The notes under the pieces: model-generated | The model's database searches: none | Told to the model about the DNA's origin: nothing | Seen by the model: only the letters and a program-made list of their open reading frames with translations | Position numbers and translations under genes: made by a program | Assembly (NCBI RefSeq): GCF_013167955.1 | Contig: NZ_BLWF01000001.1 | Coordinates: 124,001-188,000 of the forward strand | Reading direction: 5' to 3' | From: Thermanaeromonas sp. C210 | Lineage (GTDB): Bacteria > Bacillota > DSM-521 > Neomoorellales > Neomoorellaceae | Length of the DNA stretch: 64,000 nt | In this document: one piece after another, positions 1-64,000 of the stretch | Layout of the letters: every line of letters begins with the position of its first letter | Numbering within the stretch: the stretch's first letter is position 1

Positions 1-923
1 ATTTCATAAAGGAACTCACCAATTTCCTGGCGGCCGACGTCCGCACCGCCGTTCCCCTGCTCCTGGCTGCCACGGGGCTGATTTTCAGCGAGCGCTCGGG
101 GATTGTGAATATAGGTGCCGAGGGCATGATGCTTATTGGGGCCCTGGCCGGGGTTGTGGGGTCTTACTTCCTAGGCGACGCCTGGATGGGGGCTTTGTTG
201 GCGGCCCTGGTGGGCGCCCTTCTGGGGCTGCTGTTCGGCTTCCTGGTAGTCACGGCCCGGGCCGACCAGGTGGTCATCGGGGCGGCCTTCAACATCCTGG
301 GCCTGGGGCTGACTACGTCCCTCGCCCGGGTTATCTTCGGCGTCAATACCTCGCCTCCGCCCATCGACGCCTTCAGGCCGGTGGCCGTGCCCGGGCTGTC
401 CCGCATCCCCGTCCTGGGCGAAGTGCTCTTCCACCAGTCGGAGCTCACCTACCTGGCCCTGCTGCTGGTGCCCGTAGCCTACTTCGTCCTGTTTAAAACC
501 ACCCTGGGGCTCAGGGTGCGGGCGGTGGGCGAGTATCCCCGGGCGGCCGACACCGTGGGCATCAACGTCTACCGCATCCGCTACGGTGCCAGTATGGTGT
601 GCGGCCTGTTCTGCGGCCTTGCCGGTTCCTACCTGTCCTTAAGCCTTCTTAACTTCTTCACGGAGAACATGACCGCGGGTAAGGGATTTATCGCCCTGGC
701 GACGGTGATCTTCGGCAAGTGGAATCCCTTCGGCGTTCTGGGGGCGGCCCTGGTATTCGGGGCCGGGGAGGCCCTCCAGTACCGCCTGCAGGCCACCGGA
801 GCCAATATTCCCTACCAGATACTCCTCATGATACCCTACCTGCTCACCATAGGTGCCCTGGCGGGTTTTGTGGGCCGTGCGATACCGCCCGCATCTTCCG
901 GCAGGCCTTATGTCAAGGAGTGA
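1..923 (+). CDS. ABC transporter permease, nucleoside/BMP type (5' end cut by the window edge)
   Basis: Integral membrane subunit of a BMP-type ABC importer of the NupQ/YufQ class (COG1079), a family that moves nucleosides or nucleobases. The reading frame is open from base 3 through an internal GTG at 105, so the true start lies outside the window. The family signature NIGAEGMM is present (bases 105-128) and several hydrophobic segments follow. It ends 11 bases before the first molybdenum hydroxylase gene. Two BMP lipoproteins encoded downstream (4607, 10940) are the likely binding proteins. The ATPase and the partner permease are presumably just upstream, which is inference. The family is clear; the substrate is judged only from the neighbours. 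Confidence 0.88.
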   Translation, partial: FIKELTNFLAADVRTAVPLLLAATGLIFSERSGIVNIGAEGMMLIGALAGVVGSYFLGDAWMGALLAALVGALLGLLFGFLVVTARADQVVIGAAFNILGLGLTTSLARVIFGVNTSPPPIDAFRPVAVPGLSRIPVLGEVLFHQSELTYLALLLVPVAYFVLFKTTLGLRVRAVGEYPRAADTVGINVYRIRYGASMVCGLFCGLAGSYLSLSLLNFFTENMTAGKGFIALATVIFGKWNPFGVLGAALVFGAGEALQYRLQATGANIPYQILLMIPYLLTIGALAGFVGRAIPPASSGRPYVKE

Positions 924-934
924 GGTGAAATATT

Positions 935-3172
935 TTGTGCGCCGTGCGTCTTGAAGCCGAGGCCAAGGTTACGGGCCGGGCCAAGTACGCCGCCGACCTG
1001 TTCTTCCCCGGCATGGTGCACCTCAAGGTGGTGCGGAGCCCGCTTCCCCACGCCCTCATTAAGAGCATCGATGCTTCGGAAGCCCTGAAGGTGGAGGGCG
1101 TCCTGTCCGTGTTTACCGGCGCGGATTTCCCGGGGAGGGTGGCCCAGGAAAGGGAACGGCCGGTCCTGGCCCGGGACAGGGTGCGCTATGTTGGGGACGG
1201 AGTGGCCGTGGTGGTGGCGGAGAACGAGGAGGCGGCGGAGGAGGGCGCCCGCCGGGTCAGGGTGGAATACGAGCCGCTGCCGGCGGTGCTGGACCCCCTG
1301 GAGGCCCTGAAACCGGACGCTCCCAAGGTGCACGGGGAGAGCAACGTCATCTGCCACCACGTGGTCCAGCGCGGCAACCCTGAAGAGGGCTTTGCCGAGG
1401 CCGAGGTCGTCCTCGAGCGTACCTACCGGACCCACCGGGTTCAACATGCGGCCCTGGAAGTGGAGGCGGCCGTGGCCGTGCCGGAGGGGGACCATATGGT
1501 GGTCTACTGCCCGGGCAAGAGCCCCTTCAACGCCCGGCGCATAGTGGCCGAGGCCCTGGGCTGGCCCCTGAACCGGGTAATTATAAGGGAGACTACCATC
1601 GGCGGGTCCTTCGGCGGGAAGGATTACGATATGGGGGTGCTGGCCGCCCGGGCGGCCCTGGCGGCCAACCGTTTGGGGAGGCCGGCCCGCATAAAGCTCA
1701 CCCGCGAAGAGTCCACCGTTGAGGGGACCAAACGCCATCCCTACGTACTGAAGTACAAAGTGGGGGCGAAAAAGGACGGGACCCTCTGCGCCATGGAAGT
1801 GTACGGCGTGGCCGATGGGGGGGCGTATGTGTCCAAGACCCCCTTGGTGACGTGGCGTTCGGCGGTGGAGGCCACGGGGCCTTACCGCATCCCCCACGTC
1901 CAAGTGGACATCTACGGCGTGTTTACCAATAATGTGTACGCCGATGCCCTGCGGGGGTTCGGTTCTCCCCAGGTAGACTTTGCCGTGGAACTGCTTATGG
2001 ATGAACTTGCGGGGATCCTGGAGCTGGACCCCCTGGAGCTGAGGTTGAGGAACGGCCTCAGGGAGGGGGATACCGGGCCCACGGGCCAGGTCATGCGGGA
2101 CGTCAGCCTGGCCACCTGCCTGCGGCGGGTGACGGATGCGGCGGGCTGGGCGGAGAAGCGACAGGCCTATGTAAATCAGAAGGGATACCGGCGGCGGGGA
2201 ATCGGTCTGGCCTGCAGCTTCCGCGGCTCCTGTTTCGGCGCCGGGGGAGAAGGCCTGGACGCTGCCGGGGCCGCCCTCCTGGTCCACAGGGACGGCACGG
2301 CCGACCTTTCCTGCGGCATTGTGGAAGTGGGACAGGGCTCCCGCACCGTCTTCGCCCGCATTGTGGAGGAGGTCCTCGGCCTTCCCCTGGACAGGATCCA
2401 CGTCAATGCCCTGGACACCGCCCGCGTGCCGGACAGCGGCCCCACGGTAGCCTCCCGGGGCACGGTCATCGGCGGCAATGCCGTCCTGCGGGCCGCCGAG
2501 CAGGTGCGCCGGGCCATGGAGGGGGTGGCCGCCGAGATGCTGGGGTGCTCACCCGGGGAAGTCACCTTCCGCGCCGGGCAGGTGGCGGCCCGGGACCGGT
2601 GTGAGGCCCTGGCCTTCGAGGAGGTGGCTGCCGAATGCTACCGCCGGGGCGTGAGCCTGTACGGTTTCGGGTGGTACAAGGCGCCGGACCTGTCCTGGGA
2701 CCGGTCCTGCGGACAGGGCGAGGCCTATTTCGGATACGTCTATGCCGCCAGTGTGGCCGAAGTAGAAGTGGATCTGGAAACGGGCCAGGTGGAGGTCCTG
2801 GGTTACTACGCGGCCCACGATGTGGGTAAGGCCCTGAACCCGGCCGAGGTGGAAGGCCAGATATGCGGCGGCGCCGCCATGGGGATTGGCTACGCTCTAA
2901 TGGAGGATGTAGGCCTGGCCGGGGGAGAGGTGCGGAACACCAACTATGATCGCTACCTGCTGCCCACCTGCCTGGACGTGGGCACCCTGATCCCCCTGGT
3001 CGTGGAGGAACCCTGCCGGTTCGGTCCCCTGGGGGCCAGGGGCCTGGGTGAGCCCGCCACCCAGATTGTGGCGCCGGCCATCGTCAACGCCATATGCCAG
3101 GCCATCGGCGGGCGGCTGTACGAGATACCCGCTACCCTGGAAGCCGTGTTGAGCAAGGCGCGGGGGCGCTAG
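935..3172 (+). CDS. Xanthine dehydrogenase-family molybdenum-binding large subunit (stand-alone)
   Basis: Large subunit of a molybdenum hydroxylase that inserts water-derived oxygen into an N-heterocycle such as a purine, in the cytoplasm. The protein has 745 residues. Motifs seen are IGGSFGGK (222-229), RGFGSPQ (340-346) and GLGEPA (703-708), whose glutamate (about 706) aligns with the catalytic glutamate of xanthine dehydrogenase. A TTG start at 935 is forced: an in-frame TGA lies at 926, and GAGGTGA (922-928) is the ribosome binding site. The N-terminus is about eight residues shorter than the paralogue at 7130. No FAD or 2Fe-2S subunit is adjacent, so it may share those encoded at 9427 and 10295. 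The substrate is unknown. Confidence 0.93.
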   Translation: MCAVRLEAEAKVTGRAKYAADLFFPGMVHLKVVRSPLPHALIKSIDASEALKVEGVLSVFTGADFPGRVAQERERPVLARDRVRYVGDGVAVVVAENEEAAEEGARRVRVEYEPLPAVLDPLEALKPDAPKVHGESNVICHHVVQRGNPEEGFAEAEVVLERTYRTHRVQHAALEVEAAVAVPEGDHMVVYCPGKSPFNARRIVAEALGWPLNRVIIRETTIGGSFGGKDYDMGVLAARAALAANRLGRPARIKLTREESTVEGTKRHPYVLKYKVGAKKDGTLCAMEVYGVADGGAYVSKTPLVTWRSAVEATGPYRIPHVQVDIYGVFTNNVYADALRGFGSPQVDFAVELLMDELAGILELDPLELRLRNGLREGDTGPTGQVMRDVSLATCLRRVTDAAGWAEKRQAYVNQKGYRRRGIGLACSFRGSCFGAGGEGLDAAGAALLVHRDGTADLSCGIVEVGQGSRTVFARIVEEVLGLPLDRIHVNALDTARVPDSGPTVASRGTVIGGNAVLRAAEQVRRAMEGVAAEMLGCSPGEVTFRAGQVAARDRCEALAFEEVAAECYRRGVSLYGFGWYKAPDLSWDRSCGQGEAYFGYVYAASVAEVEVDLETGQVEVLGYYAAHDVGKALNPAEVEGQICGGAAMGIGYALMEDVGLAGGEVRNTNYDRYLLPTCLDVGTLIPLVVEEPCRFGPLGARGLGEPATQIVAPAIVNAICQAIGGRLYEIPATLEAVLSKARGR

Positions 3173-3263
3173 CAGGGCCCTCCTGCCCCATAAGAAGATT
3201 AGGCGCGGGCCGCGGTCGCCGGCCGGGCTCCGCCGGACTACGAGCGAGGGAGCGTGAAGGCTC
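3173..3263 (+). other. Intercistronic GC-rich spacer with hairpin potential
   Basis: This 91-base gap between the large subunit and the amidohydrolase contains a CCGG-rich inverted segment near 3220-3240. Its wording (CTCCGCCGG followed by a TACG) resembles the hairpin at 14835-14876. A GGAG-type ribosome binding site precedes the ATG at 3264. No terminator or promoter is evident, so the genes are probably co-transcribed. Confidence 0.4.
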
Positions 3264-4610
3264 ATGGGCATTCTTATCAAGGACGGCTGGGTTCTCACCC
3301 GGGAGGGGGAGCGCCTGGAGTTCAAACGGGGCTACGTATGGATCGAAGGGGACCGCATCCGGGAAGTAAGATCAGACGACGAGCGTAAGACGGTCCTGGA
3401 GCAGCAGTGCGCCCTGGTCATCGATGCCCGCGACTGCGCCGTACTGCCCGGGTTGGTAAACGCCCATTCTCACCTCTTCCAGACCTTCATCCGGGGGCTG
3501 GGGGACGATAAGCCCCTTATGGAATGGCTCCGGTCCGCCGTCTGGCCCCTGGCCACCTGCATGGAGGAAGAGGACTTCTACCTGGCGGCCCTCATCGGGT
3601 GCCTGGAAAACCTTAAAGGCGGGGCCACTTCGGTTATAGATATGCATTACGTCCACACCACCAAGGCCAGCTCCGATATGGTCCTACAAGCCATGCAGGA
3701 CGCGGGGATACGGGGCTACCTCTGCCGGACCTCGGCAGACCAGAATTACCATCCGCCTCTCATGGAGGATAAGGACACGGTCTTTAAGGAGATGGACCGG
3801 CTCCTGAGCCGGTGGCACGGAGGGGCCGGAGGGAGGCTTAACCTGGTCCTGGGCCTGCTCAATCCCTGGGCCTGCTCGGCCGAGCTGGTGAGGGCGGCCG
3901 TGGAGTATGCCCGGGGGAACGGCTTGCGGCTGCAAATCCACGTGGCCGAGAGCGATGCGGTAGTGGAGAAGACCCTCAAGGCCTACGGGATGCGCAACGT
4001 GGACTGGCTGAAGGAGCAGGGCTGCGTGGGAGAAAACGTCCAGTACGTGCACGGGGTCTGCCTGGAGGACGACGAGCTGGAGGTCCTGCAGCAGCACGGG
4101 GTATCCCTGGTCCACTGTCCCATTGCCAATATGTACCTGGCCTCCGGGACCGCCAGGGTTACCGACTGGCTGGCTAAGGGTCTCAATGTGGCCCTGGCTA
4201 CCGACGGGCCGGGCAGCAACAACAGTCAGGATATGATGGAGGTCCTGAAGTTCACTGCCTGCCTCCAGAAGCTCCGGACCATGGATGCAGCAGCCCTTTC
4301 CTGCGGTCAGGTTCTGGACATGGCTACCTTGGGAGGGGCCCGGGCCCTGGGAAGAGAAGACCTGGGAGTGCTGGAGGAAGGGGCTAAGGCTGACGTGATA
4401 ACTGTGCGTCTGGACCGCATGCATATTGCGCCGGTGCACAGGATCGATTCCGCCTTGGTATATAATGCCAATGGAGGTGATGTAGACACCGTTGTGGTGG
4501 ACGGCAGGGTAGTAGTGTATCGCGGGCGCTCTACCATGGTGGACGAAGAGGAAGTAATTGCCAAGAGCCAAGAAAGGATAGCCCGTTTGAGGAGGAAGGT
4601 GGGCCTATGA
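3264..4610 (+). CDS. ATZ/TRZ-family amidohydrolase (8-oxoguanine/guanine deaminase-like)
   Basis: A cytoplasmic metal-dependent hydrolase, probably deaminating a purine or other aminated N-heterocycle. The 448 residues show the full subtype III metal site: NAHSH with H68 and H70, IHVAESD with H226 and E229, YVHGV with H263, and ATDG with D314. Length and motif order fit the 8-oxoguanine deaminase / S-adenosylhomocysteine deaminase group. Its TGA overlaps the ATG of the following lipoprotein gene (ATGA), so the two are translationally coupled. Placement among molybdenum hydroxylases supports a purine role. The exact substrate cannot be read from sequence, and chlorohydrolases share the fold. 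Confidence 0.87.
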   Translation: MGILIKDGWVLTREGERLEFKRGYVWIEGDRIREVRSDDERKTVLEQQCALVIDARDCAVLPGLVNAHSHLFQTFIRGLGDDKPLMEWLRSAVWPLATCMEEEDFYLAALIGCLENLKGGATSVIDMHYVHTTKASSDMVLQAMQDAGIRGYLCRTSADQNYHPPLMEDKDTVFKEMDRLLSRWHGGAGGRLNLVLGLLNPWACSAELVRAAVEYARGNGLRLQIHVAESDAVVEKTLKAYGMRNVDWLKEQGCVGENVQYVHGVCLEDDELEVLQQHGVSLVHCPIANMYLASGTARVTDWLAKGLNVALATDGPGSNNSQDMMEVLKFTACLQKLRTMDAAALSCGQVLDMATLGGARALGREDLGVLEEGAKADVITVRLDRMHIAPVHRIDSALVYNANGGDVDTVVVDGRVVVYRGRSTMVDEEEVIAKSQERIARLRRKVGL

Positions 4611-5638
4611 AGAAATTGGTGGCAATGTTGGCCGCGGCATTCATGGTGATGTTTTTGGCGGGTTGCGGCTCCGGCTCCAAAACCGGCGGCAACGCCGGGA
4701 GCCAGGCGCCCTCTACCGGCGAAGCTTCCGGGGAAAAGGACCAGCTGAAGATCGCCCTGCTTCTGCCGGGACCCATTAACGACATGGGTTGGAATGCCTC
4801 GGCCTATGAGGGATTAAAGCAGGCCGAGGAGAAGTACGGCGCTTCGGTGGCGTACGTGGAGAACGTGGCCCAGTCCGACATGGAGGAGAACTTCCGGGGC
4901 TTTGCCCTGCAGGGATATGACCTTATTATCGGCCACGGCTTCCAGTTCGGGGATGCGGCCATGAAGGTGGCCTCCCAGTTTCCCAACGTGAAGTTCGTGG
5001 TAACCAGCAGCAACATCTCCCAGCAGCCCAATGTGGCCTCGGTAAACATCGACAACGAAATGCAGGGCTTCGTGATGGGTGCCGTGGCCGCCCTGCTGAC
5101 CAAGTCGGGCACGGTGGGCGCCATAGGCGGGGAGCAGATACCGCCCATTATAGGTTCTGTGGAGGGCTTTGAGAAGGGGGCCAAGTACATCAATCCCGAT
5201 GTCAAGGTCCTAACGGCCTACACGGGCAACTTTAACGATGTTAACAAGGCCAAGGAGACGGCCCTGGCCATGATAGCCCAGGGTGCCGACATTATTATGG
5301 CCAACGCCAACCAGGCGGGCCTCGGCTCCATCCAGGCCTGCCAGGAGAAAGGGGTCTTGGCCATCGGCAGCAACATGGACCAGAATCCCATCGCCCCCGA
5401 TACGGTAGTGGTGAGCGTCATCAAGAGCGTTCCCGTCCTCATTTCTTACGTTGTAGACCTGATTTACAACAATCAGTTTGAGGCCAAGTTCTACAACCTG
5501 GGGGTCAAAGAAGGGGCGGTTTACCTCTCCCCGTGGCACGGATTTGAGAACAAGATACCCCAGGAGGTCAAGGACCGGGTGGCCTCCATTATGAAGGATC
5601 TGGAAGAGGGCCGGCTGGATATCCAGCAGTATAAGTAA
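4607..5638 (+). CDS. BMP-family substrate-binding lipoprotein (copy 1)
   Basis: Extracellular binding protein of a nucleoside/nucleobase ABC importer. The 343-residue product begins with a lipoprotein signal ending LAGC, giving a lipidated Cys20, followed by a Gly/Ser-rich linker. The mature domain opens with KIALLLPGPINDMGWNAS, typical of the BmpA/PnrA family. It is a close paralogue of the protein at 10940, sharing NDMGWNASAYEGL and the pattern around FEFGDAA/FQFGDAA. It overlaps the upstream amidohydrolase by four bases. A 16-bp perfect hairpin follows the gene (5658-5699). The permease at the left edge of the window is the probable partner; the ligand is inferred only. Confidence 0.93.
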   Translation: MKKLVAMLAAAFMVMFLAGCGSGSKTGGNAGSQAPSTGEASGEKDQLKIALLLPGPINDMGWNASAYEGLKQAEEKYGASVAYVENVAQSDMEENFRGFALQGYDLIIGHGFQFGDAAMKVASQFPNVKFVVTSSNISQQPNVASVNIDNEMQGFVMGAVAALLTKSGTVGAIGGEQIPPIIGSVEGFEKGAKYINPDVKVLTAYTGNFNDVNKAKETALAMIAQGADIIMANANQAGLGSIQACQEKGVLAIGSNMDQNPIAPDTVVVSVIKSVPVLISYVVDLIYNNQFEAKFYNLGVKEGAVYLSPWHGFENKIPQEVKDRVASIMKDLEEGRLDIQQYK

Positions 5639-5657
5639 GGAGCTACAGGCCAAGGGT

Positions 5658-5699
5658 GGGCTTTCCCGGGCCCGGCGGTATGCGGGCCCGGGAAAGCCC
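5658..5699 (+). other. 16-bp perfect intercistronic hairpin
   Basis: GGGCTTTCCCGGGCCC (5658-5673) pairs perfectly with 5684-5699 around a 10-base loop. No U-run follows, so it is not a standard terminator. Its place just after a binding-protein gene fits an mRNA-stabilising or processing element that raises binding-protein output over downstream genes. Partial termination is also possible. Confidence 0.75.
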
Positions 5700-5798
5700 T
5701 GCTGAAGAGTCCGACCGCCCCGGAAGGCCGCTGCATGACGCGGCAGGAGGCGGGTATAAGCCCTTCTTCTTTAAAGAACTGGCAGGAGGAAAGAATGA

Positions 5799-7121
5799 AT
5801 GGCAGTTATTCTGGGTGGTTACCTTATCCCCTCGGTGGCGCGAGGGCCCCTGCGGGACTGGGGTGTTAAGGTAAGGGGCGATGCCGTCCTGGAGATCGCG
5901 CCCAACGGGGAGCTCTTGCGCGGCGCGGGAGGGGAAGAGATATATGATTTCCGCGACTGCATCCTCACTCCGGGGTTTATAAACGGCCACATGCACATGT
6001 ACGGTGTGCTCTCCCACGGTATTGAGGTGCCGGTGGCGCCCACGGGCTTCCAAAGTTTTCTGGACGATTTCTGGTGGCCCCTGGTGGAAAACCGGCTGGA
6101 TCACGACATGATCCGGGCCTCCACCGCCTGGGCCTGCCTGGAGATGCTGCGCTCGGGGATTACTACCTTCTGCGACATCCTCGAGGCGCCCTACGCCATC
6201 CCCGGCGCCCTTTCGGTGGAAAAGGAAGTGGTGGAAAGGGCGGGGCTGCGGGGCATCCTCTCCTTCGAGGCCTGCGAGCGGGTGAGCCCGGAGAATGGGC
6301 GGCTGGGGCTGGAGGAGAACGCCCGCTTGATCAGGGAAGGGTGGAGGGGCCTGGTGGGGGGTCTTATGAGCGTCCACACCACCTTTACGTGTTCCCCCTC
6401 CTTCCTGCAGGAGGCCGACGGGATGGCCAGGAGCCTGGGCGCGCTGTTCCACATGCACCTTTCGGAGAGCGGCTACGAGCCCCAGTACTGTCTGGAGAGA
6501 TACGGCAAGCGGCCGGTAGAGGTCTACCGGGATCTAGGCATCCTGGGACCCCACGTGGTGGCTTCCCAGGGAGTGGATCTCAGCCCGGAGGAAATCGAGC
6601 TTCTGAAGGAACACGAGGTGAAGCTGGTCCACATGCCCCTTTCCAACTGCGAGGTAGGAGGCGGAATCGCTCCGGTACCCCGGCTCCTGGAGCAAGGCGT
6701 GACGGTAGGGCTGGGGACCGACGGATATATCAACAACTTCTTCGAAGTGATGCGGGGGGCCTTCCTGTTGCACAAGGCGGCCCAGAAGAACCCTGGAGTA
6801 ATGCCGGCCTCCACCGTCTGGGTCATGGCCACGGAAATGGGGGCCCGGGCCCTGGGTCGGCCGGACCTGGGACGCCTGGAGCCGGGCTGCAAGGCCGACT
6901 TGGTAGCCATTTCGGCGGATACCCCCACTCCGGTGAACGAAAAGAACATTTTCGACCAGCTTATTCTGTACCGCAACCCGGAAAACGTCCGGGCCGTCAT
7001 GGTGGGGGGCCGTCTCGTGGTGGCGGGCGGCCGGGTGCTATCCCTTAATGAGGAGCAGGTCCGGTCGGAGGTAAGGGCTGCTGCCCTCAAACTGTGGGCC
7101 TTCAAGGGAGCGGAGGTGTAG
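5799..7121 (+). CDS. Amidohydrolase family protein with an altered active-site position
   Basis: A 440-residue metal-dependent amidohydrolase of the ATZ/TRZ/cytosine deaminase group, probably acting on a ring nitrogen or amino group in the same pathway as its neighbours. Seen are GHMHM (H64, H66), HMHLSE (H218/H220, E223) and GTDGY (D308). At the strand-6 position where relatives have His (YVHGV in the protein at 3264), this one has Gln257 in ASQGVD. The ATG at 5799 has GGAGGAAAG upstream. The next gene follows after eight bases. The altered residue may change the reaction, or the protein may rely on another group for catalysis. Confidence 0.85.
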   Translation: MAVILGGYLIPSVARGPLRDWGVKVRGDAVLEIAPNGELLRGAGGEEIYDFRDCILTPGFINGHMHMYGVLSHGIEVPVAPTGFQSFLDDFWWPLVENRLDHDMIRASTAWACLEMLRSGITTFCDILEAPYAIPGALSVEKEVVERAGLRGILSFEACERVSPENGRLGLEENARLIREGWRGLVGGLMSVHTTFTCSPSFLQEADGMARSLGALFHMHLSESGYEPQYCLERYGKRPVEVYRDLGILGPHVVASQGVDLSPEEIELLKEHEVKLVHMPLSNCEVGGGIAPVPRLLEQGVTVGLGTDGYINNFFEVMRGAFLLHKAAQKNPGVMPASTVWVMATEMGARALGRPDLGRLEPGCKADLVAISADTPTPVNEKNIFDQLILYRNPENVRAVMVGGRLVVAGGRVLSLNEEQVRSEVRAAALKLWAFKGAEV

Positions 7122-7129
7122 GTGAGGTT

Positions 7130-9415
7130 ATGGGCATATTGAGTCGCCCGGTTCCCCGGGTGGATGCTTATGAAAAAGTAACGGGCCGGGCCAAATTCGC
7201 CGCCGATCTTTATTTCCCCGGGATGCTATACGGCAAGGTGCTGCGCAGCCCCCACGCCCATGCCCGCATAGTGAGGATTGATGTTTCCCGGGCCAGGGAG
7301 GTGCCGGGGGTCCACTGCGTCCTCACGGCCGCCGACCTGCCGGCCGCCCGGTCGTGGTTTACCTACCTCTTTCTGGCGGAGGACGAAGTCCGCTACACGG
7401 GCGACGCCGTGGCCATGGTAGCGGCGGAAGACCCGGACGCGGCCGAGGCTGCCCTCAAGGCCATCGAAGTGGTCTACGAGCCGCTTCCGGGGGTCTTTAC
7501 CATAGAAGAGGCCCTGGAGCCTGGGGCGCTTCAGGTGCAGGACTACGCCCCGGGCAATATCGTCCAGAACAGCCACTGGCCCGTACGCCGGGGCAACGTA
7601 GAGGAGGGGTTTGCCCGGAGCGACGTGATCATTGAGCGGGAATACCGCACCCCCTTTATCGAGCATGCCTATATTGAACCGGAGGCGGCGGTGGCAGTAC
7701 CCGACCCCGTAGATGGTTCCATTACGGTGTACGGCTCCGTTCAGAACCCTTATATGACCCGGCGGTATGTGGCCGCCGCCCTGGGCACTTCCCTGGGTAA
7801 GGTGCGCATTATCCAGCAGACCCTGGGAGGGTCCTTCGGGGGCAAGGAAGAGGTCATGGGGTTGATGTGCGGCCGGGCGGCCGTCATGGCGATGAAGACC
7901 GGCCGGCCGGTGAAGATGGTGAACACGCGGGAGGAATCCTTTGTCGAGAGCGCGAAACGCCATCCCTTCCGCCTCCGCTATAAAATCGGCGCCACCCGCG
8001 ACGGCAAGATAATGGCCTTCGAAGCCGAGCTGGTAGATGAGGGCGGGGCTTACAACTCCCAGGCCCAGTTTATGAACTGGCGGGCCTGCGTACACGCGGC
8101 CGGTTGCTACGAGATCCCCCATGTGAAAGTGGACGTCTATGCCGTGCATACCAACAACGTGTACGGCGGCGCCATGCGCGGGTACAGTTCTCCCCAGGTC
8201 ATTTTCGGCCAGGAATCCTTGATGGATGAGCTGGCCGAGGCCCTAGGGATGGATCCGGTGGAGCTAAGGCGCAAGAACGCCCTGCGCTTCGGCTCGGTGA
8301 CCATCACCGGCCAGAAGCTGGACGACCAGCCGGTTAACGTCTTGCCGGTGATGGAGAAGGTGCTGGCGGAGGCCGATTATTTCGCCCGGAGGGAGGAATA
8401 TGCCCGCTGGAATGAAGGGGGAGGCCCCCGTCGGCGGGGTATCGGCATGGCGGTGAGCTACCGCGGTTGCGGCCTGGGAGCCGAGACCGCCGACGCCACC
8501 GGTGGTTTCGTCTCGGTGCAGGACGACGGGAGCGTAATTATCCGCTCGGGCCTGACGGATAACGGCCAGGGCCTGTCCACCGCCCACGCCCAGATAGTGG
8601 CCGAAGAGCTGGGTGTCCCCTTGAGTAAGATTATCTACCAGCGGGTGGACACCTCCACCATGCCCGACGGGGGAATGACGGTGGCCTCCAGGGGCACCTA
8701 CACCGGCGGACGGGCCATGCTCCTGGCGGCGCGGAAGGTGAAGGAAATCGTCTTCCGGGGTGCGGCGGAGCTCCTGTCCTGCCGCCCGGAAGAACTGGCA
8801 AGCTCGGAGGGCGTGATTTTCTGCCCCTCCGACCCGTCCAAGAAGGTATCCTTTGAGGAGGCCGTGCGCCACTGCCTGTTCCGGGGAGAGACCCTGACCC
8901 AGCTGGGGTGGGTCATACCACCGGAGCTGCCGTGGGACCGGCCTACCGGGCAGGGCAAGGCCTTTCCGACCTATATGTACAGCTGCGTGGTGGCCGAAGT
9001 GGAAGTGGATACGGAAACGGGGCAGGTAGAGGTATTGCGGGTGACCTCGGGCCACGATGTCGGCCGGGCCATCAACCCGGCCCTGGCCGAGGGGCAGATT
9101 TACGGGGGCATTGCCATGGGCCTGGGGATGGCCCTCATGGAAGAAGTGGAACTGCAGAAGGGCGTTATCCTGAACCCCAATTTCGATAGCTACACCATAC
9201 CCACCTCCCTGGATGTGCCGGAAATGAAGTCCCTGCTCCTGGAGAGCGAGGACCCTGTAGGTCCTTTTCACGCCAAGAGCCTGGGCGAGCCGGCCATAGA
9301 ATGCGTGGCTGCGGCTATTGTCAATGCCGTTGCCCACGCCACGGGCAGGCGGGTGCGCAGCCTACCTGCCAATCTCGAAAGAGTCCTGCTGGGCAAGGCC
9401 CTTGCCAGGTCCTAG
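7130..9415 (+). CDS. Xanthine dehydrogenase-family molybdenum-binding large subunit (of the L-M-S set)
   Basis: Catalytic subunit of a three-part molybdenum hydroxylase; the FAD and 2Fe-2S subunits follow at 9427 and 10295. The product has 761 residues from ATG 7130, preceded by GGTGAGGT at 7121; a GTG at 7094 would overlap the previous gene and lacks a site. It shows LGGSFGGK, RGYSSPQ and SLGEPA, the last holding the catalytic glutamate. It is a paralogue of the subunit at 935, with matching FRGSCFGA/YRGCGLGA segments. RGYSSPQ differs from the RGFGGPQ of animal xanthine dehydrogenase, so the substrate may be another purine or N-heterocycle. Confidence 0.93.
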   Translation: MGILSRPVPRVDAYEKVTGRAKFAADLYFPGMLYGKVLRSPHAHARIVRIDVSRAREVPGVHCVLTAADLPAARSWFTYLFLAEDEVRYTGDAVAMVAAEDPDAAEAALKAIEVVYEPLPGVFTIEEALEPGALQVQDYAPGNIVQNSHWPVRRGNVEEGFARSDVIIEREYRTPFIEHAYIEPEAAVAVPDPVDGSITVYGSVQNPYMTRRYVAAALGTSLGKVRIIQQTLGGSFGGKEEVMGLMCGRAAVMAMKTGRPVKMVNTREESFVESAKRHPFRLRYKIGATRDGKIMAFEAELVDEGGAYNSQAQFMNWRACVHAAGCYEIPHVKVDVYAVHTNNVYGGAMRGYSSPQVIFGQESLMDELAEALGMDPVELRRKNALRFGSVTITGQKLDDQPVNVLPVMEKVLAEADYFARREEYARWNEGGGPRRRGIGMAVSYRGCGLGAETADATGGFVSVQDDGSVIIRSGLTDNGQGLSTAHAQIVAEELGVPLSKIIYQRVDTSTMPDGGMTVASRGTYTGGRAMLLAARKVKEIVFRGAAELLSCRPEELASSEGVIFCPSDPSKKVSFEEAVRHCLFRGETLTQLGWVIPPELPWDRPTGQGKAFPTYMYSCVVAEVEVDTETGQVEVLRVTSGHDVGRAINPALAEGQIYGGIAMGLGMALMEEVELQKGVILNPNFDSYTIPTSLDVPEMKSLLLESEDPVGPFHAKSLGEPAIECVAAAIVNAVAHATGRRVRSLPANLERVLLGKALARS

Positions 9416-9426
9416 GAGGTGCGATT

Positions 9427-10320
9427 GTGCATAAGTTCGACTATGTGAAGGCCCGTTCACTGGAGGAGGCCCTAGCAGCCCTTTCCCAGGGGGGTGAGAA
9501 GGCCTGTGCCCTGGCGGGAGGGACGGACCTCCTGGTGGGCTTCCGGGCCGAAGACGCCCGCCTGAGGCATATCGAGCTGGTAGTCGATATCGGCGACCTT
9601 ACCGAGCTGGCCTACATTCGGGAAGAAAACGGGTGCATAGCGGTGGGAGCCCTGGCCACCCATGCCGCCGTAGCGGAATCTCCCCTCATACGAGAGGCGG
9701 CGCCCTTCCTGGCGGCGGCCTGTTCCCAGGTAGGGTCGCCCCAGATACGCAACCGGGGCACGGTGGGAGGGAACCTGTGCAATGCCTCCCCCGCCGCCGA
9801 CACCCTGCCCGTTTTGGTAGCCCTGGAAGCCGAAGTGGTGCTCCGGAGCCCGGCGGGAGAGCGGAGGGTACCGGTGAGCCGCTTCGTCAAGGGACCGCAC
9901 CGAACCGACCTCCGGCCGGGAGAGCTGGTGACCGAGATCCGCTTTAACCGGCCCCTTCCCGGCACCCGGACCTGCTTTATCAAACTGGGCCGGCGCAAGG
10001 CCATGAGCATCGCCCGCTTAAGCATCGCGGTCCTCCTTAAAAAAGACGGAGGCGGGACGGTAGAGGAGGTGCGGCTGGTACCAGGGGCCGCCCTGCCCGT
10101 CCCGGCCAGGGTGACGGCGGCCGAAGAGATCGTCCGGGGCCAAGTGCTTACGGTAGAGCTGGCCCGGGAAGCGGGAGAGAAACTTGCCCAGGAGATGGTG
10201 CGCATCACCGGGCAGCGGTGGTCCACGCCTTACAAAGTACCGGCCATAGCCGCCCTTACCAGGAGGGCTATTCTTACAGCTGGGGGGCTCGAGGATGTCA
10301 CTGCTGGACCTCAAGCTTAA
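9427..10320 (+). CDS. Molybdenum hydroxylase FAD-binding (medium) subunit
   Basis: Electron-transfer flavin subunit of the CoxM/XdhB type, passing electrons from the 2Fe-2S subunit to an acceptor. The 297-residue product has the FAD motif AGGTDLLVG near residue 30 and GTVGGNLCNASPAAD near residues 115-130. The start is GTG 9427, with AGGAGGT (9414-9420) overlapping the stop of the previous gene; longer upstream reading frames lie inside that gene. It overlaps the next gene by 26 bases, which implies translational coupling. Together with 7130 and 10295 it makes a complete xanthine dehydrogenase-like enzyme. Confidence 0.93.
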   Translation: MHKFDYVKARSLEEALAALSQGGEKACALAGGTDLLVGFRAEDARLRHIELVVDIGDLTELAYIREENGCIAVGALATHAAVAESPLIREAAPFLAAACSQVGSPQIRNRGTVGGNLCNASPAADTLPVLVALEAEVVLRSPAGERRVPVSRFVKGPHRTDLRPGELVTEIRFNRPLPGTRTCFIKLGRRKAMSIARLSIAVLLKKDGGGTVEEVRLVPGAALPVPARVTAAEEIVRGQVLTVELAREAGEKLAQEMVRITGQRWSTPYKVPAIAALTRRAILTAGGLEDVTAGPQA

Positions 10321-10771
10321 AGTCAACGGCAAGGAGTACCGGGTCAGGGTAAAACCCCACAAGCGCCTGCTGGACGTGCTGCGGGACGACCTGCATTTGA
10401 CGGGCACCAAGGAGGGGTGCGGCATCGGGGAGTGCGGTGCCTGTACTGTTATCATGGACGGCCGGGCGGTCAATGCCTGCCTGGTGCTGGCGGCCTCGGC
10501 CGAGGGAAAGGAGATATACACCATTGAAGGGCTGGAGCAGGACGGTAAGCTCCACCCCCTGCAGGAGGCCTTTATGCGCCACAACGCCCTGCAGTGCGGC
10601 TTCTGTACCCCGGGGATGATCATGAGCGCCAAGGCCCTGCTGGACAGGAACCCCCATCCCACCCGGGAGGAAATAAAAGAGGCCATCTCCGGCAACCTGT
10701 GCCGCTGCACGGGTTACCGGCAGATTATAGAAGCCATTGAGGAGGTGAGCCGCCTGCCCAGGGAGGAATGA
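10295..10771 (+). CDS. Molybdenum hydroxylase 2Fe-2S (small) subunit
   Basis: Iron-sulfur subunit of the CoxS/XdhC type carrying two 2Fe-2S clusters. In 158 residues the plant-type cluster is C42, C47, C50 and C62, and the second is C101, C104 (CGFCTPG) with C136 and C138 (CRCTG). The ATG at 10295 lies inside the end of the FAD-subunit gene. It completes the enzyme of 7130-10771 and could also serve the orphan large subunit at 935, which has no 2Fe-2S partner of its own. A structured leader follows before the next gene. Confidence 0.95.
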   Translation: MSLLDLKLKVNGKEYRVRVKPHKRLLDVLRDDLHLTGTKEGCGIGECGACTVIMDGRAVNACLVLAASAEGKEIYTIEGLEQDGKLHPLQEAFMRHNALQCGFCTPGMIMSAKALLDRNPHPTREEIKEAISGNLCRCTGYRQIIEAIEEVSRLPREE

Positions 10772-10789
10772 GATTCCTCAGAAAAGCTT

Positions 10790-10939
10790 GGTCGGCCGCT
10801 GTTAGTGGGGACCCAACAGGCCTCCGGCAGCCTTTAAGAAAGGGCGGAGGTGTGCCGACCCGACGGGGTGCGGCCCCCCGGTCCCTGATGTGGGAGGCCT
10901 CCGGAAAAACTACCTAAAAAAGTAAGGAGGTATTTAGGA
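10790..10939 (+). ncRNA. Candidate structured leader RNA (three-stem junction) before the second BMP lipoprotein gene
   Basis: Three helices close on each other. P1 is GGTCGGC (10790-10796) with 10854-10860. P2 is CTGTT (10799-10803) with 10815-10819. P3 is CCTCCG (10821-10826) with 10845-10850, extended by CCTTT (10831-10835) with 10839-10843. The ten bases AGGCCTCCGG (10818-10827), which hold the 5' arm of P3, recur exactly at 10895-10904. The second copy could pair with the P3 3' arm or with the Shine-Dalgarno GGAGG (10926-10930). This is the layout of a translational riboswitch, but the sequence does not match the purine aptamer or another class I recognise. CCTCC/GGAGG pairs arise easily in GC-rich DNA, so function is unproven. 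Confidence 0.5.
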
Positions 10940-11992
10940 ATGAAAAAGCTTCTGGCCGTTTTAACCGCCCTGCTGCTGCTCTTGGGAGCCGCCGCCTGTG
11001 GCGGAGGGCAAAAACAAGAGGGTCAGCCCCAGGGTGGGGAGCAGACCCAGTCCAGTGGCCAGCAGGCCGAAGAGAAGCTAAAGGTGGCCCTCCTTCTGCC
11101 TGGCCCTGTCAACGACATGGGCTGGAATGCCTCGGCCTATGAAGGTTTGAAGGAAGCCGAAAAGCACCACGGCATCGAGGGCGTCTACCGGGAGAGGGTT
11201 TCCCAGTCGGAAATGGAGGAGGCCTTCCGGGCCTTTGCCACCCAGGGATTTGACGTGATCATCGGTCACGGCTTCGAGTTCGGCGATGCGGCCCAGAAGG
11301 TGGCCAAGGACTTCCCCGACGTAAAGTTCGTGGTCACCAGCAGCACCATTAGCCAGCCGCCCAATCTGGCCTCCCTGCAGGTCATGAACATCGAAGCAGG
11401 TTTCCTGGGCGGCTACCTGGCGGGTCTCCTCACCAAGAGCGGCGTCGTGGCCTATGTCGGCGGCATGGACATACCGCCCATCCGCAATGCCATGATAGGC
11501 TTTGAACTGGGGGCCAAGATGGCCAAACCCGACGTCGAGGTCCTAAAGACCATGACCGGGAGTTTTGAGGACGTAGCCAAGGCCAAGGAGCAGGCGAGGG
11601 CCTTCATCGAGCAGGGAGCCGACGTGGTCCTGGGCAACGCCGACCAGGCGGGCCTGGGCGTGATCCAGGCGGCCGTGGAAAAGGGCGTGATCGCCGTGGG
11701 CTACGACCACGATCAGAGCTCGGCGGCCCCGGATACCATCGCGGGCACCAGCATCCAGAGCTACCCCATTGCCATAGACTACCTGATCAAGCTTGTCAAA
11801 GAAGGCAAGTTCGAACCTAAGTTCTACGGCATGGGTGCCGCCGAAGGGGCCACCGGCATCCTCTGGAATCCCCAATTTGAAAGCAAGCTTCCTGCGGGGA
11901 CCAAGGACAAGGTCCGGCAGGTGATCGAGGACCTCAAGAGCAAGAAACTTGATGTGGAAAAAATGGCCCGGGAGCAGGGCCTGATGAACTAA
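10940..11992 (+). CDS. BMP-family substrate-binding lipoprotein (copy 2)
   Basis: A 350-residue extracellular binding protein for a nucleoside/nucleobase-type ABC importer. The signal peptide ends GAAAC, lipidating Cys20, and is followed by a Gln/Gly-rich linker. The mature part starts KVALLLPGPVNDMGWNAS. It is a strong paralogue of the protein at 4607, with differences that could tune ligand choice. AAGGAGG (10924-10930) precedes the ATG. It lies behind a possible regulatory RNA, so its expression may be set apart from upstream genes. A hairpin follows at 12009-12035. Confidence 0.93.
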   Translation: MKKLLAVLTALLLLLGAAACGGGQKQEGQPQGGEQTQSSGQQAEEKLKVALLLPGPVNDMGWNASAYEGLKEAEKHHGIEGVYRERVSQSEMEEAFRAFATQGFDVIIGHGFEFGDAAQKVAKDFPDVKFVVTSSTISQPPNLASLQVMNIEAGFLGGYLAGLLTKSGVVAYVGGMDIPPIRNAMIGFELGAKMAKPDVEVLKTMTGSFEDVAKAKEQARAFIEQGADVVLGNADQAGLGVIQAAVEKGVIAVGYDHDQSSAAPDTIAGTSIQSYPIAIDYLIKLVKEGKFEPKFYGMGAAEGATGILWNPQFESKLPAGTKDKVRQVIEDLKSKKLDVEKMAREQGLMN

Positions 11993-12008
11993 GCTAAGCC
12001 CTACGGAC

Positions 12009-12035
12009 GAGGGGGGTTCCCGGGAGTCCCCCCTC
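12009..12035 (+). other. Intercistronic hairpin after the second BMP gene
   Basis: GAGGGGGG (12009-12016) pairs with CCCCCCTC (12028-12035), and the loop itself contains CCCGGG. No U-run follows and a ribosome binding site (GGGAGGGTGA, 12045-12054) comes next. Like the hairpin at 5658, it follows a binding-protein gene and may stabilise the upstream message. Confidence 0.6.
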
Positions 12036-12060
12036 TCCCTTGCCGGGAGGGTGATTAAAT

Positions 12061-14820
12061 GTGGAACGCATCCGGCTCAATGTTAACGGCCAGGACTACG
12101 AGGTGGACGTGAAGCCCAACTGGACCCTGCTGAAGGTGCTGCGGGAGGTATTGGGCCTGAGGGGCACCAAGTGCGGATGCTCAAGCGGCGACTGCGGCAC
12201 CTGCAAGGTGCTGGTGGACGGGGAGGCCGTCAAATCTTGCACCATCCTGGCCCGCAGGGCGCAGGGCAAGAGAATTGTCACTATAGAAGGCTTGAGCCAG
12301 GACGGCTCCCTCCACCCCCTGCAGGAGGCCTTTATAGCCACCGGCGCTGTCCAGTGCGGCTTCTGTACCCCCGGCATGATAATCGCTGCCAAGGCGCTGC
12401 TGGACAAAAATCCCAACCCCACACGGGAAGAAATACGTGCAGCTCTAGATGATAACTTGTGCCGCTGCACCGGTTACGTCAAAATCATCCAGGCCGTGGA
12501 ACTGGCCGCCGCCAGGCTCCGGGGCGAGGTAAAAAAGATCCCGGTCCCCCAGGCGGGGGAGGACGGGCAGATTGTCGGCCGGAGGCTTCCTCTCCGCGAT
12601 GCCGTGGCGAAGGTTACGGGCCGTACGGTGTACGTAGGGGATATGCGCCTGCCGGGTATGCTCTACGGCCGGATCCTCTTCAGCCCGGTGGCCCACGGCC
12701 GCATCAAACGGATAGACGTGAGCCGGGCCCAATCCCTGCCCGGAGTGCGGGCAGTGGTCACCTACCAGGATGTACCGCCCGTGGCCTACAACAGCGCCTT
12801 GCGCTTTAAGGGCCACGACATTCCCCGGGACGAATACATCCTGACGGACACCGTGAGGTACGTGGGGGACCGGGTGGCCGCGGTGGCGGCGGACGACCCG
12901 GAAACTGCCGAAAGGGCCCTGCGGCTTATCGAGGTTGAATATGAGGAACTGCCGGCGGTTTTCGACCCGGAGGAGGCCCTGAGGCCGGGGGCACCGGAGG
13001 TCCATGAGGGCGGCAACGTGGTAAAGAAATTGGAGGCCGCGGCCGGCGATGTTGAAAAAGCTTTGGACGGCGCCGATTACGTGTTTACCGACCGTATCAA
13101 GCTGCCTATAGTTACCCATGTGGCCTTAGAGCCCCACGCCAGCTTGGCCGAATTCGACGCCACGGCGGGCAAGCTCACCGTATGGAGCGCAAATCAGAAC
13201 ATTTTCGCCACGCGGATCATCCTATCGGAAATCTTCGGCCTGCCGGTGAATAAAGTCCGGGTCATCAAGCCGCCTGTGGGAGGGGGCTTCGGAGGCAAAC
13301 TGGAGGCGGTCTTGGAGCCGGTAGCCGCCCTGTTATCTATGAAGACCGGACGGCCGGTCCTGGTGGAAATGAACCGGCGGGAGGTCATGGTTTCCACCCG
13401 CACACGCCACTCGGCCGTGTACTATTTGCGGACGGGAGTGAAAAAGGACGGCACCATCGTCGGCCAGGACATCACCGCCTACTTCAATACCGGCGCCTAC
13501 GCCACCAGCGCCCTAAACGTCACGGGGGCCATGATCGACAAGGCCTTCCGCCTCTACCGCATTCCCGACCTCCGGGTGACGGCTTACTCCGTATACACCA
13601 ACTGTCCCGTGGGAGGTGCCATGCGGGGCTACGGTTCTCCCCAGCTTGTAGCCGCCCGCGAAATCCACCTTAACAAGATAGCCAGAAAGCTGGGCCTCGA
13701 CCCGGTAGAATTCCGGCGCCGGAATCTGGTCAGGCCGGGAGACATAAATCCCCGGTTTGGGACCTCCCTGGGGAACTGCCGCGTCCTGGACTGCCTGGAA
13801 AAGGGCGCGCAGCGGTTCAACTGGGAGGAAAAGGCCCGGCAGCCCAAGGGAGAAGGGCGCTTCCGGCGGGGAGTGGGCGTGGCGGCGGGGAACCACGGCA
13901 ACGGCACCTTCGGCGTGCACGTGGACATGACCACCGTGGCCCTGAAGATGAACGAGGACGGTACGGTTACCATGTTCACCGGCACCCAGGATCTGGGCCA
14001 GGGGGGTACCTCCATGATGTGCATGATAGTTGCCCAAGTGCTGGGCCTGTCGCCCGAGCAGGTTGAGGTTGTGGAGGCGGACACCGAGTTAACTCCCTGG
14101 GACCTGGGAACCTACGCCAGCCGCGGCGTATGGGTGGCCGGCAATGCGGCCCTGAAGGCCGCCCGGAGCATACGCCGTCAACTTCTGGAAGTGGCCGCTT
14201 CCGTGTTAGGGGTAAAGGAGGAGGAACTTGAACTGGGGGGTGGCTTCGCCTACTGCCGTCACTGCCCGGACAAGAAAGTCCCCTTGGGGGACATCGTGGC
14301 GGCGGCCCAGCTGAGCAAGGAGGGCGGCCGGGAGATCAAGGCCTACGAGAGCTTCGCCTCCGTCGCCGGCCCCAACTCCTACGGGGTGCATTTGGCCGAA
14401 GTGGAAGTCGACACGGAGACCGGACGGGTAAAGGTGCTCAGGTATGTGGCGGCCCACGATGTAGGGCGGGCCATCAACCCCATGTATGTGGAAGGACAGA
14501 TAGAAGGCGGCATCCAGATGGGGCTGGGGTACGGGCTGACGGAGGAGCTTATTGTCGATCCGGCCAGCGGCAAGGTACTCAATGCCGGCCTGAAGGGTTA
14601 CCGGGTGTTCCGGGCCAAGGATATGCCGGAGATAGAAGTTTTGCTCATCGAGGAGGGAGAACCCCCGGGGCCCTTTGGGGCCAAAAGCATCGGCGAGGCT
14701 TCCACCGTGCCCGTGGCACCGGCGGTGGTTAACGCCGTGGCCGACGCCCTGGGAGTTGACTTCGACGAACTGCCGGTGACCCCCGAAAGGATCCTGGCCA
14801 AGCTGCGGGGGAGGCCCTAG
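12061..14820 (+). CDS. Fused 2Fe-2S / molybdenum-binding hydroxylase (aldehyde oxidoreductase/xanthine dehydrogenase type)
   Basis: A single 919-residue chain carries both 2Fe-2S domains and the molybdenum domains, the arrangement of Desulfovibrio gigas aldehyde oxidoreductase (about 907 residues) and of some clostridial purine hydroxylases. Cluster ligands are C40, C45, C48, C60 and C99, C102, C134, C136; an extra Cys lies at 38. The molybdenum part shows PVGGGFGGK, RGYGSPQ and GAKSIGEAS with the catalytic glutamate. There is no FAD domain, so electrons must leave through another protein; the iron-sulfur flavoprotein downstream is a candidate. The start is GTG 12061 behind GGGAGGGTGA. The context favours an N-heterocycle over an aldehyde as substrate. 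Confidence 0.92.
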   Translation: MERIRLNVNGQDYEVDVKPNWTLLKVLREVLGLRGTKCGCSSGDCGTCKVLVDGEAVKSCTILARRAQGKRIVTIEGLSQDGSLHPLQEAFIATGAVQCGFCTPGMIIAAKALLDKNPNPTREEIRAALDDNLCRCTGYVKIIQAVELAAARLRGEVKKIPVPQAGEDGQIVGRRLPLRDAVAKVTGRTVYVGDMRLPGMLYGRILFSPVAHGRIKRIDVSRAQSLPGVRAVVTYQDVPPVAYNSALRFKGHDIPRDEYILTDTVRYVGDRVAAVAADDPETAERALRLIEVEYEELPAVFDPEEALRPGAPEVHEGGNVVKKLEAAAGDVEKALDGADYVFTDRIKLPIVTHVALEPHASLAEFDATAGKLTVWSANQNIFATRIILSEIFGLPVNKVRVIKPPVGGGFGGKLEAVLEPVAALLSMKTGRPVLVEMNRREVMVSTRTRHSAVYYLRTGVKKDGTIVGQDITAYFNTGAYATSALNVTGAMIDKAFRLYRIPDLRVTAYSVYTNCPVGGAMRGYGSPQLVAAREIHLNKIARKLGLDPVEFRRRNLVRPGDINPRFGTSLGNCRVLDCLEKGAQRFNWEEKARQPKGEGRFRRGVGVAAGNHGNGTFGVHVDMTTVALKMNEDGTVTMFTGTQDLGQGGTSMMCMIVAQVLGLSPEQVEVVEADTELTPWDLGTYASRGVWVAGNAALKAARSIRRQLLEVAASVLGVKEEELELGGGFAYCRHCPDKKVPLGDIVAAAQLSKEGGREIKAYESFASVAGPNSYGVHLAEVEVDTETGRVKVLRYVAAHDVGRAINPMYVEGQIEGGIQMGLGYGLTEELIVDPASGKVLNAGLKGYRVFRAKDMPEIEVLLIEEGEPPGPFGAKSIGEASTVPVAPAVVNAVADALGVDFDELPVTPERILAKLRGRP

Positions 14821-14834
14821 GGCCTCAAGCACAT

Positions 14835-14876
14835 GGTGCCCGGCTCCGCCGGGATTACGGCGGCTCGCCGGGTGCC
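14835..14876 (+). other. Intercistronic hairpin
   Basis: An outer stem (about 14835-14844 with 14867-14876, including G-U pairs) encloses a perfect inner stem CCGCCG (14846-14851) with CGGCGG (14858-14863). No U-run follows, so it is probably an RNA processing or stability element between co-transcribed genes. Part of its wording recurs near 3225-3245. Confidence 0.5.
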
Positions 14877-14912
14877 GCCGGGAAGAAGGTCAGGGGAAGG
14901 AGGAAGAAAATT

Positions 14913-15584
14913 ATGCCCGTTATTCTAGGTATCAGCGGCAGCCCCCGCAAAGGGGCTACCGATTATGCGGTGCAGGTGGCCCTGGAAGAGGCCGCCCGCT
15001 TTCCCGGTATTACTACCCGCTACTGGAGTGTGAGGGGCAAGAAAATCGCTTTCTGCACCCATTGCGACCGGTGCATACGGGAGAAGACCATGTGCCACAT
15101 CCAGGACGACATCAAAGAACTGGAAGAGCTCGTGCTGGAAGCCGACGGCTTTATTATAGGTTCGCCGGTATACGACATGAATATCACCGCCCAACTGGCC
15201 GCCTGCTTTAACCGTCTGCGTCCCATCTTTTTGGTGCACCCGGGCAAACTCCGCAACAAAGTGGGGGGCGCCATCGCCCTGGGGGGCACGCGCCACGGCG
15301 GCCAGGAGACGGCCCTCCTGGCCATTATCAATTTCTACCTCATGCATGAAATCCTGGTGTGCGGCGGCATCGGCGGCTGTTACAGCGGCGGCACGGTATG
15401 GACCAGGGACGGCAAAGCCCAGGGGGCTGCCGATGACGAAGTAGGCATGGCCACCGTCAGAGGACTGGGCAAAGCCATAGGCGAGGCCGTGTGGGTCACC
15501 TCCATGGGCCGCAGCCTATGGGAAGAGAAGAAACGGGAGCTGGGAGTTGCGGATTCCGGCCCGGTTAGGGACCATGCCATCTAA
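14913..15584 (+). CDS. Iron-sulfur flavoprotein (NAD(P)H-dependent FMN reductase fold)
   Basis: A flavodoxin-like protein of 223 residues with an N-terminal phosphate-binding loop (GISGSPRKG). Its compact cysteine motif C-x2-C-x2-C-x6-C, in CTHCDRC and MCHI near residues 48-61, is the 4Fe-4S motif of the archaeal/clostridial Isf family, with slightly different spacing. Such proteins shuttle electrons between ferredoxins and other carriers. As the last gene before a strong terminator, it may take electrons from the FAD-less fused hydroxylase at 12061, which is inference. AAGGAGG precedes the ATG. Confidence 0.85.
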   Translation: MPVILGISGSPRKGATDYAVQVALEEAARFPGITTRYWSVRGKKIAFCTHCDRCIREKTMCHIQDDIKELEELVLEADGFIIGSPVYDMNITAQLAACFNRLRPIFLVHPGKLRNKVGGAIALGGTRHGGQETALLAIINFYLMHEILVCGGIGGCYSGGTVWTRDGKAQGAADDEVGMATVRGLGKAIGEAVWVTSMGRSLWEEKKRELGVADSGPVRDHAI

Positions 15585-15600
15585 TACCATAGAGGGAAGG

Positions 15601-15627
15601 GCGGGGGATAAACCCCCGCGCTTTTTT
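15601..15627 (+). terminator. Rho-independent terminator of the catabolic island
   Basis: GCGGGGG (15601-15607) and CCCCCGC (15613-15619) form a perfect 7-bp stem around ATAAA, followed by GC and six T (15622-15627). It marks the end of the long plus-strand gene run. Confidence 0.93.
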
Positions 15628-15682
15628 GTTTACCGTGCGCCCCGGCCGGGATAGAGGTCTAGGGATGCCAGCGCAAAGGCCC

Positions 15683-15712
15683 GTTGACCGTCAACACGGG
15701 TGAAGGTACAAT
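15683..15712 (+). promoter_or_regulatory. Sigma-A promoter with overlapping palindromic operator
   Basis: TTGACC (15684-15689), a 17-base spacer and TACAAT (15707-15712) form a good promoter for the toxin-antitoxin pair. The -35 box lies inside the perfect inverted repeat GTTGAC-C-GTCAAC (15683-15695). This is a likely operator for autoregulation, though the repressor is unknown. Confidence 0.75.
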
Positions 15713-15770
15713 ACTACTGCAGGGAGCAAGGGGCACGGGGTGTTGGACCCAGAAGAAAGGGGGAAGTTTG

Positions 15771-16133
15771 GTGTCGGACGATATTACTTCCCTGCGGGAG
15801 GCCTGGCGACGGCGGGCGGAAAGGGAGAGGCAGGCGGCCGTCAACCGCCGCCGTGAAGCCCTGGCGAAAGCTCGTCGGGCCGCCCGTTGGTTAAAGGAGA
15901 AATACGGGGTTAACAGGGTCTACCTTTACGGTTCCCTGGCCTGGAGCCGGCATTTTACCCCCCATTCGGACATCGATTTATTTGTAGAAGGCTTTACGCC
16001 GAAGGAACTTTACTGGCGCATGTGGTCGGAAGTAGAGGCCATCACGGCACCTTTTCCCCCTAGTATCGTCCTGGCCGAGGATGCCCTACCGGGCTTACGG
16101 GATGAAGTCAAAAAAAGGGGACATGAACTATGA
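15771..16133 (+). CDS. MntA-type nucleotidyltransferase antitoxin
   Basis: A 120-residue minimal nucleotidyltransferase. The motif GS (54-55) followed by DID (D67, D69) is the catalytic signature of MntA-type antitoxins, which in characterised pairs AMPylate or otherwise modify the HEPN toxin. The N-terminal 45 residues are highly charged and helical, longer than in minimal forms. The start is GTG 15771 behind a GGGGG-type site, because the promoter at 15684-15712 lies inside longer reading frames. It overlaps the next gene by four bases (ATGA), as expected for a toxin-antitoxin pair. Confidence 0.82.
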   Translation: MSDDITSLREAWRRRAERERQAAVNRRREALAKARRAARWLKEKYGVNRVYLYGSLAWSRHFTPHSDIDLFVEGFTPKELYWRMWSEVEAITAPFPPSIVLAEDALPGLRDEVKKRGHEL

Positions 16134-16642
16134 CCAGCGAAGAATTCCTCGTTTTGGAAGGCCGTATACGCCAGGAACTGGAGCATATGGTCCGCCTGGA
16201 GGCCGAACTGGCGGAAAGGGGGTTGATAAGCAGAAACCCGGGTACCACGATAACTTTTCCGACCGGCGACTCCTTTTTCCTGCGCGCAACAGGCTCGGTA
16301 CTCCATGATTTTTATGTAGCGGCGGAAAACATCTTTAAAATCATCGCCAGGGAAATAGACCGCAGCCTTCCCACCGATCCGGAATGGCACCGGCAGCTGT
16401 TGGTACAAATGACCCTTGACCTGCCGGAACTACGTCCCCCTGTGATCCAGAGAGAAACGGCCGCTTTATTGGACGAATACCGCGGCTTCCGTCATGTGTT
16501 TCGCAACGTTTACGGTTTTAATCTGGTGGCCGAACGCCTAGAGAGATTGGTTCAAAAACTTCCCGAAGGGCTGAGGCTTTTACGTCGGGACCTGCAGGCA
16601 TTCCTGGCCCATATGCGGGAAGTCATAGTGGGCGAACAATGA
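16130..16642 (+). CDS. HepT-like HEPN protein, putative toxin
   Basis: A 170-residue all-helical protein paired with the nucleotidyltransferase upstream. The segment RGFRHVFRNVYGF (118-130) corresponds to the RNase motif region of the HepT-like family. In the relatives I recall, the Arg-x4 position is followed by His (FRHxFRHxY); here it is Asn126, so the R-x4-H nuclease motif may be lost, although R118/H122 remain. The gene overlaps the end of the broken HepT gene on the other strand by 63 bases. It could be an intact toxin with an alternative His, or an inactivated one. Confidence 0.7.
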   Translation: MTSEEFLVLEGRIRQELEHMVRLEAELAERGLISRNPGTTITFPTGDSFFLRATGSVLHDFYVAAENIFKIIAREIDRSLPTDPEWHRQLLVQMTLDLPELRPPVIQRETAALLDEYRGFRHVFRNVYGFNLVAERLERLVQKLPEGLRLLRRDLQAFLAHMREVIVGEQ

Positions 16643-17055
16643 TTCCGTCAGCGGCGGTCCAGGTATTTGGTATTTAATTATATACCGGGCGAACTCCCGG
16701 AAATCTCCCAGTCGGCGGTTTAACACTTCTGCCACCTTGGCCTTATTTACCCTGGCGTACTCATGGACGAGGATATTACGGAAACCCGCCATGCCGGAGA
16801 TATCCCGGGCAAATTCTGCCGGGAGTACCTTAAGTTTTGCCAGCTCGGCAAATACATCACCGTACTCATCAACTACGATTCCTTCCTCGGCCAGAATATA
16901 GCTGCCTATGTCCAGGACAATTTGAATACATTAGTTGTAAGCCATGTTCTATGACCCAAGCCAGGTCTAAGTTACCCTCGAGTTCTTGCGCAGTTGTACC
17001 TCTATACTTTTCCAAATGCTTGAGATAGCGGTCCAAATCGTGAGCTTTTGCTTTT
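16580..17055 (-). pseudogene. hepT: HepT (DUF86) toxin, frameshifted
   Basis: The minus strand encodes recognisable HepT in at least two frames. The N-terminal part reads HDLDRYLKHLEKYRG and continues to WVIEHGLQL, then the frame shifts by one base near 16930-16936. After the shift it resumes as IQIVLDIGSYILAEEG and runs on to GFRNILVHEYARV. The RNase motif R-x4-H (RNILVH) is intact, but no start codon lies in the frame of the first part, so the N-terminus is also damaged. It lies downstream of an equally damaged MntA gene. Decay of a toxin gene is expected once the pair is not needed. Confidence 0.72.
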
Positions 17056-17502
17056 GGGCACCTCCAAAGGCCCCGTTCTCCAGGCGCCGGCGCAAGTATT
17101 GGGCCTGCATCTTAAGTACGGGTTGGAAATCAAGGAATTCACGTACGGTTTTTTCGTGAAAACGTATACGAGCTAAAGCTTCGCGGCAGAAGAGTAATTT
17201 ACCGTCTTACAGAATATATGGAAACGAAGGACCGGAGGTGCTTCGTTGAGGACTACTATATCCACACGCCGCCTTAATTGCTGCTGCAATTCAACCACAA
17301 GGTTGCTGATGTAACCGTACGGACCCGGAGGCGGCATGTGGGTTTGGTCCACATAGATGGCAATATCTACATCGCTTAAGTTATTAGCTGTTCCACGGGC
17401 ATAAGAACCGAAAATAAAAGCGAACACGATCTCCGGCCTGGAGGCTAGAAGCTCCCGCAGGTGATTTTCCAGCGAAGAAATTTTATCCGGCATGGCGTTC
17501 AC
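17056..17502 (-). pseudogene. mntA: MntA-type nucleotidyltransferase antitoxin, frameshifted
   Basis: The frame from GTG 17502 (or ATG 17493) encodes a nucleotidyltransferase with GSYARGT and SDVDIA carrying the catalytic GS and D-x-D. The frame breaks at about 17200-17210, giving an early stop at 17173. One base away the sequence continues with GKLLFCREALARIRFHEKTV and REFLDFQPVLKMQAQYLRRRL, the normal C-terminal part of this family, down to about 17056. The pair with the broken HepT (16580-17055) has the usual MntA-HepT order. Confidence 0.72.
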
Positions 17503-17826
17503 GTCGCCTTCCCGCCTTTCCCTTTCTACCCGCCCCAGGCCCCTCCCCCCGTGGTATAGGCCGGAGCCCTCACTTCACTTGAGGAGATTATATAGGCGTC
17601 CTATTTTATCCTTTACTTCCCGCCTCAATTTTATAAAAACCTTTCCCGCCGGACAACCGAAATTTTCCTCTTCCCCCTTCAATTCTCTTAATGCCTTTGG
17701 CCCCTTCGATCGGCCTTCCAGGCTGGGTTTAAATACCTCTGCCGGCATTGGCTGAGACCTCCCCCTGGTGGGATATCAGCCCCCCTGCACCGGTCGGTTG
17801 GTCCCTCTGGCTTAAGCTAAAACATA
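17503..17826. other. Intergenic region, no gene recognised
   Basis: About 320 bases between the broken antitoxin and the ferredoxin promoter. The composition is C/T-rich and AT-rich in patches on the plus strand. One open frame (17492-17755) has no recognisable family and no ribosome binding site. I see no repeat or RNA gene. Confidence 0.4.
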
Positions 17827-17855
17827 TTGACGGCGAAAGAGAAGTATAGTATGAT
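17827..17855 (+). promoter_or_regulatory. Sigma-A promoter for the ferredoxin-cytochrome b pair
   Basis: TTGACG (17827-17832), a 17-base spacer and TATGAT (17850-17855) lie 69 bases before the start codon. The match to consensus is strong and the spacing ideal. Confidence 0.75.
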
Positions 17856-17923
17856 AGTATAAGCCCTTGGAAAAACAGAGCCATAAAGGCCGAAGAATTC
17901 TTGGAAGGGGTTGTACTCGGCCC

Positions 17924-18901
17924 ATGAACCGGAGGGAGTTTCTCAGGCGCTCCCTGGCGGCCGGAGTGGGGGCCTCCCTGGCCCTCACCGGCCTGCAAAG
18001 GGTGAGGGCGGCCGAAGGGGCCGTCACCCAGTTCGGTACCTTCATCGACCTCACCAGGTGTGACGGATGTAAAGACCGCAGCCTGCCCCTGTGCGTGGAT
18101 GCCTGTCGGGAGGCCAACTGGGACAAGTTCCCGCAGCCGCGCAAAGAAGACCTCAAACCCTACTGGCCGCAAAAGAATTACGAGGATTGGTCGGAAAAAC
18201 AACATGTAACCGATAGACTTACACCCTATAACTGGACCTTTGTCCAGGAAGTAGAAGTGGAGCACGGGGGACAAAGGGTCACGGTGTATATTCCCCGGCG
18301 CTGCATGCACTGCGATAACCCGCCCTGTGCCAACCTCTGTCCCTTTAGCGCCCAGGAGAAAAAGCCCCAGGGACCCGTGGTCATAGACCCCCATGTGTGT
18401 TTCGGGGGGGCCAAGTGCCGGGAGGTCTGCCCATGGCATATACCCCAGCGACAGGCCGGGGTCGGCCTTTACCTCAAGGTCGCCCCAAAATTCGCCGGGG
18501 GCGGCGTGATGTACAAGTGCGATTTATGCTACGGCCGGATTACCCGCGGGGGGATACCTGACTGCGTGGAGGCCTGCCCGCGCGGGGCCCTCGCCTTCGG
18601 GCCTAAAGAGGAGATGCGGCAGGAAGCCCACCGCAGGGCCGGGTCCCTGGGGGGCTACATCTACGGGGAGAAGGAGAACGGGGGCACTTCTACCTTCTAT
18701 GTGTCTGCCATACCCTTTGAAAGCATAAACAAGGCCCTGTTGGCGGCGAAGCAGCAGCCGCCCATGCCCGTGGGAGTGGGCAATTTCCTGGACACGCCCA
18801 ACGGCCTGGCCCAGGCGGTGCTCCTGGCCCCGGTGGCCGGCCTGGTGGCCGCGGGCGTGGCCGCGTACAGGGGATTGCAGGGGGGGAAGAAGGATGGCTA
18901 A
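17924..18901 (+). CDS. Tat-exported ferredoxin subunit (FdnH/DmsB-like), four-cluster type
   Basis: A 325-residue electron-transfer subunit exported folded by the Tat system: the N-terminus is MNRREFLRRS followed by a hydrophobic stretch. Cysteine groups are CDGC with LCVDAC, CMHCDNPPCANLCP, CFGGAKCREVCP, and CDLC with DCVEACP. The third group lacks the usual C-x2-C pair, having only three Cys, so one cluster may be altered. The C-terminus has a hydrophobic segment that could anchor it. It overlaps the cytochrome b gene by eight bases. Relatives join a molybdenum catalytic subunit to the quinone pool; none is encoded here. The start is ATG 17924, where the twin-arginine motif begins. Confidence 0.88.
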   Translation: MNRREFLRRSLAAGVGASLALTGLQRVRAAEGAVTQFGTFIDLTRCDGCKDRSLPLCVDACREANWDKFPQPRKEDLKPYWPQKNYEDWSEKQHVTDRLTPYNWTFVQEVEVEHGGQRVTVYIPRRCMHCDNPPCANLCPFSAQEKKPQGPVVIDPHVCFGGAKCREVCPWHIPQRQAGVGLYLKVAPKFAGGGVMYKCDLCYGRITRGGIPDCVEACPRGALAFGPKEEMRQEAHRRAGSLGGYIYGEKENGGTSTFYVSAIPFESINKALLAAKQQPPMPVGVGNFLDTPNGLAQAVLLAPVAGLVAAGVAAYRGLQGGKKDG

Positions 18902-19568
18902 CGGCCGAGTAAAGCGCCATAGCGGCCTGGTTCGTTTCGTCCACTGCTCCGTAGTCCTCTCCACCTTCTTACTCATTTTTAGCGGCCTGGGCCAACTGCC
19001 CCTCTATAAGCGCTATATGGTAGACCGCCTGCCGGGGTTGTCCTGGTCCTCGGATTTCGGGATTACCCTGATAATCCATTATGCGGCCGCCGCCTGGCTG
19101 GTATTCGCCGTGGCCCTTCACGTGGCCTATCATGCGGCCAGAAAGGAGTTCGATCTTATCCCCCGCCGGGGGGATTTCAAAGAGTCCTGGCTGGTTATCA
19201 AGGCTATGTTCGGTAGAGGTGAAGAACCGCCGGCGGATAAGTACCTGGCGGAGCAGCGCCTGGCCTACGCCTATATGGCCGTGAGCTTTTTTATAATCAT
19301 CGTCACCGGTTTTATAAAGGTCCTTAAGAATCTCCCTTCGGTTGCCCTGCCCTACGGGGTGGTGACCTGGGCCACCCACCTCCATAATGTGGCTACCGTG
19401 CTCCTGATCCTGGGGATAGGGGTCCACCTCGCCGCCTTCCTTTTAAAACCCAACCGGCCCCTGATCTTCAGCATGCTGACGGGTTACGTGAGCGAGGAGT
19501 ATGCCCGCTGCCGTCACCCCCTGTGGTACCGGCGTATCAAGGGAGAGGAAGGAAAGCCTGGGCTCTAG
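18894..19568 (+). CDS. Membrane cytochrome b subunit (formate dehydrogenase gamma/FdnI-like)
   Basis: A 224-residue di-haem cytochrome b-type membrane protein with four hydrophobic segments. Candidate haem ligands are His in RFVHCSV (17), IIHYAA (about 63) and ALHVAYH (77/81), and further His near the third and fourth helices (THLHN, GVHLAAF). With the upstream Tat ferredoxin it forms a quinone-linked membrane electron-transfer module. No catalytic subunit adjoins. It may work with an enzyme encoded elsewhere. Confidence 0.86.
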   Translation: MANGRVKRHSGLVRFVHCSVVLSTFLLIFSGLGQLPLYKRYMVDRLPGLSWSSDFGITLIIHYAAAAWLVFAVALHVAYHAARKEFDLIPRRGDFKESWLVIKAMFGRGEEPPADKYLAEQRLAYAYMAVSFFIIIVTGFIKVLKNLPSVALPYGVVTWATHLHNVATVLLILGIGVHLAAFLLKPNRPLIFSMLTGYVSEEYARCRHPLWYRRIKGEEGKPGL

Positions 19569-19935
19569 CACCGGGCCCCTGCTGATTTATCCTCCGCTTT
19601 TTGCGGGAGAGGTCTGGCATGCCTGAAAGGGAGGGACTGAACCAGAGCTGCCGCATCGAACAAAGCCCTAAGGGGAGGCGGACCCGCGGCCGCCAGGGCC
19701 TTGCGGCCGGTAAACGAAACAGAGTGCTCAAATTCTGCCGGGAAGTCCGCCTCAAGCTTTGAGGTTGAGTGCCCGTTGGGCCCGCGAGGGAGCCATAGGC
19801 GAGCGAAATCCAAGCACACCTACCCTCCAAAGTAGGGACACGCCAGGGCTTTGTCCCTCGATTTGAGAGGTTGATTTAGCTGGTGGAAGGGAGGAACTAA
19901 ATTACGCCCGGCTAGAAAGTTGGGGTGCCCCAGGA
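19569..19935. repeat. Intergenic repeat-like segment (copy A)
   Basis: No gene is recognised here. On the minus strand, about 19660-19800 resembles the plus-strand segment 39936-40075: both contain CCCTCGCGGGCC, then CTTCCCGGCAGAATTT, then CCGGCCGC with AGGCC. The similarity extends to a shared frame reading FPAEF, a GR-rich stretch and a Pro-Pro run. This looks like a dispersed non-coding repeat or the remnant of one element. A small hairpin AGGGACA/TGTCCCT lies at 19834-19858. Confidence 0.5.
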
Positions 19936-19976
19936 CCCCCGCCGGGGTGGTATGCACCCGGGTGGGGGCTTTCTTA
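19936..19976 (+). terminator. Terminator-like hairpin
   Basis: Bases 19936-19949 pair with 19955-19968 with one mismatch over 14 positions, around a 5-base loop, followed by CTTTCTTA. It could end transcription of the cytochrome b operon or act before the amidohydrolase gene. The U-tract is weak. Confidence 0.55.
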
Positions 19977-20060
19977 TGCCCTGCAGGGGATCACCGGGCC
20001 GGGGCCGGGCAGAAAGTCCTTGTATAAACCCCGTCCCGGGTTTAAGCTAAGGGTGGGGGG

Positions 20061-21185
20061 ATGATTATGGAGGGCCAAAGTATGGGCAGCCGGGGATACG
20101 TAGACGCCCACATACACGTATGGGAATTTGCCCTGTTCCACCACTTTGCGGATCTCGAGAAATGTGCCAATCTAGAGGAGCTAGTGGGAACCTTGAAGGC
20201 CAAGCCGGTGGAGGGGTGGGCCATAGGGGTCCGCTTTAATCAAGAAGGGCTGGCCGAGAAAACAATCCCGGACCGGGCCTTCCTGGACAAGGCCTTCGGA
20301 CCGCAGCCGGCGATAATTGTGCGGACCTGCCTGCACCTGGCGGTGGCCAACACTGCGGCCATGGATAGGCTGGGGGTTTTCTCCCGGGACGGGGTTTTCC
20401 GGGAGGCCGCCGTTGCCAGTCTTTTGCGGAAGCTCGTCGACGGGCTCAACCTGGACCGCCGCCGCATCCTGGCGGAAGGCTTGCGGGAACTCAAAAACAT
20501 GGGGGCGGAGTGGGTCATTGATATGGGGATGGACCGCCAGAAGCGCTCCCTCTTCGACGGCCTCGAAGGAGAGATGCGGGTGGATTTTTATACCGTTGAC
20601 CCCGTCCTTTTGGATGAAGCCCTGGGCTTAAAGATTTTCCTCGACGGGGGACTCGGCGCCCGCACGGCGGCCCTCACCCGGGAGTACACCGATGACCCGG
20701 GCAACTACGGGGTGTTGAATTTCACCGACCGGGCGCTTCTTTCCCTGGTGGAAAGGGCGCACCAAAGGAATAAACCTGTGGCCGTCCATGCCATAGGGGA
20801 CCGGGCCGTGGATCAATTCCTGTGGGTCGTGCGCCAGACCCGCCATCCCCTGGACCGCCTGGAGCACGTCCAGTACGCCAGAGAAGAGCAGCTGGAAGCC
20901 CTGGCGGAGCTCGAGATTCCCGTCTGTATACAGCCTATCTTTTCCCGGGAAATGTCCTGGGCGCGGTCCAGGCTGGGCCCGAACCGGATGAATACCGCTT
21001 ACGCCTGGGGGCTCATGAGGGATAAAGGCATCCGCCTGCTGGCCGGCTCCGACGCCCCGGTGGAACACGCGGACCCCCGGGAGGCGGCCGCCACGGTAGC
21101 ATGCCTGGAGGGCAGGCATCATCTTGATTTTGAGGAGGTACTGGAGCTCTTCGCCCGGGCCAACCGGGAGTTTTATGATGGCTAA
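20061..21185 (+). CDS. YtcJ-like amidohydrolase (Amidohydro_3 family), short form
   Basis: A 374-residue metal-dependent hydrolase. Motifs are DAHIHVW (H17, H19), KIFLDGGLGARTAAL, VHAIGDRAVD, RLEHVQ and GSDAPVE, in the order seen in YtcJ-type amidohydrolases. It is much shorter than typical members (about 530 residues) because the N-terminal beta-sandwich part is nearly absent. The start is ATG 20061 or 20067, behind GGGTGGGGGG. It stands alone, with a convergent operon downstream. The family has few known substrates; nearness to the purine island is suggestive only. Confidence 0.82.
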   Translation: MIMEGQSMGSRGYVDAHIHVWEFALFHHFADLEKCANLEELVGTLKAKPVEGWAIGVRFNQEGLAEKTIPDRAFLDKAFGPQPAIIVRTCLHLAVANTAAMDRLGVFSRDGVFREAAVASLLRKLVDGLNLDRRRILAEGLRELKNMGAEWVIDMGMDRQKRSLFDGLEGEMRVDFYTVDPVLLDEALGLKIFLDGGLGARTAALTREYTDDPGNYGVLNFTDRALLSLVERAHQRNKPVAVHAIGDRAVDQFLWVVRQTRHPLDRLEHVQYAREEQLEALAELEIPVCIQPIFSREMSWARSRLGPNRMNTAYAWGLMRDKGIRLLAGSDAPVEHADPREAAATVACLEGRHHLDFEEVLELFARANREFYDG

Positions 21186-21201
21186 GCAGGGGCTCGCCCT
21201 T

Positions 21202-22359
21202 TCACGTATTTCCCGCCAGGTATTTTCTCTTGACCACCACTACGGTCAGTCCGAAAAAAACGAGGGCCGCGCCAGCCAGGACCAGCAGGTCGGGGAGCAT
21301 AGTGCTTAGGCCTGCGTCCATCAGGAAGATTTTTCTAACGTTATCCGCATAATAGGTAAGGGGTAAGAGCCGGGCTAAAGCCCTGGCCAGCGGCGGCATG
21401 GCCATAAGCGGCCAGGTATAGCCGGAAAACAGAAAGGACGGTACGGCCAACAGCATGGCCACCTGCGTGGCCTCCAGTTCATTGCGGCACACTGTGGAAA
21501 GAAAGACACCCAGGCTTAAGACGCAGCCTAAAAAGAAGACGGTCAGCAGCAATAAGTAAAAGTAGTTGCCCTTAAAAGGTATTTGGAAAAGGTAAGCTCC
21601 TTCTGCCAGTAGAAGGTTAAGGGTTATCAGGTTGATGAGAAAGTAGGGCAGGATTTTTCCTGCCGCAACAGCCAAAGAGCTCGAGCAGCGCTCCCTTATT
21701 TCTCCCAAGGTGCCCTGTTCCTTTTCCCTGATTACGGCCACGGCCATATAGAGGAGAGCTACCTGCTGGATTGCTGTAGCCATGAGACCCAAGAGCAGGA
21801 AATTAGTATAGTTATAGGTGGGGTTGTACCAAACCCGCAAGCGGAAGCTTATGGGCTGGATGAACTGGCTGGCTGCCTGGGGCGGGAGGCCGCTGGCTTC
21901 TAGCTTCGTAAGGAGGGTGCCGGCAGAAAGGGTCTGGATGATTTCGCTTGCGGCTGTAGTGACCGAGTTCCCGATAATCATATTGGCCCCGTTGACTACC
22001 ACCATCACCTGGCTGCCCGTACCCCTCTTGATATTCTTCGTAAAGTCCGGAGGGATGACGATGGCGGCCATTATCTTCCCTTTTTCCATGGCTTCTTCCA
22101 TACTTTTCTGGCTGTCCAGCCTGGTAGTGTACCGGAAGCGGTCGGAATCACAGAAGGCTGTGATGACCGCACGGCTTAAGGACGTATTGTCCATGTCCAG
22201 GACACCCAGGCTGATATGGTTTACCACGTGCGCGCTGTAAAGAATGCCGAATAAAGTGATATAAAGCAAAGGTACACCCACCAGGATAAAGAGCAGGCGC
22301 TTATTTTTAAGTATATACCGCCACTCGCGGCAAAAGACATACCAGAACTGGGCCAGCAT
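21202..22359 (-). CDS. ABC-2 type permease (YbhR/YhhJ-like)
   Basis: A 385-residue integral membrane exporter subunit: one N-terminal transmembrane helix, a large extracellular domain (about 50-170), then five or more C-terminal helices. The motif REKEQGTLGEI matches the REKERGTLE loop of the family. The gene starts directly after the stop of the HlyD gene (22360), so the two are coupled. No ATPase gene accompanies it. It is a distant paralogue of the permease at 34807, whose operon has two ATPases but one permease. Confidence 0.9.
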   Translation of the reverse strand: MLAQFWYVFCREWRYILKNKRLLFILVGVPLLYITLFGILYSAHVVNHISLGVLDMDNTSLSRAVITAFCDSDRFRYTTRLDSQKSMEEAMEKGKIMAAIVIPPDFTKNIKRGTGSQVMVVVNGANMIIGNSVTTAASEIIQTLSAGTLLTKLEASGLPPQAASQFIQPISFRLRVWYNPTYNYTNFLLLGLMATAIQQVALLYMAVAVIREKEQGTLGEIRERCSSSLAVAAGKILPYFLINLITLNLLLAEGAYLFQIPFKGNYFYLLLLTVFFLGCVLSLGVFLSTVCRNELEATQVAMLLAVPSFLFSGYTWPLMAMPPLARALARLLPLTYYADNVRKIFLMDAGLSTMLPDLLVLAGAALVFFGLTVVVVKRKYLAGNT

Positions 22360-23535
22360 TTACTGTTCCTCCTGCGTAGCCTGGAAGTCTACGGTCACCG
22401 ACATCCCGGCCTTTAGCTCCGGATGGTCCAGCCTTACTTTTACGTTATAGGCGACAATATCTTTCTCGCCCCTCTCGTTGGTGGCCCGCTGGGTGGCGTA
22501 ATCGGGCTTCTGCCTGATGGACTCTACCTGGCCGTCGAAGGTCTTACCTGGGAAATTGGGGCTTGTCACCTTCACCTTCTGACCTTCTTTAATTTGCCCC
22601 ACCAGCGTCTCCTTCACTTTTACGTTCACCCAGTTCTTTTCCGGCTGCTGAATTGTAAAAAGAGGCATACCGGCAGCTATCATCTCGCCCTCATCCACGT
22701 ACTTAACGGCGATCACACCGTCACGGGGAGCCTTTACAGCGGCTTCTTCCAGGTTACTCCTAACTTCGGCCAGGGCCGCCTCCGCGCGTTTTAAGTCCGC
22801 CTCGGCCATTTGCACCGCGCTTTTGGCGATCAGGACCTGTATTTTGCCCGCCTCGGCCTTTAACAGGGCAGCCTGGGCCTGCTGAACGGCAGCCGCCGCG
22901 GCGCGGATATCTTCCTCCTGGGTCCCCTCCTCCAGAAGGTTCAAACCTTCTTCCGCATAGCGCATCTCTTGCCTGGCCGCTTCATACTTGGCTTTTACTT
23001 CGTCCAGCACCTGCTGGGAGACAGCGCCGGACTCGAAGAGTTGCTTGGTGCGCTGGTAGGACTTTTCCGCCACCTCTAGAGCAGCTTTCGCCTGGTCGAG
23101 TTTGGCCCTGGCCTGCTCTACCTGCTGGGCCCGGGGACCTTTTTTGGCTTTATCGTACTGGGACATGGCTTGATTCAAAGCGGCCCGGGCAGCCTGCAGG
23201 TCTGCCTCGCTGGCCTTCTCCTGCAGGAGCAGGGCGTTTTGGGCCTTTTCATACTGGGCCCGGGCGGCCTCCAACGCAGCCTGGGCCTGTTTTTCTTTTT
23301 CTTTCAGTTCTTTAACTTCTATGTACGCCAGCACCTGGCCCGCCTTTACCGTATCCCCTTCCTTTACTTGAATTGTTTCGATACGGCCTGGTATCTTGGC
23401 CGCCACATCCACCTCCTCGGCCTCCACCACCCCGTCTACTTTAAAGGCTAATTCCTCGTCTCTTTTGCTGCATCCCGTGAGCATCAAGATAAGGATGAGG
23501 AATAAAGATAGCGCGGGCACCATTCTGCGGCGCAA
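22360..23535 (-). CDS. HlyD-family adaptor lipoprotein
   Basis: A 391-residue membrane-fusion-type protein with a lipobox ending MLTGC (Cys22). It has an N-terminal biotinyl-lipoyl half (KIPGRIETIQVKEGD), a long coiled coil (about 75-250, rich in Ala/Gln/Glu), the second lipoyl half (APRDGVIAVKYVDEG) and a beta-barrel domain. It links an ABC exporter to the cell exterior. The TTG start at 23535 is placed by GGAGGGAACGCC. It is second in the TetR-HlyD-permease operon and is a paralogue of the protein at 31569. Confidence 0.9.
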   Translation of the reverse strand: MRRRMVPALSLFLILILMLTGCSKRDEELAFKVDGVVEAEEVDVAAKIPGRIETIQVKEGDTVKAGQVLAYIEVKELKEKEKQAQAALEAARAQYEKAQNALLLQEKASEADLQAARAALNQAMSQYDKAKKGPRAQQVEQARAKLDQAKAALEVAEKSYQRTKQLFESGAVSQQVLDEVKAKYEAARQEMRYAEEGLNLLEEGTQEEDIRAAAAAVQQAQAALLKAEAGKIQVLIAKSAVQMAEADLKRAEAALAEVRSNLEEAAVKAPRDGVIAVKYVDEGEMIAAGMPLFTIQQPEKNWVNVKVKETLVGQIKEGQKVKVTSPNFPGKTFDGQVESIRQKPDYATQRATNERGEKDIVAYNVKVRLDHPELKAGMSVTVDFQATQEEQ

Positions 23536-23549
23536 AGGCGTTCCCTCCT

Positions 23550-24158
23550 TTAGAGCAGGACATTTTTTAACACCAAGTCGAGTATGTGCTCCAAGCGTTT
23601 TTCTAAGTTCTGCGGGTGGGCCGGGTTATCTTGCCAAAGAACTGCCAGTATGTCCTTTTTGGTGAAATAGGAAATGCATAAACTGCTTATACTTGTCAGC
23701 ATCTGCCTTATATCCAGGTCAGGGCGGAAGACCCCCCTGGCCTTTCCTTCCTCCAGTATCCCTTTAAGCTGGGGTAAGCCTTCCTCCCATATAAGTGGCA
23801 GGACTTTTCTCGCGTAGACACCGCCTTCCAGGGCCTCCCAGGACATCAAACGGGCGAAATGGGGGTTTTGAGCCAGGAAATAGAAGTAGGTCTTTATCGC
23901 TTCCACCAATTGCTCTTTGGGATCGCCTTTGCCTTTAGCGGCCTGGCTAGTGGCGGCCAGGACCTTCTCGAAATTAGCCTCGAGTACTGCGGCATAGAGA
24001 TCTTCTTTACTGCGAAAGTAATGATAAAGCATCCCCTTATTGACTTTAGCTTTAGCGGCGATCTCGTCTACCCGCGCGCCACGTAGACCTTTGGCGGCGA
24101 AAATTTCCTCGGCGGCCGAAAGAATTCGCTCTTTGCTTTGTATCGCAGGATGCGCCAT
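23550..24158 (-). CDS. TetR/AcrR-family repressor
   Basis: A 202-residue regulator with an N-terminal TetR helix-turn-helix (AAEEIFAAKGLRGARVDEIA, then LYHYFRSKEDLY). It is the first gene of the HlyD-permease operon and probably represses it. A 10+10 bp inverted repeat lies 33 bases upstream (24191-24212). The protein is a close paralogue of the regulator at 30139, sharing both the DNA-binding half and C-terminal segments such as RPDLDIRQ and KRLEHILDLVL. Confidence 0.92.
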   Translation of the reverse strand: MAHPAIQSKERILSAAEEIFAAKGLRGARVDEIAAKAKVNKGMLYHYFRSKEDLYAAVLEANFEKVLAATSQAAKGKGDPKEQLVEAIKTYFYFLAQNPHFARLMSWEALEGGVYARKVLPLIWEEGLPQLKGILEEGKARGVFRPDLDIRQMLTSISSLCISYFTKKDILAVLWQDNPAHPQNLEKRLEHILDLVLKNVLL

Positions 24159-24190
24159 TGAGCTTACCTCGACGGAGTTTTATAATGCAA

Positions 24191-24212
24191 AGTAACTAAC
24201 CAGTTAGTTACT
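24191..24212. promoter_or_regulatory. TetR-type operator, perfect inverted repeat
   Basis: The arms AGTAACTAAC and GTTAGTTACT flank two central bases (CA). The site lies between AT-rich -10-like boxes on the minus strand (TATGAT, 24215-24220; TATAAA, 24178-24183), upstream of the tetR gene. It is a probable autoregulatory operator. Confidence 0.8.
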
Positions 24213-24324
24213 CTATCATAATACAACACCCTACTCAAAGGCTGTCATTCCCTTTAAATAACAGCAGACCGGGGAAAGAGGCAGTTTACCCCGTGATTTA
24301 CCTGTTTTTCTGTTTATGGCGCCC

Positions 24325-24370
24325 AAAATTTTTCCCTCCTCTGCGAAACTTCATCTCTTCTCCTTCGTGT
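24325..24370 (+). promoter_or_regulatory. ECF-type promoter with A/T tract (instance 1, sigma gene)
   Basis: GCGAAACTTC (24343-24352), 11 bases, then TTCGT (24364-24368), so GAAAC is followed by 16 bases and CGT. This is the geometry of known ECF promoters (TGAAAC-N16-CGTA for sigma-W). AAAATTTTT (24325-24333) lies just upstream, like an UP element. The same pattern occurs at 25028 and 31480. Confidence 0.75.
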
Positions 24371-24421
24371 CTATTAGCAGGATTCCGTCACCAGCTATTC
24401 CCCTTAAAAAGGAGCTTACCC

Positions 24422-25000
24422 ATGGGTGATGCGGAAAGCTTAATAGCCAGAATACAGGAGGGGGATACCTCTGCCTTTGAAGAGCTTGTGGTCATCTACA
24501 AGGACAAGGTATACTCCCTGGCCTTAACTTTGGCGGGAAACCGGGCAGATGCAGAAGACCTGACCCAGGAAATCTTCTTAAGGATTTATACCTCCTTGCC
24601 CGATTTCGCCAGGGGGAAAGGCAGTTTCGACGCCTGGGTACATAGGATAGGCGTGAACCTGTGGATAGATTCCTGGAGGCGGCGGAAAAAATTGCAGACC
24701 TTTTCTATAGATGGAGCAAGCACCTCGGAGGAGGAAGGAACGGGGTGGGAGCTGCCCAGCGCAGAGGAAGATGTACAAGAAAAGATAGACAAGAAGGAGT
24801 TCTGGCAGGCCGTTTGGAAGGCCATGGGCGAGCTGCCGGAAAACTACCGCCTGGCTTTAAAGTTAAGGGCCATAGACGAGCTCTCCTACAAGGAGATAGC
24901 CGCCACCTTGGGGGAAAGCGAGGCGGCGGTCAAATCGCGGCTTAACCGGTGCCGCCAGTTACTTAAGGAGAAATTACGCCGGGATGGCTTCCTCCCTTAG
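24422..25000 (+). CDS. ECF-type RNA polymerase sigma factor
   Basis: A 192-residue group IV sigma factor. Region 2 contains DAEDLTQEIFLRIY for core binding and -10 recognition, with WVHRIGVNLWIDSWRRR after it. Region 4 contains LPENYRLALKLRAIDELSYKEIA-type helices ending in a helix-turn-helix. The start is ATG 24422 behind AAAAAGGAGC; longer upstream frames overlap the promoter. The anti-sigma gene follows at 25130 from its own copy of the same promoter. Autoregulation by this sigma factor is the simplest reading. Confidence 0.93.
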   Translation: MGDAESLIARIQEGDTSAFEELVVIYKDKVYSLALTLAGNRADAEDLTQEIFLRIYTSLPDFARGKGSFDAWVHRIGVNLWIDSWRRRKKLQTFSIDGASTSEEEGTGWELPSAEEDVQEKIDKKEFWQAVWKAMGELPENYRLALKLRAIDELSYKEIAATLGESEAAVKSRLNRCRQLLKEKLRRDGFLP

Positions 25001-25006
25001 CACTGC

Positions 25007-25055
25007 AAAAAATTTTTTTAAAACCCCGCGAAACTTCCCGGCCGGTTGTTCGTTA
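25007..25055 (+). promoter_or_regulatory. ECF-type promoter with A/T tract (instance 2, anti-sigma gene)
   Basis: GCGAAACTTC (25028-25037), 11 bases, then TTCGT (25049-25053), identical in spacing to the promoter at 24343. An A6T7 tract (25007-25019) precedes it. It lies 77 bases before the anti-sigma start codon. Confidence 0.75.
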
Positions 25056-25129
25056 TTATACACAGAAACACGGGGAAAAGGCAGGAGGCCCTGGAGGCGG
25101 GCGAAGGGATAAGAAAGGTGGTTGGCGCT

Positions 25130-26245
25130 ATGAAGTGCCGCCAGGCGAAAAAACTATTATCCCCATATCTGGATGACGAATTAAGGGCGAAAGAAAAAGC
25201 TGCCTTGGAAGAGCACCTGACGGGTTGCCCCGCCTGCCAGGCTGAACTTGAGAGATTACGTAAGATATCCGAGGGCTTAAAAGGTATATACCGTGAAGTG
25301 AAGCCTCCTCCCGACTTCCTCGACCGGGTCATGGCCCGGATAGAGGAAATAGAAAAAGGGGGAGCGTACCATCCGGCCGAAGGAAAGGCCCGGAGGTTAG
25401 GAGGGTGGCGTAAGTTCGCCCTGGCGGCTGCCTTAACGGCGAGCGTAGGCCTATTTATCCTTCATTATAGCCGTACCGGCACCGGAAGCGGTCCGTCAAT
25501 GTGGCCGGGTCCTTACAATACGGCCGCTCCGGGCACCACGGTGATTGCTGAAAACCATGGGGGCGCTCCGGCGGGTGGAAAACCAAGCGCCGGCGAGCAG
25601 GAGCAGGCCGTGGGAACAGCGGCGGACAGCAACGCGGTGGAGCGGGTTCGTGCTGGAGGCGTACCTGGTGAGCCGGAGAAAAAGGCGAGTGGCCAGGATG
25701 GATCGCCAGGAGCAGCGGCGGAGAAAAAGCACGTAAGCGCTGCTGCAGGGCAGAAACCCCGGGAGCAGGGTGAAAGCGGAAATCGCATAGCTTCCGGGGA
25801 GGAAGTCACTGCCCGGCCGCAAGCCTTCCTCAGCAGGAACAGGCACGTGCGCACCACCACGGTCAAGGTGGAAGTGGATAATCTACCCTACGCCAAAGAA
25901 ATAGTGGCCGTCCTGGCCGAGAAGGCGGGAGCCGGGAGGCCGCAGGAAGTCTGGGTCTACCAGCAGGAAGAAGCTATCCTGCGGGCGGTGCTGCCTGCAG
26001 ACAGCACCGCTCAGTTCCTGGAGAAGGTGGTTAAACTGGGCAAAGAAATCGACCGGGAGCGAGAAACGGTGGACATAACAGCCGGGTTCGACCGCAAGCT
26101 GTTGGAATACCAGGAACTGGTAGGCAGGAAGGACAGCGCGAGCCTGGCGATGGCCAGGGTTTTAGAACAGCAGCTAAAAGACCTTGACCGCGAAACCCTG
26201 GAAGCAGGGAACGAAGTGGTGAATGTGTGGTTAAAACTCCGCTAG
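25130..26245 (+). CDS. Anti-sigma factor, zinc-finger type, with extracellular sensor domain
   Basis: A 371-residue single-pass membrane protein. The N-terminus (MKCRQAKKLLSPYLDDEL, then EEHLTGCPAC with H-x3-C-x2-C) is the zinc-binding anti-sigma domain of the RsiW/zf-HC2 type. A transmembrane helix lies near residues 105-122. A long Gly/Ala/Glu-rich linker (about 125-225) leads to an extracellular domain with predicted coiled coil that resembles DUF4349-type domains. It should hold the ECF sigma factor inactive at the membrane until an envelope signal triggers release. The start is ATG 25130 behind AAGAAAGG. Confidence 0.88.
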   Translation: MKCRQAKKLLSPYLDDELRAKEKAALEEHLTGCPACQAELERLRKISEGLKGIYREVKPPPDFLDRVMARIEEIEKGGAYHPAEGKARRLGGWRKFALAAALTASVGLFILHYSRTGTGSGPSMWPGPYNTAAPGTTVIAENHGGAPAGGKPSAGEQEQAVGTAADSNAVERVRAGGVPGEPEKKASGQDGSPGAAAEKKHVSAAAGQKPREQGESGNRIASGEEVTARPQAFLSRNRHVRTTTVKVEVDNLPYAKEIVAVLAEKAGAGRPQEVWVYQQEEAILRAVLPADSTAQFLEKVVKLGKEIDRERETVDITAGFDRKLLEYQELVGRKDSASLAMARVLEQQLKDLDRETLEAGNEVVNVWLKLR

Positions 26246-26538
26246 CCGGCTTATCCGGCGCTGCGGGGTAGTGATAAAACGCCGGCAGGGCGCTATAGTC
26301 TTACCGGCGCGGAAACCGGAAAAGGGGGGATGCGGTCCCGCACGTCGACCGTCCCGGGCACGCGGGTTCGTGAGTGACGAAGAAGAGCCTATAAATCCGG
26401 CACCCGGGGTGCGACAGGAGCGGTGAAGACGGCGGGAAAGTTGGAGGGGATGGTAGGGCTCAATTAATACTCAAACGCTGCAATGATGCAGCAACACTAA
26501 ACCAAAACTAAACCGAAACTCTCTGGGAGGGGAGAAAG
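26246..26538 (+). promoter_or_regulatory. Long GC-rich leader before the surface-protein gene
   Basis: The leader holds many short hairpins: GCCGG/CCGGC (26245-26259), CGCCGG/CCGGCG near 26280-26310, TGCGG/CCGCA near 26330, GCACC/GGTGC near 26400-26413, and GCTGCA/TGCAGC near 26479-26494. Just before the ribosome binding site (GGGAGGGGAG, 26525-26534) there is a short repeat ACTAAACC/AAACT. I do not recognise a riboswitch class. A stable leader is common for abundant surface-protein mRNAs. Confidence 0.45.
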
Positions 26539-28920
26539 TTGCTAAAAGCGAGGAAGAAATGGCTATCAATCCTCATTACCCTGGCCATGCTGGTCGGTTT
26601 GATGGTGCCCTTCGCAGGACCGGCAGCGGCTGTGGGTACGGTGTATACGCCAATGACGGTTCCGACAGTAGAAGATGATGGGACGCGGGAATTAGGATCT
26701 TTCCAGATTGAAATTGACCCGATGTACAGCAGTGAGAACTCGGAAGCTATGATCGAGTTACCGGCAGACTACGAAATATATACGGCTACAATAACGGCAT
26801 ACGTGTATGATGAAACCACCGGCAAGAAGCTGAGAAAGACATGGAACATCGAAGACATTGCAAAATCAAGTACTCCTCCAGTGGCATTAAGCGAAGGTGG
26901 AAACGAGGCGGCAAAGCTAATAATCAGCAATATAACGGACCGGGGCTTTAAGTTAAAGCTTGACGGAGACGGTATAGATGGAGTGGCCGGGGAAAAGTTC
27001 CGTATTCTCATCGGGTTCCCCAGCGTTAAGGTACCCGCGGGGGTATCCGAAGATATTAAGGTCAGCATAACCCACATCAGGGGTCAGCTTGTCGACGGCT
27101 CAGTAGTTGTAGGTAAAATCAGTGAAGGCGCATTAAAGGTCAGTGTAATGGACGATGAAAGCTTCTCAGATGAGGGCGGATATGTGACATTGCGGGTGGA
27201 AGAAACTGTACCTGGTACCTTCGCTGCAGGCGACAAGCTTAAACTAGAACTCCCTGATGGCTTCTCCTGGGGCGGGGTAGTGAATGTTGATTTTATATTT
27301 GGTACGCTAGAGGAGAAGGGTAAGACAGCAGGAGCTAGTAAAGTTGTAAGTGATCCCGAGGACAAGTTTAGCATTGAACCCGACAGCGATGAGGATACGT
27401 TAGAGATCACACTTAAATCCACTGGTGACTCCAGTACGTATTATGAGAGCACTCAGCGCATGGCCATCGAGATCAAGGTGCGCGTAGAGGTAACGGACAG
27501 CGATGAGGCAGAATCTGGCGATGTCGTTGTGAAGGTAAAGGGTGATTATGACGTAAGTCCTACTGAGATAATTGTTGGTCAGTATGGAGAATATGAGACA
27601 GAGATCGAAGCTAAAGACCCGTCTATAGTGGCTTATGCTGGCCAGGTGGATCAGGAAGTTAGCGATATCGTAATCAAGGAGAGTATCAAGGGCAGCTTGG
27701 TAGATGGGCGAACCATTACGCTCACGCTACCCGAGAACGCCAGGTGGTTCAAGATCGATGATCAAGAGCTCGCGAAGGACGGTAGCGGAAAGTGGACCTC
27801 AACATCTAAAGACTTTGAGGTTGACAGCGATAACGGCGTGAAGTTAAAATTTGTCGGCCTTCAGGGAACCGATGATCGCACCGCCAAGTTCAAGATTGAG
27901 CGCAGCTCCACTGAAGAGGATCCTGCCGAACTGACCATCGAGGACATCAGCGTAGCGCTCAAAGCTGGCGTGACCGGCGATCTTAAGGTTGAGGTCGGTG
28001 GCAGCGCAGGCCTCACCGGTGAGATCACCATAGCCAAGGTCGTTAACCCGGTGACGGTAACTGCTGAAAAGACGAACGTGCAGATAGGTAAGGCCGACCA
28101 AGCGGCTGGCAAGATAGTCATAGCTGAGTACGCGGCGGGAGCCATTGATACTGACGACGGGAACAGGTCCATAACCTTAACCCTGCCCGAAGGTGTTAAG
28201 TTCAGTAGCAAGCCTACGGTCGAGGTAACCAAGGGTGACATCGAGATTGAGACGGTTGATGTTAAGGATGCCGATGACGGCCGCGATGATGCCGTACTCG
28301 AGATTGAGTTTAAGGATAATAGTGACGAGGCGAGTACTATCGAGATCAGTGATATTTACTACGATATCGATCGGACCTTCGGCGAGGGTGATATCAAGGT
28401 TAAAATTGGTGGCAAGGCGCTCGTATATTCCAGTATAGATGGGTATGATAGCAAAGAACCCTCTGACGATCCATTCTTCGAGGATCCTGATTATCTAGTC
28501 AAGGTAGCCAACGCCACCTGCGTGACCCCGGCTCCGTCCGAGGTTAAGCAGACGGCCGTGTTCACCATCAACAGCACCACCTACACCGTGAACGGCGTGC
28601 AGGCCACCATGGACGTTGCTCCGTACATTAAGGACGGCCGCACCTACCTGCCAGTGAGATATGTGGCTTATGCCCTCGGCATCTCGCCCGAGAACGTGAT
28701 CTGGGACGGCGTTAAGGCCACCTTCATCGGGCAGGTCCGTGTGGTGCAGGTCACTCCTGGCAGCACTATCCTGGCCATCAACGGTGCGCCCGTCACCATG
28801 GATGTGGCAGCCGAAGTGGTCAACGGCCGCGTGATGGTGCCGTTCCGGTGGGTGGCCCAGGCCTTCGGTGCTCAGGTAGACTGGGACGAGGCTAACCAGA
28901 CCGTTACCATGAACCTGTAA
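26539..28920 (+). CDS. Large acidic secreted surface protein with C-terminal stalk (copper amine oxidase N-like) domain
   Basis: A 793-residue exported protein. The signal peptide (basic start, hydrophobic core, end near AGPAAA) is followed by about 650 residues of Asp/Glu-rich beta-type sequence, with repeated themes such as ITLTLPE/LTLPEGV and EVxVTD. The last 110 residues are a copper amine oxidase N-terminal-like domain with two copies of a pattern seen in YTVNGVQATMDVAPYI and LAINGAPVTMDVAAEV. Such domains are frequent on clostridial S-layer or wall proteins. The TTG start has GGGAGGGGAG upstream. The body is clearly richer in A/T than the C-terminal domain and the neighbouring genes. 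Function is probably structural. Confidence 0.82.
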   Translation: MLKARKKWLSILITLAMLVGLMVPFAGPAAAVGTVYTPMTVPTVEDDGTRELGSFQIEIDPMYSSENSEAMIELPADYEIYTATITAYVYDETTGKKLRKTWNIEDIAKSSTPPVALSEGGNEAAKLIISNITDRGFKLKLDGDGIDGVAGEKFRILIGFPSVKVPAGVSEDIKVSITHIRGQLVDGSVVVGKISEGALKVSVMDDESFSDEGGYVTLRVEETVPGTFAAGDKLKLELPDGFSWGGVVNVDFIFGTLEEKGKTAGASKVVSDPEDKFSIEPDSDEDTLEITLKSTGDSSTYYESTQRMAIEIKVRVEVTDSDEAESGDVVVKVKGDYDVSPTEIIVGQYGEYETEIEAKDPSIVAYAGQVDQEVSDIVIKESIKGSLVDGRTITLTLPENARWFKIDDQELAKDGSGKWTSTSKDFEVDSDNGVKLKFVGLQGTDDRTAKFKIERSSTEEDPAELTIEDISVALKAGVTGDLKVEVGGSAGLTGEITIAKVVNPVTVTAEKTNVQIGKADQAAGKIVIAEYAAGAIDTDDGNRSITLTLPEGVKFSSKPTVEVTKGDIEIETVDVKDADDGRDDAVLEIEFKDNSDEASTIEISDIYYDIDRTFGEGDIKVKIGGKALVYSSIDGYDSKEPSDDPFFEDPDYLVKVANATCVTPAPSEVKQTAVFTINSTTYTVNGVQATMDVAPYIKDGRTYLPVRYVAYALGISPENVIWDGVKATFIGQVRVVQVTPGSTILAINGAPVTMDVAAEVVNGRVMVPFRWVAQAFGAQVDWDEANQTVTMNL

Positions 28921-28936
28921 GCCTGCGGGGCTTCCG

Positions 28937-28975
28937 GGACCCGGGCCCGGGGATGGGCCCGGGTCCTCTACTTTG
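28937..28975 (+). terminator. 12-bp perfect hairpin, terminator-like
   Basis: GGACCCGGGCCC (28937-28948) pairs perfectly with 28955-28966 around a 6-base loop, followed by TCTACTTT. The stem is very strong but the U-run is poor. It separates the surface-protein gene from the TolC-like gene, which starts 20 bases later, so it may attenuate rather than stop transcription. Confidence 0.65.
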
Positions 28976-28986
28976 GGGGTGGTAGG

Positions 28987-30084
28987 TTGAAGCGGTGGGT
29001 AATAGCGCTAGTTCTGGCCCTTCTAGTGTTCTTTGGCACGGCGGGAACCGCTGCTGCCAAGGATACGCTTAGTTTAGACGAGGCCATCAAGCTTGCCTTG
29101 GATTACGATAAGGGTCTTAAAAAAGCCGAGGCAGAGATCGAGCGCACTAAGGCGATTAGGGACGACGCCCAGGAGGACGTGCAATTCACCCCGGTTCAGG
29201 GCGGCTACAGCGGCCCTTACGGCCCGCAGATAGAGGCGAGCTGGAATAAGCTTCTCTCTGCTGACCTCGCCTGGCGGGCTAGCAAAAAGGACTACGAGGC
29301 GAAGGTCGACGCCTTAGTTTTAGATGTGTGTAAAAAATACTGGGACGTACAGGTTGCCCAGAGCAAGTTATTGCTACAGGAAAAGCTCAAGGAGCAGGCT
29401 TTGATTAACCTTCAGAACGCGAGGGCGGGTGCAGCGGCGGGAACTGTGGCTCCGTCTATGCTAGTGATAGCTGAGGCCCAGTATGAGCAAGCGGTAAAGA
29501 ACTACGAGCAGGCCAAGCACGCCTTGGGTGACGCTTACAATGCCCTAAACCAGGCTATCGGTCTGGATGCCGCAGCAAGGCCCGAGCTCACCGATGATGT
29601 GAAATTCGAGCCTCTGCAGGTGGATAGCCTGGACTCCGCGGTGTCTAGGGCTCTGGAGAAGGCCCCCACTGTGTGGAAGGCGCGGCAGAATATAGATTTG
29701 AAGCGCTGGGCCGCAGATATGATGTACTTTACCGGGTCCTACACACCTTACGACGCCCGGCAGAAAGAGCTCGAACAGGCGGAGCTTGACTATGCCACTG
29801 TGCAGGAGCTTATGGCTAAAGCAACCCGCACTGCCTACTATCAAGCCAAACAGGTGGAGGAAGGATACGCTGCAGCGCTGGAGGCCCTTAAGATGGCCGA
29901 AGAGAAGCTTCGCGTGGAGAGGGCCAAGTACGAAGTGGGGATGTCTACCAAAGCGGACCTGGTTTCGGCTGAGGTGTCTGTGGTCCAGGCCCGGCAGACC
30001 CTGGATCAACTGGTGCGGAACCACGCTTATCTAAAGCTGGCCTTTGAAAAGCCCTGGGCTATGTCGGCGGGAAGCAGTTCCTAG
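28987..30084 (+). CDS. TolC-family coiled-coil protein, secreted
   Basis: A 365-residue protein with a signal peptide (ending near TAAA) and the OEP/TolC helical repeat pattern in two halves: LSLDEAIKLALDYDKGL with a long helix to about 200, then LDSAVSRALEKAPTVWKARQ with a second long helix to the end. TolC proteins usually have 420-490 residues; the parts expected to form barrel strands are very short here. The TTG start has GGGGGTGG upstream. It lies between two HlyD/ABC exporter loci and may extend them through the cell wall. Confidence 0.8.
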   Translation: MKRWVIALVLALLVFFGTAGTAAAKDTLSLDEAIKLALDYDKGLKKAEAEIERTKAIRDDAQEDVQFTPVQGGYSGPYGPQIEASWNKLLSADLAWRASKKDYEAKVDALVLDVCKKYWDVQVAQSKLLLQEKLKEQALINLQNARAGAAAGTVAPSMLVIAEAQYEQAVKNYEQAKHALGDAYNALNQAIGLDAAARPELTDDVKFEPLQVDSLDSAVSRALEKAPTVWKARQNIDLKRWAADMMYFTGSYTPYDARQKELEQAELDYATVQELMAKATRTAYYQAKQVEEGYAAALEALKMAEEKLRVERAKYEVGMSTKADLVSAEVSVVQARQTLDQLVRNHAYLKLAFEKPWAMSAGSSS

Positions 30085-30138
30085 GGTGGTCTATTGTGGG
30101 GCTTGCGGAAAATTTCCCCGGCAAGCCCTTAATATGTA

Positions 30139-30753
30139 TTAGGGATTGGCCAGGATGTATCTTAAGACAAGGTCCAGGATGTGTTCCAGGCGCTTCTTGA
30201 GGTTTTCCGGGCTGGTAGGCTCATCCTTCCATAGGATAGCCAGGATGTCCTTTTCCATAAAGTAGGAAGTACACAGGGTGTGTATAGTGGTGGCCAGCTG
30301 GCGGATGTCCAGGTCGGGACGAAAGGGGCCCCGGGCCATACCCTGCTCGATTATGGCTTTTAGGTTGGGGACGCCTTGCTCCCAGATAGGTGGCAAAACC
30401 TTGCGGGCGTGGACGCCTCCCTGAAGGGCTTCCCACGATAAGAGCCGGGGGTAATGGGGGTTGGCGGCTAAAAAATAGAAGAAGGAAGTAATAATGGCCC
30501 TGACTTGCTCCACGGGATCCGGGCTCCTGGTAATCGCCCGACCTCCCAAGGCCAGAAGCTTCTCAAAGTTGGATTTTAAGACCGCTGTGTAAAGATCCTC
30601 TTTACTTTGGAAATAATGGTAGAGCATGCGCTTATTGATATTAGCCCTGGCGGCTATTTCATCCACCCGGGCCCCTTCTAGGCCCTTGGCGGCAAAGATT
30701 TCTTCGGCTGCGGCCAGAATTATTTCCCTGCTGCCGTGGCGCGAGCGTGGCAA
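30139..30753 (-). CDS. TetR/AcrR-family repressor (paralogue of the one at 23550)
   Basis: A 205-residue regulator with the TetR helix-turn-helix (EEIFAAKGLEGARVDEIA, then LYHYFQSKEDLY). I place the start at TTG 30753 with AAGGGGTG as its site (complement of 30762-30769). The longer frame from ATG 30792 would begin directly at the -10 box of the promoter at 30793-30822 and so could not be fully transcribed. The shorter form also matches the 202-residue paralogue. The regulated genes are unknown; the adjacent cupin or the exporter operon at 31569 are candidates. Confidence 0.88.
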   Translation of the reverse strand: MPRSRHGSREIILAAAEEIFAAKGLEGARVDEIAARANINKRMLYHYFQSKEDLYTAVLKSNFEKLLALGGRAITRSPDPVEQVRAIITSFFYFLAANPHYPRLLSWEALQGGVHARKVLPPIWEQGVPNLKAIIEQGMARGPFRPDLDIRQLATTIHTLCTSYFMEKDILAILWKDEPTSPENLKKRLEHILDLVLRYILANP

Positions 30754-30792
30754 TGAGGGAACACCCCTTGCGTACAGCGCAGTTTCGCTCAT

Positions 30793-30822
30793 ATACTAAC
30801 GCAGTCCTTACTGGCTTGTCAA
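30793..30822 (-). promoter_or_regulatory. Sigma-A promoter for the second tetR gene
   Basis: On the minus strand TTGACA (complement of 30817-30822), an 18-base spacer and TAGTAT (complement of 30793-30798). The -10 box abuts the ATG at 30792, which argues for the downstream TTG start. Confidence 0.7.
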
Positions 30823-30958
30823 GTGACCCTCCTAGTTGGCTCCATAGCCTGTGGCAGACGCCTCTCAAAAACAAATGATGGGGTCCCCTTTGCCTTTTCT
30901 AAACTCGAGTTGAGAGAGAATAGGTGGAGCGCCTCTGGAATGCTCTTATAATGGAATT

Positions 30959-30987
30959 AAAAAAGCCCGGAACCCCTCCTTCCGGGC
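30959..30987 (-). terminator. Rho-independent terminator of the cupin gene
   Basis: Read on the minus strand, GCCCGGAA and TTCCGGGC (complements of 30980-30987 and 30965-30972) form an 8-bp stem with a 7-base loop, followed by six T (complement of 30959-30964). Confidence 0.88.
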
Positions 30988-31015
30988 CGGCCTCTGCGCC
31001 TACCAAATCTTGGTC

Positions 31016-31357
31016 TTACGGTTGTACCTTGCTCAATGACTTGGGATTGGGAGTCTTGATGACCAGGATGCTGAAGCTGCTTGCTGTATCTGCCTGTAGG
31101 CCGTGGGGGATGTGGGCAGGGCTGACCACTATATCTCCGGCAGTAACTTCGGCCATTTCGGTTCCTATAGTCACTTTCCCTTTACCCTCTATCACATGAA
31201 AAAGAACATCTACTGGTGTGACATGGATGGGCACTTCCTCACCCGGGGATAAAAGGAGATTGATCACGTTTACCACTGGCCGGTCTACCAAAGGGCGGGC
31301 TTTTACTCCCCTGGGTGTAGGCTTGATGGGCTGCTCGGCGATACGAATTATTTCCAT
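31016..31357 (-). CDS. Cupin-domain protein
   Basis: A 113-residue single-domain cupin. Motif 1 reads GEEVPIHVTPVDVLFHVIEG and motif 2 reads AGDIVVSPAHIPHGL, giving His, His, Glu/Asp and His positions for metal binding. The start is ATG 31357 behind TAGGAGG; an upstream frame adds residues without a site. It resembles the cupin at 41094 in size and motif layout. Small cupins of this type often bind metal or a small ligand and influence stress or transport functions; no specific role can be read. It is divergent from the exporter operon at 31569. Confidence 0.82.
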   Translation of the reverse strand: MEIIRIAEQPIKPTPRGVKARPLVDRPVVNVINLLLSPGEEVPIHVTPVDVLFHVIEGKGKVTIGTEMAEVTAGDIVVSPAHIPHGLQADTASSFSILVIKTPNPKSLSKVQP

Positions 31358-31463
31358 TCCAGATAAACCTCCTAACAGGTATTTTAAGGAAATTCTAAAC
31401 TGTAACGGCGACAAGGGCTGTTAAATAGATCACAAGTAGTGGAAATAGGCCGGGCACTAGTAG

Positions 31464-31511
31464 AAAATTTTTAAAGGCCGCGAAACTAAAAAGGTGATCT
31501 TTCGTTATAAT
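31464..31511 (+). promoter_or_regulatory. ECF-type promoter with A/T tract (instance 3, exporter operon)
   Basis: GCGAAACTAA (31480-31489), 11 bases, then TTCGT (31501-31505): the same motif and spacing as at 24343 and 25028. AAAATTTTT (31464-31472) lies just upstream. A TATAAT (31506-31511) overlaps the end of the motif but has no good -35 for sigma-A. Confidence 0.75.
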
Positions 31512-31518
31512 ATAAAGT

Positions 31519-31534
31519 AAGTGAGTACTCACTT
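31519..31534. promoter_or_regulatory. 16-bp perfect palindrome, probable TetR operator
   Basis: AAGTGAGTACTCACTT lies just downstream of the ECF-type promoter, where a bound repressor would block initiation. The TetR gene ending the operon (35983) or the one at 30139 could be the binder. Confidence 0.75.
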
Positions 31535-31568
31535 CCTAAAACACTAAAAATGGCAGGGAGGGGAAGGG

Positions 31569-32756
31569 ATGGAAGTGCAGGCGGTTTGGCCCAAGGTCAG
31601 GAAAGGGTTTATACCCTTAGCCGTGGCGGCAGCCCTGGGGGTTATCCTTATGACTACGAGGGACAACCAGGGTACTACCGTAAGAATACAAAATGGCGGC
31701 ATGGTGCTTCAGGCCTCGGGCACCATCGAAGGGACGGAAATAGGAGTGGCGCCGGAAATTTTGGGCCGGATCAAGCAAATATTCGTCCAGGAAGGGGAAT
31801 GGGTGGAAGCCGGGAAGGTAGTGGCTGTACTGGAGGACAGTGTCCTTAAGGAACAGGTGGCCCAGGCCCAAACGGCGGTGGCAGAGGCCGAGGCTCGCTT
31901 GGCCCAGGCCAAGGCCAATTTAGAGATGGAACGGGCCAGAGTGGAGGGAAATATCCAAAGTGCCCTGGCCAACCTACAAAAGGTGGAGAGCGGCGCACGG
32001 CCCCAGGAAATCAACGAAGCGCAGAAAAATCTGGCCCAGGCTCAAGCTGTGTTTAAAAATGCTGAAGAACAGCTGCGCAGGATGGAAGTATTGTACAAAC
32101 AAGGTGTCATTTCCGAACAGCAATTTCAAGAGGCTCAAACCAATTATGAGGTGGCTCAAGCCAAGGTGGGAACTGCCCAAGAAAAGTTATCTTTGTTACT
32201 TGCTGGAGCGCGGGAGGAAGATAAGCTTATGGCCCGAGCCAATTATGAGATAGCCCTGGCCGGCCGGTATCAAGTGGAGCTGCGGGCTAAAGAAGTAGAA
32301 GCGGCTACTTTAGCTGTGGAGAAAGCTAAGGCCGGCTGGAAAATGGCCCAAGAACAATTGGATAAAACTGTAATACGCTCCAGTGTAAACGGCATTGTAC
32401 TTAGGACCAACTTTAGTACAGGAGAAGTAGTCAACCCGGGGGTACCCATTGTAACCTTGCTGGACCCCAGTGATATGTGGCTGGTCATCTATGTGCCGGA
32501 ACCGGCCATTGGGTATGTGAAGATAGGCCAAGAGGCTTTGGTTACCGTGGATTCCTTCCCGGGCAAGACTTTTAGGGGTAGGGTAAGCGAGATTGCTACC
32601 CAGGCCGAGTTTACCCCTAAAAACGTCCAAACCAAGGAAGAACGAGTAGACCTGGTGTTTAGGGTTAAAATTACCCTCTCTAACGAAGAGCGGGTGCTAA
32701 AACCAGGTATGCCGGCTGATGCCGTGGTCTATTTAGATGCCGGGGAGGTAAACTGA
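31569..32756 (+). CDS. HlyD-family exporter adaptor
   Basis: A 395-residue membrane-fusion-type protein anchored by an N-terminal transmembrane helix (about 12-28). It has the first lipoyl half (PEILGRIKQIFVQEGEW), a long coiled coil (about 85-255), the second lipoyl half (RSSVNGIVLRTNFSTGE) and a beta-barrel domain ending with LKPGMPADAVVYLD. It is the first gene of the five-gene exporter operon 31569-36591, behind the ECF-type promoter and palindrome. GGGAGGGGAAGGG precedes the ATG. It is equivalent to YbhG of the YbhFSR system. Confidence 0.92.
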   Translation: MEVQAVWPKVRKGFIPLAVAAALGVILMTTRDNQGTTVRIQNGGMVLQASGTIEGTEIGVAPEILGRIKQIFVQEGEWVEAGKVVAVLEDSVLKEQVAQAQTAVAEAEARLAQAKANLEMERARVEGNIQSALANLQKVESGARPQEINEAQKNLAQAQAVFKNAEEQLRRMEVLYKQGVISEQQFQEAQTNYEVAQAKVGTAQEKLSLLLAGAREEDKLMARANYEIALAGRYQVELRAKEVEAATLAVEKAKAGWKMAQEQLDKTVIRSSVNGIVLRTNFSTGEVVNPGVPIVTLLDPSDMWLVIYVPEPAIGYVKIGQEALVTVDSFPGKTFRGRVSEIATQAEFTPKNVQTKEERVDLVFRVKITLSNEERVLKPGMPADAVVYLDAGEVN

Positions 32757-32762
32757 AGCTTT

Positions 32763-33734
32763 ATGGGTGCTAAGCACGGCGATCCAGTTATAAAAACGGA
32801 AGGGCTCTGCAAAAGATTTAGCCAGATCCGGGCTGTAGACAATCTCCACTTAGAAGTAAGGGAAGGGGAGATCTTCGGCCTGGTGGGTCCCGATGGGGCA
32901 GGGAAGACTACAACCCTAAGGATGCTGGTGGCCATACTTTGGCCGGACGAGGGAAAAATTTCTGTTTTAGGACGGGAGGTTCCGGCTGAGGCCGAAACTA
33001 TTAAGCCCCATATAGGTTATATGCCCCAGCGCTTCAGCCTTTACGGGGATCTGACCGTGGAGGAAAACTTGGATTTTTATGCTGAAATTCATGAAGTACC
33101 TGGCCGCTTGCGAGAGAAACGCAAACAGGAACTTCTGAGTTGGGCCGGCCTTAAGCCCCATAGCTATAAGCTGGCCGACCAGCTTTCAGGAGGAATGAAA
33201 CAGAAGCTGGCCCTGGCCTGCAATCTCATCCATGAGCCTGCGGTTCTTTTTCTGGATGAGCCCAGTACCGGCGTAGATCCCGTGGCGCGGCGGGACTTCT
33301 GGCGCATTCTCTTTAGATTACGGGAACAGGGTTCTACCATTTTGGTGAGCACGCCTTACATGGATGAGGCTGAACGCTGTGATCGCATTGCCTTTATACA
33401 TAATGGCCGGATTTTAGCCTGCGCTACGCCGCAGGCCATCAAAAATCTTTTCCAGGGGCATCTCTTACTTCTGCTAACGGAAACCATCGATATGCTCCAT
33501 GTAGCTAAAGAGCGCTTGCGGCAGGAGCCCTGGTTAGACGATGTATTAATCTATGGTAATTCTCTTCACCTTACGGCCCAGGATAAGGAGCAGGCCGGTA
33601 AGTTGGTACCGGCAATATTGAGGCGGGAAGGGGTGAGGGTGGTCGAGCTTAAACCTATTGCCCCCTCCCTGGAAGATGCCTTTACCTTTCTAGTGAAACA
33701 GGGAGGAAGGGTTGGGGGGAAGCGTGATGCTTGA
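32763..33734 (+). CDS. ABC transporter ATPase (exporter, first of two)
   Basis: A 323-residue nucleotide-binding subunit. Seen are Walker A GPDGAGKTT, the Q-loop region YMPQRFSLY, signature LSGGMKQK and Walker B AVLFLDEPSTGVDP. The C-terminal extension (about 240-320) is typical of CcmA/YbhF-type exporter ATPases. It follows the HlyD gene by six bases and overlaps the second ATPase by eight. The two together correspond to the two halves of the fused YbhF protein. Confidence 0.93.
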   Translation: MGAKHGDPVIKTEGLCKRFSQIRAVDNLHLEVREGEIFGLVGPDGAGKTTTLRMLVAILWPDEGKISVLGREVPAEAETIKPHIGYMPQRFSLYGDLTVEENLDFYAEIHEVPGRLREKRKQELLSWAGLKPHSYKLADQLSGGMKQKLALACNLIHEPAVLFLDEPSTGVDPVARRDFWRILFRLREQGSTILVSTPYMDEAERCDRIAFIHNGRILACATPQAIKNLFQGHLLLLLTETIDMLHVAKERLRQEPWLDDVLIYGNSLHLTAQDKEQAGKLVPAILRREGVRVVELKPIAPSLEDAFTFLVKQGGRVGGKRDA

Positions 33735-34683
33735 GAGCAGGTGGGCTATCGTAGTGGAAGGTTTAACCAAACGTTTTGGCAGTTTCTTAGCTGTAAACAA
33801 TGTTTCCTTTAAGGTGCGACGAGGGGAAATCTTCGGGTTTCTTGGCCCCAACGGCTCGGGAAAATCCACTACCATCCGCATGCTTTGCGGTCTCTTAGTC
33901 CCTACCAGTGGCCAGGCTACCGTCTTGGGATATGATATTGTACGAGATTCCGAAGCTATTCGCCTTAAGATAGGATATATGTCTCAAAAGTTTAGCCTCT
34001 ACGAGGACCTGACGGTAGGAGAAAACCTGGAATTTTACGCTGGAGTTTATCAACTAGCGCCTGAGCGTTTCAGGCAACGTAAAGGGGAAATTTTAAATCT
34101 TATTGGTTTGGCTGGTAAAGAACGCACCCTTACCGGGAATCTTTCGACCGGCTGGAAACAGAAACTGGCCTTAGGATGTGCCTTGCTCCACGAACCGGAG
34201 CTTGTACTTTTAGATGAACCTACTAGCGGAGTGGACCCTGTGGCCCGCCGGAATTTCTGGGACCTTATTTATGATCTGTCCCACGCTGGTGTCACTGTTT
34301 TGGTCACCACCCATTACATGGATGAAGCTGAGCATTGCCATACTATTGGTTTTATTTATAACGGCAAACTGGTAGCGTTTGGTACCCCTGATCACCTTAA
34401 GAAGACCAAAATGCAGGGTGAAATCCTGGAAATCCAATGTTCGCCCCTCATGCCTGCCTTGGAGGCTTTGGCTGAGGTTCCGGGAGTGTTAGAGGCGGCT
34501 ATGTACGGAGCAGGGCTCCATGTAGTAGTGGGAGATATATTTCGGGATAGCCCTTATGTGCGCCAGGCTTTAGAAAGGGCGGGAGTGGAGGTAAAATCTA
34601 TTCTCCCTGTGGAACCGGGTTTAGAAGATGTTTTTGTGTCGTTAGTAGAAGGTGGTTCTCGCCCGGAGGGGGTTTCGGTTTAA
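33727..34683 (+). CDS. ABC transporter ATPase (exporter, second of two, unusual signature)
   Basis: A 318-residue ATPase: Walker A GPNGSGKSTT, YMSQKFSLY, Walker B ELVLLDEPTSGVDP. The signature reads LSTGWKQK instead of LSGGxxQ, so the ATP site it contributes to may be weak. The start is ATG 33727 (GTG 33724 is possible), within the end of the previous gene, behind GGGGGAAG. It probably pairs with the ATPase at 32763 as a heterodimer. Confidence 0.92.
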   Translation: MLESRWAIVVEGLTKRFGSFLAVNNVSFKVRRGEIFGFLGPNGSGKSTTIRMLCGLLVPTSGQATVLGYDIVRDSEAIRLKIGYMSQKFSLYEDLTVGENLEFYAGVYQLAPERFRQRKGEILNLIGLAGKERTLTGNLSTGWKQKLALGCALLHEPELVLLDEPTSGVDPVARRNFWDLIYDLSHAGVTVLVTTHYMDEAEHCHTIGFIYNGKLVAFGTPDHLKKTKMQGEILEIQCSPLMPALEALAEVPGVLEAAMYGAGLHVVVGDIFRDSPYVRQALERAGVEVKSILPVEPGLEDVFVSLVEGGSRPEGVSV

Positions 34684-34806
34684 GACACCGACAAAAAGGG
34701 ATGCGGCAGAATTATGGCATGATGGCCGAGGGCCGGATATGGATAGGGGATGAGCGGGATAGAAGGAGTACGGAGGCCCATCTACTTGGGAGGGGGTTGG
34801 TGAAGG

Positions 34807-35946
34807 GTGAACTTTAAACGTATCTGGGCCATTGCAAGAAAGGAATTTATTCACATAAGGAGGGACCCCCGGACTATTGCCTTAATCCTCCTTATGCCGG
34901 TTATGCAGATGTTTCTTTTCGGTTATGCGGTCTCTACTAATGTGGAGCACATAAAGACGGTGATTTGGGACCAGGCGAAAGATCAGAGGAGCCGGGAGTT
35001 CGTCCAGGCCCTGGTACAGTCTCACTATTTTGACGTTGTGGCCTATGTAGAAAACCACGACGCTATACGGGAATGGGTGGATAAGGGTAAGGCCCGGGTG
35101 GGGTTTGTTATCCCGGCCGATTTTTCCCGCCGGATGGACCGGGGAGAGGCAGCTCCGGTGCAGGTACTAGTGGATGGTTCGGATCCTATGACGGCCAGCA
35201 CTGTGTTATCTACGGCCGGGGCCATTGCCCAGGCCAAATCTTCGGAATGGATGGTCCATACTTTGCGCCAGCGAGGTATAGAAAGCAGCAGGGCTCCCCT
35301 GGCCAGGATAGATTTGCGGCCCTGGGTGTGGTATAACCCCGAGATGAAAAGCGTTAACTTCAATATTCCCGGGCTCATCGGCGTGATACTGCAAAATATT
35401 ACCATGATGCTTACGGCCTTTGCTATAGTGAGAGAACGAGAAAAAGGTACTCTGGAGCAGCTTATAGTGACGCCCATCAAACCCGTAGAGCTTATGTGGG
35501 GGAAAGTTATTCCTTATATTATCATCGGTTTTGCCGATCTGCTTTTGGCTATAGCCGTGGGTATATTGTGGTTTCGTGTACCCGTGCACGGGAATCTTCT
35601 TCTCCTTTTGGCCCTTTCCTTTGTGTTCTTAGTGGGCGCCTTGGGTATCGGCCTTCTCATTTCCACTGTTTCCCGTACCCAGCTCCAGGCCATGCAGCTT
35701 ACTATGTTTTTGGTCATGCCCAATATTCTGTTATCCGGTTTTATGTTTCCCCAGGATGCCATGCCCAAGGTGGTGCAAAAATTAGGGGAAATAATACCTT
35801 TGACCTATTTTATCCAAATATTGCGGGCCATAATTTTAAAGGGTGTGGGGTTGTCTTATCTTTGGTTCCAGGTAATTTATCTTCTTGTATTTGGGGTGGT
35901 CATCATTATCATAAGTGCCCTGAAATTCCGCAAAAACCTGGAGTAA
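34807..35946 (+). CDS. ABC-2 type permease (YbhS-like)
   Basis: A 379-residue exporter membrane subunit with one N-terminal helix, an extracellular domain (about 45-175) and six C-terminal hydrophobic segments. It has the loop REREKGTLEQLIVTPIKP and the motif PLTYFIQILRAIILKG typical of the family. The GTG start at 34807 is behind GGGAGGGGG. A 123-base gap separates it from the ATPase gene. YbhFSR-type systems use two different permeases; only one is encoded here, and the permease at 21202 may be the other. Confidence 0.92.
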   Translation: MNFKRIWAIARKEFIHIRRDPRTIALILLMPVMQMFLFGYAVSTNVEHIKTVIWDQAKDQRSREFVQALVQSHYFDVVAYVENHDAIREWVDKGKARVGFVIPADFSRRMDRGEAAPVQVLVDGSDPMTASTVLSTAGAIAQAKSSEWMVHTLRQRGIESSRAPLARIDLRPWVWYNPEMKSVNFNIPGLIGVILQNITMMLTAFAIVREREKGTLEQLIVTPIKPVELMWGKVIPYIIIGFADLLLAIAVGILWFRVPVHGNLLLLLALSFVFLVGALGIGLLISTVSRTQLQAMQLTMFLVMPNILLSGFMFPQDAMPKVVQKLGEIIPLTYFIQILRAIILKGVGLSYLWFQVIYLLVFGVVIIIISALKFRKNLE

Positions 35947-35982
35947 GCTCGACCTATTATTGTCTTCAGGAGGCGGCTGCCG

Positions 35983-36591
35983 ATGGCTGCAAAAGCCAGC
36001 ACTGCCGTGAGGCAGGAACAGATAGTTGCTGCTATTTTAAGAATAGTAGACAGTAGGGGGCTGAATAATCTTACTACCGCCGCCCTGGCCCAGGAAGTGG
36101 GTCTAACAGAGGGCGCGCTTTTTAAGCATTTTGCCAGCAAGGAAGAGATGTTAAGGGCGGCAGTAGAAAAAGTGGGCTACACTTTAGTAAAGAAAGCTGC
36201 GGAGATATCCAGAAGTGCTCTGCCTCCGGAGGAAAAAATAAGAGCACTTTTAAACTTTCATTTGGGTTTGGTGGAAACAAATCCTGGTATGTCCAGGATC
36301 ATTTTTTCAGATGAGCTATATACTAGCTACCCTGGTTTAAAAGAGACTATAAAAGAAATAATAAGCGAGTATATTTTACACATTAGGGCTATCTTTAAAC
36401 AGGGTATGGCCCAAGGGGTATTCCAGTCCCATTTTTCCCTTGAGTGTTTGGCTGATATTTTTGGAGGGCTTATTCAAGGGGCTATTATTCGCTGGCGATT
36501 ATACGATAGGAAGCTCTCTCTCCCAGAGCAAGCTGGCCATATTTACCGGGCTATAATGCTCCTGGCGGGCTATCGAGGAGATAATCCTTAA
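35983..36591 (+). CDS. TetR/AcrR-family regulator, last gene of the exporter operon
   Basis: A 202-residue TetR regulator with helix-turn-helix NLTTAALAQEVGLTEGALFKHF. It differs from the two other TetR proteins in the window and ends the exporter operon, so it probably controls it through the palindrome at 31519. AGGAGG-type bases precede the ATG. A terminator follows at 36599. Confidence 0.92.
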   Translation: MAAKASTAVRQEQIVAAILRIVDSRGLNNLTTAALAQEVGLTEGALFKHFASKEEMLRAAVEKVGYTLVKKAAEISRSALPPEEKIRALLNFHLGLVETNPGMSRIIFSDELYTSYPGLKETIKEIISEYILHIRAIFKQGMAQGVFQSHFSLECLADIFGGLIQGAIIRWRLYDRKLSLPEQAGHIYRAIMLLAGYRGDNP

Positions 36592-36598
36592 AAACGGA

Positions 36599-36636
36599 GA
36601 ACCCCGTCACTTACATGAGAGGCGGGATTCCATTTT
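36599..36636 (+). terminator. Rho-independent terminator of the exporter operon
   Basis: GAACCCCGTC (36599-36608) pairs with GGCGGGATTC (36621-36630) with one mismatch and one G-U, around a 12-base loop, followed by CATTTTT. Confidence 0.8.
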
Positions 36637-36951
36637 TCCATTAACTTGCGGCAGCCTGAAAAGAAGTGGCGGCAGCTAAAAAGCGAGGACCCGGCCTGCC
36701 ATCACTAACCCTACAAAGCGAGACAAGTAGCTATCGAGCAAGCTGAGCTGTATGCAGCTAATAGAAAAAACGACATGAAGGCTAAGGTCAGAAGTTTATA
36801 CTTTCAGAGGCCGAAAGCGGAGGTAAGCCCGAGGCCCCAGTAGCCTTACGGCGGCAACTGGGAGAGGCTTTTTAATCCATCCTACGGGCGGGGTATATGA
36901 GGACGATGCCGGAGCTATGAAAATGGAGGTAAACGCTGTCTAGAAACAATC
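36637..36951. other. Intergenic region, nothing recognised
   Basis: About 315 bases between the exporter terminator and the toxin-antitoxin promoter. No open frame with a ribosome binding site and no obvious repeat. It contains short A-rich stretches and may be decayed DNA. Confidence 0.4.
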
Positions 36952-36981
36952 TTGACGGTCCGACTACCAGAGTCTTATAAT
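36952..36981 (+). promoter_or_regulatory. Sigma-A promoter for the toxin-antitoxin pair at 37 kb
   Basis: TTGACG (36952-36957), an 18-base spacer and TATAAT (36976-36981), 19 bases before the antitoxin start codon. Confidence 0.8.
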
Positions 36982-37000
36982 AGAACGTGAGGTGAATGAT

Positions 37001-37246
37001 ATGCGGCAAAAAATAGGTACAGCCCTCAGCCCCCGGCTTCTTTACAAGGCTAAACTCGTAGCTAAAAGTAAAAAGAAGCCTGTTAATGCTATAATTGAAG
37101 AAGCATTGGAACAATACCTTTATAAGAATAAGAACAAGAAGACTGGAGAGGAAGCTTCTGTAGTTCGGAGCACGAGAGGTAGTATACCAGCCCAGGCTGA
37201 AGTAGTGAGAAAGATCCTCGAGGAGGAAGACTTTGTTGAGGTTTGA
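37001..37246 (+). CDS. Putative antitoxin of a PIN toxin pair
   Basis: An 81-residue basic/acidic protein. The N-terminal 45 residues (TALSPRLLYKAKLVAKSKKK, then NAIIEEALEQYL) look like a ribbon-helix-helix DNA-binding domain, followed by a charged tail expected to bind the toxin. The start is ATG 37001 behind GAGGTG, rather than GTG 36992. Its end overlaps the toxin gene by 14 bases. Confidence 0.72.
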   Translation: MRQKIGTALSPRLLYKAKLVAKSKKKPVNAIIEEALEQYLYKNKNKKTGEEASVVRSTRGSIPAQAEVVRKILEEEDFVEV

Positions 37247-37742
37247 AGAATTACCAGATGGTAGCCAGGTTTTCATCGATGCTAACATTTTTATTTACCA
37301 CTTTGGCGGTATATCCAACGAGTGTACCTCTTTTCTAGAAAGATGCGAAAGGGAGGAAATTTTCGGCTTTACTACCGTAAATATTCTCCTAGAAGTTATG
37401 CACCGTTTAATGATGTTGGAAGCAGTAACCGGGGGTTTTGTTACTCCGGGAAACGTAGCCAAGAAGTTGAAAAGCAGACCGGAGATTATTAGGCAACTTC
37501 ACATTTACGCTGAACAAATAGAAAAAATTCCGGCAATGAATATCCACTTGGTACCGGTTACTGAGGAGTTGTGTTTAAAGGCGCTACCCTGGCAGCAGAG
37601 GTACGGTCTTATGACTAACGATTCCATCTTGTTAGCAGCTTGTCAGGAATATAACTGTTGGAACTTAGCTTCTAATGACCAGGTATTTGCTAGGATAGAG
37701 GAATTAACTCTATGGAAACCTTCCGATGTGGAGGGAGATTGA
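37233..37742 (+). CDS. PIN-domain ribonuclease toxin (VapC-like)
   Basis: A 169-residue PIN domain. Acidic residues at expected places are D16 (FIDANIFIYH), E54 (LLEVMHR), D129 region (MTNDSILLA) and the ASNDQVF segment near 151. It starts with TTG 37233 inside the antitoxin gene. It would cleave RNA when released from the antitoxin. It ends seven bases before a convergent gene. Confidence 0.85.
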   Translation: MLRFEELPDGSQVFIDANIFIYHFGGISNECTSFLERCEREEIFGFTTVNILLEVMHRLMMLEAVTGGFVTPGNVAKKLKSRPEIIRQLHIYAEQIEKIPAMNIHLVPVTEELCLKALPWQQRYGLMTNDSILLAACQEYNCWNLASNDQVFARIEELTLWKPSDVEGD

Positions 37743-37749
37743 ACCGGGT

Positions 37750-38220
37750 TCAACTTAGATATGCGCTCATACTGCTTAGCAGTAATACCACTACGCCCAG
37801 GCCCATATTAAGATATAATATGCCCATCTTTAATTTCTCTCTATCCCTGTCTGGCTGACCTCTTCTTACCAAGACCAGGCTCCTGGTTAATCCCAGTGCC
37901 ATCATGGCTAGCACTAGCACATGCTTGATAGTCAGGGTGGTAGAGTAAGTATTATCGAAGCTAAACAGACCCTGGAAGTGGGGATTGTTTCTGGCAAGCG
38001 GCAACCCGGTGATAATCAGGATCACCATGCTGATGTAGACCAGGGTGCTTAGACGCTTTTGAAAACCCTCCATCAGTTTTCGGAGGTGAGGGCCTGGTCC
38101 CAGCGCTTGGCGGGCAGAAGGCAAAAGAACGATTCCCAGGGTGAACATGCCTCCCAGCCAGACAACGGTGGCCAGATCATGCAACCATCTCATTACGATC
38201 AACATCTTCATAGGAAACAT
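37750..38220 (-). CDS. CopD/DUF4149-like four-helix membrane protein
   Basis: A 156-residue integral membrane protein with four hydrophobic helices. Conserved-looking histidines are in RWLHDLATVVWLGG (14) and TIKHVLVLA (about 103), typical of the CopD-like superfamily, members of which handle copper or haem. The ribosome binding site is AAGGAGG before ATG 38220. The last 20 codons and stop recur in degraded form at 40142-40200. Confidence 0.75.
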   Translation of the reverse strand: MFPMKMLIVMRWLHDLATVVWLGGMFTLGIVLLPSARQALGPGPHLRKLMEGFQKRLSTLVYISMVILIITGLPLARNNPHFQGLFSFDNTYSTTLTIKHVLVLAMMALGLTRSLVLVRRGQPDRDREKLKMGILYLNMGLGVVVLLLSSMSAYLS

Positions 38221-38311
38221 GGAACCTCCTTCCCTAAATTTTGCCGTACCCTTTTAGCCTTTTCCTAATGAATGGTGGTTAGAAGGATTTGCCTTTATCT
38301 TAAAGGAGTTG

Positions 38312-38452
38312 CTAGCATGAGTCTGTGATTTTTCTCACAAGTTCCTTTAATTTTTTCCAGCTAATTTGGCCGAAAAGGGAAGCGAACACAATCTCTGGCC
38401 TAGGGGCCAGAACTTCGCGCAAGCGATTTTCTAAAGCAGTTACGTATCTCAT
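38312..38452 (-). pseudogene. Remnant of an MntA-type antitoxin N-terminus
   Basis: From ATG 38452 the minus strand reads TALENRLREVLAPRPEIVFASLFG, closely matching SLENHLRELLASRPEIVFAFIFGS of the broken MntA gene at 17.4 kb. The similarity ends at the point where the catalytic GS motif should appear. Only about 28 codons are preserved; the rest to 38312 is unrelated. Confidence 0.65.
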
Positions 38453-38536
38453 CTATTCCGCTACTCAGCCCGCGATTCTAATAAGAATTCCAGGTAACCT
38501 TTCCCCTTACCAGCGCCCCGGAACCTTTTATGTGGT

Positions 38537-38698
38537 TCAGGAGGGAGGGGAATTACCTTTATTTCTCCTTCCTGTTAAAACCCAGGCAAGCGGGCTACCT
38601 TCTTCTATACCGTAGCGCTTTCTAATATGTGCCGGAATAACTGTTTGGTAAGAGGGATAGCCGGTGATAGAAGTGAGGGAGTGGGCTATAATCCATAC
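38537..38698 (-). pseudogene. Remnant of an AbrB/MazE-type antitoxin domain
   Basis: The minus strand reads YQTVIPAHIRKRYGIEEGSPL, the core of a SpoVT/AbrB swapped-hairpin domain (normally GQ(T/V)(T/V)IPxxIRKxLGIxxGD). An in-frame stop lies just upstream (38699-38701) and no start codon occurs before the domain. It is probably a decayed antitoxin gene; I cannot exclude a non-canonical start. Confidence 0.5.
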
Positions 38699-38701
38699 CT
38701 A

Positions 38702-38909
38702 CTTCAGGAAGGGATGCCCATAAGCCGTATTGCCTAAAACCTCCAATCGGGTCGTCGCGGAAGACCAGGGGTAAAGGACGCTGAAGGGCCTGGAAAGCAA
38801 ACGGGGTGTCACGTTTCGGCGGCCCTGGGGTGGTCGGCGCAAGAGGTTTCTGCCGCCCTGGGAATTGCTGCAGGCGGCCAGACGTAAGCCCGGGTGGAAG
38901 CCCTAGACC
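38702..38909. other. Intergenic region with a weak transposase-like trace
   Basis: No gene is supported. The plus strand around 38700-38735 could read LLQEGMPISRIA then a stop, like a helix-turn-helix of a transposase, but this is too short to call. Confidence 0.25.
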
Positions 38910-38938
38910 TTGACATGGCGCAGTGTTGATGCTAGAGT
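38910..38938 (+). promoter_or_regulatory. Sigma-A promoter for the toxin-antitoxin pair at 39 kb
   Basis: TTGACA (38910-38915), a 17-base spacer and TAGAGT (38933-38938), 51 bases before the antitoxin start. Confidence 0.72.
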
Positions 38939-38989
38939 AATACTAAGTAATACCCACTTTTTCGACATCCGATTGGGAGGGTGGTTAAA

Positions 38990-39232
38990 GTGCGGGAAAC
39001 AGTGGTTTGGACCATCTCCCTGCCCCCTAAAATGGCCGAGACGGCGGAAGCCCTGGCCAAACTCGAGAACCGCTCTAAAAGCGAACTCATCCGGGAGGCG
39101 CTGCGCCAGTATATGGCCCTGCGGGAATGGGAACAGATGCAAGCCAAGGCCTCCCTTAAGGCACAGACCCTGGGGATAACGGACGAAAGCAAAGTGGAAC
39201 AGATCATTGATGAACTGCGGCAGGGGCAATGA
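38990..39232 (+). CDS. Ribbon-helix-helix (CopG-type) antitoxin
   Basis: An 80-residue protein with the CopG/RHH pattern TVVWTISLPPKMAETAEALA and SKSELIREALRQYM, followed by a charged tail. The start is GTG 38990 with GGGAGGG upstream; GTG 38981 lies on that site. It overlaps the toxin start by four bases (ATGA). Confidence 0.85.
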   Translation: MRETVVWTISLPPKMAETAEALAKLENRSKSELIREALRQYMALREWEQMQAKASLKAQTLGITDESKVEQIIDELRQGQ

Positions 39233-39657
39233 AGGCGGTACTAGACACGAACGTGCTGGTCTCCGCCCTCCTGTTCCCCGGCGGGCCGCCCGACCGGGTA
39301 TTCAGGGCCGCCCTGAGGGGCCACTACGAGCTGGTGGTCAGCCCCTTCATCATCCGGGAGCTTGCCCGCGTGCTCGAGCAAAAATTCGGATACACTGCCG
39401 AAGAAGCAGGGGCTGTGGCGGGGTTGGTTGAAAGCAACGCGTCCACAATTGTAGAGCCGACAGAGGTGCCGAAGATCATCGCCAGCAAAAAGGCCGACAA
39501 CGAAATATTAGCTTGTGCGCTGGAAGCCGGGGCCGATTACTTGGTCACAGGCGACCTGAAGCACATATATCCCCTTCAGAACGTAGGCAAGGCAAGAATA
39601 GTCTCCCCTTCTGAATTCCTGGCCATCCTTCAGTCGGAGGGCAGGGTTGCTCCGTGA
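39229..39657 (+). CDS. PIN-domain toxin, COG1569 type
   Basis: A 142-residue PIN nuclease of the short COG1569 group. Features are LDTNVLVSALLFPGG (D6), IIRELARVLEQKF, ASKKADNEILACALEAGADYLVTGD, and a C-terminal SPSEFLAIL. It forms an operon with the antitoxin at 38990. The catalytic acidic residues appear intact, so the pair may be active. Confidence 0.88.
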   Translation: MKAVLDTNVLVSALLFPGGPPDRVFRAALRGHYELVVSPFIIRELARVLEQKFGYTAEEAGAVAGLVESNASTIVEPTEVPKIIASKKADNEILACALEAGADYLVTGDLKHIYPLQNVGKARIVSPSEFLAILQSEGRVAP

Positions 39658-39663
39658 GCACTG

Positions 39664-39819
39664 ATGCTTTTCAGGATTCCCAGGAAAAGTCCCTTATGCA
39701 GGCGTATCTTTAACGAGAACCTCTGCCGCAAGGACATTTTAGCCTTCGCCCGGTGGTATCTGGAGAGTTGCGGCGAAGAGCCGATCAGCAGCATCGACCT
39801 GCGTGAGTACCAGTCCTGA
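39664..39819 (+). pseudogene. Integrase-like N-terminal fragment
   Basis: A 51-residue frame ends with DILAFARWYLESCGEEPISS and IDLREYQS then a stop. This resembles the SAM-like N-terminal domain of tyrosine recombinases. No catalytic part follows. It may mark the scar of an integrated element. The call is tentative. Confidence 0.35.
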
Positions 39820-39935
39820 ATGCGGGACGTGAGGGGGTTAAAGCATATTGCCGCTATGTCCGAGGCCCTGGTCCTGGCCACCAAAGCCGGCGTAGAACTC
39901 TTCCTTCGCCCTCTATTACATGGAAGAGAACGTTT

Positions 39936-40110
39936 CCCTCGCGGGCCAAATTAGTGCTTGGCTCAAGGCTACGGCAGGCTTCCCGGCAGAATTTAAACCT
40001 CCTGCCTCAGTTGCCGGCCGCAGGCCTCTTAAGGCCTCAGGCCTGCCTCCGCCTTTCGCCAAGCTTAAGTTTGGCTACCGCGAAGGCTTGCTCGCTCGCT
40101 TCCAAGCCCA
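39936..40110 (+). repeat. Intergenic repeat-like segment (copy B)
   Basis: The plus strand is related to the minus strand of 19660-19800. Shared blocks are CCCTCGCGGGCC, CTTCCCGGCAGAATTT and CCGGCCGC with AGGCC. Both copies keep a frame reading FPAEF followed by a GR motif and Pro-Pro. No ribosome binding site or known domain is seen, so I treat it as a repeat rather than a gene. Confidence 0.5.
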
Positions 40111-40141
40111 AGCAGGCCCCCTAGCAAAAAGGTGGGGATAA

Positions 40142-40200
40142 CTCAGAGATGGACGCTCATACTGCTCAGGAGTAAGACCACTACACCCAGGCCAAAGCCA
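40142..40200 (-). pseudogene. Duplicated 3' end of the copD-like gene
   Basis: The minus strand encodes GLGVVVLLLSSMSVHL then stop, against GLGVVVLLLSSMSAYLS at the end of the gene at 37750. About four in five bases match over 50 positions. Upstream sequence (40200-40370) is not copD-like, so only the tail survives. Confidence 0.7.
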
Positions 40201-40447
40201 AGGCCAGGAGGTGGGTTCCAGTTTCCTAGCGTTTTTCAACCTATTTTTGAGTGCACCCTTCATGACCTCAAAAAAGGTGCGAATATCGCCTTGGAATGAG
40301 TTGTCCAGTTCTGGCAGGGATAGTAGGCGGTTTATCGAAAACCAACAGCGTATGCTTAATTTAAATCGCATATTATTAAGCCATACTCTAGTTATGAGTT
40401 ACAATCTGTACTCCAGAAGACCCAATTGGCGCGTTTTATGAGCAAAA
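40201..40447. other. Intergenic region, nothing firm
   Basis: A minus-strand frame (40371 downward) includes SLPELDNSFQGDIRTFFEVM, which I do not recognise. No ribosome binding site is clear. It may be decayed coding DNA. Confidence 0.3.
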
Positions 40448-40468
40448 AGCCGGCACACTGTGCCGGCT
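40444..40468 (-). terminator. Rho-independent terminator of the cyclophilin-like gene
   Basis: The inverted repeat AGCCGGCACA / TGTGCCGGCT (40448-40468) is followed on the minus strand by a run of five T (complement of 40444-40448). Confidence 0.85.
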
Positions 40469-40475
40469 GATAAAA

Positions 40476-40850
40476 TTATGGTGACGGTATTTTTCTTAGC
40501 TGGACTTTTTCTCCATCTTTAACATTCTTTAGCACCTTGGGGTCGCCTACCACCTTGCCCACTACGGTAACAGGGCTATAGGGGCGGATTTCCCCCGGAG
40601 CAGAGATGGGAGTGGGTCCAAAGAAGAGGCATAGGGCATGACCCGGCGGCCAGTAAGCTACATCCCCTTCGTTGACCAGTTCTTGAGGTTTCTCCTGCTC
40701 CGTATGTACCGGTATGCTGAAATAAATTTCATCGCCCCAGGTGTTGACCCGGGCTTCTAGGGGCAGGGCTTCCCTTACTTTCTGGGAAGTGGCGGTATCG
40801 TTTAACTCTATTTCTATCTGGGCCTTGGCGGCCTCGAACAGAATACGCAT
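40476..40850 (-). CDS. Cyclophilin-like fold protein (PF04126 type)
   Basis: A 124-residue protein with the layout of the small bacterial cyclophilin-like family of which TM1367 is a member: LNDTATSQKVREALPLEA, WGDEIYFSIPV, GDVAYWPPGHALCLFFGPTP. Family members adopt a cyclophilin barrel but lack the usual isomerase residues; their role is unknown. It has its own promoter (an extended -10 TGGTATAAT on the minus strand near 40895) and terminator, so it is a single-gene unit. Confidence 0.82.
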   Translation of the reverse strand: MRILFEAAKAQIEIELNDTATSQKVREALPLEARVNTWGDEIYFSIPVHTEQEKPQELVNEGDVAYWPPGHALCLFFGPTPISAPGEIRPYSPVTVVGKVVGDPKVLKNVKDGEKVQLRKIPSP

Positions 40851-41010
40851 GGGTTCTCCTCTCCCTCGCGTGAAAATTCAGTAACAAAATTATACCACGC
40901 CTTCCTTTCGTCGGGAACCGCGGCTGACCCTTAAAACCGCGTCTAAAGGAGGAAAATACAGGAGGAGAGGGGGGCGACCCGCGCATTTTGCAACAGAGCC
41001 GGATCCTTCC

Positions 41011-41039
41011 TTGACATCCCTTTATCCGGATGCTATTTT
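41011..41039 (+). promoter_or_regulatory. Sigma-A promoter for the cupin gene
   Basis: TTGACA (41011-41016), a 17-base spacer and TATTTT (41034-41039), 55 bases before GTG 41094. Confidence 0.8.
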
Positions 41040-41093
41040 GGCATTACGAGGCGAGGGCCTCGAGGGAACATTTTTGGCAAGGAGGTACATATC

Positions 41094-41438
41094 GTGGAAC
41101 AGTCCGGGCGGTTTCGCAACATAGCTTTTTCCCAGCCCCTTAACCTGGCGGGTCTGGTGGACTACCAGGAAGGCACTGTAGTAAGCAGGACCCTGGCTCA
41201 GGGCAAGAACGTGAGCATAACTCTCTTTGCTTTTGCCCGGGGCGAGGAGATAAGCGCCCATACCTCCCCCGGAGATGCCCTGGTGCACGTTTTGGAGGGG
41301 GAGGCGGAAATCACCATAGGAGAGGAAAAGATGAAGGTTAAAGCCGGTGAGGCGGTGGTCATGCCGGCAGGTATTCCCCACGCCTTGTATGCTGAGAAGC
41401 CCTTCAAGATGTTCCTGGCGGTAGTGTTCAATCCTTAA
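41094..41438 (+). CDS. Cupin-domain protein
   Basis: A 114-residue cupin. Motif 1 is EEISAHTSPGDALVHVLEGEAE and motif 2 is AGEAVVMPAGIPHAL, with His residues placed for metal binding. The GTG start has AAGGAGGT seven bases upstream. It has a strong promoter of its own. It shares size and motif layout with the cupin at 31016. Such proteins are widespread in anaerobes, and the function is unknown. Confidence 0.85.
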   Translation: MEQSGRFRNIAFSQPLNLAGLVDYQEGTVVSRTLAQGKNVSITLFAFARGEEISAHTSPGDALVHVLEGEAEITIGEEKMKVKAGEAVVMPAGIPHALYAEKPFKMFLAVVFNP

Positions 41439-41490
41439 GCCTTTCGTTTGACATCCATGGGGAAAGCAGGAAAAGGCCTCCTTTTGCCGA

Positions 41491-41527
41491 ATACCTTTAA
41501 CCATGCAACGGCAAGGGGGCTTTCTTC
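41491..41527 (+). promoter_or_regulatory. Hairpin covering the ribosome binding site of the protease gene
   Basis: GCCTCC plus TTTTGCCG (about 41477-41490) can pair with CGGCAAGGGGGC (about 41509-41520) with a two-base bulge, followed by TTTCTT. The 3' arm contains the Shine-Dalgarno AAGGGGG of the S41 protease gene. It may act as the cupin gene's terminator, as translational control of the protease, or both. Confidence 0.4.
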
Positions 41528-42676
41528 ATGTTGCAGTTGGGGCGAGCTCAAAGGGTCCGTTTGATGCTTTATGCAGTCCTGGCCCTGGGCTACTTTATAT
41601 TCTCACCTGCGGCGCTGGCGGAGGAACGGGGGCAGACCGTTCCGGAGTGGCCTCTGTTGACAGAAGTGCGCGAGTTGATTGAAAAGAACTATGCCGGCGA
41701 AGTAGACCCCTATTCCCTGGAAGAGGGGGCCATCCGGGGGATGATCCGGGCCCTCGGCGACCCTTACAGCGACTACCTTTCTCCCCGGGAGGTAGAAGCC
41801 TTTCAACAGGTTCTAAAAGGCGAATATTCGGGTACCGGCATGGTGGTTGCCGAGGAGAATGGAGTCTTTACCATCCGGGCCGTCCTACCATCTTCTCCGG
41901 CAGCCCGTCAGGGCATCCGGCCGGGGGGCGTCCTGTTAAGGGTAGACGGAAAGCCCCTGAAGGGGCTTCCCCTGGAAGAGGTCATATTATTGCTTCGAGG
42001 GGAGCCGGGCACCCGGGTGACGGTGGAAATAACCTGGCCGTGGGATGCTCAACCCCGGAGCTTCACCCTGGTGCGCGAATTGATCCGCCAGCCGATGGCG
42101 GAAGCGGCCCTTTTGGAAGGAGGGGTGGGGTATCTGGCCATCTGGTCTTTTACGTCGCGGACTCCGGAGGAGGTTGCCTCCAGCCTGGAAGAGCTGGAGG
42201 GAAAAGGAGCACGCGGCCTGGTCCTGGACCTGCGGGGTAATTCCGGGGGGTATCTCGGGGCCGCCGTGGAGGTGGCGTCCCTTTTCCTGCTGGAGGGCAC
42301 GCCGGTGGCGCAGGTAGTGGATAAACAGGGGTGGGTGGAGGTATTGCGTTCGGAAGGTCCGGGAATCGACTGGCCGGTGGTGGTCCTGGTGGATGGAGGA
42401 ACGGCCAGCGCCGCGGAGCTGTTGGCAGGCGCCCTCCGGGATACGGGTGCGGCCCTTTTGGTAGGCACCCGTACCTTTGGCAAGGGAAGCATCCAGAGCC
42501 TTTTGCCTTTGAGGGACGGCGGCGCCCTAAAACTTACCACAGCCCATTATCTTACTCCCGCCGGCCGCCAGATCGACGGCGAAGGCCTTGAGCCGGACTT
42601 TAGCGTCGACGATCCGGAAGAACAGCTGCGTACGGCGGTTCATTTGCTCCAACACCGGCATCCGTCTGCCGCCTGA
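41528..42676 (+). CDS. S41-family C-terminal processing protease (CtpA-like)
   Basis: A 382-residue exported serine protease. The signal/anchor helix (about 10-30, ending AALA) is followed by the S41 N-terminal segment (LGDPYSDYLSPRE), a PDZ domain (about 95-180, starting YSGTGMVV) and the protease core. The catalytic Ser lies in GGTASAAELLAGAL and the Lys in TFGKGSIQ. It probably trims wall or secreted proteins. It has the usual family length. Confidence 0.92.
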   Translation: MLQLGRAQRVRLMLYAVLALGYFIFSPAALAEERGQTVPEWPLLTEVRELIEKNYAGEVDPYSLEEGAIRGMIRALGDPYSDYLSPREVEAFQQVLKGEYSGTGMVVAEENGVFTIRAVLPSSPAARQGIRPGGVLLRVDGKPLKGLPLEEVILLLRGEPGTRVTVEITWPWDAQPRSFTLVRELIRQPMAEAALLEGGVGYLAIWSFTSRTPEEVASSLEELEGKGARGLVLDLRGNSGGYLGAAVEVASLFLLEGTPVAQVVDKQGWVEVLRSEGPGIDWPVVVLVDGGTASAAELLAGALRDTGAALLVGTRTFGKGSIQSLLPLRDGGALKLTTAHYLTPAGRQIDGEGLEPDFSVDDPEEQLRTAVHLLQHRHPSAA

Positions 42677-42744
42677 AGCGGTCATACAGAAACAGCGGTT
42701 CATAGGTGTACAACACAGGCGCTGCTGCGGGGGGAGGGCCGCCC

Positions 42745-44658
42745 ATGGCCGAAATAGCCTTTATTGCGCCCTATGAAGATTTGGCCCATGTTGCTCGGCA
42801 GGTGAGCCAGGAGCTGGGGATGGATGTAGAGATCCATGTGGCCCGCATGCAGGAGGGCGTGCGGGTAGCACGCGAAGCAGCCCAGAGGGGCTGCCAGGTT
42901 CTGGTGAGTCGGGGGGTGACCGCCTACTTGATCCAGCAGTCGGGCCTGGATCTGCCGGTGGTGGATGTCCCCATCGGGGGATACGATATCCTGCGGGCCT
43001 ACTATCAGGCCAAGCAGTTCGGCGGCCCCATCGGCATTGTGGATATTCCCGACGTGATCCAGGGATTGGAAAGCCTGGAGAACATCCTGGGGGAAACCTT
43101 TATTAAATACAGCCTTAAGGATCAGGATGAGGATATCCGGCGGGGGATTCTGGCCGTGAGGGAGGCCGGGGCGGAAGTAATCATCGGTAAGATCGCCATG
43201 GCCAGGGAGGCCCGCAACTTCGGCCTGAACAGCGTGATTATTACTTCAGGCAAAGAGGCGGTCTACCAGGCCTTGAAGGAAGCCCAGCGGGTTCTCGTGG
43301 TGAGGCACCAGGAAAAGCGCCGCTCCGAGCAGTTGAAGGCCATCCTGGACTTTGCCTACGACGGGATTATCGCCCTGGATGAGGAAGGGTGCATTACGGT
43401 ATTCAACCCGGTGGCGGAAAAACTATCGGGATGGCGGGCGGAGGAGGCTTTGGGCCGCCATGTTACGGAGGTTATCCCGGCAGCCAGGTGCCACCTCTTG
43501 CTGGAGAGTGGCAAACCCGAGCTGGGAGAAATACTGGAGATCGGTAATACCAGGGTAGTAGCCAACCGGGTGCCTATTGTGGTCGACGGCCGGACGGTGG
43601 GGGTGGTCACCACCTTCCAGAATATTGCCAGCCTGCAGAGCCTGGAACATAAAGTCCGCCGGATGCTGGCCGGCCGGGGCCACGTAGCCAAATATACCTT
43701 TGGGGATATCCTGGGCGAGAGCCCGGCGTTTAAAGAAGCCATCCGGCTGGCCAGGGAGTACGCCAGCACCCAGTCTACGGTGCTTATCTACGGGGAAACG
43801 GGTACCGGCAAGGAAATGTTCGCCCATGCCATCCATCTGGCCGGGTCGCGGCGGGCAGGGCCCTTTGTGGCCGTCAATTGTGCGGCCCTGCCGGAAAACC
43901 TCCTGGAGAGCGAGCTTTTCGGGTATGTGGAAGGGGCCTTTACCGGTGCCCGCAGGGGAGGAAAGCCGGGGCTTTTTGAGCTGGCCCACAAGGGGACCAT
44001 TTTTCTCGATGAGATCGGCGAGATGTCCGCGCGCCTCCAGGCCCGGGTCCTCCGGGTGCTGGAAGAAAGGGAGGTCATGCGGCTGGGGGATGACCGGGTC
44101 ATTCCGGTGGATGTGCGGGTAATTGCCGCCACCCATCGGGATTTGAAAACTATGGTGAAGAACGGGGCCTTTCGGGCCGACCTTTACTACCGCATTAATG
44201 TCCTCAATTTAACCCTTCCCCCCCTGCGGGAGCGGGGGACGGATGTTGTTTTGCTGGCCAGGCACTTCCTGCAGGAGTTTTGCCGGGGCCTGAGGCGGCC
44301 GGCGGCCCTCCTTTCTCCCGAGGCGTGCCGGGAGCTCCTCCTTTACCCGTGGTCGGGCAACGTCAGGGAACTGCGGAACGTAATGGAGCGCCTGGCCTTG
44401 CGCCATCACGGCGGTACCATCGGCCCGCGGGAAGTGCGCCTGGCTCTGGAGCGGGAAACCCCGGGGGAAGAGGGCCATACAGGGGAGGAGGCCTCGAAAG
44501 AGAGCGCGGCGCGGCCAGCTTGGGTCTCTGAGGTTAACCGCCTGGAGCGGACCGTCATTGAAAGAACCCTCATGGAAACGGGAGGCAATAAGGCAGAGGC
44601 AGCCCGGCGTTTGGGAATAAGCCGCACTACCCTGTGGCGCAAGCTGAAAAGAATCTGA
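42745..44658 (+). CDS. Sigma-54-dependent activator with PrpR-type sensor domain
   Basis: A 637-residue enhancer-binding protein. Residues 1-190 are a PrpR N-terminal domain (binds small organic acids or acyl-CoAs in relatives), about 205-310 a PAS domain (FAYDGIIALDEEGCI), about 325-560 the AAA+ core with Walker A GETGTGKE and the sigma-54 loop GAFTGA, and the C-terminus a Fis-type helix-turn-helix (NKAEAARRLGISRTTLWRKL). The start is ATG 42745 behind GGGGGGAGGG; a GTG at 42706 lacks a site. It probably activates the -24/-12 promoter at 44813 for the operon downstream. Confidence 0.93.
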   Translation: MAEIAFIAPYEDLAHVARQVSQELGMDVEIHVARMQEGVRVAREAAQRGCQVLVSRGVTAYLIQQSGLDLPVVDVPIGGYDILRAYYQAKQFGGPIGIVDIPDVIQGLESLENILGETFIKYSLKDQDEDIRRGILAVREAGAEVIIGKIAMAREARNFGLNSVIITSGKEAVYQALKEAQRVLVVRHQEKRRSEQLKAILDFAYDGIIALDEEGCITVFNPVAEKLSGWRAEEALGRHVTEVIPAARCHLLLESGKPELGEILEIGNTRVVANRVPIVVDGRTVGVVTTFQNIASLQSLEHKVRRMLAGRGHVAKYTFGDILGESPAFKEAIRLAREYASTQSTVLIYGETGTGKEMFAHAIHLAGSRRAGPFVAVNCAALPENLLESELFGYVEGAFTGARRGGKPGLFELAHKGTIFLDEIGEMSARLQARVLRVLEEREVMRLGDDRVIPVDVRVIAATHRDLKTMVKNGAFRADLYYRINVLNLTLPPLRERGTDVVLLARHFLQEFCRGLRRPAALLSPEACRELLLYPWSGNVRELRNVMERLALRHHGGTIGPREVRLALERETPGEEGHTGEEASKESAARPAWVSEVNRLERTVIERTLMETGGNKAEAARRLGISRTTLWRKLKRI

Positions 44659-44685
44659 GCTCCCGTGCGTTACCCTTGTCCCTCC

Positions 44686-44717
44686 TGAAACGTTCCAAGG
44701 GGGCGCTTGAGGTTTCA
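44686..44717. promoter_or_regulatory. Candidate upstream activator site
   Basis: TGAAAC (44686-44691) and GTTTCA (44712-44717) form an inverted pair about 100 bases upstream of the sigma-54 promoter, the usual distance for activator binding. The half-sites are short, so this is tentative. Confidence 0.35.
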
Positions 44718-44812
44718 TAAATGCAACACCCGCGGCTGTTAAGGAAACCGGGGGCTGAAAAAAGGAGCAGCGGCGGCAAGGCCTCGAAGCCGGCGGCCTG
44801 TTTCGGGGGCTA

Positions 44813-44828
44813 TGGCATGCTTTTTGCT
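44813..44828 (+). promoter_or_regulatory. Sigma-54 (-24/-12) promoter
   Basis: TGGCATGCTTTTTGCT has GG and GC exactly 10 bases apart and matches TGGCACG-N4-TTGCW except at one position. It lies 155 bases after the activator gene and 400 bases before the first gene of the 2-oxoacid oxidoreductase operon. Confidence 0.82.
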
Positions 44829-45228
44829 ATGTATGTTAACTGAGGCCAGAATAACAAGAGGGCAGCCCCCGGGCCATCGCCGCTTTTTGGCCGAATGTAA
44901 TCCGGCCCCCCTTCGCGCCAATAGCTTCGCGGACCGAGAACGGTACTCCATTGGCGGCTTCGGGGGGTTCCGGCTCGACCGGCTTTCGTCCCTCGGGCCA
45001 CGTCCACAGTCTTCTTTATTGGTACACGCCCGGCCCCGTTTCCATGCAGGAAAAGCTCGGCCTTCGCCTCGGCTCAATTTGCCCAGTTGCGGGGTAAATC
45101 ACCTTCATAGACTCGGGGATACGTCGGCGCAGCACGCGGGAGGCGGTTCCGGAGAAAAAAGATATAACAAAAACGGAATTAACATAATAGAAATAATTGC
45201 CTTAACGGAAGGAGTGATCACCGCTGTC
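44829..45228 (+). other. Long transcribed leader of the sigma-54 operon
   Basis: A 400-base segment between the sigma-54 promoter and the ferredoxin start. It is GC-rich to about 45140, then A-rich up to the ribosome binding site AAGGAG (45209-45214). Open frames cross it but show no known domain. I see no recognised RNA family or terminator. Confidence 0.4.
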
Positions 45229-45513
45229 ATGAAGGACTTACCCCTGGTTCCCTCGGCAGCACCGGGCACGGCGGCCGCCGGCCCGGGAGTATCCGGCTGG
45301 CGGGAAAGGCGGCCGGTGTGGAAAAGGGAGCGCTGTAACTTCTGCCGGGATTGCCTCTTGTACTGCCCGGAAGGAGCCCTGGGTTTGGAGGGTGACGAGC
45401 TGCGGATCAACTTGGCATTTTGTAAAGGTTGCGGCATCTGTGCCCATGAATGCCCCTTGCAGGCCCTGGACATGGTTCCGGAATACACGGGGCAAGCCGG
45501 GTTCCTGGCGTAG
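45229..45513 (+). CDS. 2-oxoacid:ferredoxin oxidoreductase, ferredoxin (delta) subunit
   Basis: A 94-residue two-cluster ferredoxin: CNFCRDCLLYCPEGA and CKGCGICAHECPLQA. As first gene of the delta-alpha-beta-gamma set, it carries electrons from the thiamine centre to soluble ferredoxin. About 30 N-terminal residues precede the first cluster. ATG 45229 is the likely start, 14 bases after AAGGAG; GTG 45214 is an alternative lying on the site. Confidence 0.9.
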   Translation: MKDLPLVPSAAPGTAAAGPGVSGWRERRPVWKRERCNFCRDCLLYCPEGALGLEGDELRINLAFCKGCGICAHECPLQALDMVPEYTGQAGFLA

Positions 45514-45531
45514 AGAAGGGAGTAGAAAAGG

Positions 45532-46698
45532 ATGCGGGAACTTCTTAACGGCAACGAAGCTGCCGCGGAGGCCGCCCGGCTGGCAAGGATAGAGGTCCTG
45601 GCCTCCTATCCCATCACCCCGGCGGCTCCCGTCATGGAGAGACTGACCGGTTTTATAGCCCAGGGGACCCTTAAGGCCAGGTTTATCCGGGTAGAGTCCG
45701 ATCACAGCGCCCTGGCCGCTGCCGCGGGGGCGGCCCTGGCCGGGGGCCGAACCCTGGTAGTTACCAATTCCCAGGGAATCGCCTATATGAGCGAGGTGCT
45801 CTACCATGTTTCGGGACTCCGGCTTCCGGTAGTAATGGCGGTGGTGAATCGGGCCCTGGCCGCTCCCCATTCGCGTTTTCCCGACCACGGAGATGCCGTG
45901 GCCCAGGAAGCCTGCGGGTGGATCCAGCTCTTCTGTGAGAACAACCAGGAGGTATTGGATACCGTGATCCAGGCTTACCGCCTGGCCGAGGACGACCGGG
46001 TGCGGCTGCCGGTAATGGTCAACTATGAAAGCTATATCCAGTCCCATACCCGTGAGGTAGTGGAGGTTCCCGAGGAAGAAATTATAGACGGGTTTCTGCC
46101 CTTGAACAGGAGGGCCGCCCTGGATGTAGATAATCCGCGGGCCATCAACGTGGTAACCGGGCCGGACTTGTACATGGACTATAAGTACCGCCAGGATGCA
46201 GCCCTCAGAGGGGCGGCGAAAGTCCTGGCCGAGGTGAGCGGTGAGTACGGCAGGCTGACGGGAAGGAACTGGGGCGGTCCGGTCGAGGGTTACCGGTTGC
46301 AGGAGGCCGGGCACGTCCTGGTGACCATGGGTTCCCTGGTGAGCACCTGCCGGGAAGCGGTGGACCAACTGCGGGCGGCGGGTGAACCCGCCGGGTTGCT
46401 TAAGATACGGGCCTTCCGCCCCTTCCCGGTGGAGGAAGTGCGGGAGTATCTAAAAGGAGTTAAGACGGTAACCGTGCTGGATAAAAATATTGTGTATGGA
46501 TCAGGGGGGGCGCTGGCCCGGGAGGTGAGGGCCGCCCTGTACGGCGAACCGGAGGCACCCCCGGTGTTCAGCTACATCGCCGGCCTCGGGGGCCGGGACG
46601 TGACGTCCGCCGACGTGTGTAAGATTTTCGGGCTTACCCAAGAGAAGCGGCGCGCCGGCGCAAAACCCCCGGCCTTTGAATGGTACGGGTTGGAATGA
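45532..46698 (+). CDS. 2-oxoacid:ferredoxin oxidoreductase, alpha subunit
   Basis: A 388-residue PorA/VorB-type subunit. It has the family marks YPITPAAPVMERL, TNSQGIAYMSEVLYH, and GWIQLFCENNQEVLD, and a C-terminal domain with TMGSLVSTCREAVD and LKIRAFRPFPVEEV. It forms the core heterodimer with the beta subunit that decarboxylates a 2-oxoacid to acyl-CoA. Divergence from ordinary pyruvate enzymes (for example HSRFPDHGDAVAQE) suggests a different or wider substrate. The start is ATG 45532 behind AGAAGGGAG. Confidence 0.92.
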   Translation: MRELLNGNEAAAEAARLARIEVLASYPITPAAPVMERLTGFIAQGTLKARFIRVESDHSALAAAAGAALAGGRTLVVTNSQGIAYMSEVLYHVSGLRLPVVMAVVNRALAAPHSRFPDHGDAVAQEACGWIQLFCENNQEVLDTVIQAYRLAEDDRVRLPVMVNYESYIQSHTREVVEVPEEEIIDGFLPLNRRAALDVDNPRAINVVTGPDLYMDYKYRQDAALRGAAKVLAEVSGEYGRLTGRNWGGPVEGYRLQEAGHVLVTMGSLVSTCREAVDQLRAAGEPAGLLKIRAFRPFPVEEVREYLKGVKTVTVLDKNIVYGSGGALAREVRAALYGEPEAPPVFSYIAGLGGRDVTSADVCKIFGLTQEKRRAGAKPPAFEWYGLE

Positions 46699-46720
46699 CC
46701 GGGCAAGGGAGGCGGGCTAA

Positions 46721-47581
46721 GTGGATTTATTTACGGGAGGACACTCGGGCTGCCGCGGTTGCGGTGCCGCCATTGCCATGCGACAGGCGATGCAGGCTCT
46801 GGGCCCCAGGACCATTATGGTTATACCGGCCTCCTGCATGGCCACCATAGGCGGTTCGGGGCTTAAAACGGCCTGGAATATACCTTTTTATCACTCCCTT
46901 TTCGCCTGTGCACCGGCCGTGGCCTCGGGGGTGCGGGCCGCCTTGGAAATCCGGGGTATAGAAGGGGTAAAGGTTGTGTCCTGGGCCGGGGATGCGGGAA
47001 CGGCGGATATCGGGTTCCAGGCCCTGAGCGGGGCGGCGGAGCGCAACGAAGATATTATTCACGTATGTTACGATAATGAAACCTATATGAACACGGGCGG
47101 GCAGGCAGGAGGAACCACCCCCCTTAGCGCCTGGACCCCGGATACTCCGGCAGGAAAACCTACCAAGCCCAAAGATATGCCGGCCCTAATGGCCGCCCAC
47201 CGCCCGGAATACCTGGCCACGGCCTCCATAGCCTACCCCCGGGATTTTATAGAGAAACTTAAGCGCGCCGCGGAAGTCAAAGGTTTCTGTTACCTGCACG
47301 TGCTGGCCCCCTGCCACCGGGGCTGGGGCATAAGGGAAGAGGAAACGGTAGAGATGGCGCGGCTGGCGGTAGAGTGCGGCCTGTGGATTCTCTACGAAGA
47401 GCGGCAGGGTCGGCAGCGTTTAACCGTGGTGCCGGAAAAGAGGCTGCCGGTGAGGGAGTATATCCTGCGCCAGCAGAGGTTCCGGGAGTGCCGGGAAGAA
47501 GATATAGAGGCTTTGCAGGCCGAAGTGGACCAGCGGTGGCAGAGGATGGCCGCCGGCGCCGGTGGGGAGGAGTTGGGATGA
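46721..47581 (+). CDS. 2-oxoacid:ferredoxin oxidoreductase, beta (thiamine diphosphate) subunit
   Basis: A 286-residue PorB-type subunit. The N-terminal GHSGCRGCG carries two cluster ligands. The thiamine diphosphate motif runs from GDAGTADIG to YDNETYMNTGGQ. A C-terminal Cys needed for a 4Fe-4S site is plausible in LAPCHRGWG. The GTG start has AGGGAGG upstream. It overlaps the gamma subunit by four bases (ATGA). Confidence 0.93.
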   Translation: MDLFTGGHSGCRGCGAAIAMRQAMQALGPRTIMVIPASCMATIGGSGLKTAWNIPFYHSLFACAPAVASGVRAALEIRGIEGVKVVSWAGDAGTADIGFQALSGAAERNEDIIHVCYDNETYMNTGGQAGGTTPLSAWTPDTPAGKPTKPKDMPALMAAHRPEYLATASIAYPRDFIEKLKRAAEVKGFCYLHVLAPCHRGWGIREEETVEMARLAVECGLWILYEERQGRQRLTVVPEKRLPVREYILRQQRFRECREEDIEALQAEVDQRWQRMAAGAGGEELG

Positions 47582-48009
47582 TAGAACTGCGCTTTCACGG
47601 GCGCTACGGGCAACCGGTTACGCCCTGGGCCATGGCGGTGGCCACTAAAGCCTTGCAGCAAGGGCGCTACGTCCAGGTCTTTGAGAATTTCGGCGCCTTT
47701 CGGTCCGGTGCCCCCATGCATACCACGGTAAGGATAAGCGATAACTTTATATATACCAGGTCTTCCAACCATACGAGTCCGGATATAGTGGTGGTACTGG
47801 ATAACAGCCTCTTCGGGGTAACGGATGTGACCCGGGGATTAAAACCGGGCGGGATAGTGGTGGCAGCCGGGCTGCAGCCGGAGGGGCTGCAGGCTTTAAA
47901 GGATTTCCGGTTTATTTCCGTTCCGGTGCCGCCCGGCGCGGGCCAGGAGGAACGTAAAAACGCCCTGCTGGAAGCCCTGGCGGACTTAGGGGTAATAAAA
48001 AGGGATTAG
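47578..48009 (+). CDS. 2-oxoacid:ferredoxin oxidoreductase, gamma subunit
   Basis: A 143-residue gamma-domain protein: RFHGRYGQPVTPWAMAVATKAL, then FGAFRSGAPMHTTVRIS and a Rossmann-like DIVVVLDNSLF. It is shorter than the usual 170-190 residues. The typical start RxxGxGGQG is replaced by RFHGRYGQP, a noticeable change in the glycine-rich loop. The ATG at 47578 overlaps the stop of the beta gene. Confidence 0.9.
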   Translation: MIELRFHGRYGQPVTPWAMAVATKALQQGRYVQVFENFGAFRSGAPMHTTVRISDNFIYTRSSNHTSPDIVVVLDNSLFGVTDVTRGLKPGGIVVAAGLQPEGLQALKDFRFISVPVPPGAGQEERKNALLEALADLGVIKRD

Positions 48010-48025
48010 CGAGGTCTTGCTACCT

Positions 48026-49213
48026 ATGCATTATGCGCACCGTGTTTTAGCCCGGGCAGCCGGCCGCCAACAGGCGGAAATAGGCGAAATTATCGAAGTG
48101 CCCGTAGATCTGGCCCTGGGGCATGACGGCAGCGCCGGTGAATTCCTGGCCGCCTGGCCGCCGGGGGCGAGGGTGGCCATCCCTGCCAAGACGGTATTTA
48201 CCCTGGATCACCTCCTGCCGGCCCCTACGGTGGAGGCCCGGGAGTTACACCGCCGGCTCTTGAGCTTCGGCCGGGAACAGCAGGTCCACGTGTTCGCCCG
48301 CGGGGAAGGAGTCCTTCACCAGGTGGTGGCCGAGCGCTTTACGCCCCGGCGCGGGTGGATCATAGCGGGCGCCGACGGGCATGTGGCCACCGCCGGGGCC
48401 TTTGGCGCCCTGGCCTTTTCCCTAAAGCCTAAAGACCTGGTAAAGGTGCTGCTCACCGGGAAGGTGCAGGTATCAGTACCGGGAGTCTATACTGTGGAGA
48501 TTAAAGGAAGCCTGCCCCCTGGAAGAACAGCCCGGGACCTGGCGTTAGAAGTAATCCGCCACCTAAACCGGGAGGCCATCCGGGGCAAGGTGCTGGCCTT
48601 TCAGGGAGAAGGAGTATGGCAGCTCAGTGTTTCCGGGCGGATGGCTTTATGTAACCTTATTGGAGAAACAGGGGCGGTGACGGGTTTAATTATACCTCCG
48701 GAAGAAACAGCACCCGGTACCAAACCTGACCTGGAACTGGTGGCGGAAGAGATAGAGCCTCTGGTGGCCTGTCCGCCCTCTCCCGCCAACGTGCGGCCCC
48801 TGCGGGAACTCTACGGGCTGCCCATAACCCAGGCGGTAGTGGGGGGATGTTCCAGCGGGCGGCTGGAAGATATGAGGGAACTGGCTTGTGGCCTTGGGGA
48901 GAATAAAGTCCACAAAGATGTCACCCTGCTGGTGGTGCCCGCTTCGGCCTGTGTTTTGACCCAGATGGAAAAAGAAGGGCTGGCCGGGACCTTACGCGAA
49001 CAGGGAGCCTTGATACTCCCGCCGGGTTGCGGACCCTGCCCTGGTAAACATCTCGGTCTCCTGGCCCCAGGCGACCGCGTACTGGCGGCAACGGTTAGGA
49101 ATGTTCCCGGACGGATGGGTTCAATAGAAGGGGAGATTTACCTGGCTTCTCCCCGGGCCGTAGGCGCTGCTGCCGCTGCCGGGGCCGTAGCTCCTGTACC
49201 GTTCGGAGAGTGA
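48026..49213 (+). CDS. Aconitase-family protein (LeuC/HacA-like large subunit), atypical
   Basis: A 395-residue member of the aconitase/isopropylmalate isomerase large-subunit family. Cluster cysteines are present: GGCSSGRLEDM in place of the usual SCTNGR, and GCGPCPG with two Cys. The GHDGS, GVLHQV and TAGAFGALAF regions also align. The active-site DSHT motif is changed to ADGHV. No small (swivel) subunit gene follows. The start is ATG 48026 behind GAGGT rather than TTG 48017. It may be a hydro-lyase for a hydroxydicarboxylate with a new substrate, or use a small subunit encoded elsewhere. Confidence 0.82.
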   Translation: MHYAHRVLARAAGRQQAEIGEIIEVPVDLALGHDGSAGEFLAAWPPGARVAIPAKTVFTLDHLLPAPTVEARELHRRLLSFGREQQVHVFARGEGVLHQVVAERFTPRRGWIIAGADGHVATAGAFGALAFSLKPKDLVKVLLTGKVQVSVPGVYTVEIKGSLPPGRTARDLALEVIRHLNREAIRGKVLAFQGEGVWQLSVSGRMALCNLIGETGAVTGLIIPPEETAPGTKPDLELVAEEIEPLVACPPSPANVRPLRELYGLPITQAVVGGCSSGRLEDMRELACGLGENKVHKDVTLLVVPASACVLTQMEKEGLAGTLREQGALILPPGCGPCPGKHLGLLAPGDRVLAATVRNVPGRMGSIEGEIYLASPRAVGAAAAAGAVAPVPFGE

Positions 49214-49236
49214 GCCAAGCCGGAGGGAAGAGAACT

Positions 49237-50643
49237 ATGTTATCTCCGGGGATTCTTTCCCGCCTGAAGGAAATCGTCGGTAGGGAGCGTTGCTTTGAGG
49301 GAGAGGTGGATAGACTCTGTTATGCCTATGATTCCTCCCTGGAATCCCAGCTTAACCGGTGGCTTCCCGATGTGGTAGTACAGCCCCAAGACAGGGAACA
49401 AGTAGTGGCCATCCTGAAGCTGGCCAACGAGCACCGGATACCGGTGGTCCCCAGGGGAGCGGGGACGGGACAGTGCTGCGGAGCCGTGGCCCACCGCGGC
49501 GGCATAATCTTGGATATGTCTTTGATGAATCGGATTTTGCGTTATGATTTAGAAAATCTTCAAGTGGTGGTACAACCGGGGATTGTTCACGCGGAATTAA
49601 ACCAGGCCCTGGCCGCTCACGGCTTCTTCTTTCCCCCCGACCCCGGCAGCACCAAGATGTGCACCCTGGGAGGCATGGTTTCGTTCAATTCCAGCGGGAT
49701 GAGGGCCGTAAAATACGGTACGACCAAGAACTACGTTTTGGGATTGGAAGTGGTTTTGCCAACGGGAGAGGTTATAGTAACCGGAGGTCAAAGATCCCGG
49801 GCCCTAAAATCGGTGGCCGGCTATGACCTGACTTCCCTGTTTGTGGGTTCGGAGGGAACTCTGGGAGTAATAACGGCCATACGCCTTAAAGTGCTGCCTC
49901 TTCCCGCCAAGCGGGGCTTAGTGGTGGCCTATTTCGACAACTTGGAGGCTTCGGGAGAGGCGGTCATACAAGTTTTCAGATCTCGCTTATTCCCGTCGGC
50001 CATTGAGATTTTAGATCGGAGCGCTATTAAAGCGGCCATAAAGTATAAGCCGGCATTAGTTCTGCCGGAAGTAGAAGCCATGCTCCTGTTTGAGGTCGAT
50101 GGACCACCCCCCAGCGTCGCCTATGAGGCTCAGAGCATTGCCAGAGTTTGTGAGAATTTCGCTTGCAAAGTGGAATGGACGGATGATCCTGCAAGGTTAA
50201 ACCAGCTCTGGACGGCCAGGAGCGTAGTAGGGGCTGCCGCCGGGCAGCTTAAAGAGGGAGCCACCAGGGTCTATATAGGCGAGGACATTTGTGTGCCCGT
50301 CTACCGGGTCCCGGAAGCCCTGAGGCGCATCCGGCAGATAGGCGAGGCCTACGGCATAACTATAGTTACCTACGGCCACATCGGCGACGGGAATTTACAC
50401 GCAGCTCCGGTAATTAACACTTATGATCCCTCGGAAATCGAAAGAGTGCGAAAAGTAGGGGATGAAATACACCGCCTGGCCCTGGAACTGGAGGGCACTA
50501 CCACGGGCGAGCACGGAGTGGGGTTAACGCGGGCGGCTTACATGGAAGAAGAGCACGGGATTTCCTTCGAGCTGATGCGGCGACTGAAAAAGGCTATAGA
50601 TCCTTTAAATATCCTGAACCCGGGTAAGATGGCCCTGGACTAA
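49237..50643 (+). CDS. FAD-linked 2-hydroxyacid dehydrogenase (GlcD-like)
   Basis: A 468-residue flavoprotein of the GlcD/D-lactate dehydrogenase family. The FAD domain has VVPRGAGTGQCCGAVA, DPGSTKMCTLGGMVSFNSSGMRAVKYG and SEGTLGVIT. The C-terminal domain has GHIGDGNLHAA and GTTTGEHGVG, where the His and Glu lie near the flavin. The start is ATG 49237 behind GGAGGG; GTG 49210 overlaps the previous stop but lacks a site. With the Fe-S protein at 50658 it would oxidise a 2-hydroxyacid to a 2-oxoacid, feeding the oxidoreductase at 45229. Confidence 0.92.
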   Translation: MLSPGILSRLKEIVGRERCFEGEVDRLCYAYDSSLESQLNRWLPDVVVQPQDREQVVAILKLANEHRIPVVPRGAGTGQCCGAVAHRGGIILDMSLMNRILRYDLENLQVVVQPGIVHAELNQALAAHGFFFPPDPGSTKMCTLGGMVSFNSSGMRAVKYGTTKNYVLGLEVVLPTGEVIVTGGQRSRALKSVAGYDLTSLFVGSEGTLGVITAIRLKVLPLPAKRGLVVAYFDNLEASGEAVIQVFRSRLFPSAIEILDRSAIKAAIKYKPALVLPEVEAMLLFEVDGPPPSVAYEAQSIARVCENFACKVEWTDDPARLNQLWTARSVVGAAAGQLKEGATRVYIGEDICVPVYRVPEALRRIRQIGEAYGITIVTYGHIGDGNLHAAPVINTYDPSEIERVRKVGDEIHRLALELEGTTTGEHGVGLTRAAYMEEEHGISFELMRRLKKAIDPLNILNPGKMALD

Positions 50644-50657
50644 AGAGGGGATAACCG

Positions 50658-51914
50658 GTGGAACCGGGCGACATCAGGGCGGCCATGATCCGTTGCGTGC
50701 GGTGCGGCCAGTGCCGTTCCGTTTGTCCCGTCTTTCTAGTAAAAAAGGTAGAAAGCGATTCCACCCGTGGAAGAGTGACCCTTATCAGAGCCCTTCTGGA
50801 AGGCGAGATATCGTTTAGCGAGGAGCTAGGGGAAAAGGTGTGGCAATGCCTTTTATGCCATAGCTGCTCCCAGGAATGTCCCAGTGGCGTGCAGGTGGAA
50901 AAGATTATTCTGGCCGCGCGTTCGAAAATGGCGGAACTCCGCGGGTTACCCTTTAGCAAGAAGGTCCTAATTCAAGGGTTACTTCCTAATCTCAAATCAT
51001 TGAGTAAATTGATGGCGTTAGGTAGGTTCTTGCAGAGCTTTGGCGGGAAAGAGGTACCCGGGGGCTACTGGCTACCGTCGTTCTCTTTGCCTCTGTTCTC
51101 CTCCAGAGTGTTACCAAGACTAAATAGCCGATCTCTGTTCCAAATGGTACCTTCTGAAGCACCTTTTATTCCCAGACCGAAGGGCAGGGCTGTTTTTTAT
51201 GCCGGGTGTATGTTGGCTTACGGTTACCCCCGGACGGGCAAAGCCGTGGTGGAAGTGTTATATTACAACGGCATTGAGGTAGTAATCCCGCCGGACCAGG
51301 TGTGTTGTGGTTTGCCAGCTCTTGCTTCCGGCCACCGAGAGACTTTTACCCGTTTGCGAGAGGCCAATCTTCGCGTTCTAAAAAGGGTGAAGGCCGATGG
51401 TATTGTAACCGCCTGTCCCAGCTGTGGTTCGACTCTAAAGGAGTATTATAGCAGCGAACTGCAAGCAAAGATTTTCGACTTCTCGGAGTTTCTTGTGGCC
51501 GCTGACTTCAAGCCGCCGGACAGAGAGTGGAAGAGCGTAGTAACTTATCATGATCCGTGCCACTTGCGCAAAGCCCAAAAAGTGGTACGGCCCCCGAGGA
51601 GGATACTGGCTTCCATCCCGGGCATTAAGTTCAAAGAGGCGGCAGATCCTGGCCGGTGCTGCGGTTTTGGGGGCACCTTTGGCCTTTATTATCCCGGCCT
51701 TTCCCGGGAGATAGGAAGGGCCAGGGCCGGGTCACTCCTGGATACAGGGGCGGAAGCGGTGGTTACTTCCTGCCCGGGTTGCATGTTGCAGCTGGCCGAC
51801 AGCCTGTACCGGCAGCAGAGCACAGTGCCGGTACGCCATCTGGCCGAAGTGCTGGCCGAGGCTTACGGTTTTCATAAGCCCCTTACGGCTAAGGAGGTGG
51901 TACGTCCTGGGTAA
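50658..51914 (+). CDS. Iron-sulfur subunit with CCG domains (GlcF-like)
   Basis: A 418-residue protein. Two 4Fe-4S motifs lie at the N-terminus (CVRCGQCRSVCP, then CLLCHSCSQECP). Two CCG domains follow: CCGLPALASGH with CPSCGSTL, and HDPCHL with CCGFGG and CPGCMLQ. It takes electrons from the GlcD-like partner and passes them to quinone or an electron-transfer protein. The GTG start lies 14 bases after the stop of the partner gene, which suggests co-expression. Confidence 0.93.
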   Translation: MEPGDIRAAMIRCVRCGQCRSVCPVFLVKKVESDSTRGRVTLIRALLEGEISFSEELGEKVWQCLLCHSCSQECPSGVQVEKIILAARSKMAELRGLPFSKKVLIQGLLPNLKSLSKLMALGRFLQSFGGKEVPGGYWLPSFSLPLFSSRVLPRLNSRSLFQMVPSEAPFIPRPKGRAVFYAGCMLAYGYPRTGKAVVEVLYYNGIEVVIPPDQVCCGLPALASGHRETFTRLREANLRVLKRVKADGIVTACPSCGSTLKEYYSSELQAKIFDFSEFLVAADFKPPDREWKSVVTYHDPCHLRKAQKVVRPPRRILASIPGIKFKEAADPGRCCGFGGTFGLYYPGLSREIGRARAGSLLDTGAEAVVTSCPGCMLQLADSLYRQQSTVPVRHLAEVLAEAYGFHKPLTAKEVVRPG

Positions 51915-51987
51915 GGTGTGATCCTTTGGGGTCTTAGACGGACGGCTACGGAAATATTCTGAATTCGGGGGAGGGAATCGAGAACCG

Positions 51988-53259
51988 ATGTTGTCAGTGC
52001 CCGTAATTTCTCTACTCGCCCTGTTGTTTGCCATTATAGTTAGCTGTGTTACTACCCTGAATATAGGCGCCCTGTCCCTGGGGCTCTCTCTTCTGGTGGG
52101 CCATTATATAGGAGATGTAAAGGTAGCAGATATTTTGAAGGGATATCCTGTCAATATATTCATTATGCTGGCCGGCACCACTTATTTGTTTGCCCTCGCT
52201 CAAGCAAACGGTACCTTGGAGAAAATAGTAAAATATACTATTAAAACTGTAAAAGGAAATGCCGCCATTCTTCCCATTATTTTCTTCTTCCTGGCTTTTG
52301 TGCTTTCTTCCATGGGCCCCGGCCAAATAACCATTGCAGCCCTCATGGCGCCCATGGCCATGTTGCTGGCCGAAGAAGTGGGAATCAGCCCCCTGCTCAT
52401 GGCTATTGTCGTAGGTAACGGCGGCCAGGCCGGGGCCATGTCGCCCATTGCCCCGGCGGGAGTTATAACGGCGGGCCTGACCCAGGAGATGGGTCTCAGC
52501 AATGTAAGCGGGATCCTATGGCTAAACCAGTTGCTGGGCCATTTCATAGTATCGATACTGGCTTACGTTGTTTACGGCGGGTTAAAATTATGGAAAGTTA
52601 AGGATACAGGCCAGCGGCAGACCTTAGCCAGTATTCAAATTGAACCCTTTACCCGCAACCAGTGGATAACCCTCGGGGCCATCCTGGTGTTCGTCATAGG
52701 CGCCCTTTTCTTCAAGATGGACGTGGGACTGGGCGGCTTCCTCATCGGTACCATCCTGTCCCTCTTAAAAGTATCCGATGAAGGCAAGGCTGTCAAGCAA
52801 ATGCCCTGGGGCACCATTCTATTCGTAACGGGCGTTACCGTACTCATTAATCTCATGAGCAACATAGGGGGTATGGATCTTTTCGCGAGTATTATAGCTA
52901 AGTTCTCTACGCCCTTCACCTTGACACTGCTGGCCGGTTTCCTGGCCGCGCTGATCTCCGCTTATGCCAGCACCACGGGAGTTATTCTACCCGCCTTTAT
53001 CCCCCTGGCTCCCGTTTTGTTGGAAAAAGTGGGCGCACCTTCAACGGACCTCATTCCCCTCCTTTCGACCATCGTAGTCTGCGGCTTCCTTACGGATTTG
53101 AGCCCCCTTTCCACCACTGGCGCCCTCTTCTATGCCAATGCCGGGGCGAAGACGGACAAACAAAAGCTCTTCCGCGACATGCTTATCTGGGGCCTATCCA
53201 TGTCGGTGGTCGGAGCCGTAGTGAGCTGGTTGGCCTTCACCGTGTTGAGGTTGCCTTAA
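51988..53259 (+). CDS. MatC/SLC13-like dicarboxylate permease
   Basis: A 423-residue membrane protein of the ion transporter superfamily. The N-terminal half (LSLLALLFAIIVSCVTTLNIG, then NGTLEKIVKYT) resembles the MatC_N domain of malonate/dicarboxylate carriers. It has about 11 hydrophobic segments and two loops with repeated short motifs (MSPIAPAGVIT; SAYASTTGVILPAFIP), as in SLC13 proteins. GGGGGAGGG precedes the ATG. It ends the sigma-54 unit and should import the substrate. The exact acid is unknown. Confidence 0.85.
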   Translation: MLSVPVISLLALLFAIIVSCVTTLNIGALSLGLSLLVGHYIGDVKVADILKGYPVNIFIMLAGTTYLFALAQANGTLEKIVKYTIKTVKGNAAILPIIFFFLAFVLSSMGPGQITIAALMAPMAMLLAEEVGISPLLMAIVVGNGGQAGAMSPIAPAGVITAGLTQEMGLSNVSGILWLNQLLGHFIVSILAYVVYGGLKLWKVKDTGQRQTLASIQIEPFTRNQWITLGAILVFVIGALFFKMDVGLGGFLIGTILSLLKVSDEGKAVKQMPWGTILFVTGVTVLINLMSNIGGMDLFASIIAKFSTPFTLTLLAGFLAALISAYASTTGVILPAFIPLAPVLLEKVGAPSTDLIPLLSTIVVCGFLTDLSPLSTTGALFYANAGAKTDKQKLFRDMLIWGLSMSVVGAVVSWLAFTVLRLP

Positions 53260-53276
53260 ATCAACACCGTCCTTCT

Positions 53277-53303
53277 GGCCTGCCGCCCCGGCAGGCCTTT
53301 TTT
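53277..53303 (+). terminator. Rho-independent terminator of the sigma-54 operon
   Basis: GGCCTGCC (53277-53284) and GGCAGGCC (53290-53297) form a perfect stem with a 5-base loop, followed by six T. Confidence 0.95.
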
Positions 53304-53369
53304 GCGGATCCCGCCAGAGGGCCAGGCCCACCTGTAAGAACGGCCCGCTAGGTTTTTGCCGGTGGTTTA

Positions 53370-53392
53370 GAACTGGGATTCTGTGTTAAAAT
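53370..53392 (+). promoter_or_regulatory. Weak extended -10 promoter for the nucleoside phosphorylase gene
   Basis: TGTTAAAAT (53384-53392) is an extended -10 box. The -35 region is poor. It lies 70 bases before the start codon. Confidence 0.4.
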
Positions 53393-53461
53393 CTAAGGGA
53401 AAAGCAACCCCGAAAGCTTTGCCGCGAGGACTAATTCGGAAGGGCCGGGTGACGGACAAAT

Positions 53462-54769
53462 ATGAGAATGTACGATCTGATTAAAAAGAAACGAGACGGT
53501 GGGTCCCTGACCAAAGGGGAAATCGACTTCATCGTAGAAGGTTTTACCTCCGGGCAAATTCCCGATTACCAGATGGCGGCCCTGGCCATGGCCATATATT
53601 TCCGGGGTATGGACCGGGAGGAAACCTTGAATCTGACCCTGGCCATGGCCGCCTCGGGGGACATGCTGGATCTTTCCGGCGTGCCGGGGATAAAGGTGGA
53701 TAAGCACAGCACTGGTGGCGTGGCCGACACCACTACTCTGGTGCTGGCGCCCCTGGTGGCCTCCTGTGGAGTACCGGTGGCCAAGCTTTCCGGCAGGGGC
53801 CTGGGGCACACGGGCGGTACGGTGGATAAGCTGGAGGCAGTCCCGGGTTTTCGGGCTGAAATCTCCACGGAAGAGTTTATAACGAATCTTAAGCGTTACG
53901 GGATAGCCGTCGCCGCCCAGTCGGCGGAAATAACCCCGGCGGACCGCAAGCTGTATGCCCTGCGGGACGTAACGGCTACGGTGGACTCCATCCCCCTTAT
54001 TGCCAGCTCGGTGATGAGCAAAAAGATCGCCGCCGGAGCGGACGCCATTGTGCTGGATGTAAAGGTGGGGCGGGGCGCCTTTATGAAGGATCTGGCCGCA
54101 GCCCGGGAACTGGCGCGGGCCATGGTGGATATAGGAGCCGCGGCCGGCCGGGCCACGGTGGCCTACATCACCGGGATGGATCAACCCCTGGGCCTGGCCA
54201 TCGGAAACGGTCTGGAGATGGCGGAAGCCATCCAGGTGTTAAAAGGGAGCGGGTCCCGGGATCTGGTGGCCTTATGCCTGGAGCTCGGGAGTGTCATGTT
54301 GGTGCTGGGGGGCCGGGCCAAAGATAAAGAAGAGGCCAGGCAAAGGCTAGAGGATGCCCTGTACGGCGGTGCGGCCCTGGAGAAATTTCGGGAGCTTATC
54401 ATCGCCCAGGGAGGCGATGGCCGGGTGGTGGACGACCCAAGCCTTTTGCCCCGGGCCCGGTATCAGGAAGCCTGGGTGGCCGAAGGAGATGTTTACCTGG
54501 CGTTCCTGCCGGCCGACAAACTCGGGGAGATAGCCATGAAACTGGGGGCTGGCCGGGAGAAAAAGGGAGATCCCATCGATCCCGCCGTGGGCATCGTGTT
54601 GGGCGGCAAGGTGGGGGACCTTATAAGGAAGGGGCAGCCGGTGGCCACGGTCTTCGCCAACGACCGGGAAAAGTTGAAGCAGGCCCTGGCGGAGCTTAAA
54701 GGCTGCATAGTACTGTCGCCGGACCCCGTCACTCCGCCGCCGCTGGTGCTGGAGGAGATCCGCGGTTGA
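53462..54769 (+). CDS. pdp: Pyrimidine-nucleoside phosphorylase
   Basis: A 435-residue enzyme that splits thymidine or uridine with phosphate to give base and (deoxy)ribose 1-phosphate. The family signature is SGRGLGHTGGTVDKLE, with KHSTGGVADTTTLV before it for phosphate and nucleoside binding. Length and the C-terminal swivel domain (GxVGDLIRKGQPVATV) fit the bacterial Pdp/DeoA group. It is followed by a phosphodiesterase gene. The ribosome binding site is weak (GGGTGACGG). Confidence 0.95.
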   Translation: MRMYDLIKKKRDGGSLTKGEIDFIVEGFTSGQIPDYQMAALAMAIYFRGMDREETLNLTLAMAASGDMLDLSGVPGIKVDKHSTGGVADTTTLVLAPLVASCGVPVAKLSGRGLGHTGGTVDKLEAVPGFRAEISTEEFITNLKRYGIAVAAQSAEITPADRKLYALRDVTATVDSIPLIASSVMSKKIAAGADAIVLDVKVGRGAFMKDLAAARELARAMVDIGAAAGRATVAYITGMDQPLGLAIGNGLEMAEAIQVLKGSGSRDLVALCLELGSVMLVLGGRAKDKEEARQRLEDALYGGAALEKFRELIIAQGGDGRVVDDPSLLPRARYQEAWVAEGDVYLAFLPADKLGEIAMKLGAGREKKGDPIDPAVGIVLGGKVGDLIRKGQPVATVFANDREKLKQALAELKGCIVLSPDPVTPPPLVLEEIRG

Positions 54770-54850
54770 AATAGCCGGCGGGGATGTTCACTCCGGCGGA
54801 ACCCGGCCGAAAGCGGGACCCGCGGCATGGAAAGGGGGTGGGTATCAGTT

Positions 54851-55420
54851 TTGCCAAACCTTAGTCGGATAGGGGTGACCAGTGATACCCACGGAGACGT
54901 ATCGGCCTGGGAGAAGGCCCTGGAGCTTTGGGGCCCGGTAGACTTAATCCTCCACGCCGGGGACGTGCTCTACCACGGCCCGCGCAATCCTTTAGTGGCA
55001 GAATATCGGCCCCCGAAGTTGGCGGAACGGATTAATGCTTCTTCCGTGCCCCTCCTCATCGCCCGGGGGAACTGTGACGCCGAGGTAGACCAGATGGTGC
55101 TGGAATGGCCCCTTCAAAGCCCCCTGGTCCTTTTGCAAACGCCTTTCCTGCGCCTCATAGCTGTTCACGGCCACGGCATGGATAAGGGGGCCATGGCCGG
55201 GCTGGCCAGGCGCTACCGGGCGGATGTGTTGGTTTGCGGACACACCCATGTGCCGCTGCTGGAAGAGGTGGACGGTATTCTCCTTTTTAACCCGGGAAGC
55301 CCGTCCCTGCCCAAAGGCAAGGAAGGACCTACGGTGGGGCTGATTGAGGGGCGGACGGTCACCCTGAAAGCCCTGAGCAACGGCGAGACCCTGGGCCGGG
55401 TAGAACTGCCCGTCGGTTAA
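54851..55420 (+). CDS. YfcE/MJ0936-type phosphodiesterase
   Basis: A 189-residue metallophosphatase with all metal motifs: SDTHGD, HAGDVLYHG, GNCD, HGHGMD and GHTHVP, then NPGSPSLPK. It hydrolyses phosphodiesters with two metal ions. I choose TTG 54851, because the site GGGGGTGG (54834-54841) lies ten bases before it and downstream of the alternative ATG 54827. Confidence 0.9.
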   Translation: MPNLSRIGVTSDTHGDVSAWEKALELWGPVDLILHAGDVLYHGPRNPLVAEYRPPKLAERINASSVPLLIARGNCDAEVDQMVLEWPLQSPLVLLQTPFLRLIAVHGHGMDKGAMAGLARRYRADVLVCGHTHVPLLEEVDGILLFNPGSPSLPKGKEGPTVGLIEGRTVTLKALSNGETLGRVELPVG

Positions 55421-55466
55421 CGGCCGGCGCCCCTCCCTGGTCGAACCCCGGGCGGGAGGCCGGGCT

Positions 55467-55952
55467 TTAGCGGAAACTTATTTTAATGCGGGGTCCACCG
55501 CGCCGGCCGCTTCCCCGGGGGTCCCCGGCGGTGGCTGGCGGAGGGGGTGCTGGGGTGTGGGCTTGCCGCGGAGCCGCAGGCGAGGCTGGCAGGGGAGGAG
55601 CGGGCTGGTCCGGAGGTGGGTGATTTGGGTCGGTGGGCCAGGGAGGCACGGGGGGCCGATCCCCGGGAGGACCGGAGCCCGCTTCCGGCGATCCCGCACC
55701 GGCCAGTGGATGTAAGGGGGAATGGACAATGGTTATGCTGTTAAGGAGGGTTTCCTCCTCCCACACCAGGCGGCCGTCCTGGTAGCGGCGCCGGCGGAGC
55801 TCGGCCCTGGGGATGAAGGCAGACGCTTCGTGGGGCCAGGGAAGGCTGCTGTGCCGCACCATGCGCATTGTTGTACCGTTGATGCTGATTTCTATCTCAT
55901 CTCGGCTGTAGGCGGGACCAGAGGAGTCCCCGAGGTGCCGTTTTTCGACCAT
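55467..55952 (-). CDS. Hypothetical protein with proline-rich tail
   Basis: A 161-residue product of unknown family. The first 85 residues look folded (SRDEIEISINGTTMRMVRHS, then RYQDGRLVWEEETLLNSITIV). The rest is a Pro/Ala/Gly-rich tail with basic end (GGPRIKISFR). ATG 55952 is behind AAGGTGA; GTG 55961 is part of that site. No function is proposed. The repetitive GC-rich tail could be an artefact of reading through to the next stop. Confidence 0.55.
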   Translation of the reverse strand: MVEKRHLGDSSGPAYSRDEIEISINGTTMRMVRHSSLPWPHEASAFIPRAELRRRRYQDGRLVWEEETLLNSITIVHSPLHPLAGAGSPEAGSGPPGDRPPVPPWPTDPNHPPPDQPAPPLPASPAAPRQAHTPAPPPPATAGDPRGSGRRGGPRIKISFR

Positions 55953-56102
55953 GGGTATCACCTTGCTTTATCTTATGCTCCCCGGCGAGGGGCGGTTAGC
56001 GTGTAAGCGGCCCCTTGTTTAAGGCGGGTCTCCCAGGCCGGGGGCAGGGGGTTTCGCAGGGCGAAAAAATGTTGCGGCACCTACCGACGCGGCAGGGGAG
56101 CC

Positions 56103-56131
56103 TTGATAATCCCTCTCCCTTTTGTTAGAAT
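56103..56131 (+). promoter_or_regulatory. Sigma-A promoter for the flavoprotein gene
   Basis: TTGATA (56103-56108), a 17-base spacer and TAGAAT (56126-56131), 114 bases before the start codon. Confidence 0.75.
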
Positions 56132-56244
56132 ATTGCCTGGCTGCGAGGAAGGCTGCCTAACCCGTGAAGGGGTTATTTTTTTGCCCGGGTTTTCCGGGGG
56201 CGTTGGTTAGTTTTGAGCCTTGGAGCTTTGAAGGAGGGTCAAGG

Positions 56245-57666
56245 GTGGCGGCCAAATACGATGTGATTATTGTAGGAGCCGGGCCGGCGGGGATTTTTAC
56301 GGCCCTGGAGATGGTCCGGCAGGGAAGCGGCCTTAAGGTGTTGATCCTGGAAAAGGGCCACGATTTAGACAGGCGCGTCTGCCCGTCGAAGGAAACAGGC
56401 TGTCCTTGCCGGAACTGCGCACCCTGTTCGGTGGTTTGCGGGTGGGGTGGCGCCGGGGCCTTCAGCGACGGTAAGCTTACTCTGTCGTCCGAGGTAGGGG
56501 GCTGGCTGAGCGAGTATGTGCCGGAGCAAGATGTGGAAAGGTTAATTGCTTATGTGGATGAGATTTACCGCTCCTTTGGGGCGCCGGAAAAAGTTTACGG
56601 CGGGCCCGAAGATGAGCGGATTGCCGATATTCAGCGGCGGGCTATCCTGGCCGATCTCAAGCTCATACCTGCTCCCATCCGCCACCTGGGTACCGGCCGA
56701 ACCCAAGAGATACTCCGGGCCATGAGGGATTACCTGGAGGAAAAGGGTATAGAAGTAAGGACTGAGACGCCGGTAGAGGAGATAATCATCCGGGAGGGGC
56801 GCGTTGAAGGTGTGGTCACCAGGGCCGGTGAGGAGCTTCCGGCCTCTTATGTTGTCCTGGCCCCTGGGCGTCAGGGAGCGGACTGGCTGCGGCAAGTGGC
56901 CGGCAAAGTAGGCCTGGATCTGGCCGTCAACCCGGTGGATGTGGGTGTACGGGTTGAAGTGCCGGCGGTGGTCATGGAGCACCTGACCAGTGTCATCTAC
57001 GAGTCGAAATTTATTTTCTATTCCCGAAAGTTCGATGACCGGGTGCGTACTTTTTGCATGAACCCCTATGGCGAGGTCGTGCTGGAAAATAATGAGGGCC
57101 TGGTAACGGTGAACGGTCATTCCTATGCCGATAAAAGGACGGACAATACCAATTTTGCTCTGCTGGTGAGCAAAACCTTTACCGAACCCTTCAAAGAGCC
57201 CATTGCTTACGGCCGTTATATAGCAGGCCTGGCCAATCTTCTAGGGGGAGGCGTGCTGGTCCAGCGGTTAGGCGATCTCCTGGCCGGCAGGCGCACGACC
57301 CCCGACCGCTTGGGAAAGGGGCTGGTGACCCCCACCTTGCGGGAGGCTACGCCAGGCGACCTGTCCCTGGTTTTCCCTTACCGCCATCTGACGGCCATTG
57401 TAGAAATGTTAGAAGCTATGGATAAAATAGCACCAGGGATTTTCTCCCGGCACACCCTTCTTTACGGGGTAGAGGTTAAATTTTATTCCTCCCGCTTAAA
57501 ACTAAATTCAGGGCTCATGACCCAGGTAGAGGGGTTATATGCTGCGGGAGACGGCGCCGGGGTTACCCGGGGCCTGGCTCAGGCGTCGGCGGCGGGAGTT
57601 ATCGCCGCCCGGAATATCATGGCCAAAGAGGGCAAAGGCAGGCCGGTGAGCGCCGGTTCGCGGTAA
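56245..57666 (+). CDS. FAD-dependent oxidoreductase, COG2509 type
   Basis: A 473-residue flavoprotein. The dinucleotide motif IVGAGPAGIFTALEM lies near residue 10, and a Cys-rich loop (CPSKETGCPCRNCAPCSVVCG) near 50-70 is characteristic of this uncharacterised family. The C-terminus has the second FAD motif (GLYAAGDGAGVTRGLAQASA). The start is GTG 56245, behind AAGGAGG (56231-56237); a longer frame from 56164 lacks a site. It precedes purA by 24 bases and may share its transcript. Confidence 0.88.
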   Translation: MAAKYDVIIVGAGPAGIFTALEMVRQGSGLKVLILEKGHDLDRRVCPSKETGCPCRNCAPCSVVCGWGGAGAFSDGKLTLSSEVGGWLSEYVPEQDVERLIAYVDEIYRSFGAPEKVYGGPEDERIADIQRRAILADLKLIPAPIRHLGTGRTQEILRAMRDYLEEKGIEVRTETPVEEIIIREGRVEGVVTRAGEELPASYVVLAPGRQGADWLRQVAGKVGLDLAVNPVDVGVRVEVPAVVMEHLTSVIYESKFIFYSRKFDDRVRTFCMNPYGEVVLENNEGLVTVNGHSYADKRTDNTNFALLVSKTFTEPFKEPIAYGRYIAGLANLLGGGVLVQRLGDLLAGRRTTPDRLGKGLVTPTLREATPGDLSLVFPYRHLTAIVEMLEAMDKIAPGIFSRHTLLYGVEVKFYSSRLKLNSGLMTQVEGLYAAGDGAGVTRGLAQASAAGVIAARNIMAKEGKGRPVSAGSR

Positions 57667-57690
57667 GGCTTAAGAAAGGCGGTGACTTAT

Positions 57691-58980
57691 ATGCCCGCAG
57701 TGGTCCTCGTCGGGGCCCAGTGGGGTGACGAAGGAAAGGGCAAGATTACCGATTACCTGGCCGAACAAGCCGATTTGGTGGTGCGCTACCAGGGAGGCAA
57801 CAATGCCGGCCACACGGTTCAGGTGGGCGAAGAAGAGTTTAAGCTTCATCTCGTGCCCTCCGGCATTTTATACCCTGGGAAAACCTGTATCATCGGCAAC
57901 GGAGTGGTGGTAGACCCGGGGGTATTGGTGCAGGAACTGGAGGAGCTGCAGCGGAGGGGCATAGATACCTCGGGCTTGCGGCTGAGCCTCCGCGCCCACC
58001 TCATTTTGCCCTACCACAAAAGTCTGGATGCAGCAGAAGAAGAGCGGCGCGGGGCCGGCCGCCTGGGTACCACGGGGAGGGGTATTGGCCCAGCCTACGT
58101 GGATAAAGTGGCCCGTACGGGCATCCGGGTTTGCGACCTGCTGGACCCGGAAGAATTCCGGCAAAAGCTGGCCCGTAATCTCAAAGAAAAGAACGAGATA
58201 CTCACCAGGATCTACGGCCACCCGGGCTATTCTTTGGAAGAAATCCTGGAAGAATACCTGGCCTATGCCTGGAAACTTCGCCCCCTGGTGGCCGATACCG
58301 GCCGGCTGGTAAACGATGCCCTTAGAGCGGGGAAAAAGGTGCTCTTTGAGGGGGCTCAGGGGACCCTGCTGGATTTAGATCAGGGGACTTATCCCTATGT
58401 AACCTCTTCTTATCCGGTGGCCGGGGGGGCCTGTGTGGGAGCCGGAGTGGGTCCCACGGCCATCGACGCGGTGATAGGGGTGGTCAAGGCCTACACTACC
58501 CGCGTGGGAGAAGGGCCCTTTCCCTCGGAGGCCAGGGACGCTACGGGGGATTACCTGCGCCGGCGGGGGGCGGAATTCGGAACCACCACCGGCCGACCCC
58601 GGCGGTGCGGGTGGCTGGACGCGGTCATCCTGCGCCATGCAGTAGAGGTAAACGGCCTGACCGGCATGGCCCTCACTAAGGTGGATGTGCTCACAGGGTT
58701 GAGCCCTTTGCGCATTTGCACCGCCTACCGGTACAAGGGTGAGGTCTTAAGGGAGTTCCCCGCCAGCCTGAAAGTTTTGCAGGAATGCGAGCCCATCTAT
58801 GAAGAGGTCCCCGGCTGGGAGGAGGATATTACAGGTGCCCGCTCCTTGGCCGAGCTTCCGGCCGGCTGCCGGGCCTATATCAGACGGCTGGAGGAGCTGG
58901 TAGGGGTACCGGTAGATATTATCGCCGTCGGGCCCCGTCGCGACCAGACGGTGGCCGTGCGTGACCTTTTCAGCCGGTAA
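57691..58980 (+). CDS. purA: Adenylosuccinate synthetase
   Basis: A 429-residue enzyme that joins IMP and aspartate with GTP, the first committed step to AMP. Signature QWGDEGKGK lies at the N-terminus, followed by GGNNAGHTV. Further marks are [33 protein letters not shown] and [11 protein letters not shown]. The start is ATG 57691 behind AAAGGCGGTGA; GTG 57682 is on that site. Presence of a purine synthesis gene does not link it to the purine-breakdown island, which is 42 kb away. Confidence 0.98.
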
Positions 58981-58989
58981 TAAGAAGAA

Positions 58990-59031
58990 AAGGGGGTGCA
59001 CCCGCATGACGGCGGGACCCCCCTTAGTTTT
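58990..59031 (+). terminator. Bidirectional-type terminator between purA and the export operon
   Basis: AAGGGGGT (58990-58997) pairs with ACCCCCCTT (59017-59025), and an inner CCCGC/GCGGG helix extends it. AGTTTT follows on the plus strand; AA-rich sequence precedes, so it may also work for the minus strand. Confidence 0.75.
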
Positions 59032-59047
59032 ACTGCAGCGAAGCACC

Positions 59048-60307
59048 TCAAGAGCCCACTCTCTTCCCGGGTTCCAGGCCCTCAAGCTGAGGGTTCTTAA
59101 TAACTATGTCCCCCGGCTCAAGGCCGTCCTCGATGACCACCAGGTCATCGGTTTCCATTCCCTTTTTTACTTTCTGGATATGGGCCCTGCCCTTTCGCAC
59201 AACCCACAGGGCATCCCCGCCTTCGTAAGGGAAGAGGCATGTCTTGGGCACCGCTAGCTTTCCTTCCTGCTCCATTAGGGTAAATTCAACGTCCAGGGAG
59301 TAACCCGGCCGGAGTTCGGGCGCCTCACCCTCCGGCCGGATGGAGACCTTCACCCTCCGTTCTACAAGCCCCAAGGGAGATACCCTTTCCACCGCGGCCG
59401 GGGCGATGGATTTTACGATGCCCTGGAAGACGTGGTCCCCGTCTCGTCTTTCTTGGATGAGGGTGACCTTCATGCCCGCCTTAACGGCAAGGACATCTTC
59501 GGCCAGGAGGTAGACGTTGATTTCGTAGTCTCCCGGCACCACCAGCTTCATCAGCGGCATCTGGGGAGAAACCACCGTTCCCTCCCGGACGTTGATTTCC
59601 TGCACTACGCCGTCGATGGGGGCCACTATCCGGCTTTTCTCCCTCTGGTATTCCAGATGGCTTATCTGCGCGTCCACGGCCTCGATCAAGCCCCGGAAAT
59701 ACCGGCCCGTGGCGGTTCCTGGGGGAAAGGCGGCTTCCAGGCTCCCGGCCTGTTCCTCCAGGAACGCAAGCCGCGCTTCCTGGCGGGCCAGTTCGTTTTT
59801 CAATCTTTCCAGGGCCTTTTCGGCGGCCTCGACCTCCGTCAGGGCGGCGGCGCCGGCCTCATACAAAGACTTAAGCCTCTCATAGTCGGCCTCGCCCTTC
59901 GCCAGCTCCAGTTTTACGTCTTCTACCGCCAGCCGTTGTTCTCTTATCTGCTCCCGGAGCTCCTGGAGGGATTTTTCTTCCTGGCCGGCCAGGCTTTTGC
60001 GCTGGGCCTTCAGTTGAGCCAGTTGAAACTCCAGCTCCCGGGTGTCGATCTGCGCTAGCAGTTGGCCCCGGGATACCCGCTGGCCTTCCTTGACGGCGAG
60101 GGTTAGGATTTCGCCGCTCACCGGGCTGTACACCATCCGTTCCGAGGCCGCCTCCACGATACCCTCTTCTTTGATTTTTTGGGCCACCCTTTGGGGCTTT
60201 ACTTCTATGAGTTCCGCTTTAAGGGGCCTGGTGGCATGGAATACTCCGTAGACGATAATGAGTGCTAAAGCGGCGATTATCCCCGCCGCCTTTACGGATT
60301 TCTTCAC
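59048..60307 (-). CDS. HlyD/MacA-family adaptor
   Basis: A 419-residue periplasmic-adaptor-type protein with an N-terminal transmembrane helix (about 6-24). The first lipoyl half (PVSGEILTLAVKEGQRV) is followed by a coiled coil (about 90-215), the second lipoyl half (APIDGVVQEINVREG), a barrel and a membrane-proximal domain ending GDIVIKNPQ. The GTG start at 60307 lies behind AAGGAGTGA. It is last in the ATPase-permease-adaptor operon. Confidence 0.9.
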   Translation of the reverse strand: MKKSVKAAGIIAALALIIVYGVFHATRPLKAELIEVKPQRVAQKIKEEGIVEAASERMVYSPVSGEILTLAVKEGQRVSRGQLLAQIDTRELEFQLAQLKAQRKSLAGQEEKSLQELREQIREQRLAVEDVKLELAKGEADYERLKSLYEAGAAALTEVEAAEKALERLKNELARQEARLAFLEEQAGSLEAAFPPGTATGRYFRGLIEAVDAQISHLEYQREKSRIVAPIDGVVQEINVREGTVVSPQMPLMKLVVPGDYEINVYLLAEDVLAVKAGMKVTLIQERRDGDHVFQGIVKSIAPAAVERVSPLGLVERRVKVSIRPEGEAPELRPGYSLDVEFTLMEQEGKLAVPKTCLFPYEGGDALWVVRKGRAHIQKVKKGMETDDLVVIEDGLEPGDIVIKNPQLEGLEPGKRVGS

Positions 60308-60327
60308 GCCGCTTCACTCCTTCAAGG

Positions 60328-62688
60328 TTACTCCCTTTCCTTCAATACTTCGACGAGGTCGAGGCCTTTCACCTTGCGGGCTACCCACCGCTGGGCCAAC
60401 CATATGTAAAGAGTCGTCCCCAACAAAGCCAGGATGAGGGATTCAGGAGTGGTTACCGCAGGAAGGGTGTAGAGATCGCTGCTCATTCCGGCGGCTATCC
60501 CCTTGTTCATGGCATAGGCGAGGGGTATGCCCGCCAGTATACCGCCTATTCCTATAAGCCACTGCTCGACGAAGACCACCTCCATTACTTCTCCGGGGCG
60601 CATGCCCAGCACGCGCAGGGAAGCCAGCTCCCTTTTCCGTTCGGCAAGGGTTATGATGCTGGAATTGTAGACGATAGCAAAACCGGTGAATACGGACAGT
60701 AAAGCCATGATCCCTATGGTATATTTCGAGGTAGCCATGAGTTCTTCATAGAGATCGATGGTGTGCTGCCTTTCTTCTATGGTGCTTATGTACTTTGAAG
60801 TGCTATATTTTTCCTTTAAAGCTGGGATTTGTTCTTTGTCTATGGAGACCAGGGCCGCGGTGGCTACGGAACCCTGGCCAAGCAACTTCAGTAGCGCTTC
60901 CCGGTTCATATAGACGTTGGCGCCCAGGTACTGGGGGATGACTCCCGCAACTTGCACCTTTACCGGCGATTCCCTCGCCCACACGCAGGTAAGGCTCAAG
61001 ACGTCGCCCGCCCCGGCCTTCAGCTGGCGGGCTACCTGTTCGGAGAGGATCAAGCCGTCCGCGGGTATCGGTATCGGGTTCCCCTCCTTGTCACGGGGGG
61101 TATAGAGCTCGCCCTCCGGCGCCAAGCCCAGGGCTATTACCTCCGCCTTCCGATGCAGGTTTTGTAGGGTAACCGGTACTTCCAGGACGGGTTCAACTAC
61201 CTTAACCCCGCCGTTTCTCTGCAGCTCACTCCTCACCGCCTCCAGGGGCAGGGGTTGGGAGAAAGTGATTTTAAGATCGTATTTTTGTACTTTAGTAAAT
61301 TGGTCCAGGACCATTATGTCCATCATGGCGTACATGGACCATATGGCCGCCATCAGGCTGAAGGTAAAGGCAATGCCGATAAAAGTAAAGAAACTCCGCC
61401 CCTTATTCCGCAGCATGTTCCTCACGGCCATACGCCCCGTGACGGTAAAGGCCGCCCAGAACCACGGGGTTCCTTCCGCCCATGATTTCCGGCTAAAAGA
61501 GGGCACAGGTGGACGCAGGGCTTCGACCGGCTTCAACTTAAGAACAGACTTGGCTCCCTGGAAGGAGGCTGCCAGGCTGAAGACCACGGACAAGAGTACG
61601 CCGCCGGCGAAGTACTTTAAGGAGAAGTTGCCGGTGAGGTCCGGCAGGCTGAAGAATTCCCTGTACACCTCCATCATGGACATAGACAGGGCGGTGCCGA
61701 GGAGACCGCCCAGGATGCCTCCGGCCAGGCCGACCAGGAGCCCGTAAGAAAGGTAGTGCCGGAGGATTTCCCCGGGGCGGTAGCCGAAGGCCTGGAGAAT
61801 CCCTATCTGCCCACGCTGCGATTCTACCAGTCTTTTCAGCATGATGTATAAGATAATGGCCGCAATACTTAAGAACAGGAGGGGCACACTGGTAGAGGTC
61901 TTGGCCAGCCCTTTTAGTTCCTCCTCCAGCATGGCATGGCTGGGCTGGTCTTGGCGGGGGATAAGGCTTTCCAGGCCGTATTTTTCCAGGCGGGTCTTTA
62001 GCTGCCCTTCTACGTCTTCGAATTCGTACCCCGGTTGAAGGGTGAAAGTTACATCGTTGACTATTCCCTTCAGGTTAAACAGGTTTTCCATCACACTGTA
62101 GGGTATGTACGCCACTTCAAAGGCCTGGGGGTCGGCAAAGATATTCCCGCTGTCCCTGATGGCATAAACATATTCGGGGCTCTGGCCGGTGCCAGTAATC
62201 GTCAAATCTACTTTTCGGCCCTCGATGATCACAGTGATGGTTTCGCCCAGGTTAAGCCCGTGGGCGGTAAAGAATTTGTCGGCCAGGAGTATTCCGCGCT
62301 CCTGTTCCTCGGGAAAGGAGCCCCGCAGCAATTTTACCCCGTTTAGAGGGTACGGCTGTCGGTCGTCGAGGGATATCAGCCTTAGGTATACGTTCTTGTC
62401 TTCCGTCAGCCCCAGGACCCGGACGTCTTTTACCAGCCGTCCCCGGACTACGTGGATTCCCGGGATTTCCCTTAATTTTTCCACCTCGGGGTACGGCATG
62501 GACCTTACCCCGGCAAAGCCCTCGGCCAGGTGAAATTTCTCATAGAATTCGTCTCGCGCCGTAAACAAGTTGTCCCTGGCCGTTTGCAGGGCGGTGTAGG
62601 TGATTAATCCTATCGTTATCACCGCTGTACAGGCGAGATAGGCCATTTTATTGCCGGCGATGTCCCGCAGCATTTTCCTTATCAACAT
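60328..62688 (-). CDS. FtsX/MacB-family ABC permease
   Basis: A 786-residue permease with ten predicted membrane helices arranged as two FtsX modules, each with a large extracellular domain after its first helix. Marks are LQAFGYRPGEILRHYL and LRVLGMRPGEVMEVVF. It overlaps the stop of the ATPase gene by one base. Such permeases work with a LolD-type ATPase in lipoprotein release or peptide/drug extrusion. No substrate can be read. Confidence 0.93.
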   Translation of the reverse strand: MLIRKMLRDIAGNKMAYLACTAVITIGLITYTALQTARDNLFTARDEFYEKFHLAEGFAGVRSMPYPEVEKLREIPGIHVVRGRLVKDVRVLGLTEDKNVYLRLISLDDRQPYPLNGVKLLRGSFPEEQERGILLADKFFTAHGLNLGETITVIIEGRKVDLTITGTGQSPEYVYAIRDSGNIFADPQAFEVAYIPYSVMENLFNLKGIVNDVTFTLQPGYEFEDVEGQLKTRLEKYGLESLIPRQDQPSHAMLEEELKGLAKTSTSVPLLFLSIAAIILYIMLKRLVESQRGQIGILQAFGYRPGEILRHYLSYGLLVGLAGGILGGLLGTALSMSMMEVYREFFSLPDLTGNFSLKYFAGGVLLSVVFSLAASFQGAKSVLKLKPVEALRPPVPSFSRKSWAEGTPWFWAAFTVTGRMAVRNMLRNKGRSFFTFIGIAFTFSLMAAIWSMYAMMDIMVLDQFTKVQKYDLKITFSQPLPLEAVRSELQRNGGVKVVEPVLEVPVTLQNLHRKAEVIALGLAPEGELYTPRDKEGNPIPIPADGLILSEQVARQLKAGAGDVLSLTCVWARESPVKVQVAGVIPQYLGANVYMNREALLKLLGQGSVATAALVSIDKEQIPALKEKYSTSKYISTIEERQHTIDLYEELMATSKYTIGIMALLSVFTGFAIVYNSSIITLAERKRELASLRVLGMRPGEVMEVVFVEQWLIGIGGILAGIPLAYAMNKGIAAGMSSDLYTLPAVTTPESLILALLGTTLYIWLAQRWVARKVKGLDLVEVLKERE

Positions 62689-63392
62689 TACCAGGACACC
62701 TCTTCCGGAGGTACGGGAACGGCAATCTTTTCAATGCGGTCCAACCTGCCATCTTTGAGGTAAAAAACCCGGTCGGAAATTCGGGCGATGGCCGCGTTAT
62801 GGGTGATGACGATCACGGTCTTTTTGTACTGCCGGTTGAAATCCTTGAGAACCTTCAACACCTGGATGCCCGTAGCGGAGTCCAGGGCTCCGGTGGGCTC
62901 GTCGCACAGCAGTATATCGGGGTTCTTGGCAACGGCCCGGGCAATGGCCACCCTCTGTTGTTCTCCCCCCGACAACTGGGCCGGGAAGTGATCCGCCCGG
63001 TCGGCCAGTCCCACTTGTTGCAGCACATTTTTTACCGGCAAGGGGTTCTTGGCTATCTCCACCGCTAGGAGGACGTTTTCGTAAGCCGTGAGGTTGGGCA
63101 TGAGGTTGTAAAATTGAAACACGAACCCCACAGCATGGCGCCGGTATTCGGTGAGGGCTTTTTCCGAGGCGCGGTGGAGAGGCATGTCCCGGTAATAAAT
63201 CTCACCGGAAGTGGCCACATCTATGCCGCCGATTAAGTTCAGCAGGGTGCTTTTGCCGGAACCGCTGGGCCCCAGCACCACGATGAATTCTCCCGGGAAA
63301 ATATCAAAACTCACACCCTTTAAAGCCTCTACAGTTACTTCCCCCATTTGATAGTGCTTGGTGAGGTTGTGGGCCGTAAGAATTGTTTCCAT
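62688..63392 (-). CDS. ABC transporter ATPase, LolD/MacB type
   Basis: A 234-residue ATPase: Walker [10 protein letters not shown], signature LSGGEQQR, Walker [14 protein letters not shown] and H-loop VITHN. The start is ATG 63392 with AGGAAAG upstream; a much longer frame up to 63701 covers the promoter at 63544-63572 and is not real coding. It is first in the operon with the permease and adaptor. Confidence 0.95.
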
Positions 63393-63901
63393 GGTCTTTC
63401 CTGCCTTCCCCGGGCCTTTTCTCAACGCCGCAATGAGAACCATACCTTTACCGCCGCCGGTGGGCATCCTCCCCAGCGGGTAATTTTCCGGCCGCGTGCC
63501 TATATTATCCCGGCTATACGGGCGGCCGGGCGTGTTCGGGATAATCATATATTGAGGGGTGGCCCTTGTCAACGGTATAAGGCGGTCTGGGGTAAGAAAC
63601 TTTAAGGGGGCGGTGCCGGGGCGTGGACCTGAGGCCTGAGTATCCCCGGCTTTCAGAGGGTGATTTAGCCCGCAACCGGCTGGGGCCAGGGGGAAGACCA
63701 AACTAAGGAAAATGAGGGACGGAGGCGGGGCCGAAGCAGCAAGAGGCCTGCGGCCGGCTCCTGGGGCACGGAAGCCGGAGGAGCCGGGAACCCCGCCGTA
63801 GCCCGAAAATTGAGGGCCAGTTTGATCCGTGAGGATGGTGGTGGGAGCTGGAACTAAATCTCGGCCGGTAAAAACTGGGGACCGCTAAAGATCGAAGCCA
63901 A
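63393..63901. other. Intergenic region between divergent transcription units
   Basis: About 500 bases, GC-rich with no supported gene. It contains the minus-strand promoter of the ABC operon (63544-63572). The segment 63600-63900 shows no recognised repeat or RNA gene. Confidence 0.5.
63544..63572 (-). promoter_or_regulatory. Sigma-A promoter of the MacAB-like operon
   Basis: On the minus strand TTGACA (complement of 63567-63572), a 17-base spacer and TATGAT (complement of 63544-63549). The leader to ATG 63392 is about 145 bases. Confidence 0.85.
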
Positions 63902-63930
63902 TTGAATTAGCGCTGGATAAAGGGTATAAT
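63902..63930 (+). promoter_or_regulatory. Sigma-A promoter leading out of the window
   Basis: TTGAAT (63902-63907), a 17-base spacer and TATAAT (63925-63930). A GGGAGGAGGG-like site at 63984-63995 suggests a start codon just past the window. Confidence 0.8.
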
Positions 63931-64000
63931 TAAAACATTAGGTGGTCAGGCCAGACGAAATTAACAGAGCTTTCTAAACTATGCTGGGAGGAGGGAAGGC

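Follow-up and report, generated by a model that had tools for sequence, protein, structure and literature searches.

The hallmarks of ECF sigma factors are an AAC in the -35 box and a CGT in the -10 box of the promoter, a cognate anti-sigma factor, and positive autoregulation, and autoregulation is predicted for about 55% of ECFs (PMC8103513), so that an autoregulated mini-regulon is by itself ordinary. The Bacillus subtilis SigW promoter is TGAAAC-N16,17-CGTA (PMC2375139). In the available part of the report on Thermoanaerobacter tengcongensis, Tt-RpoE1 is described as transcribing its own gene in vitro (PMC3397946). For monoderm Firmicutes, the available part of another account describes TolC-like proteins without an outer membrane or BAM, proposes an S-layer location, notes for the C. 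difficile protein that an omission affects its barrel domain, and states the seating and assembly of such proteins without an outer membrane as an open question (PMC8809574).

Here, we describe a locus in a 64,000-nucleotide stretch of the genome of Thermanaeromonas sp. C210 (the window; features in Table 1). Its unusual part is what the circuit serves, not the ECF mini-regulon itself. As read from the sequence, it is a canonical ECF mini-regulon that probably has a TolC-like export module as its dedicated target, in a host that seems to have no outer membrane.

Table 1. Features of the locus in window coordinates, with the evidence for each.
Feature	Position	Strand	Evidence
P1: A/T-tract and predicted ECF promoter GCGAAACT-N13-TTCGT before sigma gene	24325..24368	+	motif, matrix, relatives
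ECF sigma factor, 192 aa	24422..25000	+	Pfam Sigma70_r2, Sigma70_r4_2; orthologues 57-74%
P2: A/T-tract and predicted ECF promoter before anti-sigma gene	25007..25053	+	motif; best matrix score, 47.2 bits
Predicted anti-sigma factor	25130..26245	+	zf-HC2, Hx3Cx2C, hydrophobic segment, DUF4349-like domain
Large secreted protein, C-terminal CuAO-N domain	26539..28920	+	domain search; linkage in phylum; G089 fusion
TolC-like (OEP) protein without beta-hairpin regions	28987..30084	+	domain search, alignment, model
P3: A/T-tract and predicted ECF promoter before exporter operon	31464..31505	+	motif, matrix, exporter comparison
Perfect 16-bp palindrome AAGTGAGTACTCACTT, probable TetR operator	31519..31534	+	over predicted transcription start
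HlyD-family adaptor	31569..32756	+	domain and NCBIfam searches
Two ABC ATPase genes	32763-33734, 33712-34683	+	domain search
ABC-2 permease	34807..35946	+	domain and NCBIfam searches
TetR-family regulator (YsiA/FadR-like), probable P3 repressor	35983..36591	+	domain and NCBIfam searches

Three predicted promoters and the adjacent sigma factor

The motif GCGAAACT starts at 24343, 25028, and 31480, with 16 bases from GAAAC to CGT at all three sites, and the T-tract of the A/T-tract ends 9, 8, and 7 bases 5' of it, respectively. The distances to the ATG are 79 bp for the sigma gene (24422), 102 bp for the anti-sigma gene (25130), and 89 bp for the HlyD gene (31569). The sequence-only reading, which had reported three identically spaced copies, each with an A/T-tract 7-9 bases upstream and each ahead of the ECF sigma, anti-sigma, or HlyD-ABC genes, was correct on these points. 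The element common to the three sites, GCGAAACT-N13-TTCGT, extends beyond what that reading had given and has exactly three matches in the window and none in 100 dinucleotide shuffles of it.

The genome (2.68 Mb) was searched by pattern, with the reversed motif as the control. GAAAC-N16-CGT gave 46 matches versus 100 for the control and was dropped as evidence on its own, its count being below that of the control, and GCGAAACT-N15-CGT gave three versus two, near the chance rate. With the A/T-tract included, AAATTT-N4-16-GAAAC-N15-17-CGT was found at the three window sites and at one weak stray site without the extra bases; the three sites all lie within one 7.2-kb stretch, ahead of their cognate genes. 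The genome-wide search that had been proposed as a check favours the motif with the A/T-tract; the short core alone is uninformative. For GCGAAACT-N13-TTCGTTA with at most one mismatch, a fourth member was not found. With at most three mismatches, 37 matches were obtained versus 46 for the reversed control, and therefore no further regulon members are claimed; the proposal of a small regulon holds, with three clear sites in 2.68 Mb. These results indicate that the above-chance signal is the combination of the A/T-tract, the position, and the conservation in relatives. A housekeeping promoter at the three sites was rejected, as a scan for sigma-70-type promoters called none at P1, P2, or P3.

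The sigma protein exceeds the Pfam cut-offs for Sigma70_r2 and Sigma70_r4_2 and contains regions 2 and 4 only, and a predicted promoter with AAC in the -35 box and CGT in the -10 box precedes its own gene, both at P1 and in the orthologues. Its best-scoring NCBIfam model is SigW, at 133.1 bits versus a cut-off of 209 (PRK09641); TIGR02948 gave 122.5 bits versus a cut-off of 243.1. The three sites read CGAAAC and CGTG/CGTT. With the sigma-W-type promoter cited in the sequence-only reading, the sites share GAAAC-N16-CGT, but the flanking bases differ. These comparisons indicate that the sigma factor resembles SigW in the spacing of its promoters and is not an orthologue of SigW.

The neighbouring protein carries an N-terminal zf-HC2 domain with the Hx3Cx2C pattern and one hydrophobic segment, and its C-terminus is DUF4349-like by a weak match below the cut-off; no literature on DUF4349 anti-sigma factors was found. 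By its domains and its adjacency, this gene is predicted to encode the cognate membrane anti-sigma factor. For the interval that separates it from the CuAO-N gene, a structured leader RNA was considered and rejected, with no Rfam match and an ordinary fold (z -1.05).

The motif in relatives and the exporter promoter

Among the 60 relatives searched, sigma orthologues with 57-74% identity were found in G004, G007, G008, G014, G016, and G020. The A/T-tract and GCGAAACT (CCGAAACT at two sites) recur at their sigma loci, where the spacing to CGT is unchanged, and all but G020 keep the P1 counterpart before the sigma gene. The motif also stands before the CuAO-N/TolC-like genes in G007, before the anti-sigma/CuAO-N/TolC-like/HlyD/RND genes in G008 and G016 and, 10 kb away from the sigma promoter, in G014, and before the anti-sigma/CuAO-N genes in G020; a second site in G004 lies directly 3' of the sigma gene, near the contig end. 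In an order-wide scan, nearly all matches in the sigma-bearing genomes were at the sigma locus. A matrix made from eleven sites of these relatives, with the window's own genome left out, ranked the three window sites first to third (47.2, 30.1, and 18.1 bits, P3 being the lowest); the next window site scored 2.1 bits, and the highest score among 15 shuffled windows was 8.2. These results indicate that the constant part across the relatives is the sigma circuit with the CuAO-N gene and, where seen, the TolC-like gene, while the pump varies, and that evolution has conserved the anti-sigma/CuAO-N/TolC-like operon as the target, not the ABC pump of the window.

That pump is encoded by the HlyD-ABC-ABC-ABC2-TetR operon, the best partial NCBIfam matches of which are RbbA and HlyD-family secretion protein, all below the cut-off. 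The palindrome AAGTGAGTACTCACTT begins 13 bases 3' of the CGT at P3 and covers the predicted start, so that, by its sequence, a TetR-type site overlies the promoter of the operon that itself holds the tetR gene. HlyD orthologues of the exporter (61-62% identical) are present in G006, G011, and G012, which are without a sigma orthologue (best sigma matches, 40-46%). Upstream of the exporter in these three genomes, the GCGAAACT motif was not found, and a palindrome, e.g. AAGTAATCGGTTACTT, is kept. In G014, the orthologue of the TetR gene at 35983 adjoins the sigma gene on its 3' side, and a related palindrome, AAGTGGTCATTTACTT, lies ~11 bases 3' of the CGT at the sigma promoter, before that TetR gene.

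The motif thus travels with the sigma orthologue and is missing at the exporters of sigma-less genomes, which supports the earlier proposal that the sigma factor activates its own gene as well as those for its anti-sigma factor and the exporter. From these sequence comparisons, we consider it highly probable that the adjacent ECF sigma factor recognises and drives P1, P2, and P3. The exporter was not seen with the motif in any other genome of the order, and the case for P3 accordingly comes from one genome. It could be argued that only P1 and P2 are sigma-driven, that the match at P3 arose by chance or is decaying, and that the exporter is run by TetR and a housekeeping promoter, as its matrix score of 18 bits is the lowest, the palindrome is the conserved control of the exporter in relatives, and a TATAAT occurs within the P3 -10 region. 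However, none of the 13 shared bases is missing at P3, the A/T-tract is present there too, none of the 100 shuffles of the window reproduced the element, and the scan called no sigma-70-type promoter there, the -35 region not fitting; we regard this explanation as improbable. With P3 read as a sigma-driven promoter, its overlap with the TetR-type palindrome suggests that the exporter is probably not under sigma alone, and the claim that the exporter is a sigma target is to be qualified in this way. Double control, in which the sigma factor is active and a palindrome-bound TetR is released, would be the simplest reading.

The TolC-like/CuAO-N pair and a second sigma circuit

TolC normally resides in the outer membrane, with a beta-barrel formed from two hairpins per protomer. 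The window protein has two OEP stretches (80 bits versus a cut-off of 22), which assigns it to the OEP/TolC family. An alignment that includes E. coli TolC and eleven phylum homologues gives its hairpin regions lengths of 26 and 27 aa, versus 55 and 73 in E. coli TolC, and those of the homologues 21-30 and 19-28 residues; with both regions shortened, the protein does not have the two-hairpin beta-barrel pattern. An AlphaFold model, which serves as support only (single sequence, low confidence, pLDDT 60), is all helix without strands, and the known structures that it matches best are OprM, CmeC, and TolC. Omp85 is absent from the genome itself and from 18 of the 18 order relatives searched, and was found in 7 of 14 control genomes; by this single marker, the host and its relatives seem to be without an outer membrane. 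In relatives, the GCGAAACT motif precedes genes for shortened TolC-like proteins as well, which is odd in bacteria seemingly without an outer membrane.

In a sample of 20 TolC-like loci from the phylum, which favours close homologues and for which linkage was counted from a table, a CuAO-N gene lies directly upstream on the same strand in ~16 and within about 3.3 kb in approximately three more; one locus was placed by coordinates, since a longer opposite frame hid the gene. Only ten CuAO-N domains are encoded in the genome itself, and each of its two TolC-like genes lies after one of them. In G089, a single protein contains both the OEP and the CuAO-N domains (76 and 112 bits). When solved structures were searched with the CuAO-N protein family, the CuAO-N domain gave only weak matches and the first 37 residues gave one, whereas the large middle part matched none. 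The linkage and the fusion suggest that the CuAO-N protein is the probable partner of the TolC-like protein; the linkage of the two genes is the addition to prior knowledge. Read-through from P2 is uncertain, as 293 bp separate the anti-sigma gene from the CuAO-N gene and a GC-rich stem-loop (28943-28966) precedes the TolC-like gene; the CuAO-N gene of G007 has its own motif site.

About half of the 20 loci also carry an ECF sigma gene and the same type of anti-sigma factor. For the nine loci with the sigma and CuAO-N genes together, GGGAACTT and TGTCTAA (or close variants) were found at equal spacing upstream of both genes in eight; at the ninth, where the called sigma start probably lies too far upstream, a further search found the motif. 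This sister-clade motif, GGGAACTT-N13-16-TGTCTAA, has exactly two sites in the genome studied here and none in the control, and both are the divergent sigma and CuAO-N promoters of a paralogous module at C1:98-104 kb, the sigma factor of which (C1:99.8 kb) is 46% identical to that of the window. In a tree of 40 sigma factors, the GCGAAACT sigmas, together with two unassigned sigmas of G020, form one clade (support 100/99), and the GGGAACTT sigmas form its sister clade with weaker support; the promoter motif follows the sigma clade, with one change between GCGAAACT and GGGAACTT on the tree. These results indicate that the GGGAACTT clade serves a parallel CuAO-N/TolC-like pair in this genome and across the phylum, and that two related circuits, apparently separate, coexist in one genome, each of them linked to a TolC-like channel.

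Recognition of P1-P3 by another ECF sigma factor, such as this paralogue, is very unlikely: its 46% identity and the fact that ECF promoters can overlap would allow it, but its clade goes with a different motif, which in this genome has exactly those two sites at its own locus, and genomes with only the paralogue clade have no GCGAAACT motif at these genes. The sister motif bears also on the nature of the sites. The upstream A/T-tract is as conserved as the two boxes, as might be seen if the tract and GCGAAACT were a transcription factor binding site and not a promoter. This reading is hardly credible, given that the sites show the published ECF hallmark (PMC8103513), AAC and CGT in two boxes a fixed distance apart, that they lie 79-102 bp 5' of start codons in the right orientation, and that the sister clade has an analogous two-box motif.

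Proposed mechanism and comparison with known systems

With P1-P3 taken as promoters of the adjacent sigma factor, the zinc-finger anti-sigma factor, with its outer sensor domain, would hold the sigma factor at the membrane until an envelope signal releases it. The sigma factor would then bind GCGAAACT-N13-TTCGT, aided by the upstream A/T-tract, at the three promoters: P1 would provide positive autoregulation, P2 extra anti-sigma factor for shut-off, with transcription probably continuing through the genes for the CuAO-N protein and for the TolC-like channel without a barrel, and P3 the HlyD-ABC pump, for which the TetR-type repressor on the start-site palindrome probably must leave too. Together, the products may assemble into a conduit for export that crosses the wall of a cell lacking an outer membrane, a possibility to which we give about even odds. 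The term envelope regulon, used in the sequence-only reading, fits the gene content, which is its sole basis. We give even odds also to a wider reading, in which bacteria without an outer membrane carry, phylum-wide, a dedicated ECF-controlled module whose barrel-less TolC-like tunnel and secreted CuAO-N protein make an exit duct across the wall for interchangeable ABC/RND pumps; this module would have been duplicated and its copies would have diverged in the promoters that they use (GGGAACTT/TGTCTAA and GCGAAACT/TTCGT), which would leave a single cell with two separately run copies.

The locus supplies a conserved partner gene and a regulatory circuit that would switch the TolC-like module on, and offers a possible answer to the assembly problem, namely that there is little or no barrel to assemble. 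It also provides, within a single genome, a natural pair of sigma paralogues that differ in promoter motif, and P1-P3 are directly testable promoters.

The window locus has the AAC/CGT boxes, the cognate anti-sigma factor, and the positive autoregulation in common with general autoregulated ECF regulons, from which it differs in that its anti-sigma gene has its own predicted promoter, the regulon is confined to 7.2 kb, and the exporter promoter has a second, TetR-type control. Its sites fit the core and spacing of B. subtilis SigW, GAAAC-N16-CGT, whereas the sigma factor scores 133 bits (cut-off 209), the boxes read CGAAAC not TGAAAC and CGTG/CGTT not CGTA, and there are three targets only. 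Tt-RpoE1/Tt-TolB is likewise an ECF sigma factor with a downstream membrane anti-sigma factor; unlike in the window, the genes are 2 bp apart, and the available part of the report describes no second promoter (PMC3397946). The HlyD adaptor, ABC ATPases, and ABC-2 permease are shared with E. coli RbbA-type and related HlyD/ABC-2 exporters, but the ATPase and permease genes of the window are separate and are coupled to a predicted ECF promoter. ECF control and a CuAO-N partner are not mentioned in the available part of the account of monoderm TolC-like proteins, which reports a barrel-domain omission (PMC8809574), whereas a probable partner gene and a sigma circuit are identified here, and the window protein and 11 homologues have both of their hairpin regions reduced in length.

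Intergenic leader ahead of the CuAO-N gene

The AAAGGGGGGATGC block is present once per genome, solely in the leader that separates the anti-sigma gene from the CuAO-N gene, in the window's own genome (G000) and in three relatives carrying the sigma orthologue (G007, G008, and G014). The leader had no match in Rfam, and its fold test revealed nothing unusual.

TetR-family genes and related modules

The two TetR-family genes at the edges of the module are related to each other. The TetR-HlyD-ABC2 operon next to the sigma gene points away from that gene, and repeats resembling the inverted repeat upstream of this operon were observed upstream of the orthologous tetR in two relatives (G004 and G007). 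The paralogous module in the same genome has its own promoter motif, with two sites. In G089, another genome of the phylum, the fusion gene is preceded by a gene for another CuAO-N protein.

Coordinates of the features
Feature	Position	Description
TetR-family gene	23550-24158	flanks module
TetR-family gene	30139-30792	flanks module
Perfect inverted repeat	24191-24212	AGTAACTAAC-CA-GTTAGTTACT; upstream of TetR-HlyD-ABC2 operon
Leader, anti-sigma to CuAO-N gene	26246-26538	contains conserved AAAGGGGGGATGC block
Paralogous module	L200 = G000:C1:93001-106000	ECF sigma/anti-sigma pair, divergent from CuAO-N/TolC-like pair
Fusion protein, 547 aa	L248:1342-2982 (G089)	TolC-like OEP region, C-terminal CuAO-N domain

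Possible toxin-antitoxin gene pairs

Two gene pairs, at 36992-37742 and at 38981-39657, each consist of short genes that overlap. Judged by eye on the translations, each appears to encode a small DNA-binding-like protein followed by a PIN-like protein, and both pairs look like toxin-antitoxin modules.
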